Source: an uncultured Clostridia bacterium
Lineage (GTDB): Bacteria; Bacillota; Clostridia; Oscillospirales; Ruminococcaceae
Direction: 5' to 3'
Assembly: GCA_947627205.1 (NCBI GenBank)
Contig: CANQVE010000024.1
Location: 1-36,631 of the forward strand
DNA: 36,631 nt
Made by a program: the position numbers and the translations under genes. The notes under the pieces were generated by a model. The model worked only from the letters and a program-made list of their open reading frames with translations. It was not told the DNA's origin and ran no database searches. Every line of letters begins with the position of its first letter. Positions within the stretch are counted from its first letter, which is position 1. Below are positions 1-36,631 of this stretch, in pieces.

Positions 1-76
1 TTTCAAAAAATTTTTCTTTTGTATCTTAATTTTTATATAAATTGTCGGAACGAGAAAGGGGTTTATATACGAACTG

Positions 77-98
77 AGAGGGGAAATTATTCCCCTCT
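77..98. terminator. Hairpin downstream of the rrf2 operon
   Basis: A 9-bp perfect inverted repeat (AGAGGGGAA / TTCCCCTCT) with loop ATTA lies about 30 bases beyond the rrf2 stop. It could end the metY-cysK-rrf2 transcript, but no clear T-run follows it on the minus strand; on the plus strand a short TTATT follows. Termination is therefore weakly supported. The rest of bases 1-128 is AT-rich and shows no gene. Confidence 0.4.
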
Positions 99-128
99 TT
101 ATTGTATATTCATTTTTAAGGCTATTTT

Positions 129-539
129 CTATCCCTTTTTCATTAAGTCTGCCACGCTTATATTATTGAAAAAATCTTCCGTTATCTCTTGGTATTTTTT
201 CCACATCGGGAGAGTACGGCACTCGCTTTCGCGTTCGCATTTCTCCGCATCGCAGTCAAGACACGCCACAGGCGCAAGACTGCCCTCTGTAAGCGTCAGA
301 ATGTCCCAGACTTTATAATCTTCGGGCGGACGGTTCAGCTTGTATCCTCCGCCTTTTCCGCTTGCGCCGTCAATGACCTTGTTCTTCATAAGCACAGGCA
401 TTATCTGCTCAAGATATTTAAGCGAGATACCTTGTCGCATAGCGATCTCTTTCATCGGAATATAGCTCCCGCTGTCATGCTCCGCAAGGTCAATAATTAC
501 CCTCAGCGCATAGCGCCCTCTGGTGGATACAAGTTTCAT
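129..539 (-). CDS. Rrf2-family transcriptional regulator (CymR/IscR-like)
   Basis: A 136-residue Rrf2-type winged-helix regulator. The N-terminus (MKLVSTRGRYALRVIIDLAE) and the recognition-helix region (GISLKYLEQIMPVLMKNKVI, then GKGGGYKL in the wing) are classic for the family. Residues around 93-107 hold four cysteines spaced C-x2-C-x4-C-x5-C; IscR uses three cysteines in this region for an Fe-S cluster, whereas B. subtilis-type CymR has none, so a metal or Fe-S cofactor is possible here. AAGGAG lies 7 bases before the ATG. It is the last gene of the metY-cysK-rrf2 operon, 15 bases after cysK, which fits a cysteine-metabolism repressor (CymR role) acting on the paired palindromes at the metY promoter. 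The link to those sites is inference. Confidence 0.88.
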   Translation of the reverse strand: MKLVSTRGRYALRVIIDLAEHDSGSYIPMKEIAMRQGISLKYLEQIMPVLMKNKVIDGASGKGGGYKLNRPPEDYKVWDILTLTEGSLAPVACLDCDAEKCERESECRTLPMWKKYQEITEDFFNNISVADLMKKG

Positions 540-554
540 CGTCTTTCTCCTTAT

Positions 555-1487
555 TTATTCGCTGAAAAGCTCGGTCGACAAATACCTGTCGCCCGTGTCG
601 GGAAGAATAACAACTATGTTCTTCCCCTCGCTTTCGGGGCGTTTAGCTATTTCAATTGCCGCCCACAGCGCCGCGCCCGAAGAAATTCCCACAAGAACTC
701 CCTCTTTTTTGCCTATGAGCCTGCCCGCTTCAAACGCGTCATTGTTTTCAACGGGGATTATCTCGTCATATATTTTCGTGTTCAATACCTCGGGAACAAA
801 CCCCGCTCCTATTCCTTGGATCTTGTGCGAGCCTGCAACGCCTGTCGATAATACTGCGCTCGACTTCGGCTCGATAGCGGCGATCTTTATGTCGGGGTTC
901 TTTGATTTAAGAAATTCGCCTGCTCCCGTAATCGTACCGCCCGTGCCTACGCCCGCAACAAAATAGTCAACTTTTCCGTCGGTGTCCTCCCATATTTCGG
1001 GGCCCGTCGTTTTTCTGTGCGCTTCGGGATTTGCGGGGTTTGTAAACTGCGAGGGGATAAATCCGCCCTTAATTTCTTTCGCAAGTTCCTCTGCCTTTGC
1101 TATTGCGCCTTTCATTCCCTTTGCGCCCTCTGTAAGAACAAGCTCCGCTCCGTATGCTTTCATAAGCTGTCTGCGCTCGACCGACATTGTTTCGGGCATA
1201 ACTATTATTATACGATAACCTCTTGCCGCCGCAACAGACGCAAGCCCTATGCCCGTGTTTCCGCTCGTAGGCTCGATTATTACCGAGTCTTTATTCAACA
1301 CGCCTCTTTTCTCGGCGTCGTCGAGCATTTCCTTTGCAACTCTGTCTTTTACGGAACCCGCAGGGTTGAAATATTCCAGCTTTGCAAGTATCTTTGCTTT
1401 CAGTCCGAGTTCCTTTTCAATGTGTACAAGTTCAAGAAGAGGCGTTCTGCCTACAAGCTGGTCTGCCGAAGTATAAATTTTAGCCAT
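555..1487 (-). CDS. cysK: Cysteine synthase A (O-acetylserine sulfhydrylase)
   Basis: A 310-residue PLP enzyme of the usual CysK length, which makes cysteine from O-acetylserine and sulfide. Visible signatures are the PLP-lysine segment [11 protein letters not shown], the substrate loop [11 protein letters not shown], the phosphate-binding glycine loop [13 protein letters not shown], and the C-terminal [11 protein letters not shown] typical of cysteine synthases. AGGAG precedes the ATG by 11 bases. It lies 31 bases after metY and 15 before rrf2, so the three genes are almost certainly one transcript. Nothing looks damaged. CysM or cystathionine beta-synthase-like enzymes share the fold, but the TSGNTG/GTGGT/DTGDRY combination favours CysK. 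Confidence 0.95.
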
Positions 1488-1518
1488 AATAATCAGTTCT
1501 CCTTATCATAAATTAAAT

Positions 1519-2820
1519 TTATTCAACGGCTTTAAACGCCGCATTAAGCGCCGCAATAAGGTCGTTTATGTTTTCCGTGCCTATAGAAAGCCTTATGGTG
1601 TTGGGCTTTATGCCTTGTTCGAGAAGCTCGCTCTCGGTGAGCTGAGAATGTGTGGTGCTTGCGGGGTGGATAACAAGGCTCTTTACGTCCGCAACATTTG
1701 CCAGAAGCGAGAAAATAGCGAGATTGTCTATAAACTTCTGCGCAGTCTCGGCGTCCCCCTTTATCTCAAAGGTGAATATCGAGCCGCCTCCGTTCGGGAA
1801 ATATTTCTTATACAGTCTGTGGCTTGGCTCGGTTTCGAGCGAGGGATGATGAACAGCCTCTACCTGCGGGTGTGAGTTTAAGTATTCGACAATTTTCAGC
1901 GCATTCTGAACATGCCTTTCAACTCTCAGCGAAAGCGTTTCAAGCCCTTGCAGGAATAAGAAAGCATGGAAAGGCGAAAGCGTAGCACCCGTATCTCTTA
2001 AAAGTATCGCTCTGATATACGTCACAAACGCAGCTTTTCCCGCCGCCTGTGAGAATGAAACTCCGTGATAAGAGGGGTTAGGCTCGGATATCCACGGATA
2101 CTTTCCCGATTTTTCCCAGTCAAATCCGCCGTCAACAATAACGCCGCCTATCGCCGTACCGTGACCGCCGATAAACTTTGTCGCCGAGTGTACGACAATA
2201 TCCGCGCCGTATTCAAGCGGTCTTACAAGATAGGGCGTAGCAAACGTCGAATCGACAACGAGCGGTATATCGTGCTTGTGAGCGACCTTTGCAACTTCTT
2301 CAATGTCGATTATGTTCGAGTTGGGGTTGCCGAGCGTTTCGATAAATATAGCCTTTGTGTTGTCTTGAATGGCATTTTCAAATGAATTTTCCTCTTCGGG
2401 ATCAACAAAAGTCGTCGTAATACCCGAAGAAAGCGGAAGAGTATGCGCGAGCAGATTATAAGTACCGCCGTAGATAGTCTTTGAAGCTACTATGTGTTCA
2501 CCACTTCTTGCGAGAGCGGAAATCGTATAGTTTATAGCCGCCGCGCCCGATGCAGTCGCAAGAGCGCCCGTGCCTCCCTCGAGAGCGGCGATTCTCTGCT
2601 CGAAGATATCCTGGGTGGGGTTTGTAAGTCTGCCGTAGATATTTCCCGCGTCGCGAAGCCCGAAGCGGTCTGCGGCGTGCTTGCTGTTATGGAATACGAA
2701 AGACGTGCTCGCGTATATGGGCACTGCGCGCGCGTCTGTCGCGGGATCTGCGTTTTCCTGTCCTATGTGGAGCTGTTTCGTTTCAAAGCTCCAATTCTGT
2801 GAATTTCTGATGTCTGACAT
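1519..2820 (-). CDS. metY: O-acetylhomoserine aminocarboxypropyltransferase/sulfhydrylase (MetY type)
   Basis: A 433-residue Cys/Met-metabolism PLP enzyme. The N-terminal SFETKQLHIGQENADPATDARAVPIY-type segment, YGRLTNPT, ALEGGTGALATASGAAA, and VVHSATKFIGGHGTAIGG (PLP lysine in SATKF) identify it; the length and the SATKFIGGHGT context are those of O-acetylhomoserine sulfhydrylase rather than the shorter cystathionine gamma-synthase. It should use sulfide or methanethiol to make homocysteine or methionine. First gene of the sulfur operon. Its leader is about 165 bases from the predicted start site and carries a short Cys-rich ORF; the ribosome site AGGAGG lies 10 bases before the ATG and can pair with a segment inside that ORF. 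In some Clostridia this enzyme is annotated as a bifunctional OAH/OAS sulfhydrylase. Confidence 0.93.
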   Translation of the reverse strand: MSDIRNSQNWSFETKQLHIGQENADPATDARAVPIYASTSFVFHNSKHAADRFGLRDAGNIYGRLTNPTQDIFEQRIAALEGGTGALATASGAAAINYTISALARSGEHIVASKTIYGGTYNLLAHTLPLSSGITTTFVDPEEENSFENAIQDNTKAIFIETLGNPNSNIIDIEEVAKVAHKHDIPLVVDSTFATPYLVRPLEYGADIVVHSATKFIGGHGTAIGGVIVDGGFDWEKSGKYPWISEPNPSYHGVSFSQAAGKAAFVTYIRAILLRDTGATLSPFHAFLFLQGLETLSLRVERHVQNALKIVEYLNSHPQVEAVHHPSLETEPSHRLYKKYFPNGGGSIFTFEIKGDAETAQKFIDNLAIFSLLANVADVKSLVIHPASTTHSQLTESELLEQGIKPNTIRLSIGTENINDLIAALNAAFKAVE

Positions 2821-2874
2821 AATAAAAGTTCCTCCTAAAATATTTAATTATTGTGTTTTTAAAAGCCGATAAGT

Positions 2875-2937
2875 TTAACGGCACATTCGGGATAGGGAAG
2901 AACAGATCATACATCGTCCATAATATCTGCGTTTCAT
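2875..2937 (-). CDS. Cys-rich leader peptide (20 aa) upstream of metY
   Basis: A short ORF in the metY leader: ATG at 2937, TAA at 2877-2875, 20 residues, with Cys at codons 9, 12 and 19 and a basic start (MKRRYYGRC). AAAGGG lies 9 bases upstream, a reasonable ribosome site; an in-frame ATG six codons further up lacks one. Three Cys in 20 codons, directly ahead of a cysteine/methionine operon, suggests a leader that senses Cys-tRNA. Codons 12-15 (2896-2903) are complementary to the metY ribosome site at 2828-2835 over 8 contiguous pairs including one G-U. No peptide function is known to me; translation is inferred. Confidence 0.5.
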   Translation of the reverse strand: MKRRYYGRCMICSSLSRMCR

Positions 2938-2968
2938 TGTTCGCTGCCCTTTCATTTTTATCTATATT

Positions 2969-2985
2969 CCTACCAATCAAGTAGG
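2969..2985. promoter_or_regulatory. Operator-like palindrome 1 (CCTA-N9-TAGG) just downstream of metY start site
   Basis: CCTACCAATCAAGTAGG is an inverted repeat with arms CCTAC/GTAGG. It lies immediately after the predicted transcription start of the metY promoter. A second copy with the same 17-bp architecture is centred 41 bp away, about four helical turns, so both sites face the same side of the helix. The most likely ligand is the Rrf2 protein encoded at the end of this operon (inference). Confidence 0.6.
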
Positions 2986-2993
2986 TTGATTAT

Positions 2994-3022
2994 ATTATAA
3001 ACCCTATCGCCTACTTTGTCAA
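2994..3022 (-). promoter_or_regulatory. SigmaA-type promoter of the metY-cysK-rrf2 operon
   Basis: On the minus strand, TTGACA (3022-3017) and TATAAT (2999-2994) are both perfect consensus with exactly 17 bases between them. The predicted start is near 2987. The -35 box lies inside palindrome 2 and the start site abuts palindrome 1, the arrangement expected for repression by occlusion. Confidence 0.8.
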
Positions 3023-3026
3023 TAGG
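3010..3026. promoter_or_regulatory. Operator-like palindrome 2 (CCTA-N9-TAGG) covering the metY -35 box
   Basis: CCTACTTTGTCAATAGG has arms CCTA/TAGG around 9 bases, the same geometry as the copy at 2969-2985. The metY -35 hexamer (minus-strand TTGACA) lies within it, so bound protein would block RNA polymerase. Confidence 0.6.
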
Positions 3027-3082
3027 TTTTTAAAATATTTTTTCAAAATTTTTCCGCGGTATACCTGTTTTGCTCAAAGACC

Positions 3083-3111
3083 TTGACAAATGAGTAAAAA
3101 TATGTTACAAT
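3083..3111 (+). promoter_or_regulatory. SigmaA-type promoter of the amino-acid ABC transporter operon
   Basis: TTGACA (3083-3088), a 17-base spacer, then TACAAT (3106-3111). The predicted start is near 3118, giving a leader of about 57 bases to the ATG at 3175. It is divergent from the metY promoter across a 60-bp gap, which suggests joint control by sulfur status. Confidence 0.75.
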
Positions 3112-3124
3112 AACTTGTTAAGTT
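3112..3124. promoter_or_regulatory. Small palindrome at the transporter start site
   Basis: AACTTGTTAAGTT (arms AACTT/AAGTT, 3-base centre) sits directly after the -10 box, where an operator would block initiation. It does not match the CCTA-N9-TAGG palindromes of the divergent promoter, so if it binds a protein, that protein may not be the Rrf2 regulator. Confidence 0.3.
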
Positions 3125-3174
3125 CAAAAGACATAACAAAAAATTAAACAACAAAATAAAAAGGAGCAATTAAA

Positions 3175-3975
3175 ATGAAAAAATTTCTGGCGGCATTTCT
3201 TGCCGCGGCAATGAGTGTGTTTGCTTTTGCAGGCTGCTCGGCAAGTGAAAAGACAGATTGGGAGTACATACAGGAAAAAGGAAAACTCACTGTCGGAATT
3301 ACCTATTTCGAGCCGATGAACTATTTCGACGAGAACAATGAGCTTACGGGTTTTGAAACGGAGTTTACAAAAGCTGTCTGCGAAAAGCTCGGAGTTGAGC
3401 CGGAGTTTCAGGAGATAGACTGGAACAACAAGGTTTTCGAGCTTGACTCAAAGACAATAGACGTTATCTGGAACGGTATGACCATAAACGACGAGCTTGC
3501 GGAAAAGATAATTTTCTCCACACCTTATATAAACAATAGACAGGTCGCTGTTATCAAAAAGGATAATGCTGACAAGTATAAGGATATCGCTTCTATGGAG
3601 GGCGCTTCCGTTACGGCTGAGATAGGCTCGGCAGGCGAAACAGCAGTTCAGAACGACAGCGTTTTGAGCAAGAATTACACGGGCTGTGCCGCACAGAAAG
3701 ACGTTCTTATAGAAATAAAGTCGGGAACTACAGAGATAGGCGTTATAGACTATGTTATGGCAAATGCTTCGGTAGGTGAGGGAACGGATTATTCCGACCT
3801 TATGATAGTAGAGAGCGTTGAGCTTACTCCCGAACAGTATGCGGTAGGTATCAGAAAGGACGATAAAGAGCTTCAGTCCAAGATAAACGCCGCTATACAG
3901 GAAATGGTAGACGACGGAAGCTTAAAGGCTCTGTGCGAAAAGTACGACCTGCTTGATGTGTATGCTTTCAAATAA
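3175..3975 (+). CDS. Amino-acid (probably cystine) ABC transporter substrate-binding lipoprotein
   Basis: A 266-residue periplasmic-binding-protein-type lipoprotein. Residues 1-21 form a signal peptide (MKKFLAAFLAAAMSVFAFAGC) with lipobox FAGC, so it is anchored outside the membrane by Cys20. The mature part is an SBP family 3 domain: KLTVGITYFEPMNYFDENNELTGFETEFTKAV is the typical first strand and ligand loop, and DVIWNGMTINDELAEKIIFSTPY the second. AAGGAGC precedes the ATG. First gene of a three-gene importer divergent from the sulfur operon, which is the main reason to propose cystine, cysteine or a related thiol amino acid as ligand; the sequence alone shows only a polar amino-acid importer. 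Confidence 0.9.
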   Translation: MKKFLAAFLAAAMSVFAFAGCSASEKTDWEYIQEKGKLTVGITYFEPMNYFDENNELTGFETEFTKAVCEKLGVEPEFQEIDWNNKVFELDSKTIDVIWNGMTINDELAEKIIFSTPYINNRQVAVIKKDNADKYKDIASMEGASVTAEIGSAGETAVQNDSVLSKNYTGCAAQKDVLIEIKSGTTEIGVIDYVMANASVGEGTDYSDLMIVESVELTPEQYAVGIRKDDKELQSKINAAIQEMVDDGSLKALCEKYDLLDVYAFK

Positions 3976-3993
3976 TTAAAACAAGGTGAAATT

Positions 3994-4641
3994 ATGTCGT
4001 TTCTTGAAGTAACAGCCCAGCTCGCAAACGGATTTTTAACGACGCTCTTAATATTCGGAGTGACGCTTGTGTGTGCGCTTCCGCTGGGGCTTCTGATAAA
4101 CTTTGGCTCAATGTCGAAGATACCGCCGATAAAGTGGATAATGAGAACATTTATCTGGATAATACGCGGAACACCGCTTATGCTTCAGATAATAATCGTG
4201 TTCTACGGTCCGGGGCTTTTGTTCGGCTGGAGCGCTCTGCCTAGGCTTATGGCGGTGCTTATTGCGTTTGTGATAAACTATGCGTGCTATTTTTCGGAGA
4301 TCTACCGCGGGGGAATTGAAAGTATTCCCAAAGGACAGTATGAAGCGGGGCAGGTCCTCGGAATGACGAAAAGTCAGATCTTTTTCAAGATAGTGCTTTT
4401 CCAGGTAATAAAGCGCATTGTTCCGCCTATGGGAAACGAGATAATAACGCTTGTAAAGGATACTTCTCTTGCGAGAGTAATTATGGTGGTAGAGCTTGTC
4501 CAGGCGGCACAGCAAATAGTCGCGCAAAAAGCATTGCTTTGGCCGATGTTCTATATCGGAGCATTCTACCTGCTGTTTTCGGGATTGCTTACGGTCGTTC
4601 TCAACCGCGTTGAGAAAAAGCTGAATTATTACAGCGGCTGA
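3994..4641 (+). CDS. Amino-acid ABC transporter permease (HisM/GlnP family)
   Basis: A 215-residue polar-amino-acid permease of normal length with about five membrane segments. The conserved cytoplasmic loop that docks the ATPase is visible: GQYEAGQVLGMTKSQIFFKIVLFQ. The RGTPLMLQIIIVFYG segment after the second membrane helix is also characteristic. It follows the binding protein by 18 bases and precedes the ATPase by 17, so all three form one operon and one inner-membrane complex. Only one permease gene is present, so it probably acts as a homodimer. Confidence 0.93.
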   Translation: MSFLEVTAQLANGFLTTLLIFGVTLVCALPLGLLINFGSMSKIPPIKWIMRTFIWIIRGTPLMLQIIIVFYGPGLLFGWSALPRLMAVLIAFVINYACYFSEIYRGGIESIPKGQYEAGQVLGMTKSQIFFKIVLFQVIKRIVPPMGNEIITLVKDTSLARVIMVVELVQAAQQIVAQKALLWPMFYIGAFYLLFSGLLTVVLNRVEKKLNYYSG

Positions 4642-4658
4642 GAGAATGTGAGGGAAGT

Positions 4659-5438
4659 ATGGCTTTTCTTGAAGTAAAAGGGATACATAAAAATTTCGGC
4701 AAGACCGAGGTCTTAAAAGGCATAGATTTTACTATGGAACAAGGCGAGGTGCTTGCAATAATAGGTTCTTCGGGAAGCGGAAAGACAACGCTTCTTAGGT
4801 GTTTAAACTTTCTTGAGCGTGCCGATAAGGGCGTTTTTATGCTGAACGGCAAGGAATTTTTCAATGCCGAAAAGAACTATAAGGACAGCGAGATACGCGA
4901 AAAGCATAAACATCTCGGTCTTGTTTTCCAGCAGTTCAATCTTTTCCCGCAGTATACCGTGCTTAAAAATGTTTCACTTGCGGTGGAGCTGACAGTCAAT
5001 AAAAAACTTCCGAAAGACGAGAAGAAAAAGCTGTTCGCTCAAATTAACGAAAATTCAAAGGCAATTCTCGAAAGCGTGGGGCTGGGCGATAAAATAAACG
5101 CTTATCCCTGTAATCTTTCGGGCGGTCAGCAGCAGCGAGTTGCGATAGCTAGGGCATTAGCATTAAGCCCCGATATATTGTGCTTTGACGAACCGACGTC
5201 CGCGCTCGATCCGGAGCTTACGGGAGAGGTGCTTAGGGTTATCCGCGAGCTTAAAAATTCAATGAGGACAATGATAGTCGTTACCCACGAGATGAATTTT
5301 GCAAGAGGAGTTGCGGATAAGGTGATATTTATGGCAGAGGGCATTATCGAAGAAGCAGGCGATCCCGAACAGGTGTTCGGAAATCCGAAGAGCGAAAGAA
5401 CAAAGGCGTTTTTGGAGAAGTCGTTGGAAAATATATGA
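4659..5438 (+). CDS. Amino-acid ABC transporter ATP-binding protein
   Basis: A 259-residue GlnQ/TcyC-type ATPase. Walker A is GSSGSGKTTLL (about residue 37), the Q-loop lies in LGLVFQQFNLFPQYTVL, the ABC signature is LSGGQQQRVAIARALA, Walker B is ILCFDEPTSALDP, and the switch histidine is in VVTHEMNFA. It powers the permease encoded just upstream. The stop is followed two bases later by a 19-bp perfect hairpin that probably ends the operon. Confidence 0.95.
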   Translation: MAFLEVKGIHKNFGKTEVLKGIDFTMEQGEVLAIIGSSGSGKTTLLRCLNFLERADKGVFMLNGKEFFNAEKNYKDSEIREKHKHLGLVFQQFNLFPQYTVLKNVSLAVELTVNKKLPKDEKKKLFAQINENSKAILESVGLGDKINAYPCNLSGGQQQRVAIARALALSPDILCFDEPTSALDPELTGEVLRVIRELKNSMRTMIVVTHEMNFARGVADKVIFMAEGIIEEAGDPEQVFGNPKSERTKAFLEKSLENI

Positions 5439-5439
5439 A

Positions 5440-5479
5440 TTAAGGGGGAAAACCTTTTGAAAAAGGTTTTCCCCCTTAA
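5440..5479 (+). terminator. Terminator-like hairpin after the transporter operon; first module of E1
   Basis: A perfect palindrome with 19-base arms (TTAAGGGGGAAAACCTTTT) and a 2-base loop starts two bases after the transporter ATPase stop. It has GC-rich runs but ends in CCTTAA rather than a T-run, so it is not a textbook intrinsic terminator. Related palindromes occur at 5621-5658 and 31117-31150 with different but internally complementary arms, so it belongs to the repeat family as well. Confidence 0.6.
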
Positions 5480-6060
5480 ACCCTCTTTCCAAAACTTTTA
5501 TGTGCCCTTTTAGAGGTTAGAGGTTAGAAGTTAGAGGTTAGAATTTGTTTTGAGCGGCGAACGACGTTTCATTTTCAAAACATCTCACGGGCGGCGCATT
5601 AAAGTTTTTTGAAAGGGAGTTTGAGGGAAAACTTTTTTTCAAAAAAGTTTTCCCTCAATAACGCGTTAGCAAGCGCTAAAGGGTGCGGGGAAAACAAGAG
5701 TTTTCCTTTTAGAGGTAAGAGTGTAAGCGCATTATCCGCCTTACGGCGGATAACGCTGTAAGAGGTAAGAAATCAAAAGTTGTTTTGGAGATAAAGTTAT
5801 TTGGTTTTCAGAGAAAGAGGCAAGAGGCTAGAGTTTAAAAGGAAAAGTTGTTTTCCATTCAAAACAAATTCTAGTCTCTAGCTTCTTTGTTCGGATAATC
5901 AAAAACTTCAACTTCCAAAAGCTCCCCAATAATCTTACCTCTTACTTCTTACATCTAACCTCTAGCAGGGGTTTTCCCCGCATTGCCTTTTCAAAGCCGT
6001 GCTTTGAAAAGGCAATCCTAAAAGAGGTGTAGAGCGGGGAACAACCTCGAAAGTGAAACT
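5440..6060. repeat. Modular palindromic repeat element E1 (gene-free)
   Basis: About 620 bases without a credible ORF, built of modules shared with 30902-31265 and 32967-33385. In order: 19-bp hairpin 5440-5479; 7-bp tandem repeats (TAGAGGT/TAGAAGT) about 5511-5545; 18-bp hairpin 5621-5658; hairpin 5689-5706; a hairpin at 5726-5755 between exact 10-bp direct repeats AGAGGTAAGA (5711-5720, 5761-5770); a module 5790-5890 with facing AGAGGCAAGA and TCTAGTCTCTAG arms; inverted 7-bp repeats (CTTACCT-type) about 5936-5964; GGGG-AAAA-CCCC hairpin about 5966-5979; 16-bp hairpin 5982-6016. Bases 5954-5997 are identical, inverted, to 33097-33140, and 5790-5817 to 33277-33304. Confidence 0.85.
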
Positions 6061-6099
6061 ACCTTTGAGCGGGAAATTAAATGCTCCTATAATAAAAAA

Positions 6100-6119
6100 T
6101 AGGCTTTTGGAAAAGCCTA
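6100..6119 (-). terminator. Second terminator for the wall-protein gene
   Basis: An inverted repeat TAGGCTTTT-GG-AAAAGCCTA is followed on the minus strand by TTTTTTATT. It backs up the terminator at 6134-6163. Confidence 0.65.
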
Positions 6120-6133
6120 CATTACAAAAAAAT

Positions 6134-6163
6134 TAACGGTACGACCCTAAAGCCGTACCGTTA
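6134..6163 (-). terminator. Intrinsic terminator of the wall-protein gene
   Basis: Arms TAACGGTACG/CGTACCGTTA form a 10-bp hairpin with a 10-base loop, followed on the minus strand by a run of seven T. It lies 24 bases after the stop at 6187. The plus-strand side also has TTTTT, so it may work in both directions. Confidence 0.85.
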
Positions 6164-6186
6164 GTTTTTGCGCTATTTAGGAGAAA

Positions 6187-6942
6187 TTACTTTCTCTTCT
6201 TAGCAGCGATTGCAGATACTGCTACAGAGCCGCCAGCGAGCACTACGAGAGCGATCGGAAGCGTAACACCTGTATCAGGTGTGCCTGTGCCTGTACCTGT
6301 GCCGGTACCTGTGCCTGAGCCAGAACCCTCGCCCTCAGCAGCCTTAACTTCACCAGCGCTGATTACGTAATAGGAAGCGTGAGAAATTGTGAAAGTAGCA
6401 GAAGAACCATTAACTTTAAAGTCAGCATCCTTAACTTCCTCAACACCACCCTTGCCATCGCAGTGGTAAAGCTTAGCCTTGCTTCCGTCAATGCCTTCGG
6501 GAAGAGCAACTGTAATAGTTGCCTCGAAAGCAGAACCGCCGAAATCGGGCTGGATAAGAACGGAATCTGCAGGAACTGTTACCTTGTCCTCAGTAACAAC
6601 CTCACCGGTAGTGTCAGAAACACCAACAGCGAAAGCGAATTTCTCAACTTTGGAAAGCTGAACAGAAGAAACTGTTACAGTTGCATTATCGAGATAAAGC
6701 TTAACGCCTGCTTCCTTTTCCTGGAGAGCCTTAAGAGCTCCGTCGGTAAGAGTTACACCTGTCTTAGCCTCGAAAACAGCAGTACCGTTCTTCGATACGT
6801 TCTCAACTGCACCAGCACCTACTTCACTTGTAGTAGGCTTAGACCAGTCGGGATTTTCAACGTAGTCAGTAGCGAAAGCTGCAGTAGCCAGAACAGCAGC
6901 AGTAAAGATACCTGCAAAAACCTTGCTAGTAAACTTCTTCAT
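6187..6942 (-). CDS. Probable sortase-anchored surface protein
   Basis: A 251-residue exported protein of unknown function. The start at 6942 gives a signal peptide (MKKFTSKVFAGIFTAAVLAT, cleavage near AFA-TDY) and has GGAGG about 8 bases upstream; longer in-frame extensions lack a ribosome site. The middle (about 30-195) is beta-rich, with EATITVALPEGIDGSKAKLY and a strand ending in the secretory module. Residues about 201-220 are a Gly/Ser/Thr linker of alternating GT. The C-terminus is TPDTG, about 22 hydrophobic residues, then KKRK: the layout of a sortase sorting signal, although the motif is TPDTG rather than LPxTG. It follows the exopolysaccharide cluster and ends at a double terminator. 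Confidence 0.8.
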   Translation of the reverse strand: MKKFTSKVFAGIFTAAVLATAAFATDYVENPDWSKPTTSEVGAGAVENVSKNGTAVFEAKTGVTLTDGALKALQEKEAGVKLYLDNATVTVSSVQLSKVEKFAFAVGVSDTTGEVVTEDKVTVPADSVLIQPDFGGSAFEATITVALPEGIDGSKAKLYHCDGKGGVEEVKDADFKVNGSSATFTISHASYYVISAGEVKAAEGEGSGSGTGTGTGTGTGTPDTGVTLPIALVVLAGGSVAVSAIAAKKRK

Positions 6943-6974
6943 TTGTTTTTTCCTCCTTTCCTCAAATATTTTAT

Positions 6975-7000
6975 AATAAACGTCCTTTCGGACACTTATT
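6975..7000 (-). other. GAAA-tetraloop hairpin between membrane-protein and wall-protein genes
   Basis: On the minus strand an 11-bp stem (nine Watson-Crick and two G-U pairs) is capped by a GAAA tetraloop, followed by an AT-rich stretch without a strong T-run. It could be an attenuator or mRNA-processing site that gives the downstream surface-protein gene its own expression level; no sigmaA promoter is obvious in this 77-base gap. Confidence 0.45.
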
Positions 7001-7019
7001 ATCGTCCTTTTGCCGAGCT

Positions 7020-7547
7020 TCAGTCCGCCTTGGTTTCGGCTTCCTCTTTCTCGGCTTCTTCCTTTTCTTCCTTTGCCTTTAGTATGTACGCTACATTTAC
7101 TCCCGCATAGTAGAGCGCAAATGTAAGTATCCCCAAGGACAAGATCCATATATTGACACCGCAGTGTGTAAACTCTGCGATATTTATCATAGGTCTTTCA
7201 TAGATCAGCATAGCGAATTTGTTGAACATTCCTGTGACCGAGCCGAAAACTTCCACACCATCCTGCATTCTGTAAAAAAGCATATACAGATATGGAACGA
7301 GCCAGTATACCGCAGTAAATACCAGAAATCCCCACTTCTTATGTATCCCGCTCTTAAAACCGCACCACAGCCATATAAACAAAAGCAGAACGGAAACCAC
7401 GGGGCGAAGAAAATCCAGAAAGAAATAATAGGTGTCATAGCTGAAAAACGCGCTTGTAAGCGTTATAGCCACACAAAGAGCTATGTTTTCAAAAAGGTTG
7501 TTCTTTCTGTCCAGAACGAATTTTTTAATAGCGTCACTGTTCAGCAT
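7020..7547 (-). CDS. Hypothetical multi-pass membrane protein of the exopolysaccharide cluster
   Basis: I do not recognise this 175-residue protein. It has about four hydrophobic segments (FENIALCVAITLTSAFFSYD; FLRPVVSVLLLFIWLWCGF; WGFLVFTAVYWLVPYLYMLF; NIWILSLGILTFALYYAGV) and a charged tail rich in Lys/Glu (KEEKEEAEKEEAE). The start at 7547 lies 14 bases inside the end of the polymerase-like gene, with AGAGG upstream; a start at 7595 would overlap the neighbour by 62 bases. The overlap indicates translational coupling to the EpsG-like protein, so a role in polysaccharide export or assembly is plausible but unproven. Confidence 0.72.
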   Translation of the reverse strand: MLNSDAIKKFVLDRKNNLFENIALCVAITLTSAFFSYDTYYFFLDFLRPVVSVLLLFIWLWCGFKSGIHKKWGFLVFTAVYWLVPYLYMLFYRMQDGVEVFGSVTGMFNKFAMLIYERPMINIAEFTHCGVNIWILSLGILTFALYYAGVNVAYILKAKEEKEEAEKEEAETKAD

Positions 7548-8652
7548 CGTCACTACCTCTTTCGGAAATAACAGTCTTATACGGATATACTCCATTATAA
7601 TTGTTGAATATCATATATGAATACATTCCCGTACAGAATGTTATAAACACAGCCACAGCAACAGCTTTTGTCGTCGCCTGCTTTACTTTGTCTTTTGCAA
7701 ATTTTTCCTTGCAGAATTCTACAAGCGCCGTCAAAGTTTTCGGCACAAGCACCGTCACCGCAGGTATTAGGAACAATATAGAAAACCTTGAAACAATGCC
7801 GTGCTTTATTCCCATAAGCTCGAAGAAGCATACAAAGAACATACAGTTTAAAAAGACGTTGTTAAAACTGTCGCTCTCAACGAGCCTTTTTCTTAGCAGA
7901 AACGCCGCAATAAACACCAGAGTGAACAGAATAGCATATATCGGCATTGTGCCTTGTGACACTTCAATATTGCTGCCCGGCTTGTAGCCTGTATAGAAAT
8001 AGTTGGTGATAATGCCGAGTATATTTTCGGAGAAGATAAAGAACAGAACCAATACTCCCGAATATACCCCCAGACTTATCCAATTCATCTTTATCTGAAG
8101 CAGGAAGTAGAACACGACCATTATCAGAGCCGATACATGGAAAGCCGACGCCAGAAGTACAAAGACCAGAAATCTGAAGAACTGCTTTTTCTTTATGTAC
8201 TGAAACGCATAAAGAACGATAGTCGCCGCTATCATCTGCCGCATAAAGTTCATTGAGTTAAAGAAAACTCCGAACGATAAGAAGCAGAACACCCCCAAAT
8301 AGGGCTTTTCGCAGTAGAAATATATAAACAGCATTACGGCTGTTGAAATAACGGCAGCTATGATGACAAACATCACCTGATAGTTGTCGGTTACTTCCGA
8401 AACAAACTTCATCGGGATAAGAAAACCCTTTTCCTGTTTATATCCTCCCAGAATGCTCGTGAGCTTTAGCCTGTAGTCTACAAACCAAGAACCGTAAAGG
8501 TTATAATCATATCCCACTCCCGATCTGAGCGCGGCTGTAAGAAAGAGCGCCGTACCCGCGAGAGCGCAGTAGACTCCTTTGCCGTGCTTCAGTCTGCACA
8601 GCGGCACTCCTACCGCTAGCGAACCAACCAACAGCAAGTAGTAAACCAACAT
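7534..8652 (-). CDS. EpsG-family polysaccharide polymerase-like membrane protein
   Basis: A 372-residue protein with about ten hydrophobic segments. The EpsG-type signature follows the second helix: ALRSGVGYDYNLYGSW, then EKGFLIPMKFVSEVTDNYQVMFVI, matching the R-x-G-x-(G/D)-DY...Y pattern of EpsG and related O-antigen-polymerase-like proteins. The start at 8652 was chosen because GGAGA lies 7 bases upstream and the ATG follows the cpsB stop (TGATATG). It would link repeat units outside the membrane; CpsC and CpsD, encoded upstream in the same operon, would control chain length. Confidence 0.8.
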   Translation of the reverse strand: MLVYYLLLVGSLAVGVPLCRLKHGKGVYCALAGTALFLTAALRSGVGYDYNLYGSWFVDYRLKLTSILGGYKQEKGFLIPMKFVSEVTDNYQVMFVIIAAVISTAVMLFIYFYCEKPYLGVFCFLSFGVFFNSMNFMRQMIAATIVLYAFQYIKKKQFFRFLVFVLLASAFHVSALIMVVFYFLLQIKMNWISLGVYSGVLVLFFIFSENILGIITNYFYTGYKPGSNIEVSQGTMPIYAILFTLVFIAAFLLRKRLVESDSFNNVFLNCMFFVCFFELMGIKHGIVSRFSILFLIPAVTVLVPKTLTALVEFCKEKFAKDKVKQATTKAVAVAVFITFCTGMYSYMIFNNYNGVYPYKTVISERGSDDAEQ

Positions 8653-8653
8653 A

Positions 8654-9367
8654 TCATTCTCCAACAACTTCGTCGGAAAGCACCAGATCCGCGTTATACA
8701 TGAGTTTATCAAAACACCGCGGGGAAATTTTCTTTCCGATCATTTTCTTAGCTATATCCATATTCGGCGAACGCGTCGTAGTGTTATGACAGTCCGTTCC
8801 GAGAAGATGTGCCATATTATGCTTTAAAAGGTCGAGCATAAATTTAAGCTCTGATGAAAACGGTTTAAAAGAACCGCTGTTGAGCTGTACGAGCATATCG
8901 CAGTTCATTATTTCATAGACGCTGTTTGCGTCCGTAAATCTGAGATAACGCTCGGCGTGTGCAAGTATCGGGGTAATTTCGGAGGAGATATTCCCGATAA
9001 AGCTGTGAAACTCGCGGATAAAATTGTCCGAGAGCTTTGTATAAGGAAGCTCTATCATCATATACCTCGTGTCGCCTATACGCAGCTTTGAGAGATCCTC
9101 GTCTATAAGCGAGGGAGAATAATAGACCTCCGCGCCCTTTACGATCTCAATGCCCATTCTTTCTGCAACGGGCTTCAGCTTTTCAAATGCCGCCTCGCGC
9201 TTTGCCGCAAATTTTTCAACGCTCTGCTCTGACAGGTAGAAATGCGGAGTCGCGACTATAGTCGTTATTCCCGACTGCGCCTCAAGCTCAAGCATTTTCT
9301 CCGACATCTGAATGTCTTTCGAGCCGTCGTCAATGCCGGGGAGTATATGCGAATGAAAATCCGTCAT
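8654..9367 (-). CDS. CpsB/YwqE-type PHP-domain tyrosine-protein phosphatase
   Basis: A 237-residue PHP-domain metallophosphatase. Metal-binding motifs in order: DFHSHILPGIDDGS at the N-terminus, VATPHF, LAHAERY, and LGTDCHN near the C-terminus. In CpsB/YwqE proteins these bind Mn ions and remove phosphate from the tyrosine tail of the partner kinase. It lies 17 bases downstream of the kinase gene, the usual neighbour. Length and spacing match the family and nothing is missing. Confidence 0.93.
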   Translation of the reverse strand: MTDFHSHILPGIDDGSKDIQMSEKMLELEAQSGITTIVATPHFYLSEQSVEKFAAKREAAFEKLKPVAERMGIEIVKGAEVYYSPSLIDEDLSKLRIGDTRYMMIELPYTKLSDNFIREFHSFIGNISSEITPILAHAERYLRFTDANSVYEIMNCDMLVQLNSGSFKPFSSELKFMLDLLKHNMAHLLGTDCHNTTTRSPNMDIAKKMIGKKISPRCFDKLMYNADLVLSDEVVGE

Positions 9368-9384
9368 ATCGTTTTACCCAAAAA

Positions 9385-10113
9385 TCATGAGTTGCTCTTA
9401 TAGTCGTATTTGTACTTATAAGAGGAATAACCCGATTTTCCTTTATAATCGCAGTTTACCTTTACCATTCCGAGAATTTTAGAGTTCATGAGCCTTGTTT
9501 TCTGAATGGCTTCTTTTATCTCTACATGTGTAGTAGATCCCTCTTTTATTACAAAGACAATTCCCGCGACAAAGTCGTTCATAAGACACGCATCTGTAAC
9601 TACCATAACGGGCGGGGTGTCAATGAATACATAGTCATAATGGCTTCCTACAATTTCCAGAAGCTCTCCCATTCTTTTTCCCGAAATAAGCTCTGCAGGG
9701 TTCGGAGGGATAGGTCCAGACGTAAGAACATCAAGATTGTCTCTGACGTTCTTTTTTATCGTCTTTCCGATATCGCCCGTAATTCCTCCGAGTATAGAGG
9801 ACAGACCTTTTTTATTGTCGAGCTTTAAAAGCGAATGCTGTATGGGCTTTCTAAGGTCAGCGTCGATAAGAAGAACCGACGCGCCTGTTTCCGCCATTGT
9901 CATAGCGAGATTTAAGCAGTTTGTGCTTTTTCCCTCTGCGGGCGAACAGCTCGTAACAACGACTATTTTCTTGTCCGACTGTGAAAGAGAGAACATAATA
10001 TTTGCTCTCGCGGTTTTATATGCTTCCTTTATAACAAATTGGGTACTGTCGGACAAGATAAACTTTCTCGACTGACTTATCGGAAGTCTTGCACCTTTCT
10101 TCTGCTTTTGCAT
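9385..10113 (-). CDS. CpsD/YwqD-type bacterial tyrosine kinase
   Basis: A 242-residue cytoplasmic BY-kinase. Walker A is SCSPAEGKST, Walker A' is VLLIDADLRKP, and Walker B is YDYVFIDTPPV. The C-terminus ends in a tyrosine cluster (YSSYKYKYDY), the autophosphorylation tail. Kinases of this type need the cytoplasmic end of the Wzz/CpsC membrane partner, encoded 2 bases upstream. Together with the CpsB phosphatase it should control polymer length and export by a phosphorylation cycle. Confidence 0.93.
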   Translation of the reverse strand: MQKQKKGARLPISQSRKFILSDSTQFVIKEAYKTARANIMFSLSQSDKKIVVVTSCSPAEGKSTNCLNLAMTMAETGASVLLIDADLRKPIQHSLLKLDNKKGLSSILGGITGDIGKTIKKNVRDNLDVLTSGPIPPNPAELISGKRMGELLEIVGSHYDYVFIDTPPVMVVTDACLMNDFVAGIVFVIKEGSTTHVEIKEAIQKTRLMNSKILGMVKVNCDYKGKSGYSSYKYKYDYKSNS

Positions 10114-10115
10114 TA

Positions 10116-10961
10116 TTAAGCGTTCTCCTTCCTTTTGTCGCCGATCTTATCAACAGCAGGAGCATCAGATAACTTTTCCTCTGCCGCCGTCGTATTTTGC
10201 TCTGTTTTGGGCTTCGGCTTATGAGAGGACTCAGAGCTGCTGTGCGAATAGTAGTTGTATTTGTAACTGCCCTTATCGGATATCTCAAAGTTCATAATTT
10301 CCGCAAACACGGGTATGCCGTAAAGCTGCATAAGGTCATCATCGGGCTTTACCTTTACATCTACCATTTCAATGACAAGGAAAACGATATATGAGATCAC
10401 AAGCCCTATAAACAGTCCTACCAGAACGAACATCGGAACGCTCGGAAACGTATGCGACTCCGGCAATTCGGGCTCGGATACTATCTGTATAGAACCGTTG
10501 TCATAAACGCTCTTGAATTTGTTTATCGCAAGCTCGGTGAGCTTTGTGGCAATATCTTTGGAAGTCTGAGGATCGCCCGTTGTAACGGAAACTCTAAGAA
10601 TTTCGGTATTATTTACCGCTTCTATAACGATCATATCCCTCAGTTCATTTATCGAAAAATTGCTGAATGAGGACTGAAGCTCGCTAAGAACCTGGTTTGT
10701 TGTAAAAACTACCTGACAGGTAGCTACCATTTTCTGCGCCGCATTTATATCGTTTATATTAAGAAGTGTACTCGAAGAGGTTTCATCGGTATTTTTTACG
10801 ACCATCGTCGCTTCGGAGGCATATTGTTTCGGTATGACTGCAACCGAAAGCACCAGCCCTACAACGGCGGCTATGACAGCACACGCAGCTATTGGCAGCA
10901 AATGATCTTTTAAAACTTTCCATAAGACTCTGAGGTCAATAGACTGTTCATTTTCTTCCAT
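10116..10961 (-). CDS. Wzz/CpsC-type chain-length regulator and kinase activator
   Basis: A 281-residue membrane protein. Membrane helix 1 is at about 17-38 (LLPIAACAVIAAVVGLVLSV), helix 2 at about 177-199 (MFVLVGLFIGLVISYIVFLV), with the extracellular Wzz domain between them (starting PKQYASEATMVV). The proline-rich run before helix 2 (SEPELPESHTFPSVP) is typical. After helix 2 a cytoplasmic tail of about 80 residues carries its own tyrosine-rich patch (YKYNYYSHSSS), an unusual extra near the kinase docking end. Its ATG directly follows the VanZ-like gene stop. Confidence 0.9.
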   Translation of the reverse strand: MEENEQSIDLRVLWKVLKDHLLPIAACAVIAAVVGLVLSVAVIPKQYASEATMVVKNTDETSSSTLLNINDINAAQKMVATCQVVFTTNQVLSELQSSFSNFSINELRDMIVIEAVNNTEILRVSVTTGDPQTSKDIATKLTELAINKFKSVYDNGSIQIVSEPELPESHTFPSVPMFVLVGLFIGLVISYIVFLVIEMVDVKVKPDDDLMQLYGIPVFAEIMNFEISDKGSYKYNYYSHSSSESSHKPKPKTEQNTTAAEEKLSDAPAVDKIGDKRKENA

Positions 10962-11486
10962 TTATGAAACTTCCTCCGATTTATTCTTTTTTTTCGTCCG
11001 AAAATATGCCGCTATGTGTGTCAGAATGACCATTGCGGCAGATGCCGCCGCAGCTCCGACAACAGCGCCCGATGTATCTATCAGCATATCCGTGATTTTT
11101 ATTGTTCTTCCGGGCGTGAAATATTGATGTATTTCGTCAAATATAGCGTATCCTGCGCAGAAGAAAGCGGCGGGCAGGAAATATCCTTTCAGCCTTATCC
11201 CCAAAAGACGCGCATTTGCATAAGCGCAGACACCCAGGACCGCATAAGCGGTAAAGTGAGCAAGTTTTCTCACAAAATAATTTATCTCTGTCACGACAAA
11301 AATCTGCTCGGCGGGAGTCATCTCATTGAATTTAAAAAAGACGATCCTGCAGATTATCCTCGAAACCGAAGAGCTCAGCCCGTTGCTGTCATTTCCGTTT
11401 TGCGAGGAAAAATTAAAAATCGCAAACATCATGAAAAACAGGAAAAACAAAGATACAAACTTTTTTATTCTTAGCTTAATGTTCAT
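10962..11486 (-). CDS. VanZ-like membrane protein
   Basis: A 174-residue VanZ-family protein with about four membrane helices. Signature stretches are IFNFSSQNG after helix 1, NYFVRKLAHFTAYAVLG, and the acidic/aromatic motif DEIHQYFTPGRTIKITDMLIDTSGAVVGA. The start at 11486 is chosen because the VanZ homology begins there (MNIKLRIKKF); the frame stays open to 11612 but shows no family resemblance. No strong ribosome site precedes either start. It is the first gene of the exopolysaccharide operon; VanZ-like proteins affect surface properties or teicoplanin susceptibility, and the exact role here is unknown. Confidence 0.82.
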   Translation of the reverse strand: MNIKLRIKKFVSLFFLFFMMFAIFNFSSQNGNDSNGLSSSVSRIICRIVFFKFNEMTPAEQIFVVTEINYFVRKLAHFTAYAVLGVCAYANARLLGIRLKGYFLPAAFFCAGYAIFDEIHQYFTPGRTIKITDMLIDTSGAVVGAAAASAAMVILTHIAAYFRTKKKNKSEEVS

Positions 11487-11612
11487 AATAGTATCATAGC
11501 AAAAATCTCTTCGTCGTCGGACATTTAAGCAATTGTCAATTTCTTTATGTAATGCATTTATAGTGAGGTCCGAATATATTCCTGTCACGCGTGAGTTTGC
11601 GGACAAAATCAT

Positions 11613-11923
11613 TTAAGCATGAATAATTAATTTACGCGCTTACATGCTTACGCATATACACACTAATACATCATGCTATAGCTTATTATATCACCGTCAA
11701 TTTATTTTGTCAATAAATTAAAAAAATATTTTTATAAAATGCACTAAATTTAATATTCTGCTATTATAGGCGTTGTGTATTTTGATAAAATTACAATGTA
11801 AATTATGGCTAAAAAGACAATAACATTTAAGATCACAGCCTTATTATTCAACCAAATCTTCAAATAATATCCGATTTGTGCAATAAATAGCGATTTTTCG
11901 AGCATGGAAAATACTGTCAAAAA
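11613..11923. other. Intergenic stretch upstream of the exopolysaccharide operon
   Basis: About 310 AT-rich bases without a credible gene on either strand. It contains the minus-strand promoter at 11685-11713 and, in the leader, an 8-bp inverted repeat TAAGCATG/CATGCTTA with a 21-base loop (about 11618-11654). Nothing resembles a c-di-GMP or other riboswitch I can recognise. No convincing terminator is visible for the nucleoside-kinase gene that ends at 11924. Confidence 0.6.
11685..11713 (-). promoter_or_regulatory. SigmaA-type promoter of the exopolysaccharide operon
   Basis: Minus-strand TTGACA (11713-11708), a 17-base spacer, and TATAAT (11690-11685), all consensus. The start would be near 11678, giving a leader of about 190 bases before the VanZ-like gene. 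Confidence 0.78.
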
Positions 11924-12829
11924 TCAGTCGCCGATAAATTCACGGATAAGCGAATTTTGTGGTACAAACTTTTTTTCTATAGGCTTCAGAAGTTTGAGAA
12001 ACTCCGATAATTCTTTTGCTATTGCCTGTTCGGAACTCTTTGCTTCAAGCTCGCTTAAAAGCATACCGCGGTATACGTTCGCTTCGTATTCGATAAACGT
12101 GTCTATGTTTATGTTTGCCCGCTCTTTAAACGGCAATATGTAAAGATCTTCTCCGCGTTCTACCGACTTGAAAAACTCAAACGTTTCATCAATATCCCGC
12201 CCTCTGAAAAGCTCGTCGCGTATCAGTCTTCTCATAAGGCGTATCTTTGAGGGGTGGAGGAGCTTTTCTCCGTCTGATATCCTTGTGCGGACGCTGACAT
12301 AAACGCAAGTTGTATAATCCTCGCAGTTTCCCGTGACAAGGGGATTTAAGGCGTGTATACCCTCGAGTATAACAAGGTCGTTCGGTTCGCGTTTCAGCTT
12401 TGTTCCCTCAAAGCGCTCCTGCTTTGCAAAATCAAACGAGGGAATATCTATTTCCTCGCACTGTGAAAGCATTTTAAGGTGCTTTTTAAAAAGCGGAATG
12501 TCGAGGCGGTAAGGGCTTTCAAAATCTATGTTGCCGTTATTGTCGCGCGCTGCTTCGTTTTCGCTCATAGACAGAAAATAGTTATCCATAGAAATTATAT
12601 GTGCTTTACATCCGCGTTTTGCGAGCAGGTCGGCTATCCTGTGAGCGGAAGTAGTTTTTCCCGAGCCCGACGGACCGGAGATAAGCACAACAGGGCGTTT
12701 TTCGCGCGAGGAATATATTTTTTCCTCTGCCAAAGAGAGCTGTTCGAGATAATATCTTTCGCCGTCCGATATTATCTTTTCGGGATATTCTGCGCCAATA
12801 TTAAGCTGTTCTGTCGAAATACATCTCAT
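11924..12829 (-). CDS. Uridine kinase-like nucleoside kinase (P-loop)
   Basis: A 301-residue phosphoribulokinase/uridine-kinase-fold protein. Walker A is ISGPSGSGKTTSAHRIA (about residue 50), followed by IISMDNYFLS and, later, VILEGIHALNP, all typical of Udk-type kinases. It is longer than classic uridine kinase (about 210 residues), with about 45 residues before the P-loop and an extended C-terminus, like the nucleoside kinases common in Clostridia. Expected reaction: ATP-dependent phosphorylation of uridine/cytidine or a similar nucleoside. Last gene of the spoVS-ansA run, 17 bases after the asparaginase. Confidence 0.82.
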   Translation of the reverse strand: MRCISTEQLNIGAEYPEKIISDGERYYLEQLSLAEEKIYSSREKRPVVLISGPSGSGKTTSAHRIADLLAKRGCKAHIISMDNYFLSMSENEAARDNNGNIDFESPYRLDIPLFKKHLKMLSQCEEIDIPSFDFAKQERFEGTKLKREPNDLVILEGIHALNPLVTGNCEDYTTCVYVSVRTRISDGEKLLHPSKIRLMRRLIRDELFRGRDIDETFEFFKSVERGEDLYILPFKERANINIDTFIEYEANVYRGMLLSELEAKSSEQAIAKELSEFLKLLKPIEKKFVPQNSLIREFIGD

Positions 12830-12846
12830 ATCCGAAATGCCCCTTT

Positions 12847-13797
12847 TTATTCATTTAAGAAAATGCGTCCGAAATCCTCAAAGCTGTCGGAAATTGAAAG
12901 CGCGAACATAGCCCTCATAGACGCATATTCCACGGTCATTTTTCCCGCGTCAATAACGGGATATTTTTCCATTATCCCGCTTCCGACCTCGTAGAGCGAA
13001 AGATTGCTCCCGCCGCGCAGAACCTGAGTTGACATTATAATATAGATCCCGCGCTCAACAAGCCCTTTCAGAAAGCCCTCGAGATATACGGGAAGTCCTC
13101 CTGTCCCGAAACCTAAAATGATAACGGCGCGCGTATCAGGTCTGATAATGGGCGCGGGCGCTCCCGGAACAAGAAAAACCGTTTCTACTCTTTCGTCGAG
13201 CGTTTCGTAAAATCGAACTGTTCCGCTGTATTCGGATTTCGGCTCGGTAAAAACGATCCTGTCCCGTTCAAACGAAGCCAAAGGAGGAAAATTCACGCTT
13301 TCAAACGCATTTATTGCCGTTGTGTGTATCTTTGAAACGTGCGCAGCGTCATATACAAACCGCCCGAAAACAACCGAAACTCCGTGTGCGCGCTTATCCG
13401 AAGCAAACAAAAGCGCATTTCGGAGATTTTCGGGAGCGTCGGAATTTTCAGCCGAAAACGGCTTCATACTCCCCGTCAGGACAATGGGTTTTTCGCTGTT
13501 TTCAATAAGACACGACAAAACCGCGGCGGCGTATGCGAGCGTATCGGTACCGTGAGTTATGACAAATCCGCCGAAGCCTCCGTAGTTTTGAGTTATGATC
13601 TTAGCGATCTCAATATAATGCCGTGGAGTCATATTCGTGCTGTCAAGACAGAACGGCTCGACAATTTCTATATCTTGCGTTTCATGTTCACTGAGGCTTT
13701 GGGAAAATGTTTTTGAAAAGTTTTTGGGAGATCTTGCTTTGTCGGTATCGGGACAAGCTATAGTGCCGCCCGTCGTTATCAGCAGAATTTTATTCAT
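12847..13797 (-). CDS. L-asparaginase (type I, cytoplasmic)
   Basis: A 316-residue asparaginase. Both active-site threonine motifs are present: ITTGGTIAC at the N-terminus and ITHGTDTLAYAA near residue 80. PIVLTGSMKPFS follows as expected. There is no signal peptide, and the length suits a cytoplasmic AnsA-type enzyme that converts asparagine to aspartate and ammonia. It lies 12 bases downstream of spoVS and 17 upstream of the nucleoside kinase. A glutaminase side activity or a role on other substrates cannot be excluded. Confidence 0.9.
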   Translation of the reverse strand: MNKILLITTGGTIACPDTDKARSPKNFSKTFSQSLSEHETQDIEIVEPFCLDSTNMTPRHYIEIAKIITQNYGGFGGFVITHGTDTLAYAAAVLSCLIENSEKPIVLTGSMKPFSAENSDAPENLRNALLFASDKRAHGVSVVFGRFVYDAAHVSKIHTTAINAFESVNFPPLASFERDRIVFTEPKSEYSGTVRFYETLDERVETVFLVPGAPAPIIRPDTRAVIILGFGTGGLPVYLEGFLKGLVERGIYIIMSTQVLRGGSNLSLYEVGSGIMEKYPVIDAGKMTVEYASMRAMFALSISDSFEDFGRIFLNE

Positions 13798-13809
13798 TAT
13801 TAAAAAGGA

Positions 13810-14070
13810 TCAGCGCGGCTCTACGATAAATTTCATAGCCGTGCGCTCTTCGCCGTCAATATCAACGGTAGTAAATGCGGGAATGCAAATAAGATCAACT
13901 CCCACAAGAGCCATATAGCTTCTTGCGATTGCAATTGACTTTACAGCCTGGTTTGCCGCGCCTGCGCCTACCGCCTGCACTTCGACCTCGCGGTTTTCGC
14001 GGATTACCGCCGCGATCGCTCCCGCTACCGACTTCGGTACGGAATGAGAAGAAACCTTAACCACTTCCAT
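13810..14070 (-). CDS. spoVS: Stage V sporulation protein S
   Basis: An 86-residue SpoVS/Alba-like protein, the standard length, with near-invariant family sequence: MEVVKVSSHSVPKSVAGAIA, VEVQAVGAGAANQAVKSIAI, and the C-terminal IDGEERTAMKF. It affects spore coat assembly and septation in B. subtilis. AAGGG lies about 8 bases before the ATG. It follows ymdB after a 107-base gap with a small GAAAC/GTTTC hairpin; I see no good sigmaA or sigmaH promoter in this gap. The ymdB-spoVS order is shared with B. subtilis. Confidence 0.95.
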   Translation of the reverse strand: MEVVKVSSHSVPKSVAGAIAAVIRENREVEVQAVGAGAANQAVKSIAIARSYMALVGVDLICIPAFTTVDIDGEERTAMKFIVEPR

Positions 14071-14177
14071 TTTAATTACCCTTCTGAAACTTTTTGTTTC
14101 ACCTTTCTATATATGTTTTTTGGATTATAAATAGAGTGTCAAAAACAATTTTTGTTTCGCACTATATTTTTTTAAAA

Positions 14178-14948
14178 TTATTGAATAGTTTTGCAAATGC
14201 GCTCTATCGAAACGCACTGTCCGCTCCTGCGGTCTATTTCAAGGCAAACGCCGTTTATCCGGCATTCGCCGTCCGCAAAGATATGAGGACGCGGAATATA
14301 GTTTACGAATTTGTCGATGATTATTTCTTTTCTAACGCCGAGAATTGAGTTTACGGGACCTGTCATGCCTGCGTCTGTAAGACAGCCTGTTCCGTTTATT
14401 ATCCGCTCGTCGGCGGTCTGAACGTGAGTGTGAGTTCCGATAACTGCCGAAACGCGCCCCGCAAGATACCAGCTCATTGCGCTTTTTTCGCTCGTTGCTT
14501 CGGCGTGGAAATCAACGATTATTATGCGCGAAGTTATTTGCTTCAGCAGTTCGTCCGCGCATTTGAACGGATTGTCAACGGGCTGCATAAAAGCCGTTCC
14601 CATGAGATTTATAACTGCAACAGAATATGCTCCGCAGTCCACTTCGCAGTATCCTCTTCCCGCAACGCCGTCTCCGTAATTTGCGGGGCGGATAAGCCGT
14701 TCGTTATGCTCGTATTCCGCAAGTATAGATTTTCTGCGGAATGCGTGGTTCCCTGTGGTTATAACGTCCGCTCCCGCGGAAAATATATCGTCCGCAGAAC
14801 GCGCGCTTATGCCGTTGTTTTCCGAGCTGTTCTCGCCGTTTACTATGGTGAAGTCTGCGCCGCATTCTCTGCGCATATCGGGAAGTCCGCTCAAAAGCGC
14901 CTTTACTCCTGCGTCACCAACGACGTCTCCTATAAATAATATCTTCAT
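14178..14948 (-). CDS. ymdB: YmdB-family metallophosphoesterase
   Basis: A 256-residue calcineurin-like phosphoesterase of the YmdB family. Metal ligands are visible in MKILFIGDVVGDAG, VNGENSSENNGIS, ITTGNHAFRRK, IIVDFHAEATSEK and VIGTHTHVQTADERI. B. subtilis YmdB hydrolyses 2',3'-cyclic nucleotides and affects biofilm versus motility choices. The start codon overlaps the purA stop by one base (TGATG), so translation is coupled. Unlike in B. subtilis, RNase Y is not the upstream neighbour; purA is. Confidence 0.92.
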   Translation of the reverse strand: MKILFIGDVVGDAGVKALLSGLPDMRRECGADFTIVNGENSSENNGISARSADDIFSAGADVITTGNHAFRRKSILAEYEHNERLIRPANYGDGVAGRGYCEVDCGAYSVAVINLMGTAFMQPVDNPFKCADELLKQITSRIIIVDFHAEATSEKSAMSWYLAGRVSAVIGTHTHVQTADERIINGTGCLTDAGMTGPVNSILGVRKEIIIDKFVNYIPRPHIFADGECRINGVCLEIDRRSGQCVSIERICKTIQ

Positions 14949-16231
14949 CAGCGGAATATAACGCTGTCACAGCCCGCTCCGACGCCGATGATCTTTATCG
15001 GGCAGCCGCACAGCTCCTCAAGTCTTGAAATATATTCTCTGCACTTTTCGGGCAGTTCCTCAAATTTCCTGCAATCCGAAATATCTCCCTCATACCCGTC
15101 AAATTCCTCGTATACGGGAGTGCAGTCCGAGAGTTCTTCGAGCGTAACGGGAAAATCGTTCAGTATCGTTCCGTCTGATTTTTTGTAGGCGGTGCAAACT
15201 TTGAGCTTTCCTATTCCGCTTAAAGTATCGAACTTGTTTATAGCCAGCGCCGTAAGACCGTTCACCCTTACAGCATGGCGCATGATAACGGCGTCGAACC
15301 AGCCTGTTCTTCTCGGTCTGCCCGTAGTTGTTCCGAATTCTCCTCCGCGGTTTCTGATAAGCTCCCCGAGAGCATCATTAAGCTCTGTCGGGAAAGGACC
15401 GTTTCCGACGCGCGTTGTATAGCTCTTTCCTACGCCTATCACCTCGTCTATCATCTTCGGGCCTATGCCCGTGCCTATGCAAGCGCCGCCCGCGATAGGG
15501 TGGGAAGAAGTGACGAAAGGATATGTTCCGAAGTCTATATCCAGAAGCGTAGCCTGTGCGCCCTCAAACAGCACTTTCTTGCCCTCCTTATACGCTTCAA
15601 ATGCAATGACCGAGCCGTCCGCCATGTATTTTTTGAGCTTTTCACCGTATGCCTTGTATTCCTCGTATACCGCGTCAAGGTCAAATGCCTTTCCGCCGTA
15701 GAGTTTTTCGATCATAAGGTTTTCAAACTCACCCGTGTTCTTTATGAGAGTTTTAAGAAGTTCGGGGTGACACAGGTCGTACATTCTTATGGCAATTCTC
15801 CGAGCTTTGTCTGTATAAGCGGGACCTATACCTCTGCCCGTAGTGCCTACGTTTACGCTCGTCTGCTTTGCCTTGTATTCTTCTTCGAGCTTGTCGAGCT
15901 CTCTGTGCCAGGGCATTATTATGTCCGCTCTCGCGTCTATGCGCAGGTTATCGCACGTTACGCCGCGCTTGTTCATCTCTGTTATTTCTTCGAGAAGCAC
16001 GCTTGGATCAACTACAACTCCGCTTCCTATAAGGCAAATCGTCTCGGGATAGAGGATCCCCGACGGGAGCAGATGGAGCTTATAGACCTCGTTTCCGTGG
16101 ACAACGGTATGTCCTGCGTTGTTTCCGCCGCTCGAACGTACTACAAGATCCGCCTCCTTCGCCATGATATCAATGATCTTTCCTTTTCCTTCGTCGCCCC
16201 ATTGAGTGCCGACGATAACGCTTGATGACAT
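14948..16231 (-). CDS. purA: Adenylosuccinate synthetase
   Basis: A 427-residue PurA of normal length; joins IMP and aspartate with GTP on the way to AMP. Motifs: VIVGTQWGDEGKGKIIDIMA (P-loop), SGGNNAGHTVV, TTGRGIGPAYTDK, and TTTGRPRRTGWFDAV (IMP/aspartate site). GGAAGGA precedes the ATG. It follows the DUF624 gene by 47 bases and overlaps ymdB. No PurR-type box or riboswitch was seen in the short gap. Confidence 0.97.
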   Translation of the reverse strand: MSSSVIVGTQWGDEGKGKIIDIMAKEADLVVRSSGGNNAGHTVVHGNEVYKLHLLPSGILYPETICLIGSGVVVDPSVLLEEITEMNKRGVTCDNLRIDARADIIMPWHRELDKLEEEYKAKQTSVNVGTTGRGIGPAYTDKARRIAIRMYDLCHPELLKTLIKNTGEFENLMIEKLYGGKAFDLDAVYEEYKAYGEKLKKYMADGSVIAFEAYKEGKKVLFEGAQATLLDIDFGTYPFVTSSHPIAGGACIGTGIGPKMIDEVIGVGKSYTTRVGNGPFPTELNDALGELIRNRGGEFGTTTGRPRRTGWFDAVIMRHAVRVNGLTALAINKFDTLSGIGKLKVCTAYKKSDGTILNDFPVTLEELSDCTPVYEEFDGYEGDISDCRKFEELPEKCREYISRLEELCGCPIKIIGVGAGCDSVIFR

Positions 16232-16278
16232 AGAATCCTTCCTTTTTTATATTTTTATTTATCGGTTGTGCCGAATTA

Positions 16279-17091
16279 TCACTTTATGGTCTTGCCCTTT
16301 GAGCGTTTGCGGGAAGTGTTTATCTCCGTTGAGCTTTCGTTTCCGCCCTGGTCGGTAAAAATTGCCTCTTCCGCATAGTCGGGAATTTCGGGATTTTTTT
16401 CTCCTGTCTGCCTGTAATACGGATCAATTATATGCTTCTGTATCGCAGGATAACAGCAGAACACCGACAAAAATCCCAGCCACGCGAGCGGTACAACAGG
16501 AGTGAGCGGAAGCACAAAAACGGGGAAATTGAACGCAAGAAATGCATATCCCAGAACAAACACAAGCACAATAAGCTCTCTGCCGATATTCAGAAGCGAA
16601 AGTACAAGCGCGTTTCTGAGTATATCCGTAAGTTTAAGGTCAAGAGCAACTATCTGCGGGTAGATGTAGAAGTTCATGATAAGAAACAGAAGCGAAGCCG
16701 CAATTGAAGCTGCAAACATGACCTCGTCCACTGCCGTAAGTTTTTCCATACTCAAGAACATTATTATCGAGAGTATAGTTATGACTATGGCAATAACGTC
16801 TACAATTCCTATGCCGACGGACTTTTTAAAGTTTTTCTTGAATTCATTCTTGAAGTCATGAAAGAAGAACTGAGGACGTTCGAGATAAATATTCCGCATA
16901 AGAGCGGTCATTGCCGCGGTCGCGGGACCTATCGTAACTATCGGGATACAGAACAGAAAGTAGATAAGATTTATCTTGAAGAAATCCCAGAATTTATTTC
17001 CGAAAAGCTCCCAGAAGCGGAAGAACGGTTTTTTCTTCGGCGCGTTTTTGGGAACGCCGGGGCCCGTTCTGTTGTCAAAAAATAATCCCAT
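16279..17091 (-). CDS. DUF624/YesL-family membrane protein
   Basis: A 270-residue protein of the DUF624 (YesL) family with four to five membrane helices. The family-typical opening is visible after a basic N-terminus: FWDFFKINLIYFLFCIPIVTIGPATAAMTA, then MRNIYLERPQFFFHDFKNEFKKNFKK. YesL relatives often neighbour carbohydrate transporters, but here it precedes purA, so no role can be read from context. The C-terminal tail is polar and basic (NTSRKRSKGKTIK). It lies 16 bases after the small ORF at 17108-17212 and probably shares its transcript. Confidence 0.82.
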   Translation of the reverse strand: MGLFFDNRTGPGVPKNAPKKKPFFRFWELFGNKFWDFFKINLIYFLFCIPIVTIGPATAAMTALMRNIYLERPQFFFHDFKNEFKKNFKKSVGIGIVDVIAIVITILSIIMFLSMEKLTAVDEVMFAASIAASLLFLIMNFYIYPQIVALDLKLTDILRNALVLSLLNIGRELIVLVFVLGYAFLAFNFPVFVLPLTPVVPLAWLGFLSVFCCYPAIQKHIIDPYYRQTGEKNPEIPDYAEEAIFTDQGGNESSTEINTSRKRSKGKTIK

Positions 17092-17107
17092 ATACCAAAA
17101 CCTTTAA

Positions 17108-17212
17108 TTATGAAATTGCTTGTATAATAATGCCTGCTATCATCGCTATTGCAACGACAAAGGCTATGACCTTGCTGACCTTTATCAGCAGAGCACGTTT
17201 TTTCTCGTTCAA
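17108..17212 (-). CDS. Candidate 34-aa single-pass membrane peptide (TTG start)
   Basis: An ORF beginning at TTG (17212) and ending at TAA (17110-17108) encodes 34 residues: a basic start (NEKKRALLIKVSK) followed by one hydrophobic helix (VIAFVVAIAMIAGIIIQAIS). This resembles the tiny membrane proteins of the DUF4044 kind found in Firmicutes (from memory). GGAAG lies about 7 bases before the TTG. It is 16 bases upstream of the DUF624 gene on the same strand. A caution: the strong promoter at 17225-17253 would start RNA only about 6 bases before the TTG, so translation may depend on read-through transcripts from aspS or on a slightly earlier start site. Confidence 0.5.
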   Translation of the reverse strand: MNEKKRALLIKVSKVIAFVVAIAMIAGIIIQAIS

Positions 17213-17224
17213 AAAACCACTTCC

Positions 17225-17253
17225 ATTATACAAAAAATCCGCGCTTCTGTCAA
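17225..17253 (-). promoter_or_regulatory. SigmaA-type promoter upstream of the DUF624-purA operon
   Basis: Minus-strand TTGACA (17253-17248), a 17-base spacer and TATAAT (17230-17225). It begins five bases after the stop of the preceding gene, so it can add to or replace read-through from the aspS operon. It should drive the small ORF, the DUF624 gene, purA and ymdB. Confidence 0.75.
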
Positions 17254-17257
17254 GAGC

Positions 17258-19564
17258 TTATTCAAAAACTGTTTCCAGCCCCTTAGAACTTACCGCATAT
17301 ATGCTTCCGCTGCAGTTGAAAACAGCCGTATAGCCCGTTCTGTCGTCATAAAGAGTTCTTTCGGAATTGTCCTTTCCGAACATAACGCACTGTGAAACAA
17401 CAGAAACTCCGTCGAAATATCTGAACGCAAACGCGCATACGCCCTCGCCGAACGCCGCCGTTTCAGCTCCGCCTAATTCGAGTGTAGAAAGTTCGCTTTC
17501 CGACAGGCTTTTTGAGAAAGAACCCGTCTGCTTTGCTTCTCCGTTTTCAAGGTGCAGAAGCGTAGCTTCTATCTTGGAGTCGGTCTTGAATATTACCGCG
17601 CTGTCGCCGAAAACGACACCGTTTTCCTTTGCGGTTTCAAGAACGGCAGGAGCTTCCGAATTTGCGCAGTCTATTGACGAGAACACGCTGTCCTCTTTTC
17701 CGAGGAGCAGGACTTTTCCGCTGAACTTCATTTTGTCGGGTATTGCGGGAAGATTGTCGCGAATGCTCTTTTCTTCAAGCTGTGCGTCAAAGAGCTTTAT
17801 GCTTCCGTTTTCCAGCGCGGCAAAAATATCCGCACATTCCGCCGCTGCGGAGATCATATCTGTTTCCGTTACAACGGGTTCTTCCGTGTCTAAAAGACTT
17901 ATTATTCTTCCGAATACGTTTCCGTCCTTATCCGCTGCGTTCATAGCGCAAATGCCGTTTGTTCCCGCATAAACGGGATCGCCGAGAGCGGCTTTCGCCA
18001 AAACGGTGCTTCCGTCCGAAAGAGAATATTTCCCCCATACGGCATAAGAACAGCCGCTTGTTTTTCCGAGCAGGATATTTTCCGCAGGAAGCACGGTTTT
18101 TTCATCTCTGCCTGCGCGGGGGATATACTGATCTGCGTTTGAAGAATTGAAAGTGTGAGTATAATGCGGAACATAGACCGAGCCGAAACTTATTTCATTT
18201 TCATCTGTGCTGAAATCGCAAAGCTCGCCGTCCTGACGCACCGTAAAATTCACATATCCTTTTTTGATATTCATAAATCCGCATTCTTTTCCCGAAAATA
18301 CGGCTATGACCGAATTTCCGTATTGGAACAGCTCTACGAATTCCGTGTTTTCGGGCGGAGCTATCTCCGCTTTAGCCGCAGTGCTTATGTCCTTGTCGTC
18401 ATAAGCCGTGATTTTATCTTTCGAGCCGAGGTATACGAAATCTCCGTCAGATACTATTCCAAAGTCGCTCTGAGAAATAAGCATATTTCCGAACAGCTTT
18501 TCTCCCGCAAAATACGCCTGCGCTCTGCCGCCGCCCATATTTCCCGCGGTATAGCTGTCGTAGACTTCCGCGAAGATCGCGTCGTTGTCCTCTGCATAAC
18601 TTATCTTTTTTACAAAAGCATCAGTCTTTCCGAAAAATGTAAAATATGCGCACAAAAGCAAAAGCACACATGCTCCCACCGCCGATATTATCAGCGCGGG
18701 CTTGTTATAACCGCCCTTTTTCCTTTCGATTTCGCCGTCTTTGGTTTCTTCAGGTTCTTCATGACTTTCGGACGGGCTTTCTGTATCTTCGTCTTTCTCG
18801 TCGGTTTTTTCGTCAGTTTCTTCGCCGTAAAAGTTGCTCTTATTTTCCTCGTCATCTTCAGACTTTTCATCTTCATTATCGTCAAATAAACTTTCGACGC
18901 TTAAAGACTTTTCTGCCGAGCTTTGTTTCAGTTTTTTAGGATCTATCGAGATGATAAGCGTCGAAGTGTCGCCCGAAAGCTCTGCGTTTTCTTCGGGCAT
19001 TTTTTCGGGAATTTGTTCTTCTGCGGTATCAGCTTTCTCTTCGGAGGTTTTTGTTTCAATATCCGCTTTTTCATCTGCAGATGTTTTTTCTTCCGAGACA
19101 CTTCCATCGGCGATATCTGTTTTTTCCGCTACTTCTGGTACGTCGTCAAACAGCTCTGAAACTATACGTTCTTCGTCTTGCTCGTCGTCTATTGTCGCCT
19201 GTTTCAGGACGTCAGCCGTAGTCAGCGTCTGTTCAAAGACCATTCTGGCGGTGTAGAGCATATTGCTGTAATCGTCGGAAGTAAGCCCCGAATTTTCGAG
19301 CGTCAACACCAGATTATTGAGGCTCATCGCGGGATTTGCCTTTATTTTGTCAACTGCGGACTGAGGAGCGCCGCACCCCTCAAGAAGCACGGTAAAATCT
19401 TTCGCGCTCATTCCGAGGTCATGGATACGGTTCAGAAATGCAAACGCACTTAGTTTGGGAAGTTGTGCTGATTCGTCCATAAGATATTCTACGATATTCT
19501 GCACTACAAGGTCTTCGGGTACGACTCTGTGGCGCATTATCGCGCGCATTTCCTCGACTGTCAT
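17258..19564 (-). CDS. Large single-pass membrane protein with acidic linker and predicted extracellular beta domain
   Basis: I do not recognise this 768-residue protein. Residues 1-130 are a mostly helical cytoplasmic part (MTVEEMRAIMRHRVVPEDLV onward); 130-285 are an acidic low-complexity linker of repeated Glu/Asp/Lys (EEKTSADEKAD, EKSEDDEENKS); 289-311 is a membrane helix (PALIISAVGACVLLLLCAYF). The remaining 450 residues should be outside and contain many short strand-turn units (GNSVIAVFSGKECGFMNIKK, DGDFVYLGSKDKITAYDD) suggesting a beta-propeller. It lies 18 bases downstream of a sigma-like gene, so it could be a membrane sensor or anti-sigma partner; this is inference only. Confidence 0.75.
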   Translation of the reverse strand: MTVEEMRAIMRHRVVPEDLVVQNIVEYLMDESAQLPKLSAFAFLNRIHDLGMSAKDFTVLLEGCGAPQSAVDKIKANPAMSLNNLVLTLENSGLTSDDYSNMLYTARMVFEQTLTTADVLKQATIDDEQDEERIVSELFDDVPEVAEKTDIADGSVSEEKTSADEKADIETKTSEEKADTAEEQIPEKMPEENAELSGDTSTLIISIDPKKLKQSSAEKSLSVESLFDDNEDEKSEDDEENKSNFYGEETDEKTDEKDEDTESPSESHEEPEETKDGEIERKKGGYNKPALIISAVGACVLLLLCAYFTFFGKTDAFVKKISYAEDNDAIFAEVYDSYTAGNMGGGRAQAYFAGEKLFGNMLISQSDFGIVSDGDFVYLGSKDKITAYDDKDISTAAKAEIAPPENTEFVELFQYGNSVIAVFSGKECGFMNIKKGYVNFTVRQDGELCDFSTDENEISFGSVYVPHYTHTFNSSNADQYIPRAGRDEKTVLPAENILLGKTSGCSYAVWGKYSLSDGSTVLAKAALGDPVYAGTNGICAMNAADKDGNVFGRIISLLDTEEPVVTETDMISAAAECADIFAALENGSIKLFDAQLEEKSIRDNLPAIPDKMKFSGKVLLLGKEDSVFSSIDCANSEAPAVLETAKENGVVFGDSAVIFKTDSKIEATLLHLENGEAKQTGSFSKSLSESELSTLELGGAETAAFGEGVCAFAFRYFDGVSVVSQCVMFGKDNSERTLYDDRTGYTAVFNCSGSIYAVSSKGLETVFE

Positions 19565-19582
19565 CTGTTTTCCTCCAATCTT

Positions 19583-20050
19583 TTATTCCGTTATGCCGAG
19601 CTTCTGTTCGGCGTGTTCAAGTTTTTTTCTAACGCCTGCCGAGGTCATACCCATAAACGAAGCTATATCGTCGCATGAAAATTTCCCCGCAATATGCATT
19701 ACGGCTATCATTCTTTCAATGTTCGGAAGCTCGAAAAGCAGTTCTTTTATTTCGGGCTGTTCGTCGTCGAGAGAATTGTCGGGATAACGTTTTAAAACAG
19801 TCTTTATCTTCGCGCACAGCGCTTTCATCATATATGTGCAGAACTGCTGTTCGCTGTGCAGGTTTGAGATCGTTCCGAACGTTTCGCGGGCGACCTCCAT
19901 AACTGCGCTTACAGCCTCTTTTTCGGTTTTCATCGTGTAAAACGCCGTGTAGTACATATTTCTGTTAATAAGCCCGTACAGCTTGGCAAAAGCCGTTGCG
20001 TCGCCGTTTGCGGACTGAACGGCATATTGTCGGTATTCTTTTTTGTCCAT
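19583..20050 (-). CDS. Sigma-70-like (ECF-type) protein, divergent
   Basis: A 155-residue protein laid out like a short ECF sigma factor: a region-2-like N-terminal half (NGDATAFAKLYGLINRNMYYTAFYT) and a region-4-like helix-turn-helix at the end (FSCDDIASFMGMTSAGVRKKLEHAEQKLG). The region-2 promoter-melting segment, usually rich in W and R, is weak or missing, so it may be a degenerate sigma or a DNA-binding regulator derived from one. It follows aspS by 9 bases and precedes the 768-residue membrane protein by 18, consistent with a regulator/membrane-partner pair in the aspS transcript. Confidence 0.65.
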   Translation of the reverse strand: MDKKEYRQYAVQSANGDATAFAKLYGLINRNMYYTAFYTMKTEKEAVSAVMEVARETFGTISNLHSEQQFCTYMMKALCAKIKTVLKRYPDNSLDDEQPEIKELLFELPNIERMIAVMHIAGKFSCDDIASFMGMTSAGVRKKLEHAEQKLGITE

Positions 20051-20059
20051 ATCTTATTC

Positions 20060-21826
20060 CTATTCTTCCGAGATCTTTATTCCGAGTTCTTTGAGCTGTT
20101 CATCGGAAACCGTTCCGGGAGCCTCGCTCATAAGCTCCGAAGCATTCTGTACTTTCGGGAATGCAATTACATCTCTCAGGCTGTCGCACCCGCACATAAG
20201 CATAGCGAGGCGGTCGAGCCCTATTCCTGCACCGCCGTGGGGCGGTGCGCCGTATTTGTATGCGTCAACAAGAAAACCGAACTTTGCCTTTATTTCCTCG
20301 TCGGTCATGCCGAGCATTTCAAACATGTGCTTCTGAAGTTCGGGATCGTTTATTCTTATCGAGCCCGAAAGAAGCTCAACACCGTTCAGCACAAGGTCGT
20401 AGCATTTCGCGCGTACTCTCGCCTTGTCGCTGTCGAGATAGGGAATGCACTCGTCGAGCGGCATTGTAAACGGGTGGTGCATGGCGAGCCATTCTCCGCT
20501 TTCCTCGTCGTATTCAAAAAACGGAAATTCGGTTATCCAGGTAAAATTCCATTTCTGCGGGATAATGTCAAGCTGTTTAGCAACTTTAAGTCTGAGCGCT
20601 CCGAGCGTAGGAAGAACAACTTTATCCTTGTCCGCGGCGATAAGCGCGACGTCGCCCTTTTCACAGCCGAGCGCCGACATTATCTTTTCAAGCTCACCGT
20701 CTTTGAGGAATTTAGCAAACGAGCAGTTCGGCGCGTCGTCAACCCAGCGTATATAAGCCAAGCCCTTTGCGCCTATGCCTTTTACAAATTCGGTCAGCTT
20801 GTCTATCTCTTTTCTAGAAAGCACAGACGCACCGTTTTTCGCGCATATTCCGCGAACCGAGCCTCCGTTTTCGAGAGCGGACTTAAACACAACAAAGTCC
20901 GTGTCCTTTACAATTTCCGAAATGTCGGATATCTCCATTTCAAAGCGCGTGTCGGGCTTGTCCGAGCCGTAGCACGACATTGCTTCGTCATAAGTAAGGC
21001 GGGGCAGGGGAAGCTGTATATCAATATCGAGAATTTCCTTGTACAGCCGTTTTACAAATCCCTCCAGACATTCGAGAATGTCGTCAACGTCAACAAACGA
21101 CATTTCCAGATCTATCTGCGTAAATTCGGGCTGTCTGTCGGCTCTCAGGTCCTCGTCGCGGAAGCACCTCGCAAGCTGGATATAACGGTCGTATCCCGCT
21201 ATCATCAGGAGCTGCTTGTACATCTGCGGGGACTGCGGAAGCGCATAGAATTTGCCGTTGTGAATTCTTGACGGGACAATATAGTCTCTCGCGCCCTCGG
21301 GTGTTGATTTTATCATCATCGGCGTTTCTATTTCGAGAAATCCGTTTTCGTAGAAATATTCCCTCGCGACACGCGCGATATTGTGGCGCATAACGAGGTT
21401 ATTTACGAGCGGTTCGCGTCTTAAGTCAAGATAGCGGTATTTAAGGCGAAGCTCTTCATTCGTTTTAGAATTGCTCACTATTTCAAAAGGCGGTGTCTGC
21501 GCCTTTGAGAGTATTTTAAGCTCTTCGGGCATTATTTCTATACCGCCCGTTTTTATCTCGCTGTTTACGCTTTCTCTTTGGCGGACAGTTCCTTTTACAA
21601 GCAGGACGTCCTCGCTTCTGACGGTCTTTGCCTTTTCAAAAACAGCCTTGTCTGTCGTTTCGTCAAATGTAAGCTGTACAATTCCCGTTCTGTCGCGCAG
21701 ATCTATAAAGATAATTCCGCCCTTGTCGCGTACTCTTGCAGTCCAACCGCCGACAACAACTTCTTTCATTTCGAGCGTGACTTGCGCGCACATACACGTT
21801 CTTTTCAGACCGCCCATAGTGTCCAT
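20060..21826 (-). CDS. aspS: Aspartyl-tRNA synthetase
   Basis: A 588-residue bacterial-type AspRS including the GAD insertion. N-terminal OB-fold (VVVGGWTARVRDKGGIIFIDLRDRTGIVQ), class II motif 2 (ARCFRDEDLRADRQPEFTQIDLEMSF), and motif 3 (GGAGIGLDRLAMLMCG) are all present. It charges tRNA-Asp; bacterial enzymes of this type may be discriminating or also charge tRNA-Asn, which I cannot decide by eye. AAGGGGA lies about 11 bases before the ATG. The leader is only about 35-40 bases, so no T-box fits. First gene of a three-gene operon. Confidence 0.97.
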   Translation of the reverse strand: MDTMGGLKRTCMCAQVTLEMKEVVVGGWTARVRDKGGIIFIDLRDRTGIVQLTFDETTDKAVFEKAKTVRSEDVLLVKGTVRQRESVNSEIKTGGIEIMPEELKILSKAQTPPFEIVSNSKTNEELRLKYRYLDLRREPLVNNLVMRHNIARVAREYFYENGFLEIETPMMIKSTPEGARDYIVPSRIHNGKFYALPQSPQMYKQLLMIAGYDRYIQLARCFRDEDLRADRQPEFTQIDLEMSFVDVDDILECLEGFVKRLYKEILDIDIQLPLPRLTYDEAMSCYGSDKPDTRFEMEISDISEIVKDTDFVVFKSALENGGSVRGICAKNGASVLSRKEIDKLTEFVKGIGAKGLAYIRWVDDAPNCSFAKFLKDGELEKIMSALGCEKGDVALIAADKDKVVLPTLGALRLKVAKQLDIIPQKWNFTWITEFPFFEYDEESGEWLAMHHPFTMPLDECIPYLDSDKARVRAKCYDLVLNGVELLSGSIRINDPELQKHMFEMLGMTDEEIKAKFGFLVDAYKYGAPPHGGAGIGLDRLAMLMCGCDSLRDVIAFPKVQNASELMSEAPGTVSDEQLKELGIKISEE

Positions 21827-21868
21827 TATAAAATATCCCCTTTTCTTTATTTTTTGTCATATAGAAAT

Positions 21869-21897
21869 ATTATAACATTATCTGTCGATTTTTTCAA
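21869..21897 (-). promoter_or_regulatory. SigmaA-type promoter of aspS
   Basis: Minus-strand TTGAAA (21897-21892), 17-base spacer, TATAAT (21874-21869). The start would be near 21862, a short distance before the aspS ATG at 21826. Confidence 0.72.
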
Positions 21898-22055
21898 TAG
21901 GAAAAATCAATTTTTTGCATTAAGAATGCAAACTTTTGTACAAATATTTTTTGCTCGATGTGAAAATTTTTTACAATTGCAAAAATCAATTTAAAGCGAA
22001 ATTTCTATGCGGAATGAAAAATCTCGCTTTTTGGCAAAAATATCAAAAATATCAG

Positions 22056-22084
22056 TAGACAAATAAAAAATAATGTGGTATAAT
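22056..22084 (+). promoter_or_regulatory. SigmaA-type promoter of the DUF1858-trmK-rqcH-valS run
   Basis: TAGACA (22056-22061), 17-base spacer, TATAAT (22079-22084). The start would be near 22091, giving a leader of about 55 bases. The rest of the 21827-22145 gap is AT-rich and holds only the two divergent promoters; no gene or riboswitch is seen. Confidence 0.7.
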
Positions 22085-22145
22085 AATATGTGTATGTGTA
22101 AGTTTAAACACATACTGTATACAAAATGAAAGGAAGTTTTTTAAA

Positions 22146-22346
22146 ATGACTGTAACTGTTGATACGCTCATAGGCGAGATACTTGACGAAAACGCGCAGG
22201 CTGTCGCTCCTATCCTTATGGAAATGGGAATGCACTGCCTCGGCTGTCCGTCGTCAAGAGGCGAATCTATCGGAGAAGCATGCATGGTACACGGAGTTGA
22301 CGCTGACGAGATCGTCAAGAAGATCAACGCCGCAATGAACAAGTAA
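22146..22346 (+). CDS. DUF1858 domain protein (hybrid-cluster-associated disulfide domain)
   Basis: A 66-residue protein that is essentially one DUF1858 domain: VTVDTLIGEILDENAQAVAPILMEMGMHCLGCPSSRGESIGEACMVHGVDADEIVKKIN-type layout, with a C-x2-C pair at about 33-36 and a third Cys about ten residues later, the arrangement seen in stand-alone copies and in proteins next to hybrid-cluster proteins. Probably redox-active; the partner is unknown. AAGGAAG lies upstream. Its stop is directly followed by the trmK start. Confidence 0.88.
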   Translation: MTVTVDTLIGEILDENAQAVAPILMEMGMHCLGCPSSRGESIGEACMVHGVDADEIVKKINAAMNK

Positions 22347-23024
22347 TTGTTTTCTCTCGACAACAGGCTTAAAACAGCGTTTGAGCTGTGCAGGACGGGA
22401 GTTATCGCCGCCGACGTCGGCACCGACCATGCACGGCTCGCCGCTAAGCTGGCGCTTGAAAAATCGATAAAAGTCTATGCTTCGGACATAAAGGACGGTC
22501 CTCTGAGAGCCGCGAAAAGAACTCTTGACGAATTGAACGTAAAAAATGTTGAACTCGTAAAGAGCGACGGTCTGGAAAAAATTCCTTATGCCGATGATGT
22601 GATAATATGCGGAATGGGCGGGGAGCTTATCGCAAGGATAGTTGAAGAATGCCGTTTTACAAACGAAAACACGCGGTTTATTCTACAGCCCATGACCAAA
22701 GCCGATTTTCTCAGAAAGCGCCTTTACGGCACGGGCTTTGAGCTTTTGAAAGAACGCACCGCAGAGGATTCTGAGAAAATTTATACCGTTATGCTCTGGA
22801 AATTTTCGGGCGTAAGTCGGGAAATTGACGGGATAACGGCGCTTTGCGGAAAAAACCGCGACAGGAGATACCTCGGAAAAATTGCCGAAAAGCTCCTGAA
22901 AAATTCGGCGAATATGGAAAAGTCCGCGAAACATTCGGACGAAGCCTTAAAGCTAAGGAAAACGGCAGAGAAGATTTTATTGAGAATTGAAAATGAAGAT
23001 AAGGGAAATAATCGGATTTCTTGA
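22347..23024 (+). CDS. trmK: tRNA (adenine(22)-N1)-methyltransferase
   Basis: A 225-residue Rossmann methyltransferase of the TrmK/YqfN type. SAM-binding motif I is VIAADVGTDHARLA and the family-specific VIICGMGGELIARIVEE follows; FILQPMTKADFLRKRL is also typical. It methylates N1 of A22 in tRNA. The start must be the TTG at 22347, directly after the previous stop, because the family N-terminus (SLDNRLKTAFELC) begins there and no later start leaves it intact; there is no ribosome site of its own, so translation is probably coupled. Its end overlaps the Nif3-like gene by 32 bases, the usual trmK-Nif3 pairing. Confidence 0.9.
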   Translation: MFSLDNRLKTAFELCRTGVIAADVGTDHARLAAKLALEKSIKVYASDIKDGPLRAAKRTLDELNVKNVELVKSDGLEKIPYADDVIICGMGGELIARIVEECRFTNENTRFILQPMTKADFLRKRLYGTGFELLKERTAEDSEKIYTVMLWKFSGVSREIDGITALCGKNRDRRYLGKIAEKLLKNSANMEKSAKHSDEALKLRKTAEKILLRIENEDKGNNRIS

Positions 23025-23769
23025 CGGCGTAGCGCCGTTTTCGACTGCGGAAAGTTTTGACAATGTGGGCTTGCTCGCAGGTTCGGAAGATACGGAAGTA
23101 AAGCGGATAATGTGCTGTCTTGACATAACGCGCGCGGTTGTTTTCGAAGCGGCGGAAAAAGGCGCGGAGCTTATCGTTTCACACCACCCCGTTATTTTCA
23201 GCGGGCTGAAGAGCATACCCTCGTGGAGCCCTGTAAGACTGCTTATAGAAAAGAATATCGCCGCGATAGCTATGCACACGAACTTTGACATAGCGGACGG
23301 CGGTGTAAACGATGCGCTCGTAAAAACTTTAGGCTTTGAAAAGCTCGAAACGCTTGAAGTTACACAGCCCGGCGGAAAAGGCTTCGGGGCAGTGTGCAAA
23401 ACCCCAAAGGAATTTTCGCCGAGGGAGCTTGCGCTCTATTGCAGAAAGAAGCTGGGTGGATGTATAAATTACAGCACAGGTCTTGATGAAACGGTCATAT
23501 CGCGGGCGGCGGTGTGCTGCGGCGCGGGCATAGACGAAAAGGTCATGAGCCTCGCGCAGGAAAAAAACTGCAGTGCGATAATATCGGGAGATATAAAGCA
23601 CAATTTCCGCATTGAAGCCATAGACCGTGGTATTGTGCTTATAGACGCGGGACATTTCGGAACGGAGATCGCCGCGAAAAATGTTCTCAAAGAAATGCTT
23701 TCGGAGCATTTTCCGAACATCTGCGTTTATGCTTCGGAAAGTGAAACAAACCCGTTCTCCTATGTCTGA
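22993..23769 (+). CDS. Nif3-like dinuclear metal centre protein (YqfO type)
   Basis: A 258-residue Nif3/DUF34 protein. Metal-site motifs: LIVSHHPVIFSGL, AIAMHTNFDIADGGVNDAL, and at the end IISGDIKHNF plus LIDAGHFGTE. Members bind two metal ions in a hexameric ring; the annotation GTP cyclohydrolase I type 2 is disputed. The ATG at 22993 is chosen over a TTG two codons earlier; it starts inside the trmK end. The shorter version is used here, without the extra domain inserted in B. subtilis YqfO. Confidence 0.9.
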   Translation: MKIREIIGFLDGVAPFSTAESFDNVGLLAGSEDTEVKRIMCCLDITRAVVFEAAEKGAELIVSHHPVIFSGLKSIPSWSPVRLLIEKNIAAIAMHTNFDIADGGVNDALVKTLGFEKLETLEVTQPGGKGFGAVCKTPKEFSPRELALYCRKKLGGCINYSTGLDETVISRAAVCCGAGIDEKVMSLAQEKNCSAIISGDIKHNFRIEAIDRGIVLIDAGHFGTEIAAKNVLKEMLSEHFPNICVYASESETNPFSYV

Positions 23770-23807
23770 CTTATTCACTTATACACTTATGCGGAGGGGT
23801 GAGGGAT

Positions 23808-25550
23808 TTGTCGCTTGACGGCGTGCTTCTGCACTATATAAAAGAAGAACTTTCCTCTCTTGTGGGAGCAAGAGTTGAAAAGATATACCAGCCCTCGAGA
23901 GATGAACTCGTCATTGCGCTTCGTATGCTCGGAAAAGTGCGCGCTTCGGAAAAGCTGATATTCTCGGCAAATCCCGCGGGCGCGAGGGTGTGCCTTACAA
24001 AATCGGAGTTTGAAAATCCCCCGTCGCCGCCTATGTTCTGTATGCTCATGCGAAAGCACCTGCAGGGCGGAAAACTTATTGACATAAGACAGGACGGTCT
24101 TGAAAGAATACTGAACTTCGATTTTGAATGCATAAACGAAATAGGAGACGTTGTTATAAACACGCTCTGTGCGGAGATAATGGGGCGTTCGGCTAATATC
24201 ATTCTTCTGCGCGGCGAAAGGGTAGTAGACAGCATAAAGCGCGTTTCGGACAACGAAAACCGCAGGATACTCCCGAACATTATATACGAGCCTCCCGTGC
24301 GCCGTGACAGGCTAAACCTCTTTGAGACTGATCCGCGCGATATAACCGCAAAGCTCGAAAACTCCCGCGACAGGCTTTCAAAGGCGCTGTCGGAGATTTT
24401 AGAGGGCATTGCTCCCGTGTTTGCGAGAGAATGTGCGTTTTATGCGGCGGGAGATGCTGACGCTGTATGCTGTGAACTAAGCGAACAGCAAAAAGAGCGG
24501 TTATGCGAGATACTCGAAAATGCAACACATTTTCCTATGTTCACGGAAATTGCCGACGAAACGGGAAAGAAAAAAGAGCTTTCGTTTGTGGATATAAGGC
24601 AATACGGAGATAGCTTTAAAAGGACATTTTTCCCGAGCGCAAACGAGCTTTTAGACGATTTCTATGCGGACAATGACGAGGGAGAACGCCTGAAACAGCG
24701 GGCGAGGGATCTCCTTAAAACCGTAAACAGTGCCTATGAAAGAGCGCAGAGGAAAGTTGAGATACGAAAGAAAGAGCTTTCGGAATGCGGAGAGCGCGAA
24801 AATTTCCGAGTGTGCGGCGACCTTATAAGCGCGAATATTTACCGCCTTGAAAAGGGTATGACAAAATGCGTGCTTGAAGATTTTTACTGCGGAGGAGAGC
24901 GGGAGATAGCTCTTGATGCAAGGCTTACGCCCGCACAGAATGCGCAGAAATACTACGCTTCTTACAGAAAGCTTTGCAATGCCGAAAAAAAGCTGTCCGA
25001 GCTTATAAAAGAGGGCACGGGCGAGATAAAATACCTCGACAGCGTCCTTGACAGCATGACACGCGCGCACAGCGACCGAGAGCTTTCGGAGATTCGCGCC
25101 GAGCTTTCCGAGCAGGGATATATACGCGGAGCAAAAACAAAGCCCGTGAAATTGTCCGAGCCTATGAAGTTTATTTCCTGCGAGGGTTATGAAATTCTGG
25201 TAGGCAGAAACAACAAGCAAAACGACGTTCTGACGCTGAAAACGGCGGGCGCTTCGGATATATGGCTCCACACAAAGGATATCGCGGGTTCGCACGTTAT
25301 TATCCGTACTAAGGATAACGGAACACCGCTAACGGAAAAAACCATACTCGAGGCGGCACAGCTTGCCGCATATCATTCAAAAGCTCGCTCATCTTCCAAA
25401 GTGCCTGTGGATTATACCATGGTAAAGTTTGTAAAAAAGCCTGCGGGGGCAAAGCCCGGAATGGTTATCTTTACCAACAACAAAACGCTATATATAACTC
25501 CTAGCGAGGAGATAATAAATACAATAAGGGAAAGAGGACAAAATAAATGA
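23808..25550 (+). CDS. rqcH: NFACT-family ribosome quality control protein (RqcH; FbpA-like)
   Basis: About 580 residues. NFACT-N begins SLDGVLLHYIKEELSSLVGARVEKIYQPSRDE, a coiled region lies near 280-400 (ERLKQRARDLLKTVNSAYERAQRKVEIRKKEL), and the C-terminal NFACT-R domain is clear: YEILVGRNNKQNDVLT then DIWLHTKDIAGSHVII. RqcH adds alanine tails to nascent chains on stalled 50S subunits; older annotations call it fibronectin-binding protein. The TTG at 23808 is preferred: GGAGG (23793-23797) lies 10 bases before it, while the GTG at 23799 is only one base after GGAGG. Its stop overlaps the valS start (ATGA). Confidence 0.9.
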   Translation: MSLDGVLLHYIKEELSSLVGARVEKIYQPSRDELVIALRMLGKVRASEKLIFSANPAGARVCLTKSEFENPPSPPMFCMLMRKHLQGGKLIDIRQDGLERILNFDFECINEIGDVVINTLCAEIMGRSANIILLRGERVVDSIKRVSDNENRRILPNIIYEPPVRRDRLNLFETDPRDITAKLENSRDRLSKALSEILEGIAPVFARECAFYAAGDADAVCCELSEQQKERLCEILENATHFPMFTEIADETGKKKELSFVDIRQYGDSFKRTFFPSANELLDDFYADNDEGERLKQRARDLLKTVNSAYERAQRKVEIRKKELSECGERENFRVCGDLISANIYRLEKGMTKCVLEDFYCGGEREIALDARLTPAQNAQKYYASYRKLCNAEKKLSELIKEGTGEIKYLDSVLDSMTRAHSDRELSEIRAELSEQGYIRGAKTKPVKLSEPMKFISCEGYEILVGRNNKQNDVLTLKTAGASDIWLHTKDIAGSHVIIRTKDNGTPLTEKTILEAAQLAAYHSKARSSSKVPVDYTMVKFVKKPAGAKPGMVIFTNNKTLYITPSEEIINTIRERGQNK

Positions 25551-28180
25551 GAAAAGAACTCGAAAAGACATACTCTCCGAAAGATTTCGAGGAGCGTATC
25601 TACAAAAGCTGGGAAGAAAACGGCTGTTTTAAAGCGGATGTAGATCCGAAGAAAAAGCCTTATACTATAGTAATGCCCCCGCCAAACGTTACGGGACAGC
25701 TCCACATGGGACACGCGCTCGACTGTACGCTTCAGGACATTCTCATTCGCTTTAAGAGAATGCAGGGCTATTCGGCATTATGGCTTCCCGGAACGGACCA
25801 TGCCGCGCTCGCTACAGAAGCTAAAATTGTCGCGGCAATGAAAGAAGAGGGGCTTACAAAGGACATGCTCGGACGAGACGGATTTCTCGAAAGAGCGTGG
25901 GATTGGACGCATAAATACGGAAACCGCATAAAGGAACAGCAGCGCAAGATGGGAACCTCATGCGATTGGAGCCGAGACAGATTTACAATGGACGAGGGCT
26001 GTTCAAGAGCAGTTCAGAAAGTATTTATGGACCTTTATAACAAAGGTCTTATCTACCGCGGAGAGAGAATAATAAATTGGTGTCCGAACTGCAAGACTTC
26101 CATTTCGGACATTGAAACGGAATACGAGGAGCAGGACGGCTTTTTCTGGCATATAAACTACCCGTTTGCAGACGGGAGCGGCTGTCTTGAAATAGCGACT
26201 ACCCGTCCCGAAACGCTTTTGGGCGACAGCGCCGTAGCCGTAAATCCGAAAGATGAACGCTATACGGATTTTGTCGGAAAAATGCTTAAACTTCCTCTCA
26301 CAGACAGAGAAATTCCCGTTATAGCAGACGACTATGTAGATATGGAGTTCGGAACGGGCTGTGTAAAGATAACACCCGCACACGATCCGAACGACTTTGA
26401 AGTCGGAAAGCGCCACGGCCTGCCTGTTATCCATATTATGAACGACGACGCGACAATAAAAGAGGGCGTCGGCGGAAAATATGCGGGCATGGACAGATAT
26501 GAAGCAAGAAAGGCAATGGTAAAAGACCTTGAAGAACAAGGTCTGCTCGTAAAAGTAGAACCGCATAAGCACAATGTCGGCACCTGCCAGCGCTGCGGAA
26601 CGACAGTCGAGCCTACCGCGTCTTTACAATGGTTTGTTTCAATGAAAGAGCTTGCAAAGCCTGCAATTGACGTTGTAAAAAGCGGAGAGCTCAGATATGT
26701 GCCGAAGCGTTTTGAAAACAGCTATCTATATTGGATGGAAAATATCCGCGACTGGTGCATTTCGCGTCAGATATGGTGGGGACACCGCATACCTGCGTTT
26801 TACTGTCAGAACCCCGAATGCAAGCACACCGAGATAACCCTCGACAATATCGAAAAGTGTCCGAAATGCGGTGCGCCCGTAAAGCAGGACGAGGACACGC
26901 TCGATACATGGTTTTCTTCGGCATTGTGGCCTTTTTCAACTTTAGGCTGGCCCGAAGAAACAGAGGACTATAAGTACTTTTATCCTACTGATACTCTCGT
27001 AACGGGCTATGATATAATAACGTTCTGGGTTTCGAGAATGATATTCAGCGGTCTTGAACATACGGGACAGAAACCGTTTAAAGATGTTCTTATACACGGA
27101 CTTGTCCGCGACGAGCTCGGGCGCAAGATGTCCAAATCTTTAGGAAACGGCGTTGATCCGCTCGATATAATCGACAAGTACGGCGCTGACGCTTTAAGGC
27201 TTACGCTTGTAACGGGAAACGCTCCCGGAAACGATATGCGCTGGTCGGAAAAGAAAGTCTTAAATTCCAGAAACTTTATAAACAAGCTCTGGAACGCTTC
27301 GAGATATATCCTCATGAATCTCCCCGAGGACTTTGAAAAGCCCGTGCTTCCGAAAGAACTTCCTATCGAGGACAAGTGGATACTGTCGCTCTATAATGAC
27401 CTGATAAAGAATGTAACGGCAAATCTCGAAGCATACGAGCTGGGAGTTGCTGTAGGAAATCTCTACGACTTTATCTGGGATATTTTCTGCGACTGGTATA
27501 TAGAACTCACAAAGCCGAGAATAGCCGCGGGAGGAGAAACGGCGCTTGCGGCGCAGAACGTTCTTGTTTACGTTATGAGAGGCATTCTGAAAACGCTCCA
27601 CCCGTTTTTGCCGTTCGTAACGGAGGAAATATGGCAGTCTATGCCTCACGGCGACAGCGACACGCTTATGCTCGCGAAATGGTGCGAATATGACGAAAAT
27701 CTTTCATTTGCGAAAGAGCAGGAGGACTTCTCGCGTATTGTCGGGGCAATAAAGGCGGTACGCGTACAGAGAAACGAGATGAACGTTCCTCCGTCAAAGA
27801 AAGTTTCGATGTTTGTTGAAACAAAGTTCACAGAGCTTTTCAAGAGCGCGGAGCAGTTTTTCGCAAAACTCGCGGGAGCGGGAGAGTTCAAGGTCTCCGA
27901 AAATGTTGAAAACAGCGAGGGCACGGTAACGGTCGTAACTGAAAGCGCGAGAATATTTATGCCTATGGGAGAGCTTGTGGACAAGGAAAAGGAGCTTTCA
28001 AGGCTCGAAAAGGAAAAGAAAGCCGCGCAGAAAGACATTGACTTCCTCTCGGGAAAACTTAATAACCAAGGCTTTTTGGCAAAAGCTCCCGCACAGCAGA
28101 TAGAAAACGAGCGGGCAAAGCTCAAAAAGGCAGAGGAAAGAATGGCAAAAATAAACGCGTCTATAGAGGGATTAAAATAA
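25547..28180 (+). CDS. valS: Valyl-tRNA synthetase
   Basis: An 877-residue class I synthetase. HIGH-type motif is PPPNVTGQLHMGHALD, the KMSKS loop is ELGRKMSKSLGNGVDPLDII, and the editing domain contains TTRPETLLGDSAVAV. A zinc-ribbon pair (YCQNPECKH and KCPKCGAP) precedes DTWFSSALWP. The C-terminal coiled-coil arm that contacts tRNA is present (KEKELSRLEKEKKAAQKDID). ATGA overlap with rqcH. No T-box precedes it, as it is inside an operon. Confidence 0.97.
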   Translation: MRKELEKTYSPKDFEERIYKSWEENGCFKADVDPKKKPYTIVMPPPNVTGQLHMGHALDCTLQDILIRFKRMQGYSALWLPGTDHAALATEAKIVAAMKEEGLTKDMLGRDGFLERAWDWTHKYGNRIKEQQRKMGTSCDWSRDRFTMDEGCSRAVQKVFMDLYNKGLIYRGERIINWCPNCKTSISDIETEYEEQDGFFWHINYPFADGSGCLEIATTRPETLLGDSAVAVNPKDERYTDFVGKMLKLPLTDREIPVIADDYVDMEFGTGCVKITPAHDPNDFEVGKRHGLPVIHIMNDDATIKEGVGGKYAGMDRYEARKAMVKDLEEQGLLVKVEPHKHNVGTCQRCGTTVEPTASLQWFVSMKELAKPAIDVVKSGELRYVPKRFENSYLYWMENIRDWCISRQIWWGHRIPAFYCQNPECKHTEITLDNIEKCPKCGAPVKQDEDTLDTWFSSALWPFSTLGWPEETEDYKYFYPTDTLVTGYDIITFWVSRMIFSGLEHTGQKPFKDVLIHGLVRDELGRKMSKSLGNGVDPLDIIDKYGADALRLTLVTGNAPGNDMRWSEKKVLNSRNFINKLWNASRYILMNLPEDFEKPVLPKELPIEDKWILSLYNDLIKNVTANLEAYELGVAVGNLYDFIWDIFCDWYIELTKPRIAAGGETALAAQNVLVYVMRGILKTLHPFLPFVTEEIWQSMPHGDSDTLMLAKWCEYDENLSFAKEQEDFSRIVGAIKAVRVQRNEMNVPPSKKVSMFVETKFTELFKSAEQFFAKLAGAGEFKVSENVENSEGTVTVVTESARIFMPMGELVDKEKELSRLEKEKKAAQKDIDFLSGKLNNQGFLAKAPAQQIENERAKLKKAEERMAKINASIEGLK

Positions 28181-28219
28181 CTTTTACAATAATTTATTTT
28201 TTATTTCTTGGAGGAAATT

Positions 28220-29119
28220 ATGAAAGAACTTACACTTGTTGTTTTGGCGGCGGGAATGGGAAAAAGGTTCGGGACGAGAATAAAACAGCTTGAACCCCTC
28301 GGTCCTAACGGCGAACTTCTTATCGACTATTCGGTGCATGACGCTGTAAGAAGCGGATTTACAAAGGTTTTGTTTATTATCAGGCACGACATTGACGAGC
28401 TTTTCAGAAGCACGATAGGCGCACGCGTTGAAAAACTTATCAAAACGGAATATGTCTACCAGACGGCGGATTTTATCCCCGTGAGAAAAGGAGAATTCAA
28501 GAGGGAAAAGCCTTGGGGTACGGCGCAGGCTCTGTGGTGCTGTAAGGACGTATTAAAAGAAGATTTTGCGGTAATAAATGCCGACGACTTTTACGGAGCG
28601 GAAGCGTTTGATTCGCTTTCGGAATATTTCAAAGCGCCGAAAACAGACGGCTGTTCGGTCGATTTCTTGCTTAAAAACACCCTTTCCGACAACGGCACCG
28701 TAAACAGGGGCGTCTGCAAGACCGACAGCGAAAACTGCCTTACGTCCGTTGAGGAAACAAGACAGATATCGCGCGGCGCTGACGGAGTTATCCGCGGAAA
28801 TTACAGAGGAGAAGAAAGAATTCTCCAAGACGATGACAAAGTCTCCATGAGCATGTGGGGATTTAAGGCGAGCTTTATGGACATTCTGGAGAAAAGGCTG
28901 GCAGAGTTTATCTGCGGGCTGTCAAGTGATGAAACAAAAGCCGAGCTTACTATAGCAGACGTTGTAAACGACGAGATAAAGGGAAAAACATTCAAGGTCG
29001 CGGATATACTTACATCGAGCCACTGGTTCGGCATAACTTATGAAAGCGACACGCCTAAGGCAAAGGAGATACTTCTTGATTATGTAAACAGGGGAGTTTA
29101 TACTTCTCCGCTTTCATGA
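28220..29119 (+). CDS. NTP-transferase-fold nucleotidyltransferase
   Basis: A 299-residue protein. The N-terminal nucleotide-binding loop VVLAAGMGKRFGTRIKQLEP and the metal-binding VINADDFYGAEAF place it among sugar-phosphate (or similar) nucleotidyltransferases. The substrate cannot be read from the sequence. Start at 28220 has GGAGGAAAT directly upstream; a TTG four codons earlier overlaps that site. It follows valS by 39 bases and precedes a phosphotransferase-fold kinase by 34, so the two probably act in sequence: kinase makes a phosphorylated compound, this enzyme activates it with an NTP. LicA/LicC and AmgK/MurU are known pairs of this kind; identity here is open. Confidence 0.75.
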   Translation: MKELTLVVLAAGMGKRFGTRIKQLEPLGPNGELLIDYSVHDAVRSGFTKVLFIIRHDIDELFRSTIGARVEKLIKTEYVYQTADFIPVRKGEFKREKPWGTAQALWCCKDVLKEDFAVINADDFYGAEAFDSLSEYFKAPKTDGCSVDFLLKNTLSDNGTVNRGVCKTDSENCLTSVEETRQISRGADGVIRGNYRGEERILQDDDKVSMSMWGFKASFMDILEKRLAEFICGLSSDETKAELTIADVVNDEIKGKTFKVADILTSSHWFGITYESDTPKAKEILLDYVNRGVYTSPLS

Positions 29120-29153
29120 CCGACTATTAAGCAGAAAAATACGGAGGGTAACT

Positions 29154-29918
29154 ATGGAAGCAAAAGACCTTAAAGAGCTAATAAGCGAAAGCTCTAAAGT
29201 GCAGATATACAAATGCGGGGACAAATGCGTAAAGGTATTTAAAGAACCCGACGAGCCGAAAAGCGTTGTGTTCTATGAGGCGCTCACTTATTCGAGAGTT
29301 GAAGAAACGGGTTATACAAAGATACCCGAACTTATAGACGCGGGAAAGATTGACGGAAAATGGACGCTTGTTACCAAATTCAAAGAGGGAAAAACTCTTG
29401 AAACGCTTATCCGCGAAGATCCCGCAAAGCGCGACGAATATCTTATGATGATGGCGGATATACAGGCGGAAATAAACTCTCTGCGTTCTCCGAAATTAAG
29501 CCGTCTTAAAGATTATCTGAAGCGCTCTATAGAGGGGCTGGACATGATAGAGGAAGTAAAGAAGTATGAGCTTCTGAAAAAGCTGGCGGCTTTTCCCGAC
29601 CAGACCTGTCTTTGCCATGGAGAGCTTCTCCCCGAAAACATCATAGTCGGCGAGGACGGAACGTTTGTTGTTGACTGGCTTAAAGCAAAGCAGGGAAACG
29701 TTCTCGCGGACGCAGCGAGGACATATATAGGCTTCTGCCTTAAACACAAGACCGAGAGCGCGGAAAGGTATCTTAAACTTTACTGCGAGAAAACAAAAGC
29801 CGACAGCAAGGAAATAAGAGAATGGATACCTGTCGTTGCGGCGGCACAGCTCAAATTCAAGCGCCCCGATGAGAGGGAATTTCTGCTTACTTGGCTGGAC
29901 GTTGCAGAAACGTTATAA
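29154..29918 (+). CDS. Aminoglycoside phosphotransferase-fold small-molecule kinase
   Basis: A 254-residue APH/choline-kinase-fold protein. The catalytic loop is CLCHGELLPENIIVG (Brenner-type HG-x-L-x-x-x-N) and the metal aspartate lies in FVVDWLKAKQGN. The nucleotide lysine is probably in KVQIYKCGDKCVKVFKEP. The two lobes and length are normal for the family. It ends an operon with the nucleotidyltransferase upstream and is closed by a strong terminator. It is more likely a metabolic kinase (sugar, amino sugar or choline-like substrate) than a resistance enzyme, given the neighbour. Confidence 0.78.
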   Translation: MEAKDLKELISESSKVQIYKCGDKCVKVFKEPDEPKSVVFYEALTYSRVEETGYTKIPELIDAGKIDGKWTLVTKFKEGKTLETLIREDPAKRDEYLMMMADIQAEINSLRSPKLSRLKDYLKRSIEGLDMIEEVKKYELLKKLAAFPDQTCLCHGELLPENIIVGEDGTFVVDWLKAKQGNVLADAARTYIGFCLKHKTESAERYLKLYCEKTKADSKEIREWIPVVAAAQLKFKRPDEREFLLTWLDVAETL

Positions 29919-29925
29919 AAATAAA

Positions 29926-29969
29926 AAAAGCCTGTCCGCAAAGACAATTGCTTATGCGGACAGGCTTTT
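29926..29969 (+). terminator. Intrinsic terminator after the kinase gene
   Basis: A 15-bp perfect hairpin (AAAAGCCTGTCCGCA / TGCGGACAGGCTTTT) with a 14-base loop; the arm's T-run serves as the tail. It lies 8 bases after the stop at 29918 and ends 22 bases before the next ATG. Confidence 0.9.
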
Positions 29970-29990
29970 GCTTTGAAAGGCGATCGAGAT

Positions 29991-30881
29991 ATGAAATGTT
30001 ATCTTTGTCCGAGAAAGTGCAAGGCTGACCGCGAAAACACGCTCGGCTTCTGCAAAATGACAAACACTGTCACAGCGGCGCGCGCCGACCTGCATTTCTG
30101 GGAAGAACCCTGCATTTCGGGTAAAAACGGAAGCGGGGCGGTGTTCTTTTCTGGGTGCGTGATGAAGTGCGTTTATTGCCAGAATTACGGCATAAGCTCG
30201 GAAAACTTCGGCGCGGAGATAACGACCGACCGCCTTTCGCAGATTTTCATTGAGCTACAGCAAAAAGGCGCGCATAACATAAACCTTGTAAATCCCACGC
30301 ATTTTGTTCCGCAGATAATAAAAGCACTTAAATCGGCTAAACAAAACGGTCTGAAAATTCCCGTTGTATACAACAGCGGGGGATATGAGAGAGTTGAAAC
30401 ATTGAGAGCGTTAAATGGGCTTGTGGACATTTATCTTCCCGATGTTAAATACTACGACAACAAAACCGCCGAACAGCTTTCAAACGCTCCCGATTATTTC
30501 AGCACCGCAATGAACGCCATATCGGAAATGGTACGCCAGACGGGAAAACCCGTGTTTGACGGAGATATTCTTGTTCGCGGAACAATTGTTCGGCATCTTG
30601 TTCTGCCGAGCCTGTACAAGGATTCTTTACAGGTCATAAACGCAGTCGCCGAGCGGTTCAAAGGCGAGATACTGTTCAGCATTATGAGCCAATATACGCC
30701 TTTCGGCTTGGTAAAAACTGACGAGCGTTTTAAAATGCTCAACAGGCGGATAACGACCTTTGAATATCAAAAAGCCCTCAATGCCGTTATAGAAGCAGGG
30801 CTTGACGGCTATATGCAGGAAAAAAGCTCCGCAAAAGAGGAGTATACACCGCTGTTTGATTTGACGGGAATTACGGATTAA
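29991..30881 (+). CDS. Radical SAM protein (pyruvate formate-lyase-activating-enzyme-like)
   Basis: A 296-residue radical SAM protein. The 4Fe-4S motif is FSGCVMKCVYCQNYGIS (C-x3-C-x2-C). An additional cysteine-rich N-terminus, CYLCPRKCKADRENTLGFC, precedes it, as in PflA-like proteins of the type sometimes found near MEMO1/AMMECR1 genes (not present here). Later motifs include NLVNPTHFVPQI and IYLPDVKYY. The substrate is unknown. Start at 29991 has GAAAGG about 10 bases upstream. No promoter is visible because it begins right after the terminator; it may depend on read-through. Confidence 0.85.
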   Translation: MKCYLCPRKCKADRENTLGFCKMTNTVTAARADLHFWEEPCISGKNGSGAVFFSGCVMKCVYCQNYGISSENFGAEITTDRLSQIFIELQQKGAHNINLVNPTHFVPQIIKALKSAKQNGLKIPVVYNSGGYERVETLRALNGLVDIYLPDVKYYDNKTAEQLSNAPDYFSTAMNAISEMVRQTGKPVFDGDILVRGTIVRHLVLPSLYKDSLQVINAVAERFKGEILFSIMSQYTPFGLVKTDERFKMLNRRITTFEYQKALNAVIEAGLDGYMQEKSSAKEEYTPLFDLTGITD

Positions 30882-30901
30882 GCTGTAGGGGAAATTTTTT
30901 T

Positions 30902-31265
30902 ATCATAAGAACAACTGATTTCACGCTCTGAGTTTTTTCTTTCTTAAAGCTCTCTCCCGCACAAAACATCTTTGTAAGATTTCCGTTTTAAAAACACGGT
31001 TTTTAAAACGGAAATGTGGGGAAAACTCTTGTTTTCCCCACACCCCAGGTTCAATGCCGTAGGCATTTAACCTGATGCGCCTAGCTAGCGCCGTTTCGCG
31101 GCTTCGCCGCGACCAAAGGGAAAAAATTTTTTGAAAAAAATTTTTTCCCTCTGGACTCCCTTTTCAAAAAACTTTTGTGCGCCGCCCGTTTGGCGGTTTT
31201 AAATTTAAAGCAATTTGCCGCTCAAAACAAATTTCGGTCTATTAAAAATCTAACTTTCGGCTGCG
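30902..31265. repeat. Modular palindromic repeat element E2 (gene-free)
   Basis: A hairpin array between the radical SAM gene and the sigma gene. In order: leader 30902-30930 (26 of 29 bases match 32967-32995); 17-bp perfect hairpin 30979-31015; 11-bp hairpin 31016-31041 with loop TCTT; 13-bp stem with one mismatch 31046-31074; GCGC...GCGC near 31077-31091; CGCGGC-TTC-GCCGCG 31097-31111; 16-bp hairpin 31117-31150. Linker ATCTTTGTAAGAT is shared with E3, and the segment after 31150 (CTCCCTTTTCAAAAAACTTT) matches, inverted, the one before the 5621 hairpin of E1. No gene is present in 30882-31327. Confidence 0.85.
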
Positions 31266-31327
31266 ATAATCACCCGCCCCAAACGACTAACAATCGAAGA
31301 GAAAAAATTGCGGAAAGGAGCGTCAGA

Positions 31328-31885
31328 ATGGATAACGGTGAAAGTAGCTACCGCCGTTACCTTGACGGCGACGACAGCGGGCTTTCGGAAATAGTTGAAA
31401 CGTACAAGGACGGTCTTATTCTTTATATCAACACATTCGTAAATAATTTCTGCACCGCCGAGGAGCTTGCCGAGGACACCTTTTTCAGGCTGATAACCAA
31501 AAAGCCGAGGTTTTCGGGAAAGTGCGGTTTTAAAACATGGCTGTATGCAATAGGCAGAAACGTTGCTGTCGATTACATAAGGCACAGCTCAAAGATTTCA
31601 AACACGCCTATCGACGATATGGAAAACTATATTTACGACGGGCAGTGCCTTGAACAGTCGTATATCAAAGAAGAGCGCAAGATAACTGTCCATAAAGCGC
31701 TTTCAAAGCTCAAGCCCGATTACAGGCAGATCTTGTGGCTTATCTACTTCGAGGAACTTTCAAACAAGGACGCCGCAAGGATAATGAAAAAGTCCCCGCG
31801 CCAGATAACCGACCTTTTGTATCACGCAAAACTTTCTCTCAAAAACATTCTTACAAAGGAGGGTTTTAATTATGAAAACATCTGA
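31328..31885 (+). CDS. ECF-type sigma factor
   Basis: A 185-residue sigma-70 family protein. Region 2: YKDGLILYINTFVNNFCTAEELAEDTFFRLITKKPRFSGK, then the 2.4-like FKTWLYAIGRNVAVDYIRHS. Region 4: LKPDYRQILWLIYFEELSNKDAARIMKKSPRQITDLLYHAKLSLKN. The ATG at 31328 has GGAAAGGAG upstream; the open frame extends earlier only through the repeat element. The stop overlaps the next gene's start by 14 bases, the usual sigma/anti-sigma arrangement. No clear sigmaA promoter precedes it; a weak TTAAAA-N17-GATAAT is present. Confidence 0.88.
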   Translation: MDNGESSYRRYLDGDDSGLSEIVETYKDGLILYINTFVNNFCTAEELAEDTFFRLITKKPRFSGKCGFKTWLYAIGRNVAVDYIRHSSKISNTPIDDMENYIYDGQCLEQSYIKEERKITVHKALSKLKPDYRQILWLIYFEELSNKDAARIMKKSPRQITDLLYHAKLSLKNILTKEGFNYENI

Positions 31886-32885
31886 AGAAATGACTAACAA
31901 TTTGCTTAAACGCAGAGATGAATATCTGACAGCGCAAAGGCGCAAAAGAACGACAACCGTAAAAATTGCGTCGGCAGGGTCTGTGACCTGCTGTGTTGCC
32001 GCTGCGGCAGTTGTGGGAGCAAATGTCCTGCGGCAGAAAAACAATAATACTCCCGACATCACGCCCGTTGTTTCAACGCCCGACACTAACCAAAATTCGC
32101 ACGGCGCAGCTTCCGACAACTCTCAATTGTCAAACGAAAACTCATTGTCAAGTACACCCGAAATACCCGAAAATGTTATCTGGTCGCAGAGCATAGCGGG
32201 AGCGGAAATTGTCGAAAGCGTATGCATGGAGTTATGGCACGGAAAGCCCGTGTCGTATGAATTAACGCATGAGTTTGAAAAATATGACGCCGACAGCATT
32301 TTCGCGGTGTCATTGCTGACAGGTTACAGCATTGACTATGTTTACAACGGCAGAACAATAAGTGAAATGCTCGATGAACTAACTGAACTTGGAAATAAAA
32401 TTGAGAAACTCCGCGAGTTCGTGACAACTTACGACTATGTAATGGAGCTGGAAGAAGTTCAACACCTTACGTCGGGAGATGAAACGGAGATTTTAAACAC
32501 TTATGTAGTCAACGGCGAGACAGTTATGGAAACACTAAAATCTTTGGGCGATTATATAACTGACGGAAAGTTTGACAGAGAAAAACTTGAAGCCGACATT
32601 GAGACAGGAGAAAAAGCTCTTCAAGGCCTGTCTGATGAAATAAAAACTGCCATAAAGTCGTCGCGGAAAGCCGTTTACGAAAATACTTTGTCCGAACTCA
32701 AAGCCAAAAACATTCCGCTTGAACTTCGGGAATTAACGTATACCGACCGCAAAGGCATCATAATTTTCATCTCGGAAAACGACCTTGCAGATCTTGAACT
32801 AAGCGAACAGGAACATATCACTTTCGGCTGGGCAAGCAAAAACGAAAACGGCGAGTATACGGTACAAGTGATATTTGATGCTTAA
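31872..32885 (+). CDS. Probable membrane anti-sigma factor/sensor
   Basis: A 337-residue single-pass protein. A short basic N-terminus (MKTSEEMTNNLLKRRDEYLT) faces the cytoplasm, one membrane helix lies at about 30-52 (VKIASAGSVTCCVAAAAVVG), a Ser/Asn/Thr/Pro-rich linker follows, and the remaining 240 residues are predicted outside and largely helical (EKLEADIETGEKALQGLSDE). I recognise no known anti-sigma domain such as zinc-binding RsiW; the call rests on the 14-base overlap with the sigma gene and on topology. AAGGAGG precedes the ATG. It is closed by a 16-bp hairpin. Confidence 0.65.
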   Translation: MKTSEEMTNNLLKRRDEYLTAQRRKRTTTVKIASAGSVTCCVAAAAVVGANVLRQKNNNTPDITPVVSTPDTNQNSHGAASDNSQLSNENSLSSTPEIPENVIWSQSIAGAEIVESVCMELWHGKPVSYELTHEFEKYDADSIFAVSLLTGYSIDYVYNGRTISEMLDELTELGNKIEKLREFVTTYDYVMELEEVQHLTSGDETEILNTYVVNGETVMETLKSLGDYITDGKFDREKLEADIETGEKALQGLSDEIKTAIKSSRKAVYENTLSELKAKNIPLELRELTYTDRKGIIIFISENDLADLELSEQEHITFGWASKNENGEYTVQVIFDA

Positions 32886-32912
32886 AAATTTTTTGGGGAA
32901 ATTTTAAGAAGC

Positions 32913-32965
32913 AAAAAAGAGGTAAGAATTTCAAGGCTGTCGGTCTTTTTTCTTACCTCTTTTTT
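32913..32965 (+). terminator. Terminator of the sigma/anti-sigma pair, made from repeat heptads
   Basis: Arms AAAAAAGAGGTAAGAA and TTCTTACCTCTTTTTT are perfectly complementary over 16 bp, with a 21-base loop and a T-run. The arm sequence AGAGGTAAGAA is the same unit as the tandem 7-bp repeats of E1 and E3, so the repeat family supplies this terminator. Confidence 0.85.
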
Positions 32966-32966
32966 C

Positions 32967-33385
32967 CATAAGAGCATTTGATTTCACGCTCTGAGATAAA
33001 TGCATTTTCAAGACGGTTTCCCGTTCAAAAGTTTTTTCATACTATAAGCTCTTTCACGCTCAAACCATCTTTGTAAGATTGCCTTTTCAAAGCATAGCTT
33101 TGAAAAGGCAATGCGGGGAAAACCCCTGCTAGAGGTTAGAGGTAAGAAGTAAGAGGTAAGAATATAGGGGAGTTTTTTAAAATTAACGCTTTTTGATTTT
33201 AAAAAGAAGAGGCAAGAAGCTAGAATATGTTTAAAGTGAAAAACAACTTTTCCACTCAAATTCTAGTCTCTAGTTTCTTTCTCTGAAAACCAAATAACTT
33301 TATCACGAAAATAACTTTGGTGGCTTTAAATTTAAAGCGCTTCGCCGCTTAAGACTTATTCTAGCCTCTTGCTTCTAGTCTCTAG
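32967..33385. repeat. Modular palindromic repeat element E3 (gene-free)
   Basis: Between the anti-sigma-like gene and thiC. In order: leader 32967-32995 (shared with E2); 16-bp hairpin 33078-33112; GGGG-AAAA-CCCC hairpin about 33114-33129; 7-bp tandem repeats (AGAGGTT, AGAGGTA, AGAAGTA) about 33130-33163; AGAGGCAAGAAGCTAGAA (33209-33226) facing TTCTAGTCTCTAG (33261-33273); 33277-33304, identical inverted to 5790-5817; TTTAAATTTAAAGC shared with E2; final CTAGCCTCTTGCTTCTAG block about 33361-33385. Bases 33097-33140 are identical, inverted, to 5954-5997. No ORF in 32886-33397 is credible, and no clear terminator for thiC is visible. Confidence 0.85.
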
Positions 33386-33397
33386 CCGACCGCATGA

Positions 33398-34711
33398 TTA
33401 CTTTTCCGAGCAGAACTTTACTTCCTTGCCCTCAAGTATCATATTCGTTGTCCTTACCGCGCACATCTTTCCGCACATTGAGCAGGTGTGCCTGTCCGCA
33501 GGCGGACAGCTCTCAAAATAAGCTCTTGCTTTTTCGGGATCCGCGCATATCTCAAACATCTTATCCCAATCGACCGCATGGCGTGCCTCCGCCATTTCAT
33601 TGTCCTTGTCTCTTGCATGCGGAACGCCCTTTGCAATATCCGCCGCATGAGCCGCTATCTTAGAGGCAATTATTCCCTCTTTAACGTCCGACAGATCGGG
33701 CAGTCTTAAATGCTCCGCGGGAGTTACATAACACAGAAAATCCGCTCCGCTCACTGCGGCAATTGCCCCGCCTATCGCGGAAGTTATATGGTCATACCCG
33801 GGGAAAATATCCGTAACGAGCGGACCTAAAACATAAAACGGCGCGTTGTGGCAGATGCGCTTTTCTATTTGCATATTCGCTGCGATCTCGTTCATCGCCA
33901 TGTGTCCCGGCCCCTCGACCATAACCTGAACATCTTTTGCCCATGCGCGCTCGGTCAGCGCGCCAAGCTCTATAAGCTCCGAAATTTGTCCCGCGTCGGT
34001 GCTGTCGTCTATACAGCCGGGGCGCAGAGCGTCGCCGAGAGAGATAGTAACGTCATATTCGCGCAGAATTTCAAGCACATCATCATAAAACTCATAAAAC
34101 GGGTTTTCGTTTCCCGTCATCATCATCCACGCAAATAAAAGCGAGCCGCCTCTTGAAACAATGTTCATCTTGCGCGGATCGCGCCTGAATGCTTCAATGG
34201 CTCTGCGGTTTATGCCCGCGTGAATTGTCATAAAGTCTACGCCCTCTTCGGCGTGAGCTCTTACGACTTTCAGAAAATCCTCCGCTTTTATTTCCAGCAG
34301 GTCTTTGTCAAGATAACCTATCGCGTCATACATAGGCACAGTGCCTATCATTGCGGGCGATTTGGCTATAAGCTCCCTGCGGAAAGTGTTTGTTTTTCCA
34401 TAGTTCGACAGATCCATAATTGCTTCTGCGCCGAACTTTATGGACATATCGACTTTCTGCATTTCAAGGTCGTAGTCTTTAGCGTCGCCCGAAATGCCGA
34501 GGTTTACGTTTATCTTTGTGCGAAGCCCGCCGCCAATGCCCTCAGCCGAAAGGGAAGTATGGTTTACGTTTGCGGGAATAGCGATCTCTCCCGTAGCGAC
34601 CTTTTCGCGAATCTTCTCGGCGTCCCAATATTCTTTCTCCGCGACAGTTTTCATTTCTGGGGTTATTATCCCTTTCTTTGCCGCTTCCATCTGTGTTTTG
34701 TAATCTCTCAT
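33398..34711 (-). CDS. thiC: Phosphomethylpyrimidine synthase
   Basis: A 437-residue ThiC, which rearranges AIR to HMP-phosphate using SAM and a 4Fe-4S cluster. Family signatures: [24 protein letters not shown]-type segment near residue 50, [35 protein letters not shown], and the C-terminal cluster motif CSMCGKMC (C-x2-C-x4-C pattern). The second ATG (34711) is preferred because AGGAG lies 8 bases before it but only 2 before the ATG at 34717. Last gene of the thi operon, 18 bases after thiD. Confidence 0.96.
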
Positions 34712-34729
34712 TGCCATATCTCCTTTGAT

Positions 34730-35530
34730 TTATAGTTTATCCCAATAAGCGTAAAAATGATTTACGGGACTGTGTCCTTTTCCGACAACATACGAATTTT
34801 CAATTGCCTTAGTTATATAATCCTTTGCGGAAATGACAGCTTCTTTGAGTGTCAACCCCTTTGCCATACCCGCCGCTATTGCCGATGACAGCGTACAGCC
34901 CGTTCCGTGGGTGTTCTGCGAGTTTATCATTTTCTGTTTTATCAGAACTGTCTCTTTCCCGTCAAAAAAAACGTCCTCCGCTTCGGATGATTTCAGATGA
35001 CCGCCTTTTAATAAAACCGCTTTCGCTCCCATTGAACAAAGCCTTTTTGACGCTTCGCAAATATCCGAAACGCTTTCTATCTTCATTCGCGTAAAAGCCT
35101 CCGCTTCGGGAATGTTCGGCGTTATAAGATCGGCTACGGGGAAAATATGTTCCGCATAAGCCTTTGTCGCTCCCTCTGCGCTTAGCGCTTTACCGCTTGT
35201 CGCTTCAAGCACGGGATCGCAAACCACAAAAGGCGGTCTGTAGAATTTCAGCCTTTCCGCGACAGCTTCAATGATTTCTGTATTCGGCATCATTCCGAGC
35301 TTTACCGCGTCCACTTTTATATCCTCAAAAACCGCATTTATTTGCTTCCTTACTTCGTCACTCGGAACATTGTAAACGGAAATGACTTTTGATGTATTTT
35401 CGGCGACAACAGAAGTTATAACGCTCGCCCCATAACAGCCGTGCGCCGCAAAGGTCTTAAGATCCGCCTGTATCCCTGCGCCGCCCGAACAGTCCGAGCC
35501 TGCTATAGTAAGACACATTTTTACTCCCAT
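34730..35530 (-). CDS. thiD: Hydroxymethylpyrimidine/phosphomethylpyrimidine kinase
   Basis: A ribokinase-fold protein of about 266 residues. It phosphorylates HMP and HMP-phosphate. Motifs: [29 protein letters not shown] at the start, [23 protein letters not shown], and the anion hole [16 protein letters not shown]. Start at 35530 has AAAGGA 10 bases upstream; 35539 is too close to that site, and 35518 (with GGGAG 5 bases away) is also possible. It is preceded by a broken small gene and followed by thiC. Confidence 0.95.
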
Positions 35531-35561
35531 AAGATCCATTTCCTTTGACTAATTTTTAATA

Positions 35562-35810
35562 TTATTTTTGCCTGTGAGCAGTAATTAATGTTGAACTTCC
35601 CGCGTTTATCGTTATCAAAACGCTTTCTGCTGAAAAATAGAAATTCTTTCCGACTCGCGATATTTCGCCTCCCGCTCTGATAAGCCCTTTCAGATATTCA
35701 ACGGGTTCTGTATTTTCGGATAAATTAAGGTTTTTTCAGATACGTTCTTCGCCGAGCTTTGTTGTATGGAGCTTATCAATAACAATAAAAAACTCATTTT
35801 TCGTGTTCAT
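35562..35810 (-). pseudogene. DUF3781-like small gene interrupted by one in-frame TGA
   Basis: An 83-codon frame from ATG 35810 to TAA 35564-35562 is open except for TGA at codon 25 (35738-35736). The halves read DKLHTTKLGEERI, stop, KNLNLSENTEPVEYLKGLIR, and later ISRVGKNFYF, ITINAGSSTLITAHRQK. This resembles, from memory, DUF3781-type small proteins (LHTTELG-x-ERIKKNL ... GKNWY ... ITAHK), where Lys or Arg is expected at the stop position; one base change from AGA or CGA gives TGA. The ATG overlaps the thiE stop (ATGA), so it was translationally coupled inside the thi operon. A recent nonsense mutation or a sequencing error are both possible. Confidence 0.65.
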
Positions 35811-36442
35811 TTTACGATCTCCTGAGCTATCTCCTTAAGGGCTCTCGCGGACTTTTCGATATCATCTGCGCCGAATATAGCCGAAACCACGGCTATTCCT
35901 TTTATACCGCAGTTTTTCAGCGTCGGGGCATTCTCCGCGTTTATCCCGCCTATTGCTACAGCAGGAATGTTTACGGAAGCCGTTATTTTACGAAGCTGTT
36001 CTGCGGTTATCCTTACAGCGTCCTTTTTGGTAGGGGAGGGGAATACCGCGCCTGTGCCGATATAGTCCGCGCCTTGTTGTTCTGCGGATTTAGCCTGTTC
36101 AACAGTCTTTGCGGTCGCTCCGACAATAAGCTCTTTTCCAAATTTTTCGCGTATCTCTTTTACGGGCATATCCGAAAGTCCGACATGAACTCCGTCCGCT
36201 CCGCTCCTAAGTGCGATAAACGGATCGTCGTTTATTATAAGCGGTGCTCCGTATTTGTGACATAACGGCAAGAGCTCCCTTGCTAAAGGCACTATCCCGT
36301 CCCCGCCGAGTTTTTTTTCTCGGAGCTGGATAATTGTCGCGCCTCCCAAGAGCGCACGTTCGACCTGCTCGAAAAGGGGCATATCGGTGTATGCGCTGTC
36401 GGTTATAGCATAAAGAAGCAACTGTTTTTCCGAAAATGTCAT
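35807..36442 (-). CDS. thiE: Thiamine-phosphate synthase
   Basis: A 211-residue TIM-barrel ThiE of standard length; joins HMP-pyrophosphate and thiazole phosphate. Motifs: LLYAITDS, TIIQLREKKL, PLIINDDPFIAL, GVHVGLSDMP, ADYIGTGAVFPSPTKKDA, and AIGGINAENA. The start at 36442 is chosen because the family begins there and a purine-rich site (GGAAAG) lies upstream; the open frame to 36526 reaches into the promoter. First gene of thiE-(pseudogene)-thiD-thiC. No thiazole branch genes (thiG, thiM) are in the window. Confidence 0.95.
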   Translation of the reverse strand: MTFSEKQLLLYAITDSAYTDMPLFEQVERALLGGATIIQLREKKLGGDGIVPLARELLPLCHKYGAPLIINDDPFIALRSGADGVHVGLSDMPVKEIREKFGKELIVGATAKTVEQAKSAEQQGADYIGTGAVFPSPTKKDAVRITAEQLRKITASVNIPAVAIGGINAENAPTLKNCGIKGIAVVSAIFGADDIEKSARALKEIAQEIVK

Positions 36443-36497
36443 TTCCGCTTTCCCGCCTTTCTGCTCCTTAAATAAAGGCTTTGCAATAATCATATAT

Positions 36498-36526
36498 ATT
36501 CTAACACTTTTTTGCATAATTGTCAA
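36498..36526 (-). promoter_or_regulatory. SigmaA-type promoter of the thi operon
   Basis: Minus-strand TTGACA (36526-36521), 17-base spacer, TAGAAT (36503-36498). The start would be near 36491, leaving a leader of about 50 bases, too short for a TPP riboswitch. Upstream, AAGTAAAAATGTACTT (36551-36566) is an AAGTA/TACTT inverted repeat that might be a regulator site. Bases 36567-36631 show nothing else. Confidence 0.7.
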
Positions 36527-36631
36527 GTACGGACGCCTAATTTAAAAGTTAAGTAAAAATGTACTTTTGTCAATGATGTGAGACAAAAAATATAAAAAAA
36601 TAATGAGAGCAAAATAAAGTTTAGATTACGA

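Follow-up and report, generated by a model that had tools for sequence, protein, structure and literature searches.

The window, that is, the whole stretch of 36,631 nucleotides from an uncultured Clostridia bacterium that was analysed here, carries on its minus strand, in this order, a consensus promoter, a 20-codon open reading frame (ORF; 2937-2875) and the gene metY (2820-1519), which on sequence grounds is proposed to be under the control of this leader (Table 1). An earlier note had described a 20-residue peptide encoded by this ORF ahead of metY, its codons 9, 12 and 19 specifying Cys, and this was confirmed. A further in-frame ATG occurs upstream at position 2955; since it is missing in the close relative L004, 2937 is regarded as the conserved start. 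The pair CGA-AUG (Arg17-Met18, 2889-2884) stands two codons before the TAA stop codon, and this unit is common to the whole family of leaders treated below. Across six genes of the window, CGA accounts for only 2 of 51 Arg codons.

Table 1. Features of the metY locus in the window (positions of the forward strand).
Feature	Position	Strand	Remarks
Rrf2-family regulator	129..539	-	TIGR00738 above cut-off; IscR and CymR models matched below their cut-offs
cysK, cysteine synthase A	555..1487	-	adjoins metY downstream; TIGR01139 above cut-off
metY, O-acetylhomoserine aminocarboxypropyltransferase/cysteine synthase	1519..2820	-	TIGR01326, 610 bits (cut-off 495)
metY ribosome site AGGAGGAAC	2828..2836	-	2835-2828 (GGAGGAAC) can pair with 2903-2896
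CUUUUA	2860..2865	-	alternative partner of the ribosome site in the folding model when the arm is masked
Leader ORF MKRRYYGRCMICSSLSRMCR	2875..2937	-	20 codons and TAA; Cys at codons 9, 12 and 19
CGA17-AUG18-UGC19 (Arg-Met-Cys)	2881..2889	-	window clade: CGA-AUG 11/11, UGY 10/11
Anti-ribosome-site arm GUUCUUCC	2896..2903	-	2903-2896 read GTTCTTCC; inside codons 12-14
CGA8-UGU9 (Arg-Cys)	2911..2916	-	kept in 11/11 window-clade leaders
Inverted repeat CCTAC-N7-GTAGG (CCTACTTGATTGGTAGG)	2969..2985	-	near the expected transcription start
Promoter-like TTGACA-17-TATAAT	2994..3022	-	12/12 consensus positions; TTGACA from 3022, TATAAT ending at 2994
Second inverted repeat CCTATTGACAAAGTAGG	3010..3026	-	overlaps the -35 box
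Divergent promoter-like site	3083..3111	+	
Amino-acid ABC transporter	3175..5438	+	three genes

Both inverted repeats (3026-3010 and 2985-2969) resemble operators for the Rrf2 regulator encoded at 129-539, and a loose pattern for such repeats matched upstream of 30 of the 109 metY starts read in this study. The components of the divergently oriented ABC transporter gave their best or second-best score with cystine transporter models, below the cut-offs of these models. Transcription of metY is probably set separately, by a repressor of the Rrf2 type acting at the two inverted repeats. That control of this ordinary kind is all that acts on metY, the ORF and its pairing being incidental, is very improbable: the consensus promoter flanked by inverted repeats, the Rrf2 gene downstream and one related locus (L012) that manages without a leader would suit such a reading, and the signature of in-frame CGA-AUG and CGA-UGU that marks the family contradicts it. 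A consensus scan of the minus strand found no terminator-like site between the leader and metY, which fits translational control.

Relatives of the window leader were sought in 43 genomes of the genus, of which 34 gave a match, in 35 places, and 30 of these were turned into loci. Thirteen loci possess a metY gene of the window type, and in 11 of them there is a leader whose last residues are Arg-Met-Cys(-x) or Arg-Met. The other two go against a conserved leader and pairing in this clade, L012 lacking a leader altogether and L008 carrying one of another kind that shows no pairing (P = 0.49). The earlier note had named Cys codons conserved across related leaders as a check; Cys9 was kept in 11/11 leaders, as CGA-UGU, and Cys19 in 10/11, its position being a stop codon in L011, and this did not extend to Cys12, which is Gly or Ile in several relatives. 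Sixteen codons precede CGA17 in the window leader and 14 to 23 precede the corresponding CGA in the other loci of the clade. Elsewhere in the genus, metY genes of the MANKYRFE type (L015, L016, L018, L019, L022 and L025-L030) lack a leader, and the promoter of these loci is by eye similar to that of the window type. L014 (leader MKYHSGFIMCGGQP) and L017 (leader MKYYSGFIMCG) contain Met-Cys without a CGA codon and possibly represent a third leader type. Within the window's own genome, the genus pattern matched in three places, only one of which, the metY leader, was recognised as a leader; the other two were judged from the matched letters alone, and the pattern would miss other leader types. 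A PF03180 search found no MetQ gene in this genome.

The leader was proposed in the earlier note to hide the metY ribosome site, with bases 2903-2896 pairing with 2835-2828. These 8 contiguous pairs, including one G-U, are indeed present, and the arm had to be moved from codons 12-15 to codons 12-14; it ends 6 nt before CGA17 and thus lies 7-14 nt upstream of it. The duplex energy is -12.0 kcal/mol (P = 0.039 against 1000 synonymous recodings) and the longest helix comprises 8 pairs (P = 0.076). Since these values are only mildly unusual (P 0.04-0.08), the pairing of the window alone is weak evidence. In the clade, the pairing was kept in 11 leaders although its letters vary, with compensating changes (duplex-energy P 0.002-0.069 against synonymous recodings).

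In ten distinct rows of the clade, 93% of the helix cells were paired in comparison to 83.8% after shuffling, and the covariation score was 0.353 in comparison to 0.196; neither value was reached by any of 500 shuffles, and slid registers of the helix gave covariation scores of 0.056-0.151. The rows were anchored by motifs of the arm itself, which were picked after the pairing had been seen, and this favours a positive result. Because anchoring on the arm biases toward pairing, the two outer pairs are the fairer evidence; they occur as G-C, G-U, U-A and A-U among the loci, beside some unpaired cells. Another pair is G-C in six loci and U-A in five. Three pairs change on both sides, a count that 65 of 500 shuffles reached and that is therefore unremarkable by itself. 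Loci falling below 5% numbered 3/11 in the clade against a shuffled arm and 0/11 against shuffled intergenic sequence. The comparison supports the view that the metY ribosome site would pair with leader codons, with compensating changes, which is a feature expected of an ermC-type attenuator.

A stall would have to cover this arm. The conserved putative stall codons adjoin it, CGA-AUG lying next to the arm in 11/11 leaders of the clade. Eight loci have an arm that begins 15 nt before CGA, whereas the distance is 18 nt in L009 and L013 and 24 nt in L010; at 18-24 nt, a ribosome on CGA would cover the arm only in part or not at all. Stalling was modelled as a ribosome footprint of 29 nt centred on CGA. 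Upon masking, the ribosome site was predicted to become clearly more accessible in L005, L007 and L013 and somewhat more accessible in L006, L009 and L011; no release was predicted in L001 (the metY locus of the window), L002, L003, L004 and L010. When the arm of the window was masked, the ribosome site was predicted to pair anew with CUUUUA, its unpaired fraction falling from 0.18 to 0.01; wherever the stall was placed between codons 2 and 20, this fraction did not exceed 0.28 in the model. This predicted re-pairing is the chief weakness of the attenuator reading at the window locus.

The family extends far beyond the genus. In the family-level group, which comprised 297 genomes, a MetY search at E 1e-150 gave a match in 126; 89 of the 128 matched places were read, and L065, L073, L080, L081 and L112 gave no readable metY start. 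Together with the genus set and after removal of duplicates (L031-L035 repeat genus loci), 109 metY starts were read. CGAATG occurred 30-200 nt upstream of 74 of them, in comparison to about 4-5 expected by base counting, and was missing upstream of 35; in the metY genes of Lachnospira eligens and Monoglobus it was not found within 300 nt upstream. After exclusion of five doubtful rows (L021, L086, L097, L098 and L108), 68 distinct leaders contained CGAATG in frame as Arg(CGA)-Met within a short ORF. That CGAATG forms a fixed hairpin with a CATTCG located downstream was considered and rejected, as 4 of 74 loci showed it (0.6 expected after shuffling), which is above chance and not general.

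A large subclass shares the peptide M-x6-[LV][LV]R-x-N[FYW]R[FN]G-RM (M-x6-LLRxNFRFGRM) and is found in Clostridia ahead of metY, metQ, metN or the gene of an Rrf2 regulator. When its core was searched with a degenerate pattern, 37 places in 34 of the 297 genomes were obtained, and the reversed control gave one. Scanning of named genomes yielded at least 120 stretches, of which 119 held the pattern (none in the stored stretch of L249). Among the matches listed, 80 stretches were titled; four of them were from outside the Clostridia (Mariniphaga, Bifidobacterium, Chrysosporum and Exiguobacterium) and the remaining ones were mostly clostridial genome bins. Subdoligranulum variabile also carries such a leader (MSRDTIQQRLCRWRNSRMCMGG). 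The named and the unnamed sets partly overlap, L151 and L268, which are identical in leader and metN, possibly stem from one organism, and relatedness among the genomes inflates all counts given here.

A mechanical test was passed by 110 named leaders among the matches listed, although L234 and L302, and perhaps also L288, appear to be chance matches. Judged by motif, the genes downstream of these 110 were metY (84), metQ (10) and metN (1); profiles added MetQ for L206 and L258 and an amino-acid ABC permease for L194, three leaders had no assigned gene and nine had no gene by the rule used. Outside these 110, the leader also lies before metQ, after what by eye appears to be the end of metI (e.g. 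L153, L155, L172, L174 and L175), and in L169 it precedes a regulator similar, as judged by eye, to the Rrf2 protein of the window. Sequence comparison shows that metY, metQ or metN is preceded by a short ORF, in most cases with a putative ribosome site that can be recognised. The window leader has the features that define the family, namely a short ORF, an in-frame CGA-AUG near the stop codon and a sulfur-amino-acid gene (metY) downstream. It reads ICSSLS before Arg-Met and, without an NFRFG-type peptide, falls in the other class.

In several predicted folds of the NFRFG class, the codons AAUUUCCGUUUCGG are paired with CGAAAGGAAAU, located around the ribosome site that follows. Duplexes of a leader's own arms were more stable than those of swapped arms (-11.7 in comparison to -10.1 kcal/mol, z -8.0, n = 112). 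With arms of less than 55% identity (n = 44), 4 of 10,000 shuffles reached the real value, and 204 did so for the ribosome-site side alone. In the other class, which includes the window, 2 of 10,000 shuffles reached it for the ribosome-site side at less than 65% identity (n = 40) and 29 for the whole arm; upstream of the ribosome-site side the test was not clearly passed (473 of 10,000). Loci below 5% amounted to 34/120 (NFRFG) and 5/49 (other class) against shuffled intergenic sequence, and to 49/120 and 10/49 against a shuffled arm. Position-by-position pairing of the NFRFG class in a fixed register left most columns at expectation. In the stall model, the mean unpaired fraction of the ribosome site in this class was predicted to rise from 0.34 to 0.53, with a gain of more than 0.2 in 47 of 111 leaders and a loss in 4; in the other class 9 of 38 were predicted to gain and 2 to lose. 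Comparison shows that the codons upstream of CGA-AUG can form pairs with the ribosome site belonging to the gene that follows.

It is also conceivable that translation of the leader affects the transcript rather than initiation at metY, a stalled ribosome obstructing Rho or else an RNase, as is the case at tna. The lack of a terminator-like site between leader and metY is shared with mycobacterial cysteine leaders, for which the available part of one article suggests an involvement of Rho (PMC1262725). This is nevertheless improbable, for the leader codons covary with the ribosome site, and leaders also occur directly before metQ, following the apparent end of metI.

As the leaders were mostly found via CGAATG, a test that does not select for CGA is of importance. 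When the 109 upstream regions were searched with the peptide motif and the last two residues were left free, 28 matches were obtained, 26 of them Asn-initial; the other two (L045 and L119) are not leaders and were discarded. All 26 Asn-initial matches end in CGA ATG, and their inner Arg is encoded by CGA in just 1 of 25 cases. Codons were counted in 186 distinct leaders, from which L200, L208, L209, L214, L231, L234, L253, L271, L288, L302, L304 and L305 had been excluded as chance matches, cut contigs or unclear genes. CGA preceded Met in 192 of 199 cases, which is selected by construction; Arg-Cys pairs, for which no selection was made, used CGA in 55 of 69 cases. The Cys codon following CGA was UGU in 55/55 cases, in comparison to a UGC:UGU ratio of 59:59 after AUG, and CGATGT inside leader ORFs was in frame in 55/55. 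In 824 control ORFs, which were called mechanically and some of which are spurious, CGA made up 7.6% of all Arg codons, 10.3% before Met and 9.9% before Cys, and was followed by UGC 20 times and by UGU 8 times. These comparisons show that CGA has been selected specifically ahead of Met (AUG) and Cys (UGU) codons.

The peptide, too, is under selection in the NFRFG subclass, since the aromatic position was Phe, Tyr or Trp in 25 of the 26 Asn-initial leaders, with synonymous changes at other codons. A serious rival for this class is that the nascent peptide itself, NFRFGRM or weaker variants such as that of the window, acts from within the exit tunnel to arrest the ribosome, as TnaC or SpeFL do, upon presence or lack of a small molecule (methionine, S-adenosylmethionine (SAM), O-acetyl-serine or -homoserine), while CGA and the following codon only tune stalling. 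The conserved aromatic residue with its differing codons agrees with this, as do the constant spacing of 16 codons before CGA in 100 of the 110 accepted named leaders among the matches listed and the 32 of these 110 that end directly after Met, as termination-arrest peptides can. For the family as a whole such an arrest is unlikely, because 49 leaders, including that of the window, keep CGA-AUG without the peptide motif, and because it predicts neither CGA over other Arg codons nor UGU over UGC.

The tails of the leaders bear on which amino acid is sensed. Leaders end right after Arg-Met in 31 of 106 named cases among the matches listed and in 9 of the 68 distinct leaders of the metY set. The stop codon behind Arg-Met, found in 32 of 110 named leaders among the matches listed, is UGA in 28 and UAA in 4. 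This preference could reflect a one-step change from UGY or a constraint at the level of the bases. In the named leaders with this ending (among L186-L305), UGA at this place keeps CGAAUGUG intact. Beyond the first tail residue, Cys makes up 15% of the residues (84/561 named, 40/271 metY set), in comparison to 0.4% (named) and 3.2% (metY set) of the head residues before Arg-Met, so that Cys codons are favoured. They are no general sensor, as leaders ending at Arg-Met exist and nearly identical leaders differ only in their tail, stopping at Arg-Met or continuing to Cys (L293 in comparison to L201 and L259). Cys codons as the conserved element were dropped once leaders with a stop codon after Arg-Met appeared.

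For the same reasons, the proposal of the earlier note that a ribosome stalls at Cys9 or Cys12 when cysteine alone is scarce is rather improbable. Cys9 as part of CGA-UGU in 11/11 leaders of the clade, the enrichment of Cys in the tails and the position of cysK directly after metY would agree with it. Cys12 is unconserved, though, the shared codon is AUG, many relatives stop at Arg-Met with nearly identical leaders doing with or without Cys, and metQ and metN, genes of methionine transport, stand behind the same leader; by geometry, a ribosome at Cys9 would reach just the edge of the arm. What stands of that ermC-style proposal is its translational layout, with leader codons that would hide the ribosome site by pairing and no terminator-like site in the consensus scan; its tuning to cysteine alone is not supported.

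We consider it somewhat more probable than a coin toss (roughly 0.53) that the window leader is a translational attenuator of sulfur-amino-acid genes and one member of a large clostridial family. Stalling at CGA-AUG or CGA-UGU under shortage of methionine or cysteine is the favoured reading of the sequence pattern. CGA would be read slowly, so that a ribosome with CGA in the P site may have to wait for Met-tRNA or Cys-tRNA. If either were short, the ribosome would stay on the leader and cover the anti-ribosome-site arm, and the metY ribosome site would be freed. With both tRNAs plentiful, the leader would be finished, the helix would form again and translation of metY would drop. In a Salmonella his-leader assay, according to the available text, stalling at CGA was high and its decoding took longer than that of CGU and CGC (PMC4046918). 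CGA is read by an inosine tRNA in most bacteria, as stated in the accessible parts of two articles (PMC3711424, PMC10454642). The draft assembly of the window contains 34 tRNA matches; in the 30 loci read by ARAGORN, the Arg anticodons were TCT, CCG and CCT only.

Such waiting, at the Met or Cys codon that follows CGA, is the simplest reading that accounts for CGA, AUG, UGU and the target genes together. Conservation of the NFRFG peptide counts against it, as hunger for a codon alone would not seem to require this. Tentatively, and with less confidence than in the attenuator as such, the leader family may use a codon-pair sensor by which a lack of either sulfur amino acid, methionine or cysteine, is registered: a poorly read CGA in the P site would sensitise the ribosome to the supply of the next tRNA, CGA being fixed only before AUG and before UGU, the weaker of the Cys codons, and a synonymous codon choice instead of a codon run would serve as the sensor.

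Rfam models, including T-box and SAM riboswitches, gave no match in the window at the gathering score, and two matches over 16 loci, neither covering a leader. In L222, the metY leader is preceded on the same strand, at a distance of about 200 bases, by a Gut-1 RNA (RF01706; 5757-5832, minus strand). Six leader peptides matched no family of the Pfam and NCBIfam profiles. Searches of an open-access library showed no such leader.

In classical attenuators the amino acid is sensed by a run of its own codons. In attenuators of the ermC type a ribosome stalled on the leader is thought to release the next ribosome site, whereas TnaC and SpeFL are metabolite-sensing arrest peptides; cysteine leader ORFs of mycobacteria were reportedly treated by Canestrari in 2020. 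As in ermC, codons of the leader ORF help to hide the next ribosome site here; unlike there, the genes are metabolic, no antibiotic is involved and the putative stall signature consists of CGA ahead of a Met or Cys codon. With TnaC and SpeFL the leaders share a conserved C-terminal peptide, often with a stop codon directly after it, but here codon identity is conserved besides the peptide. The closest in idea, as far as the available portions of the source go, are the LEU element and the cysteine leaders of Actinobacteria (PMC1262725). In the LEU element of actinobacterial leuA, amino-acid codons of the leader likewise pair with the ribosome site of a biosynthetic gene (available part of PMC1262725); it has a run of Leu codons and a pseudoknot, whereas the present family has no codon run, belongs to another phylum and precedes sulfur genes. 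In mycobacteria, a short ORF with Cys codons before sulfur genes has likewise been proposed to respond to cysteine (PMC1262725, PMC9094748; both as far as accessible). Those leaders have runs of Cys codons near the stop codon, while here Cys is optional, CGA-AUG is shared and a putative helix would mask the ribosome site; the window leader has three separate Cys codons and no run near its stop, and some leaders of the family have no Cys. In Xanthomonas, a methionine-controlled 5' leader of other genes acts mainly on translation; the available part of that text makes no use of the term 'leader peptide' (PMC6230763).

In many clostridial genome bins this leader family precedes metY, genes of methionine transport and the gene of a regulator. 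If the favoured reading is true, a single Met or Cys codon behind a rare Arg codon, beside an arm of leader codons that pairs with the ribosome site, would replace the codon run as the sensor, and the family makes it directly testable whether CGA in the P site turns the next codon into a sensor of tRNA charging.
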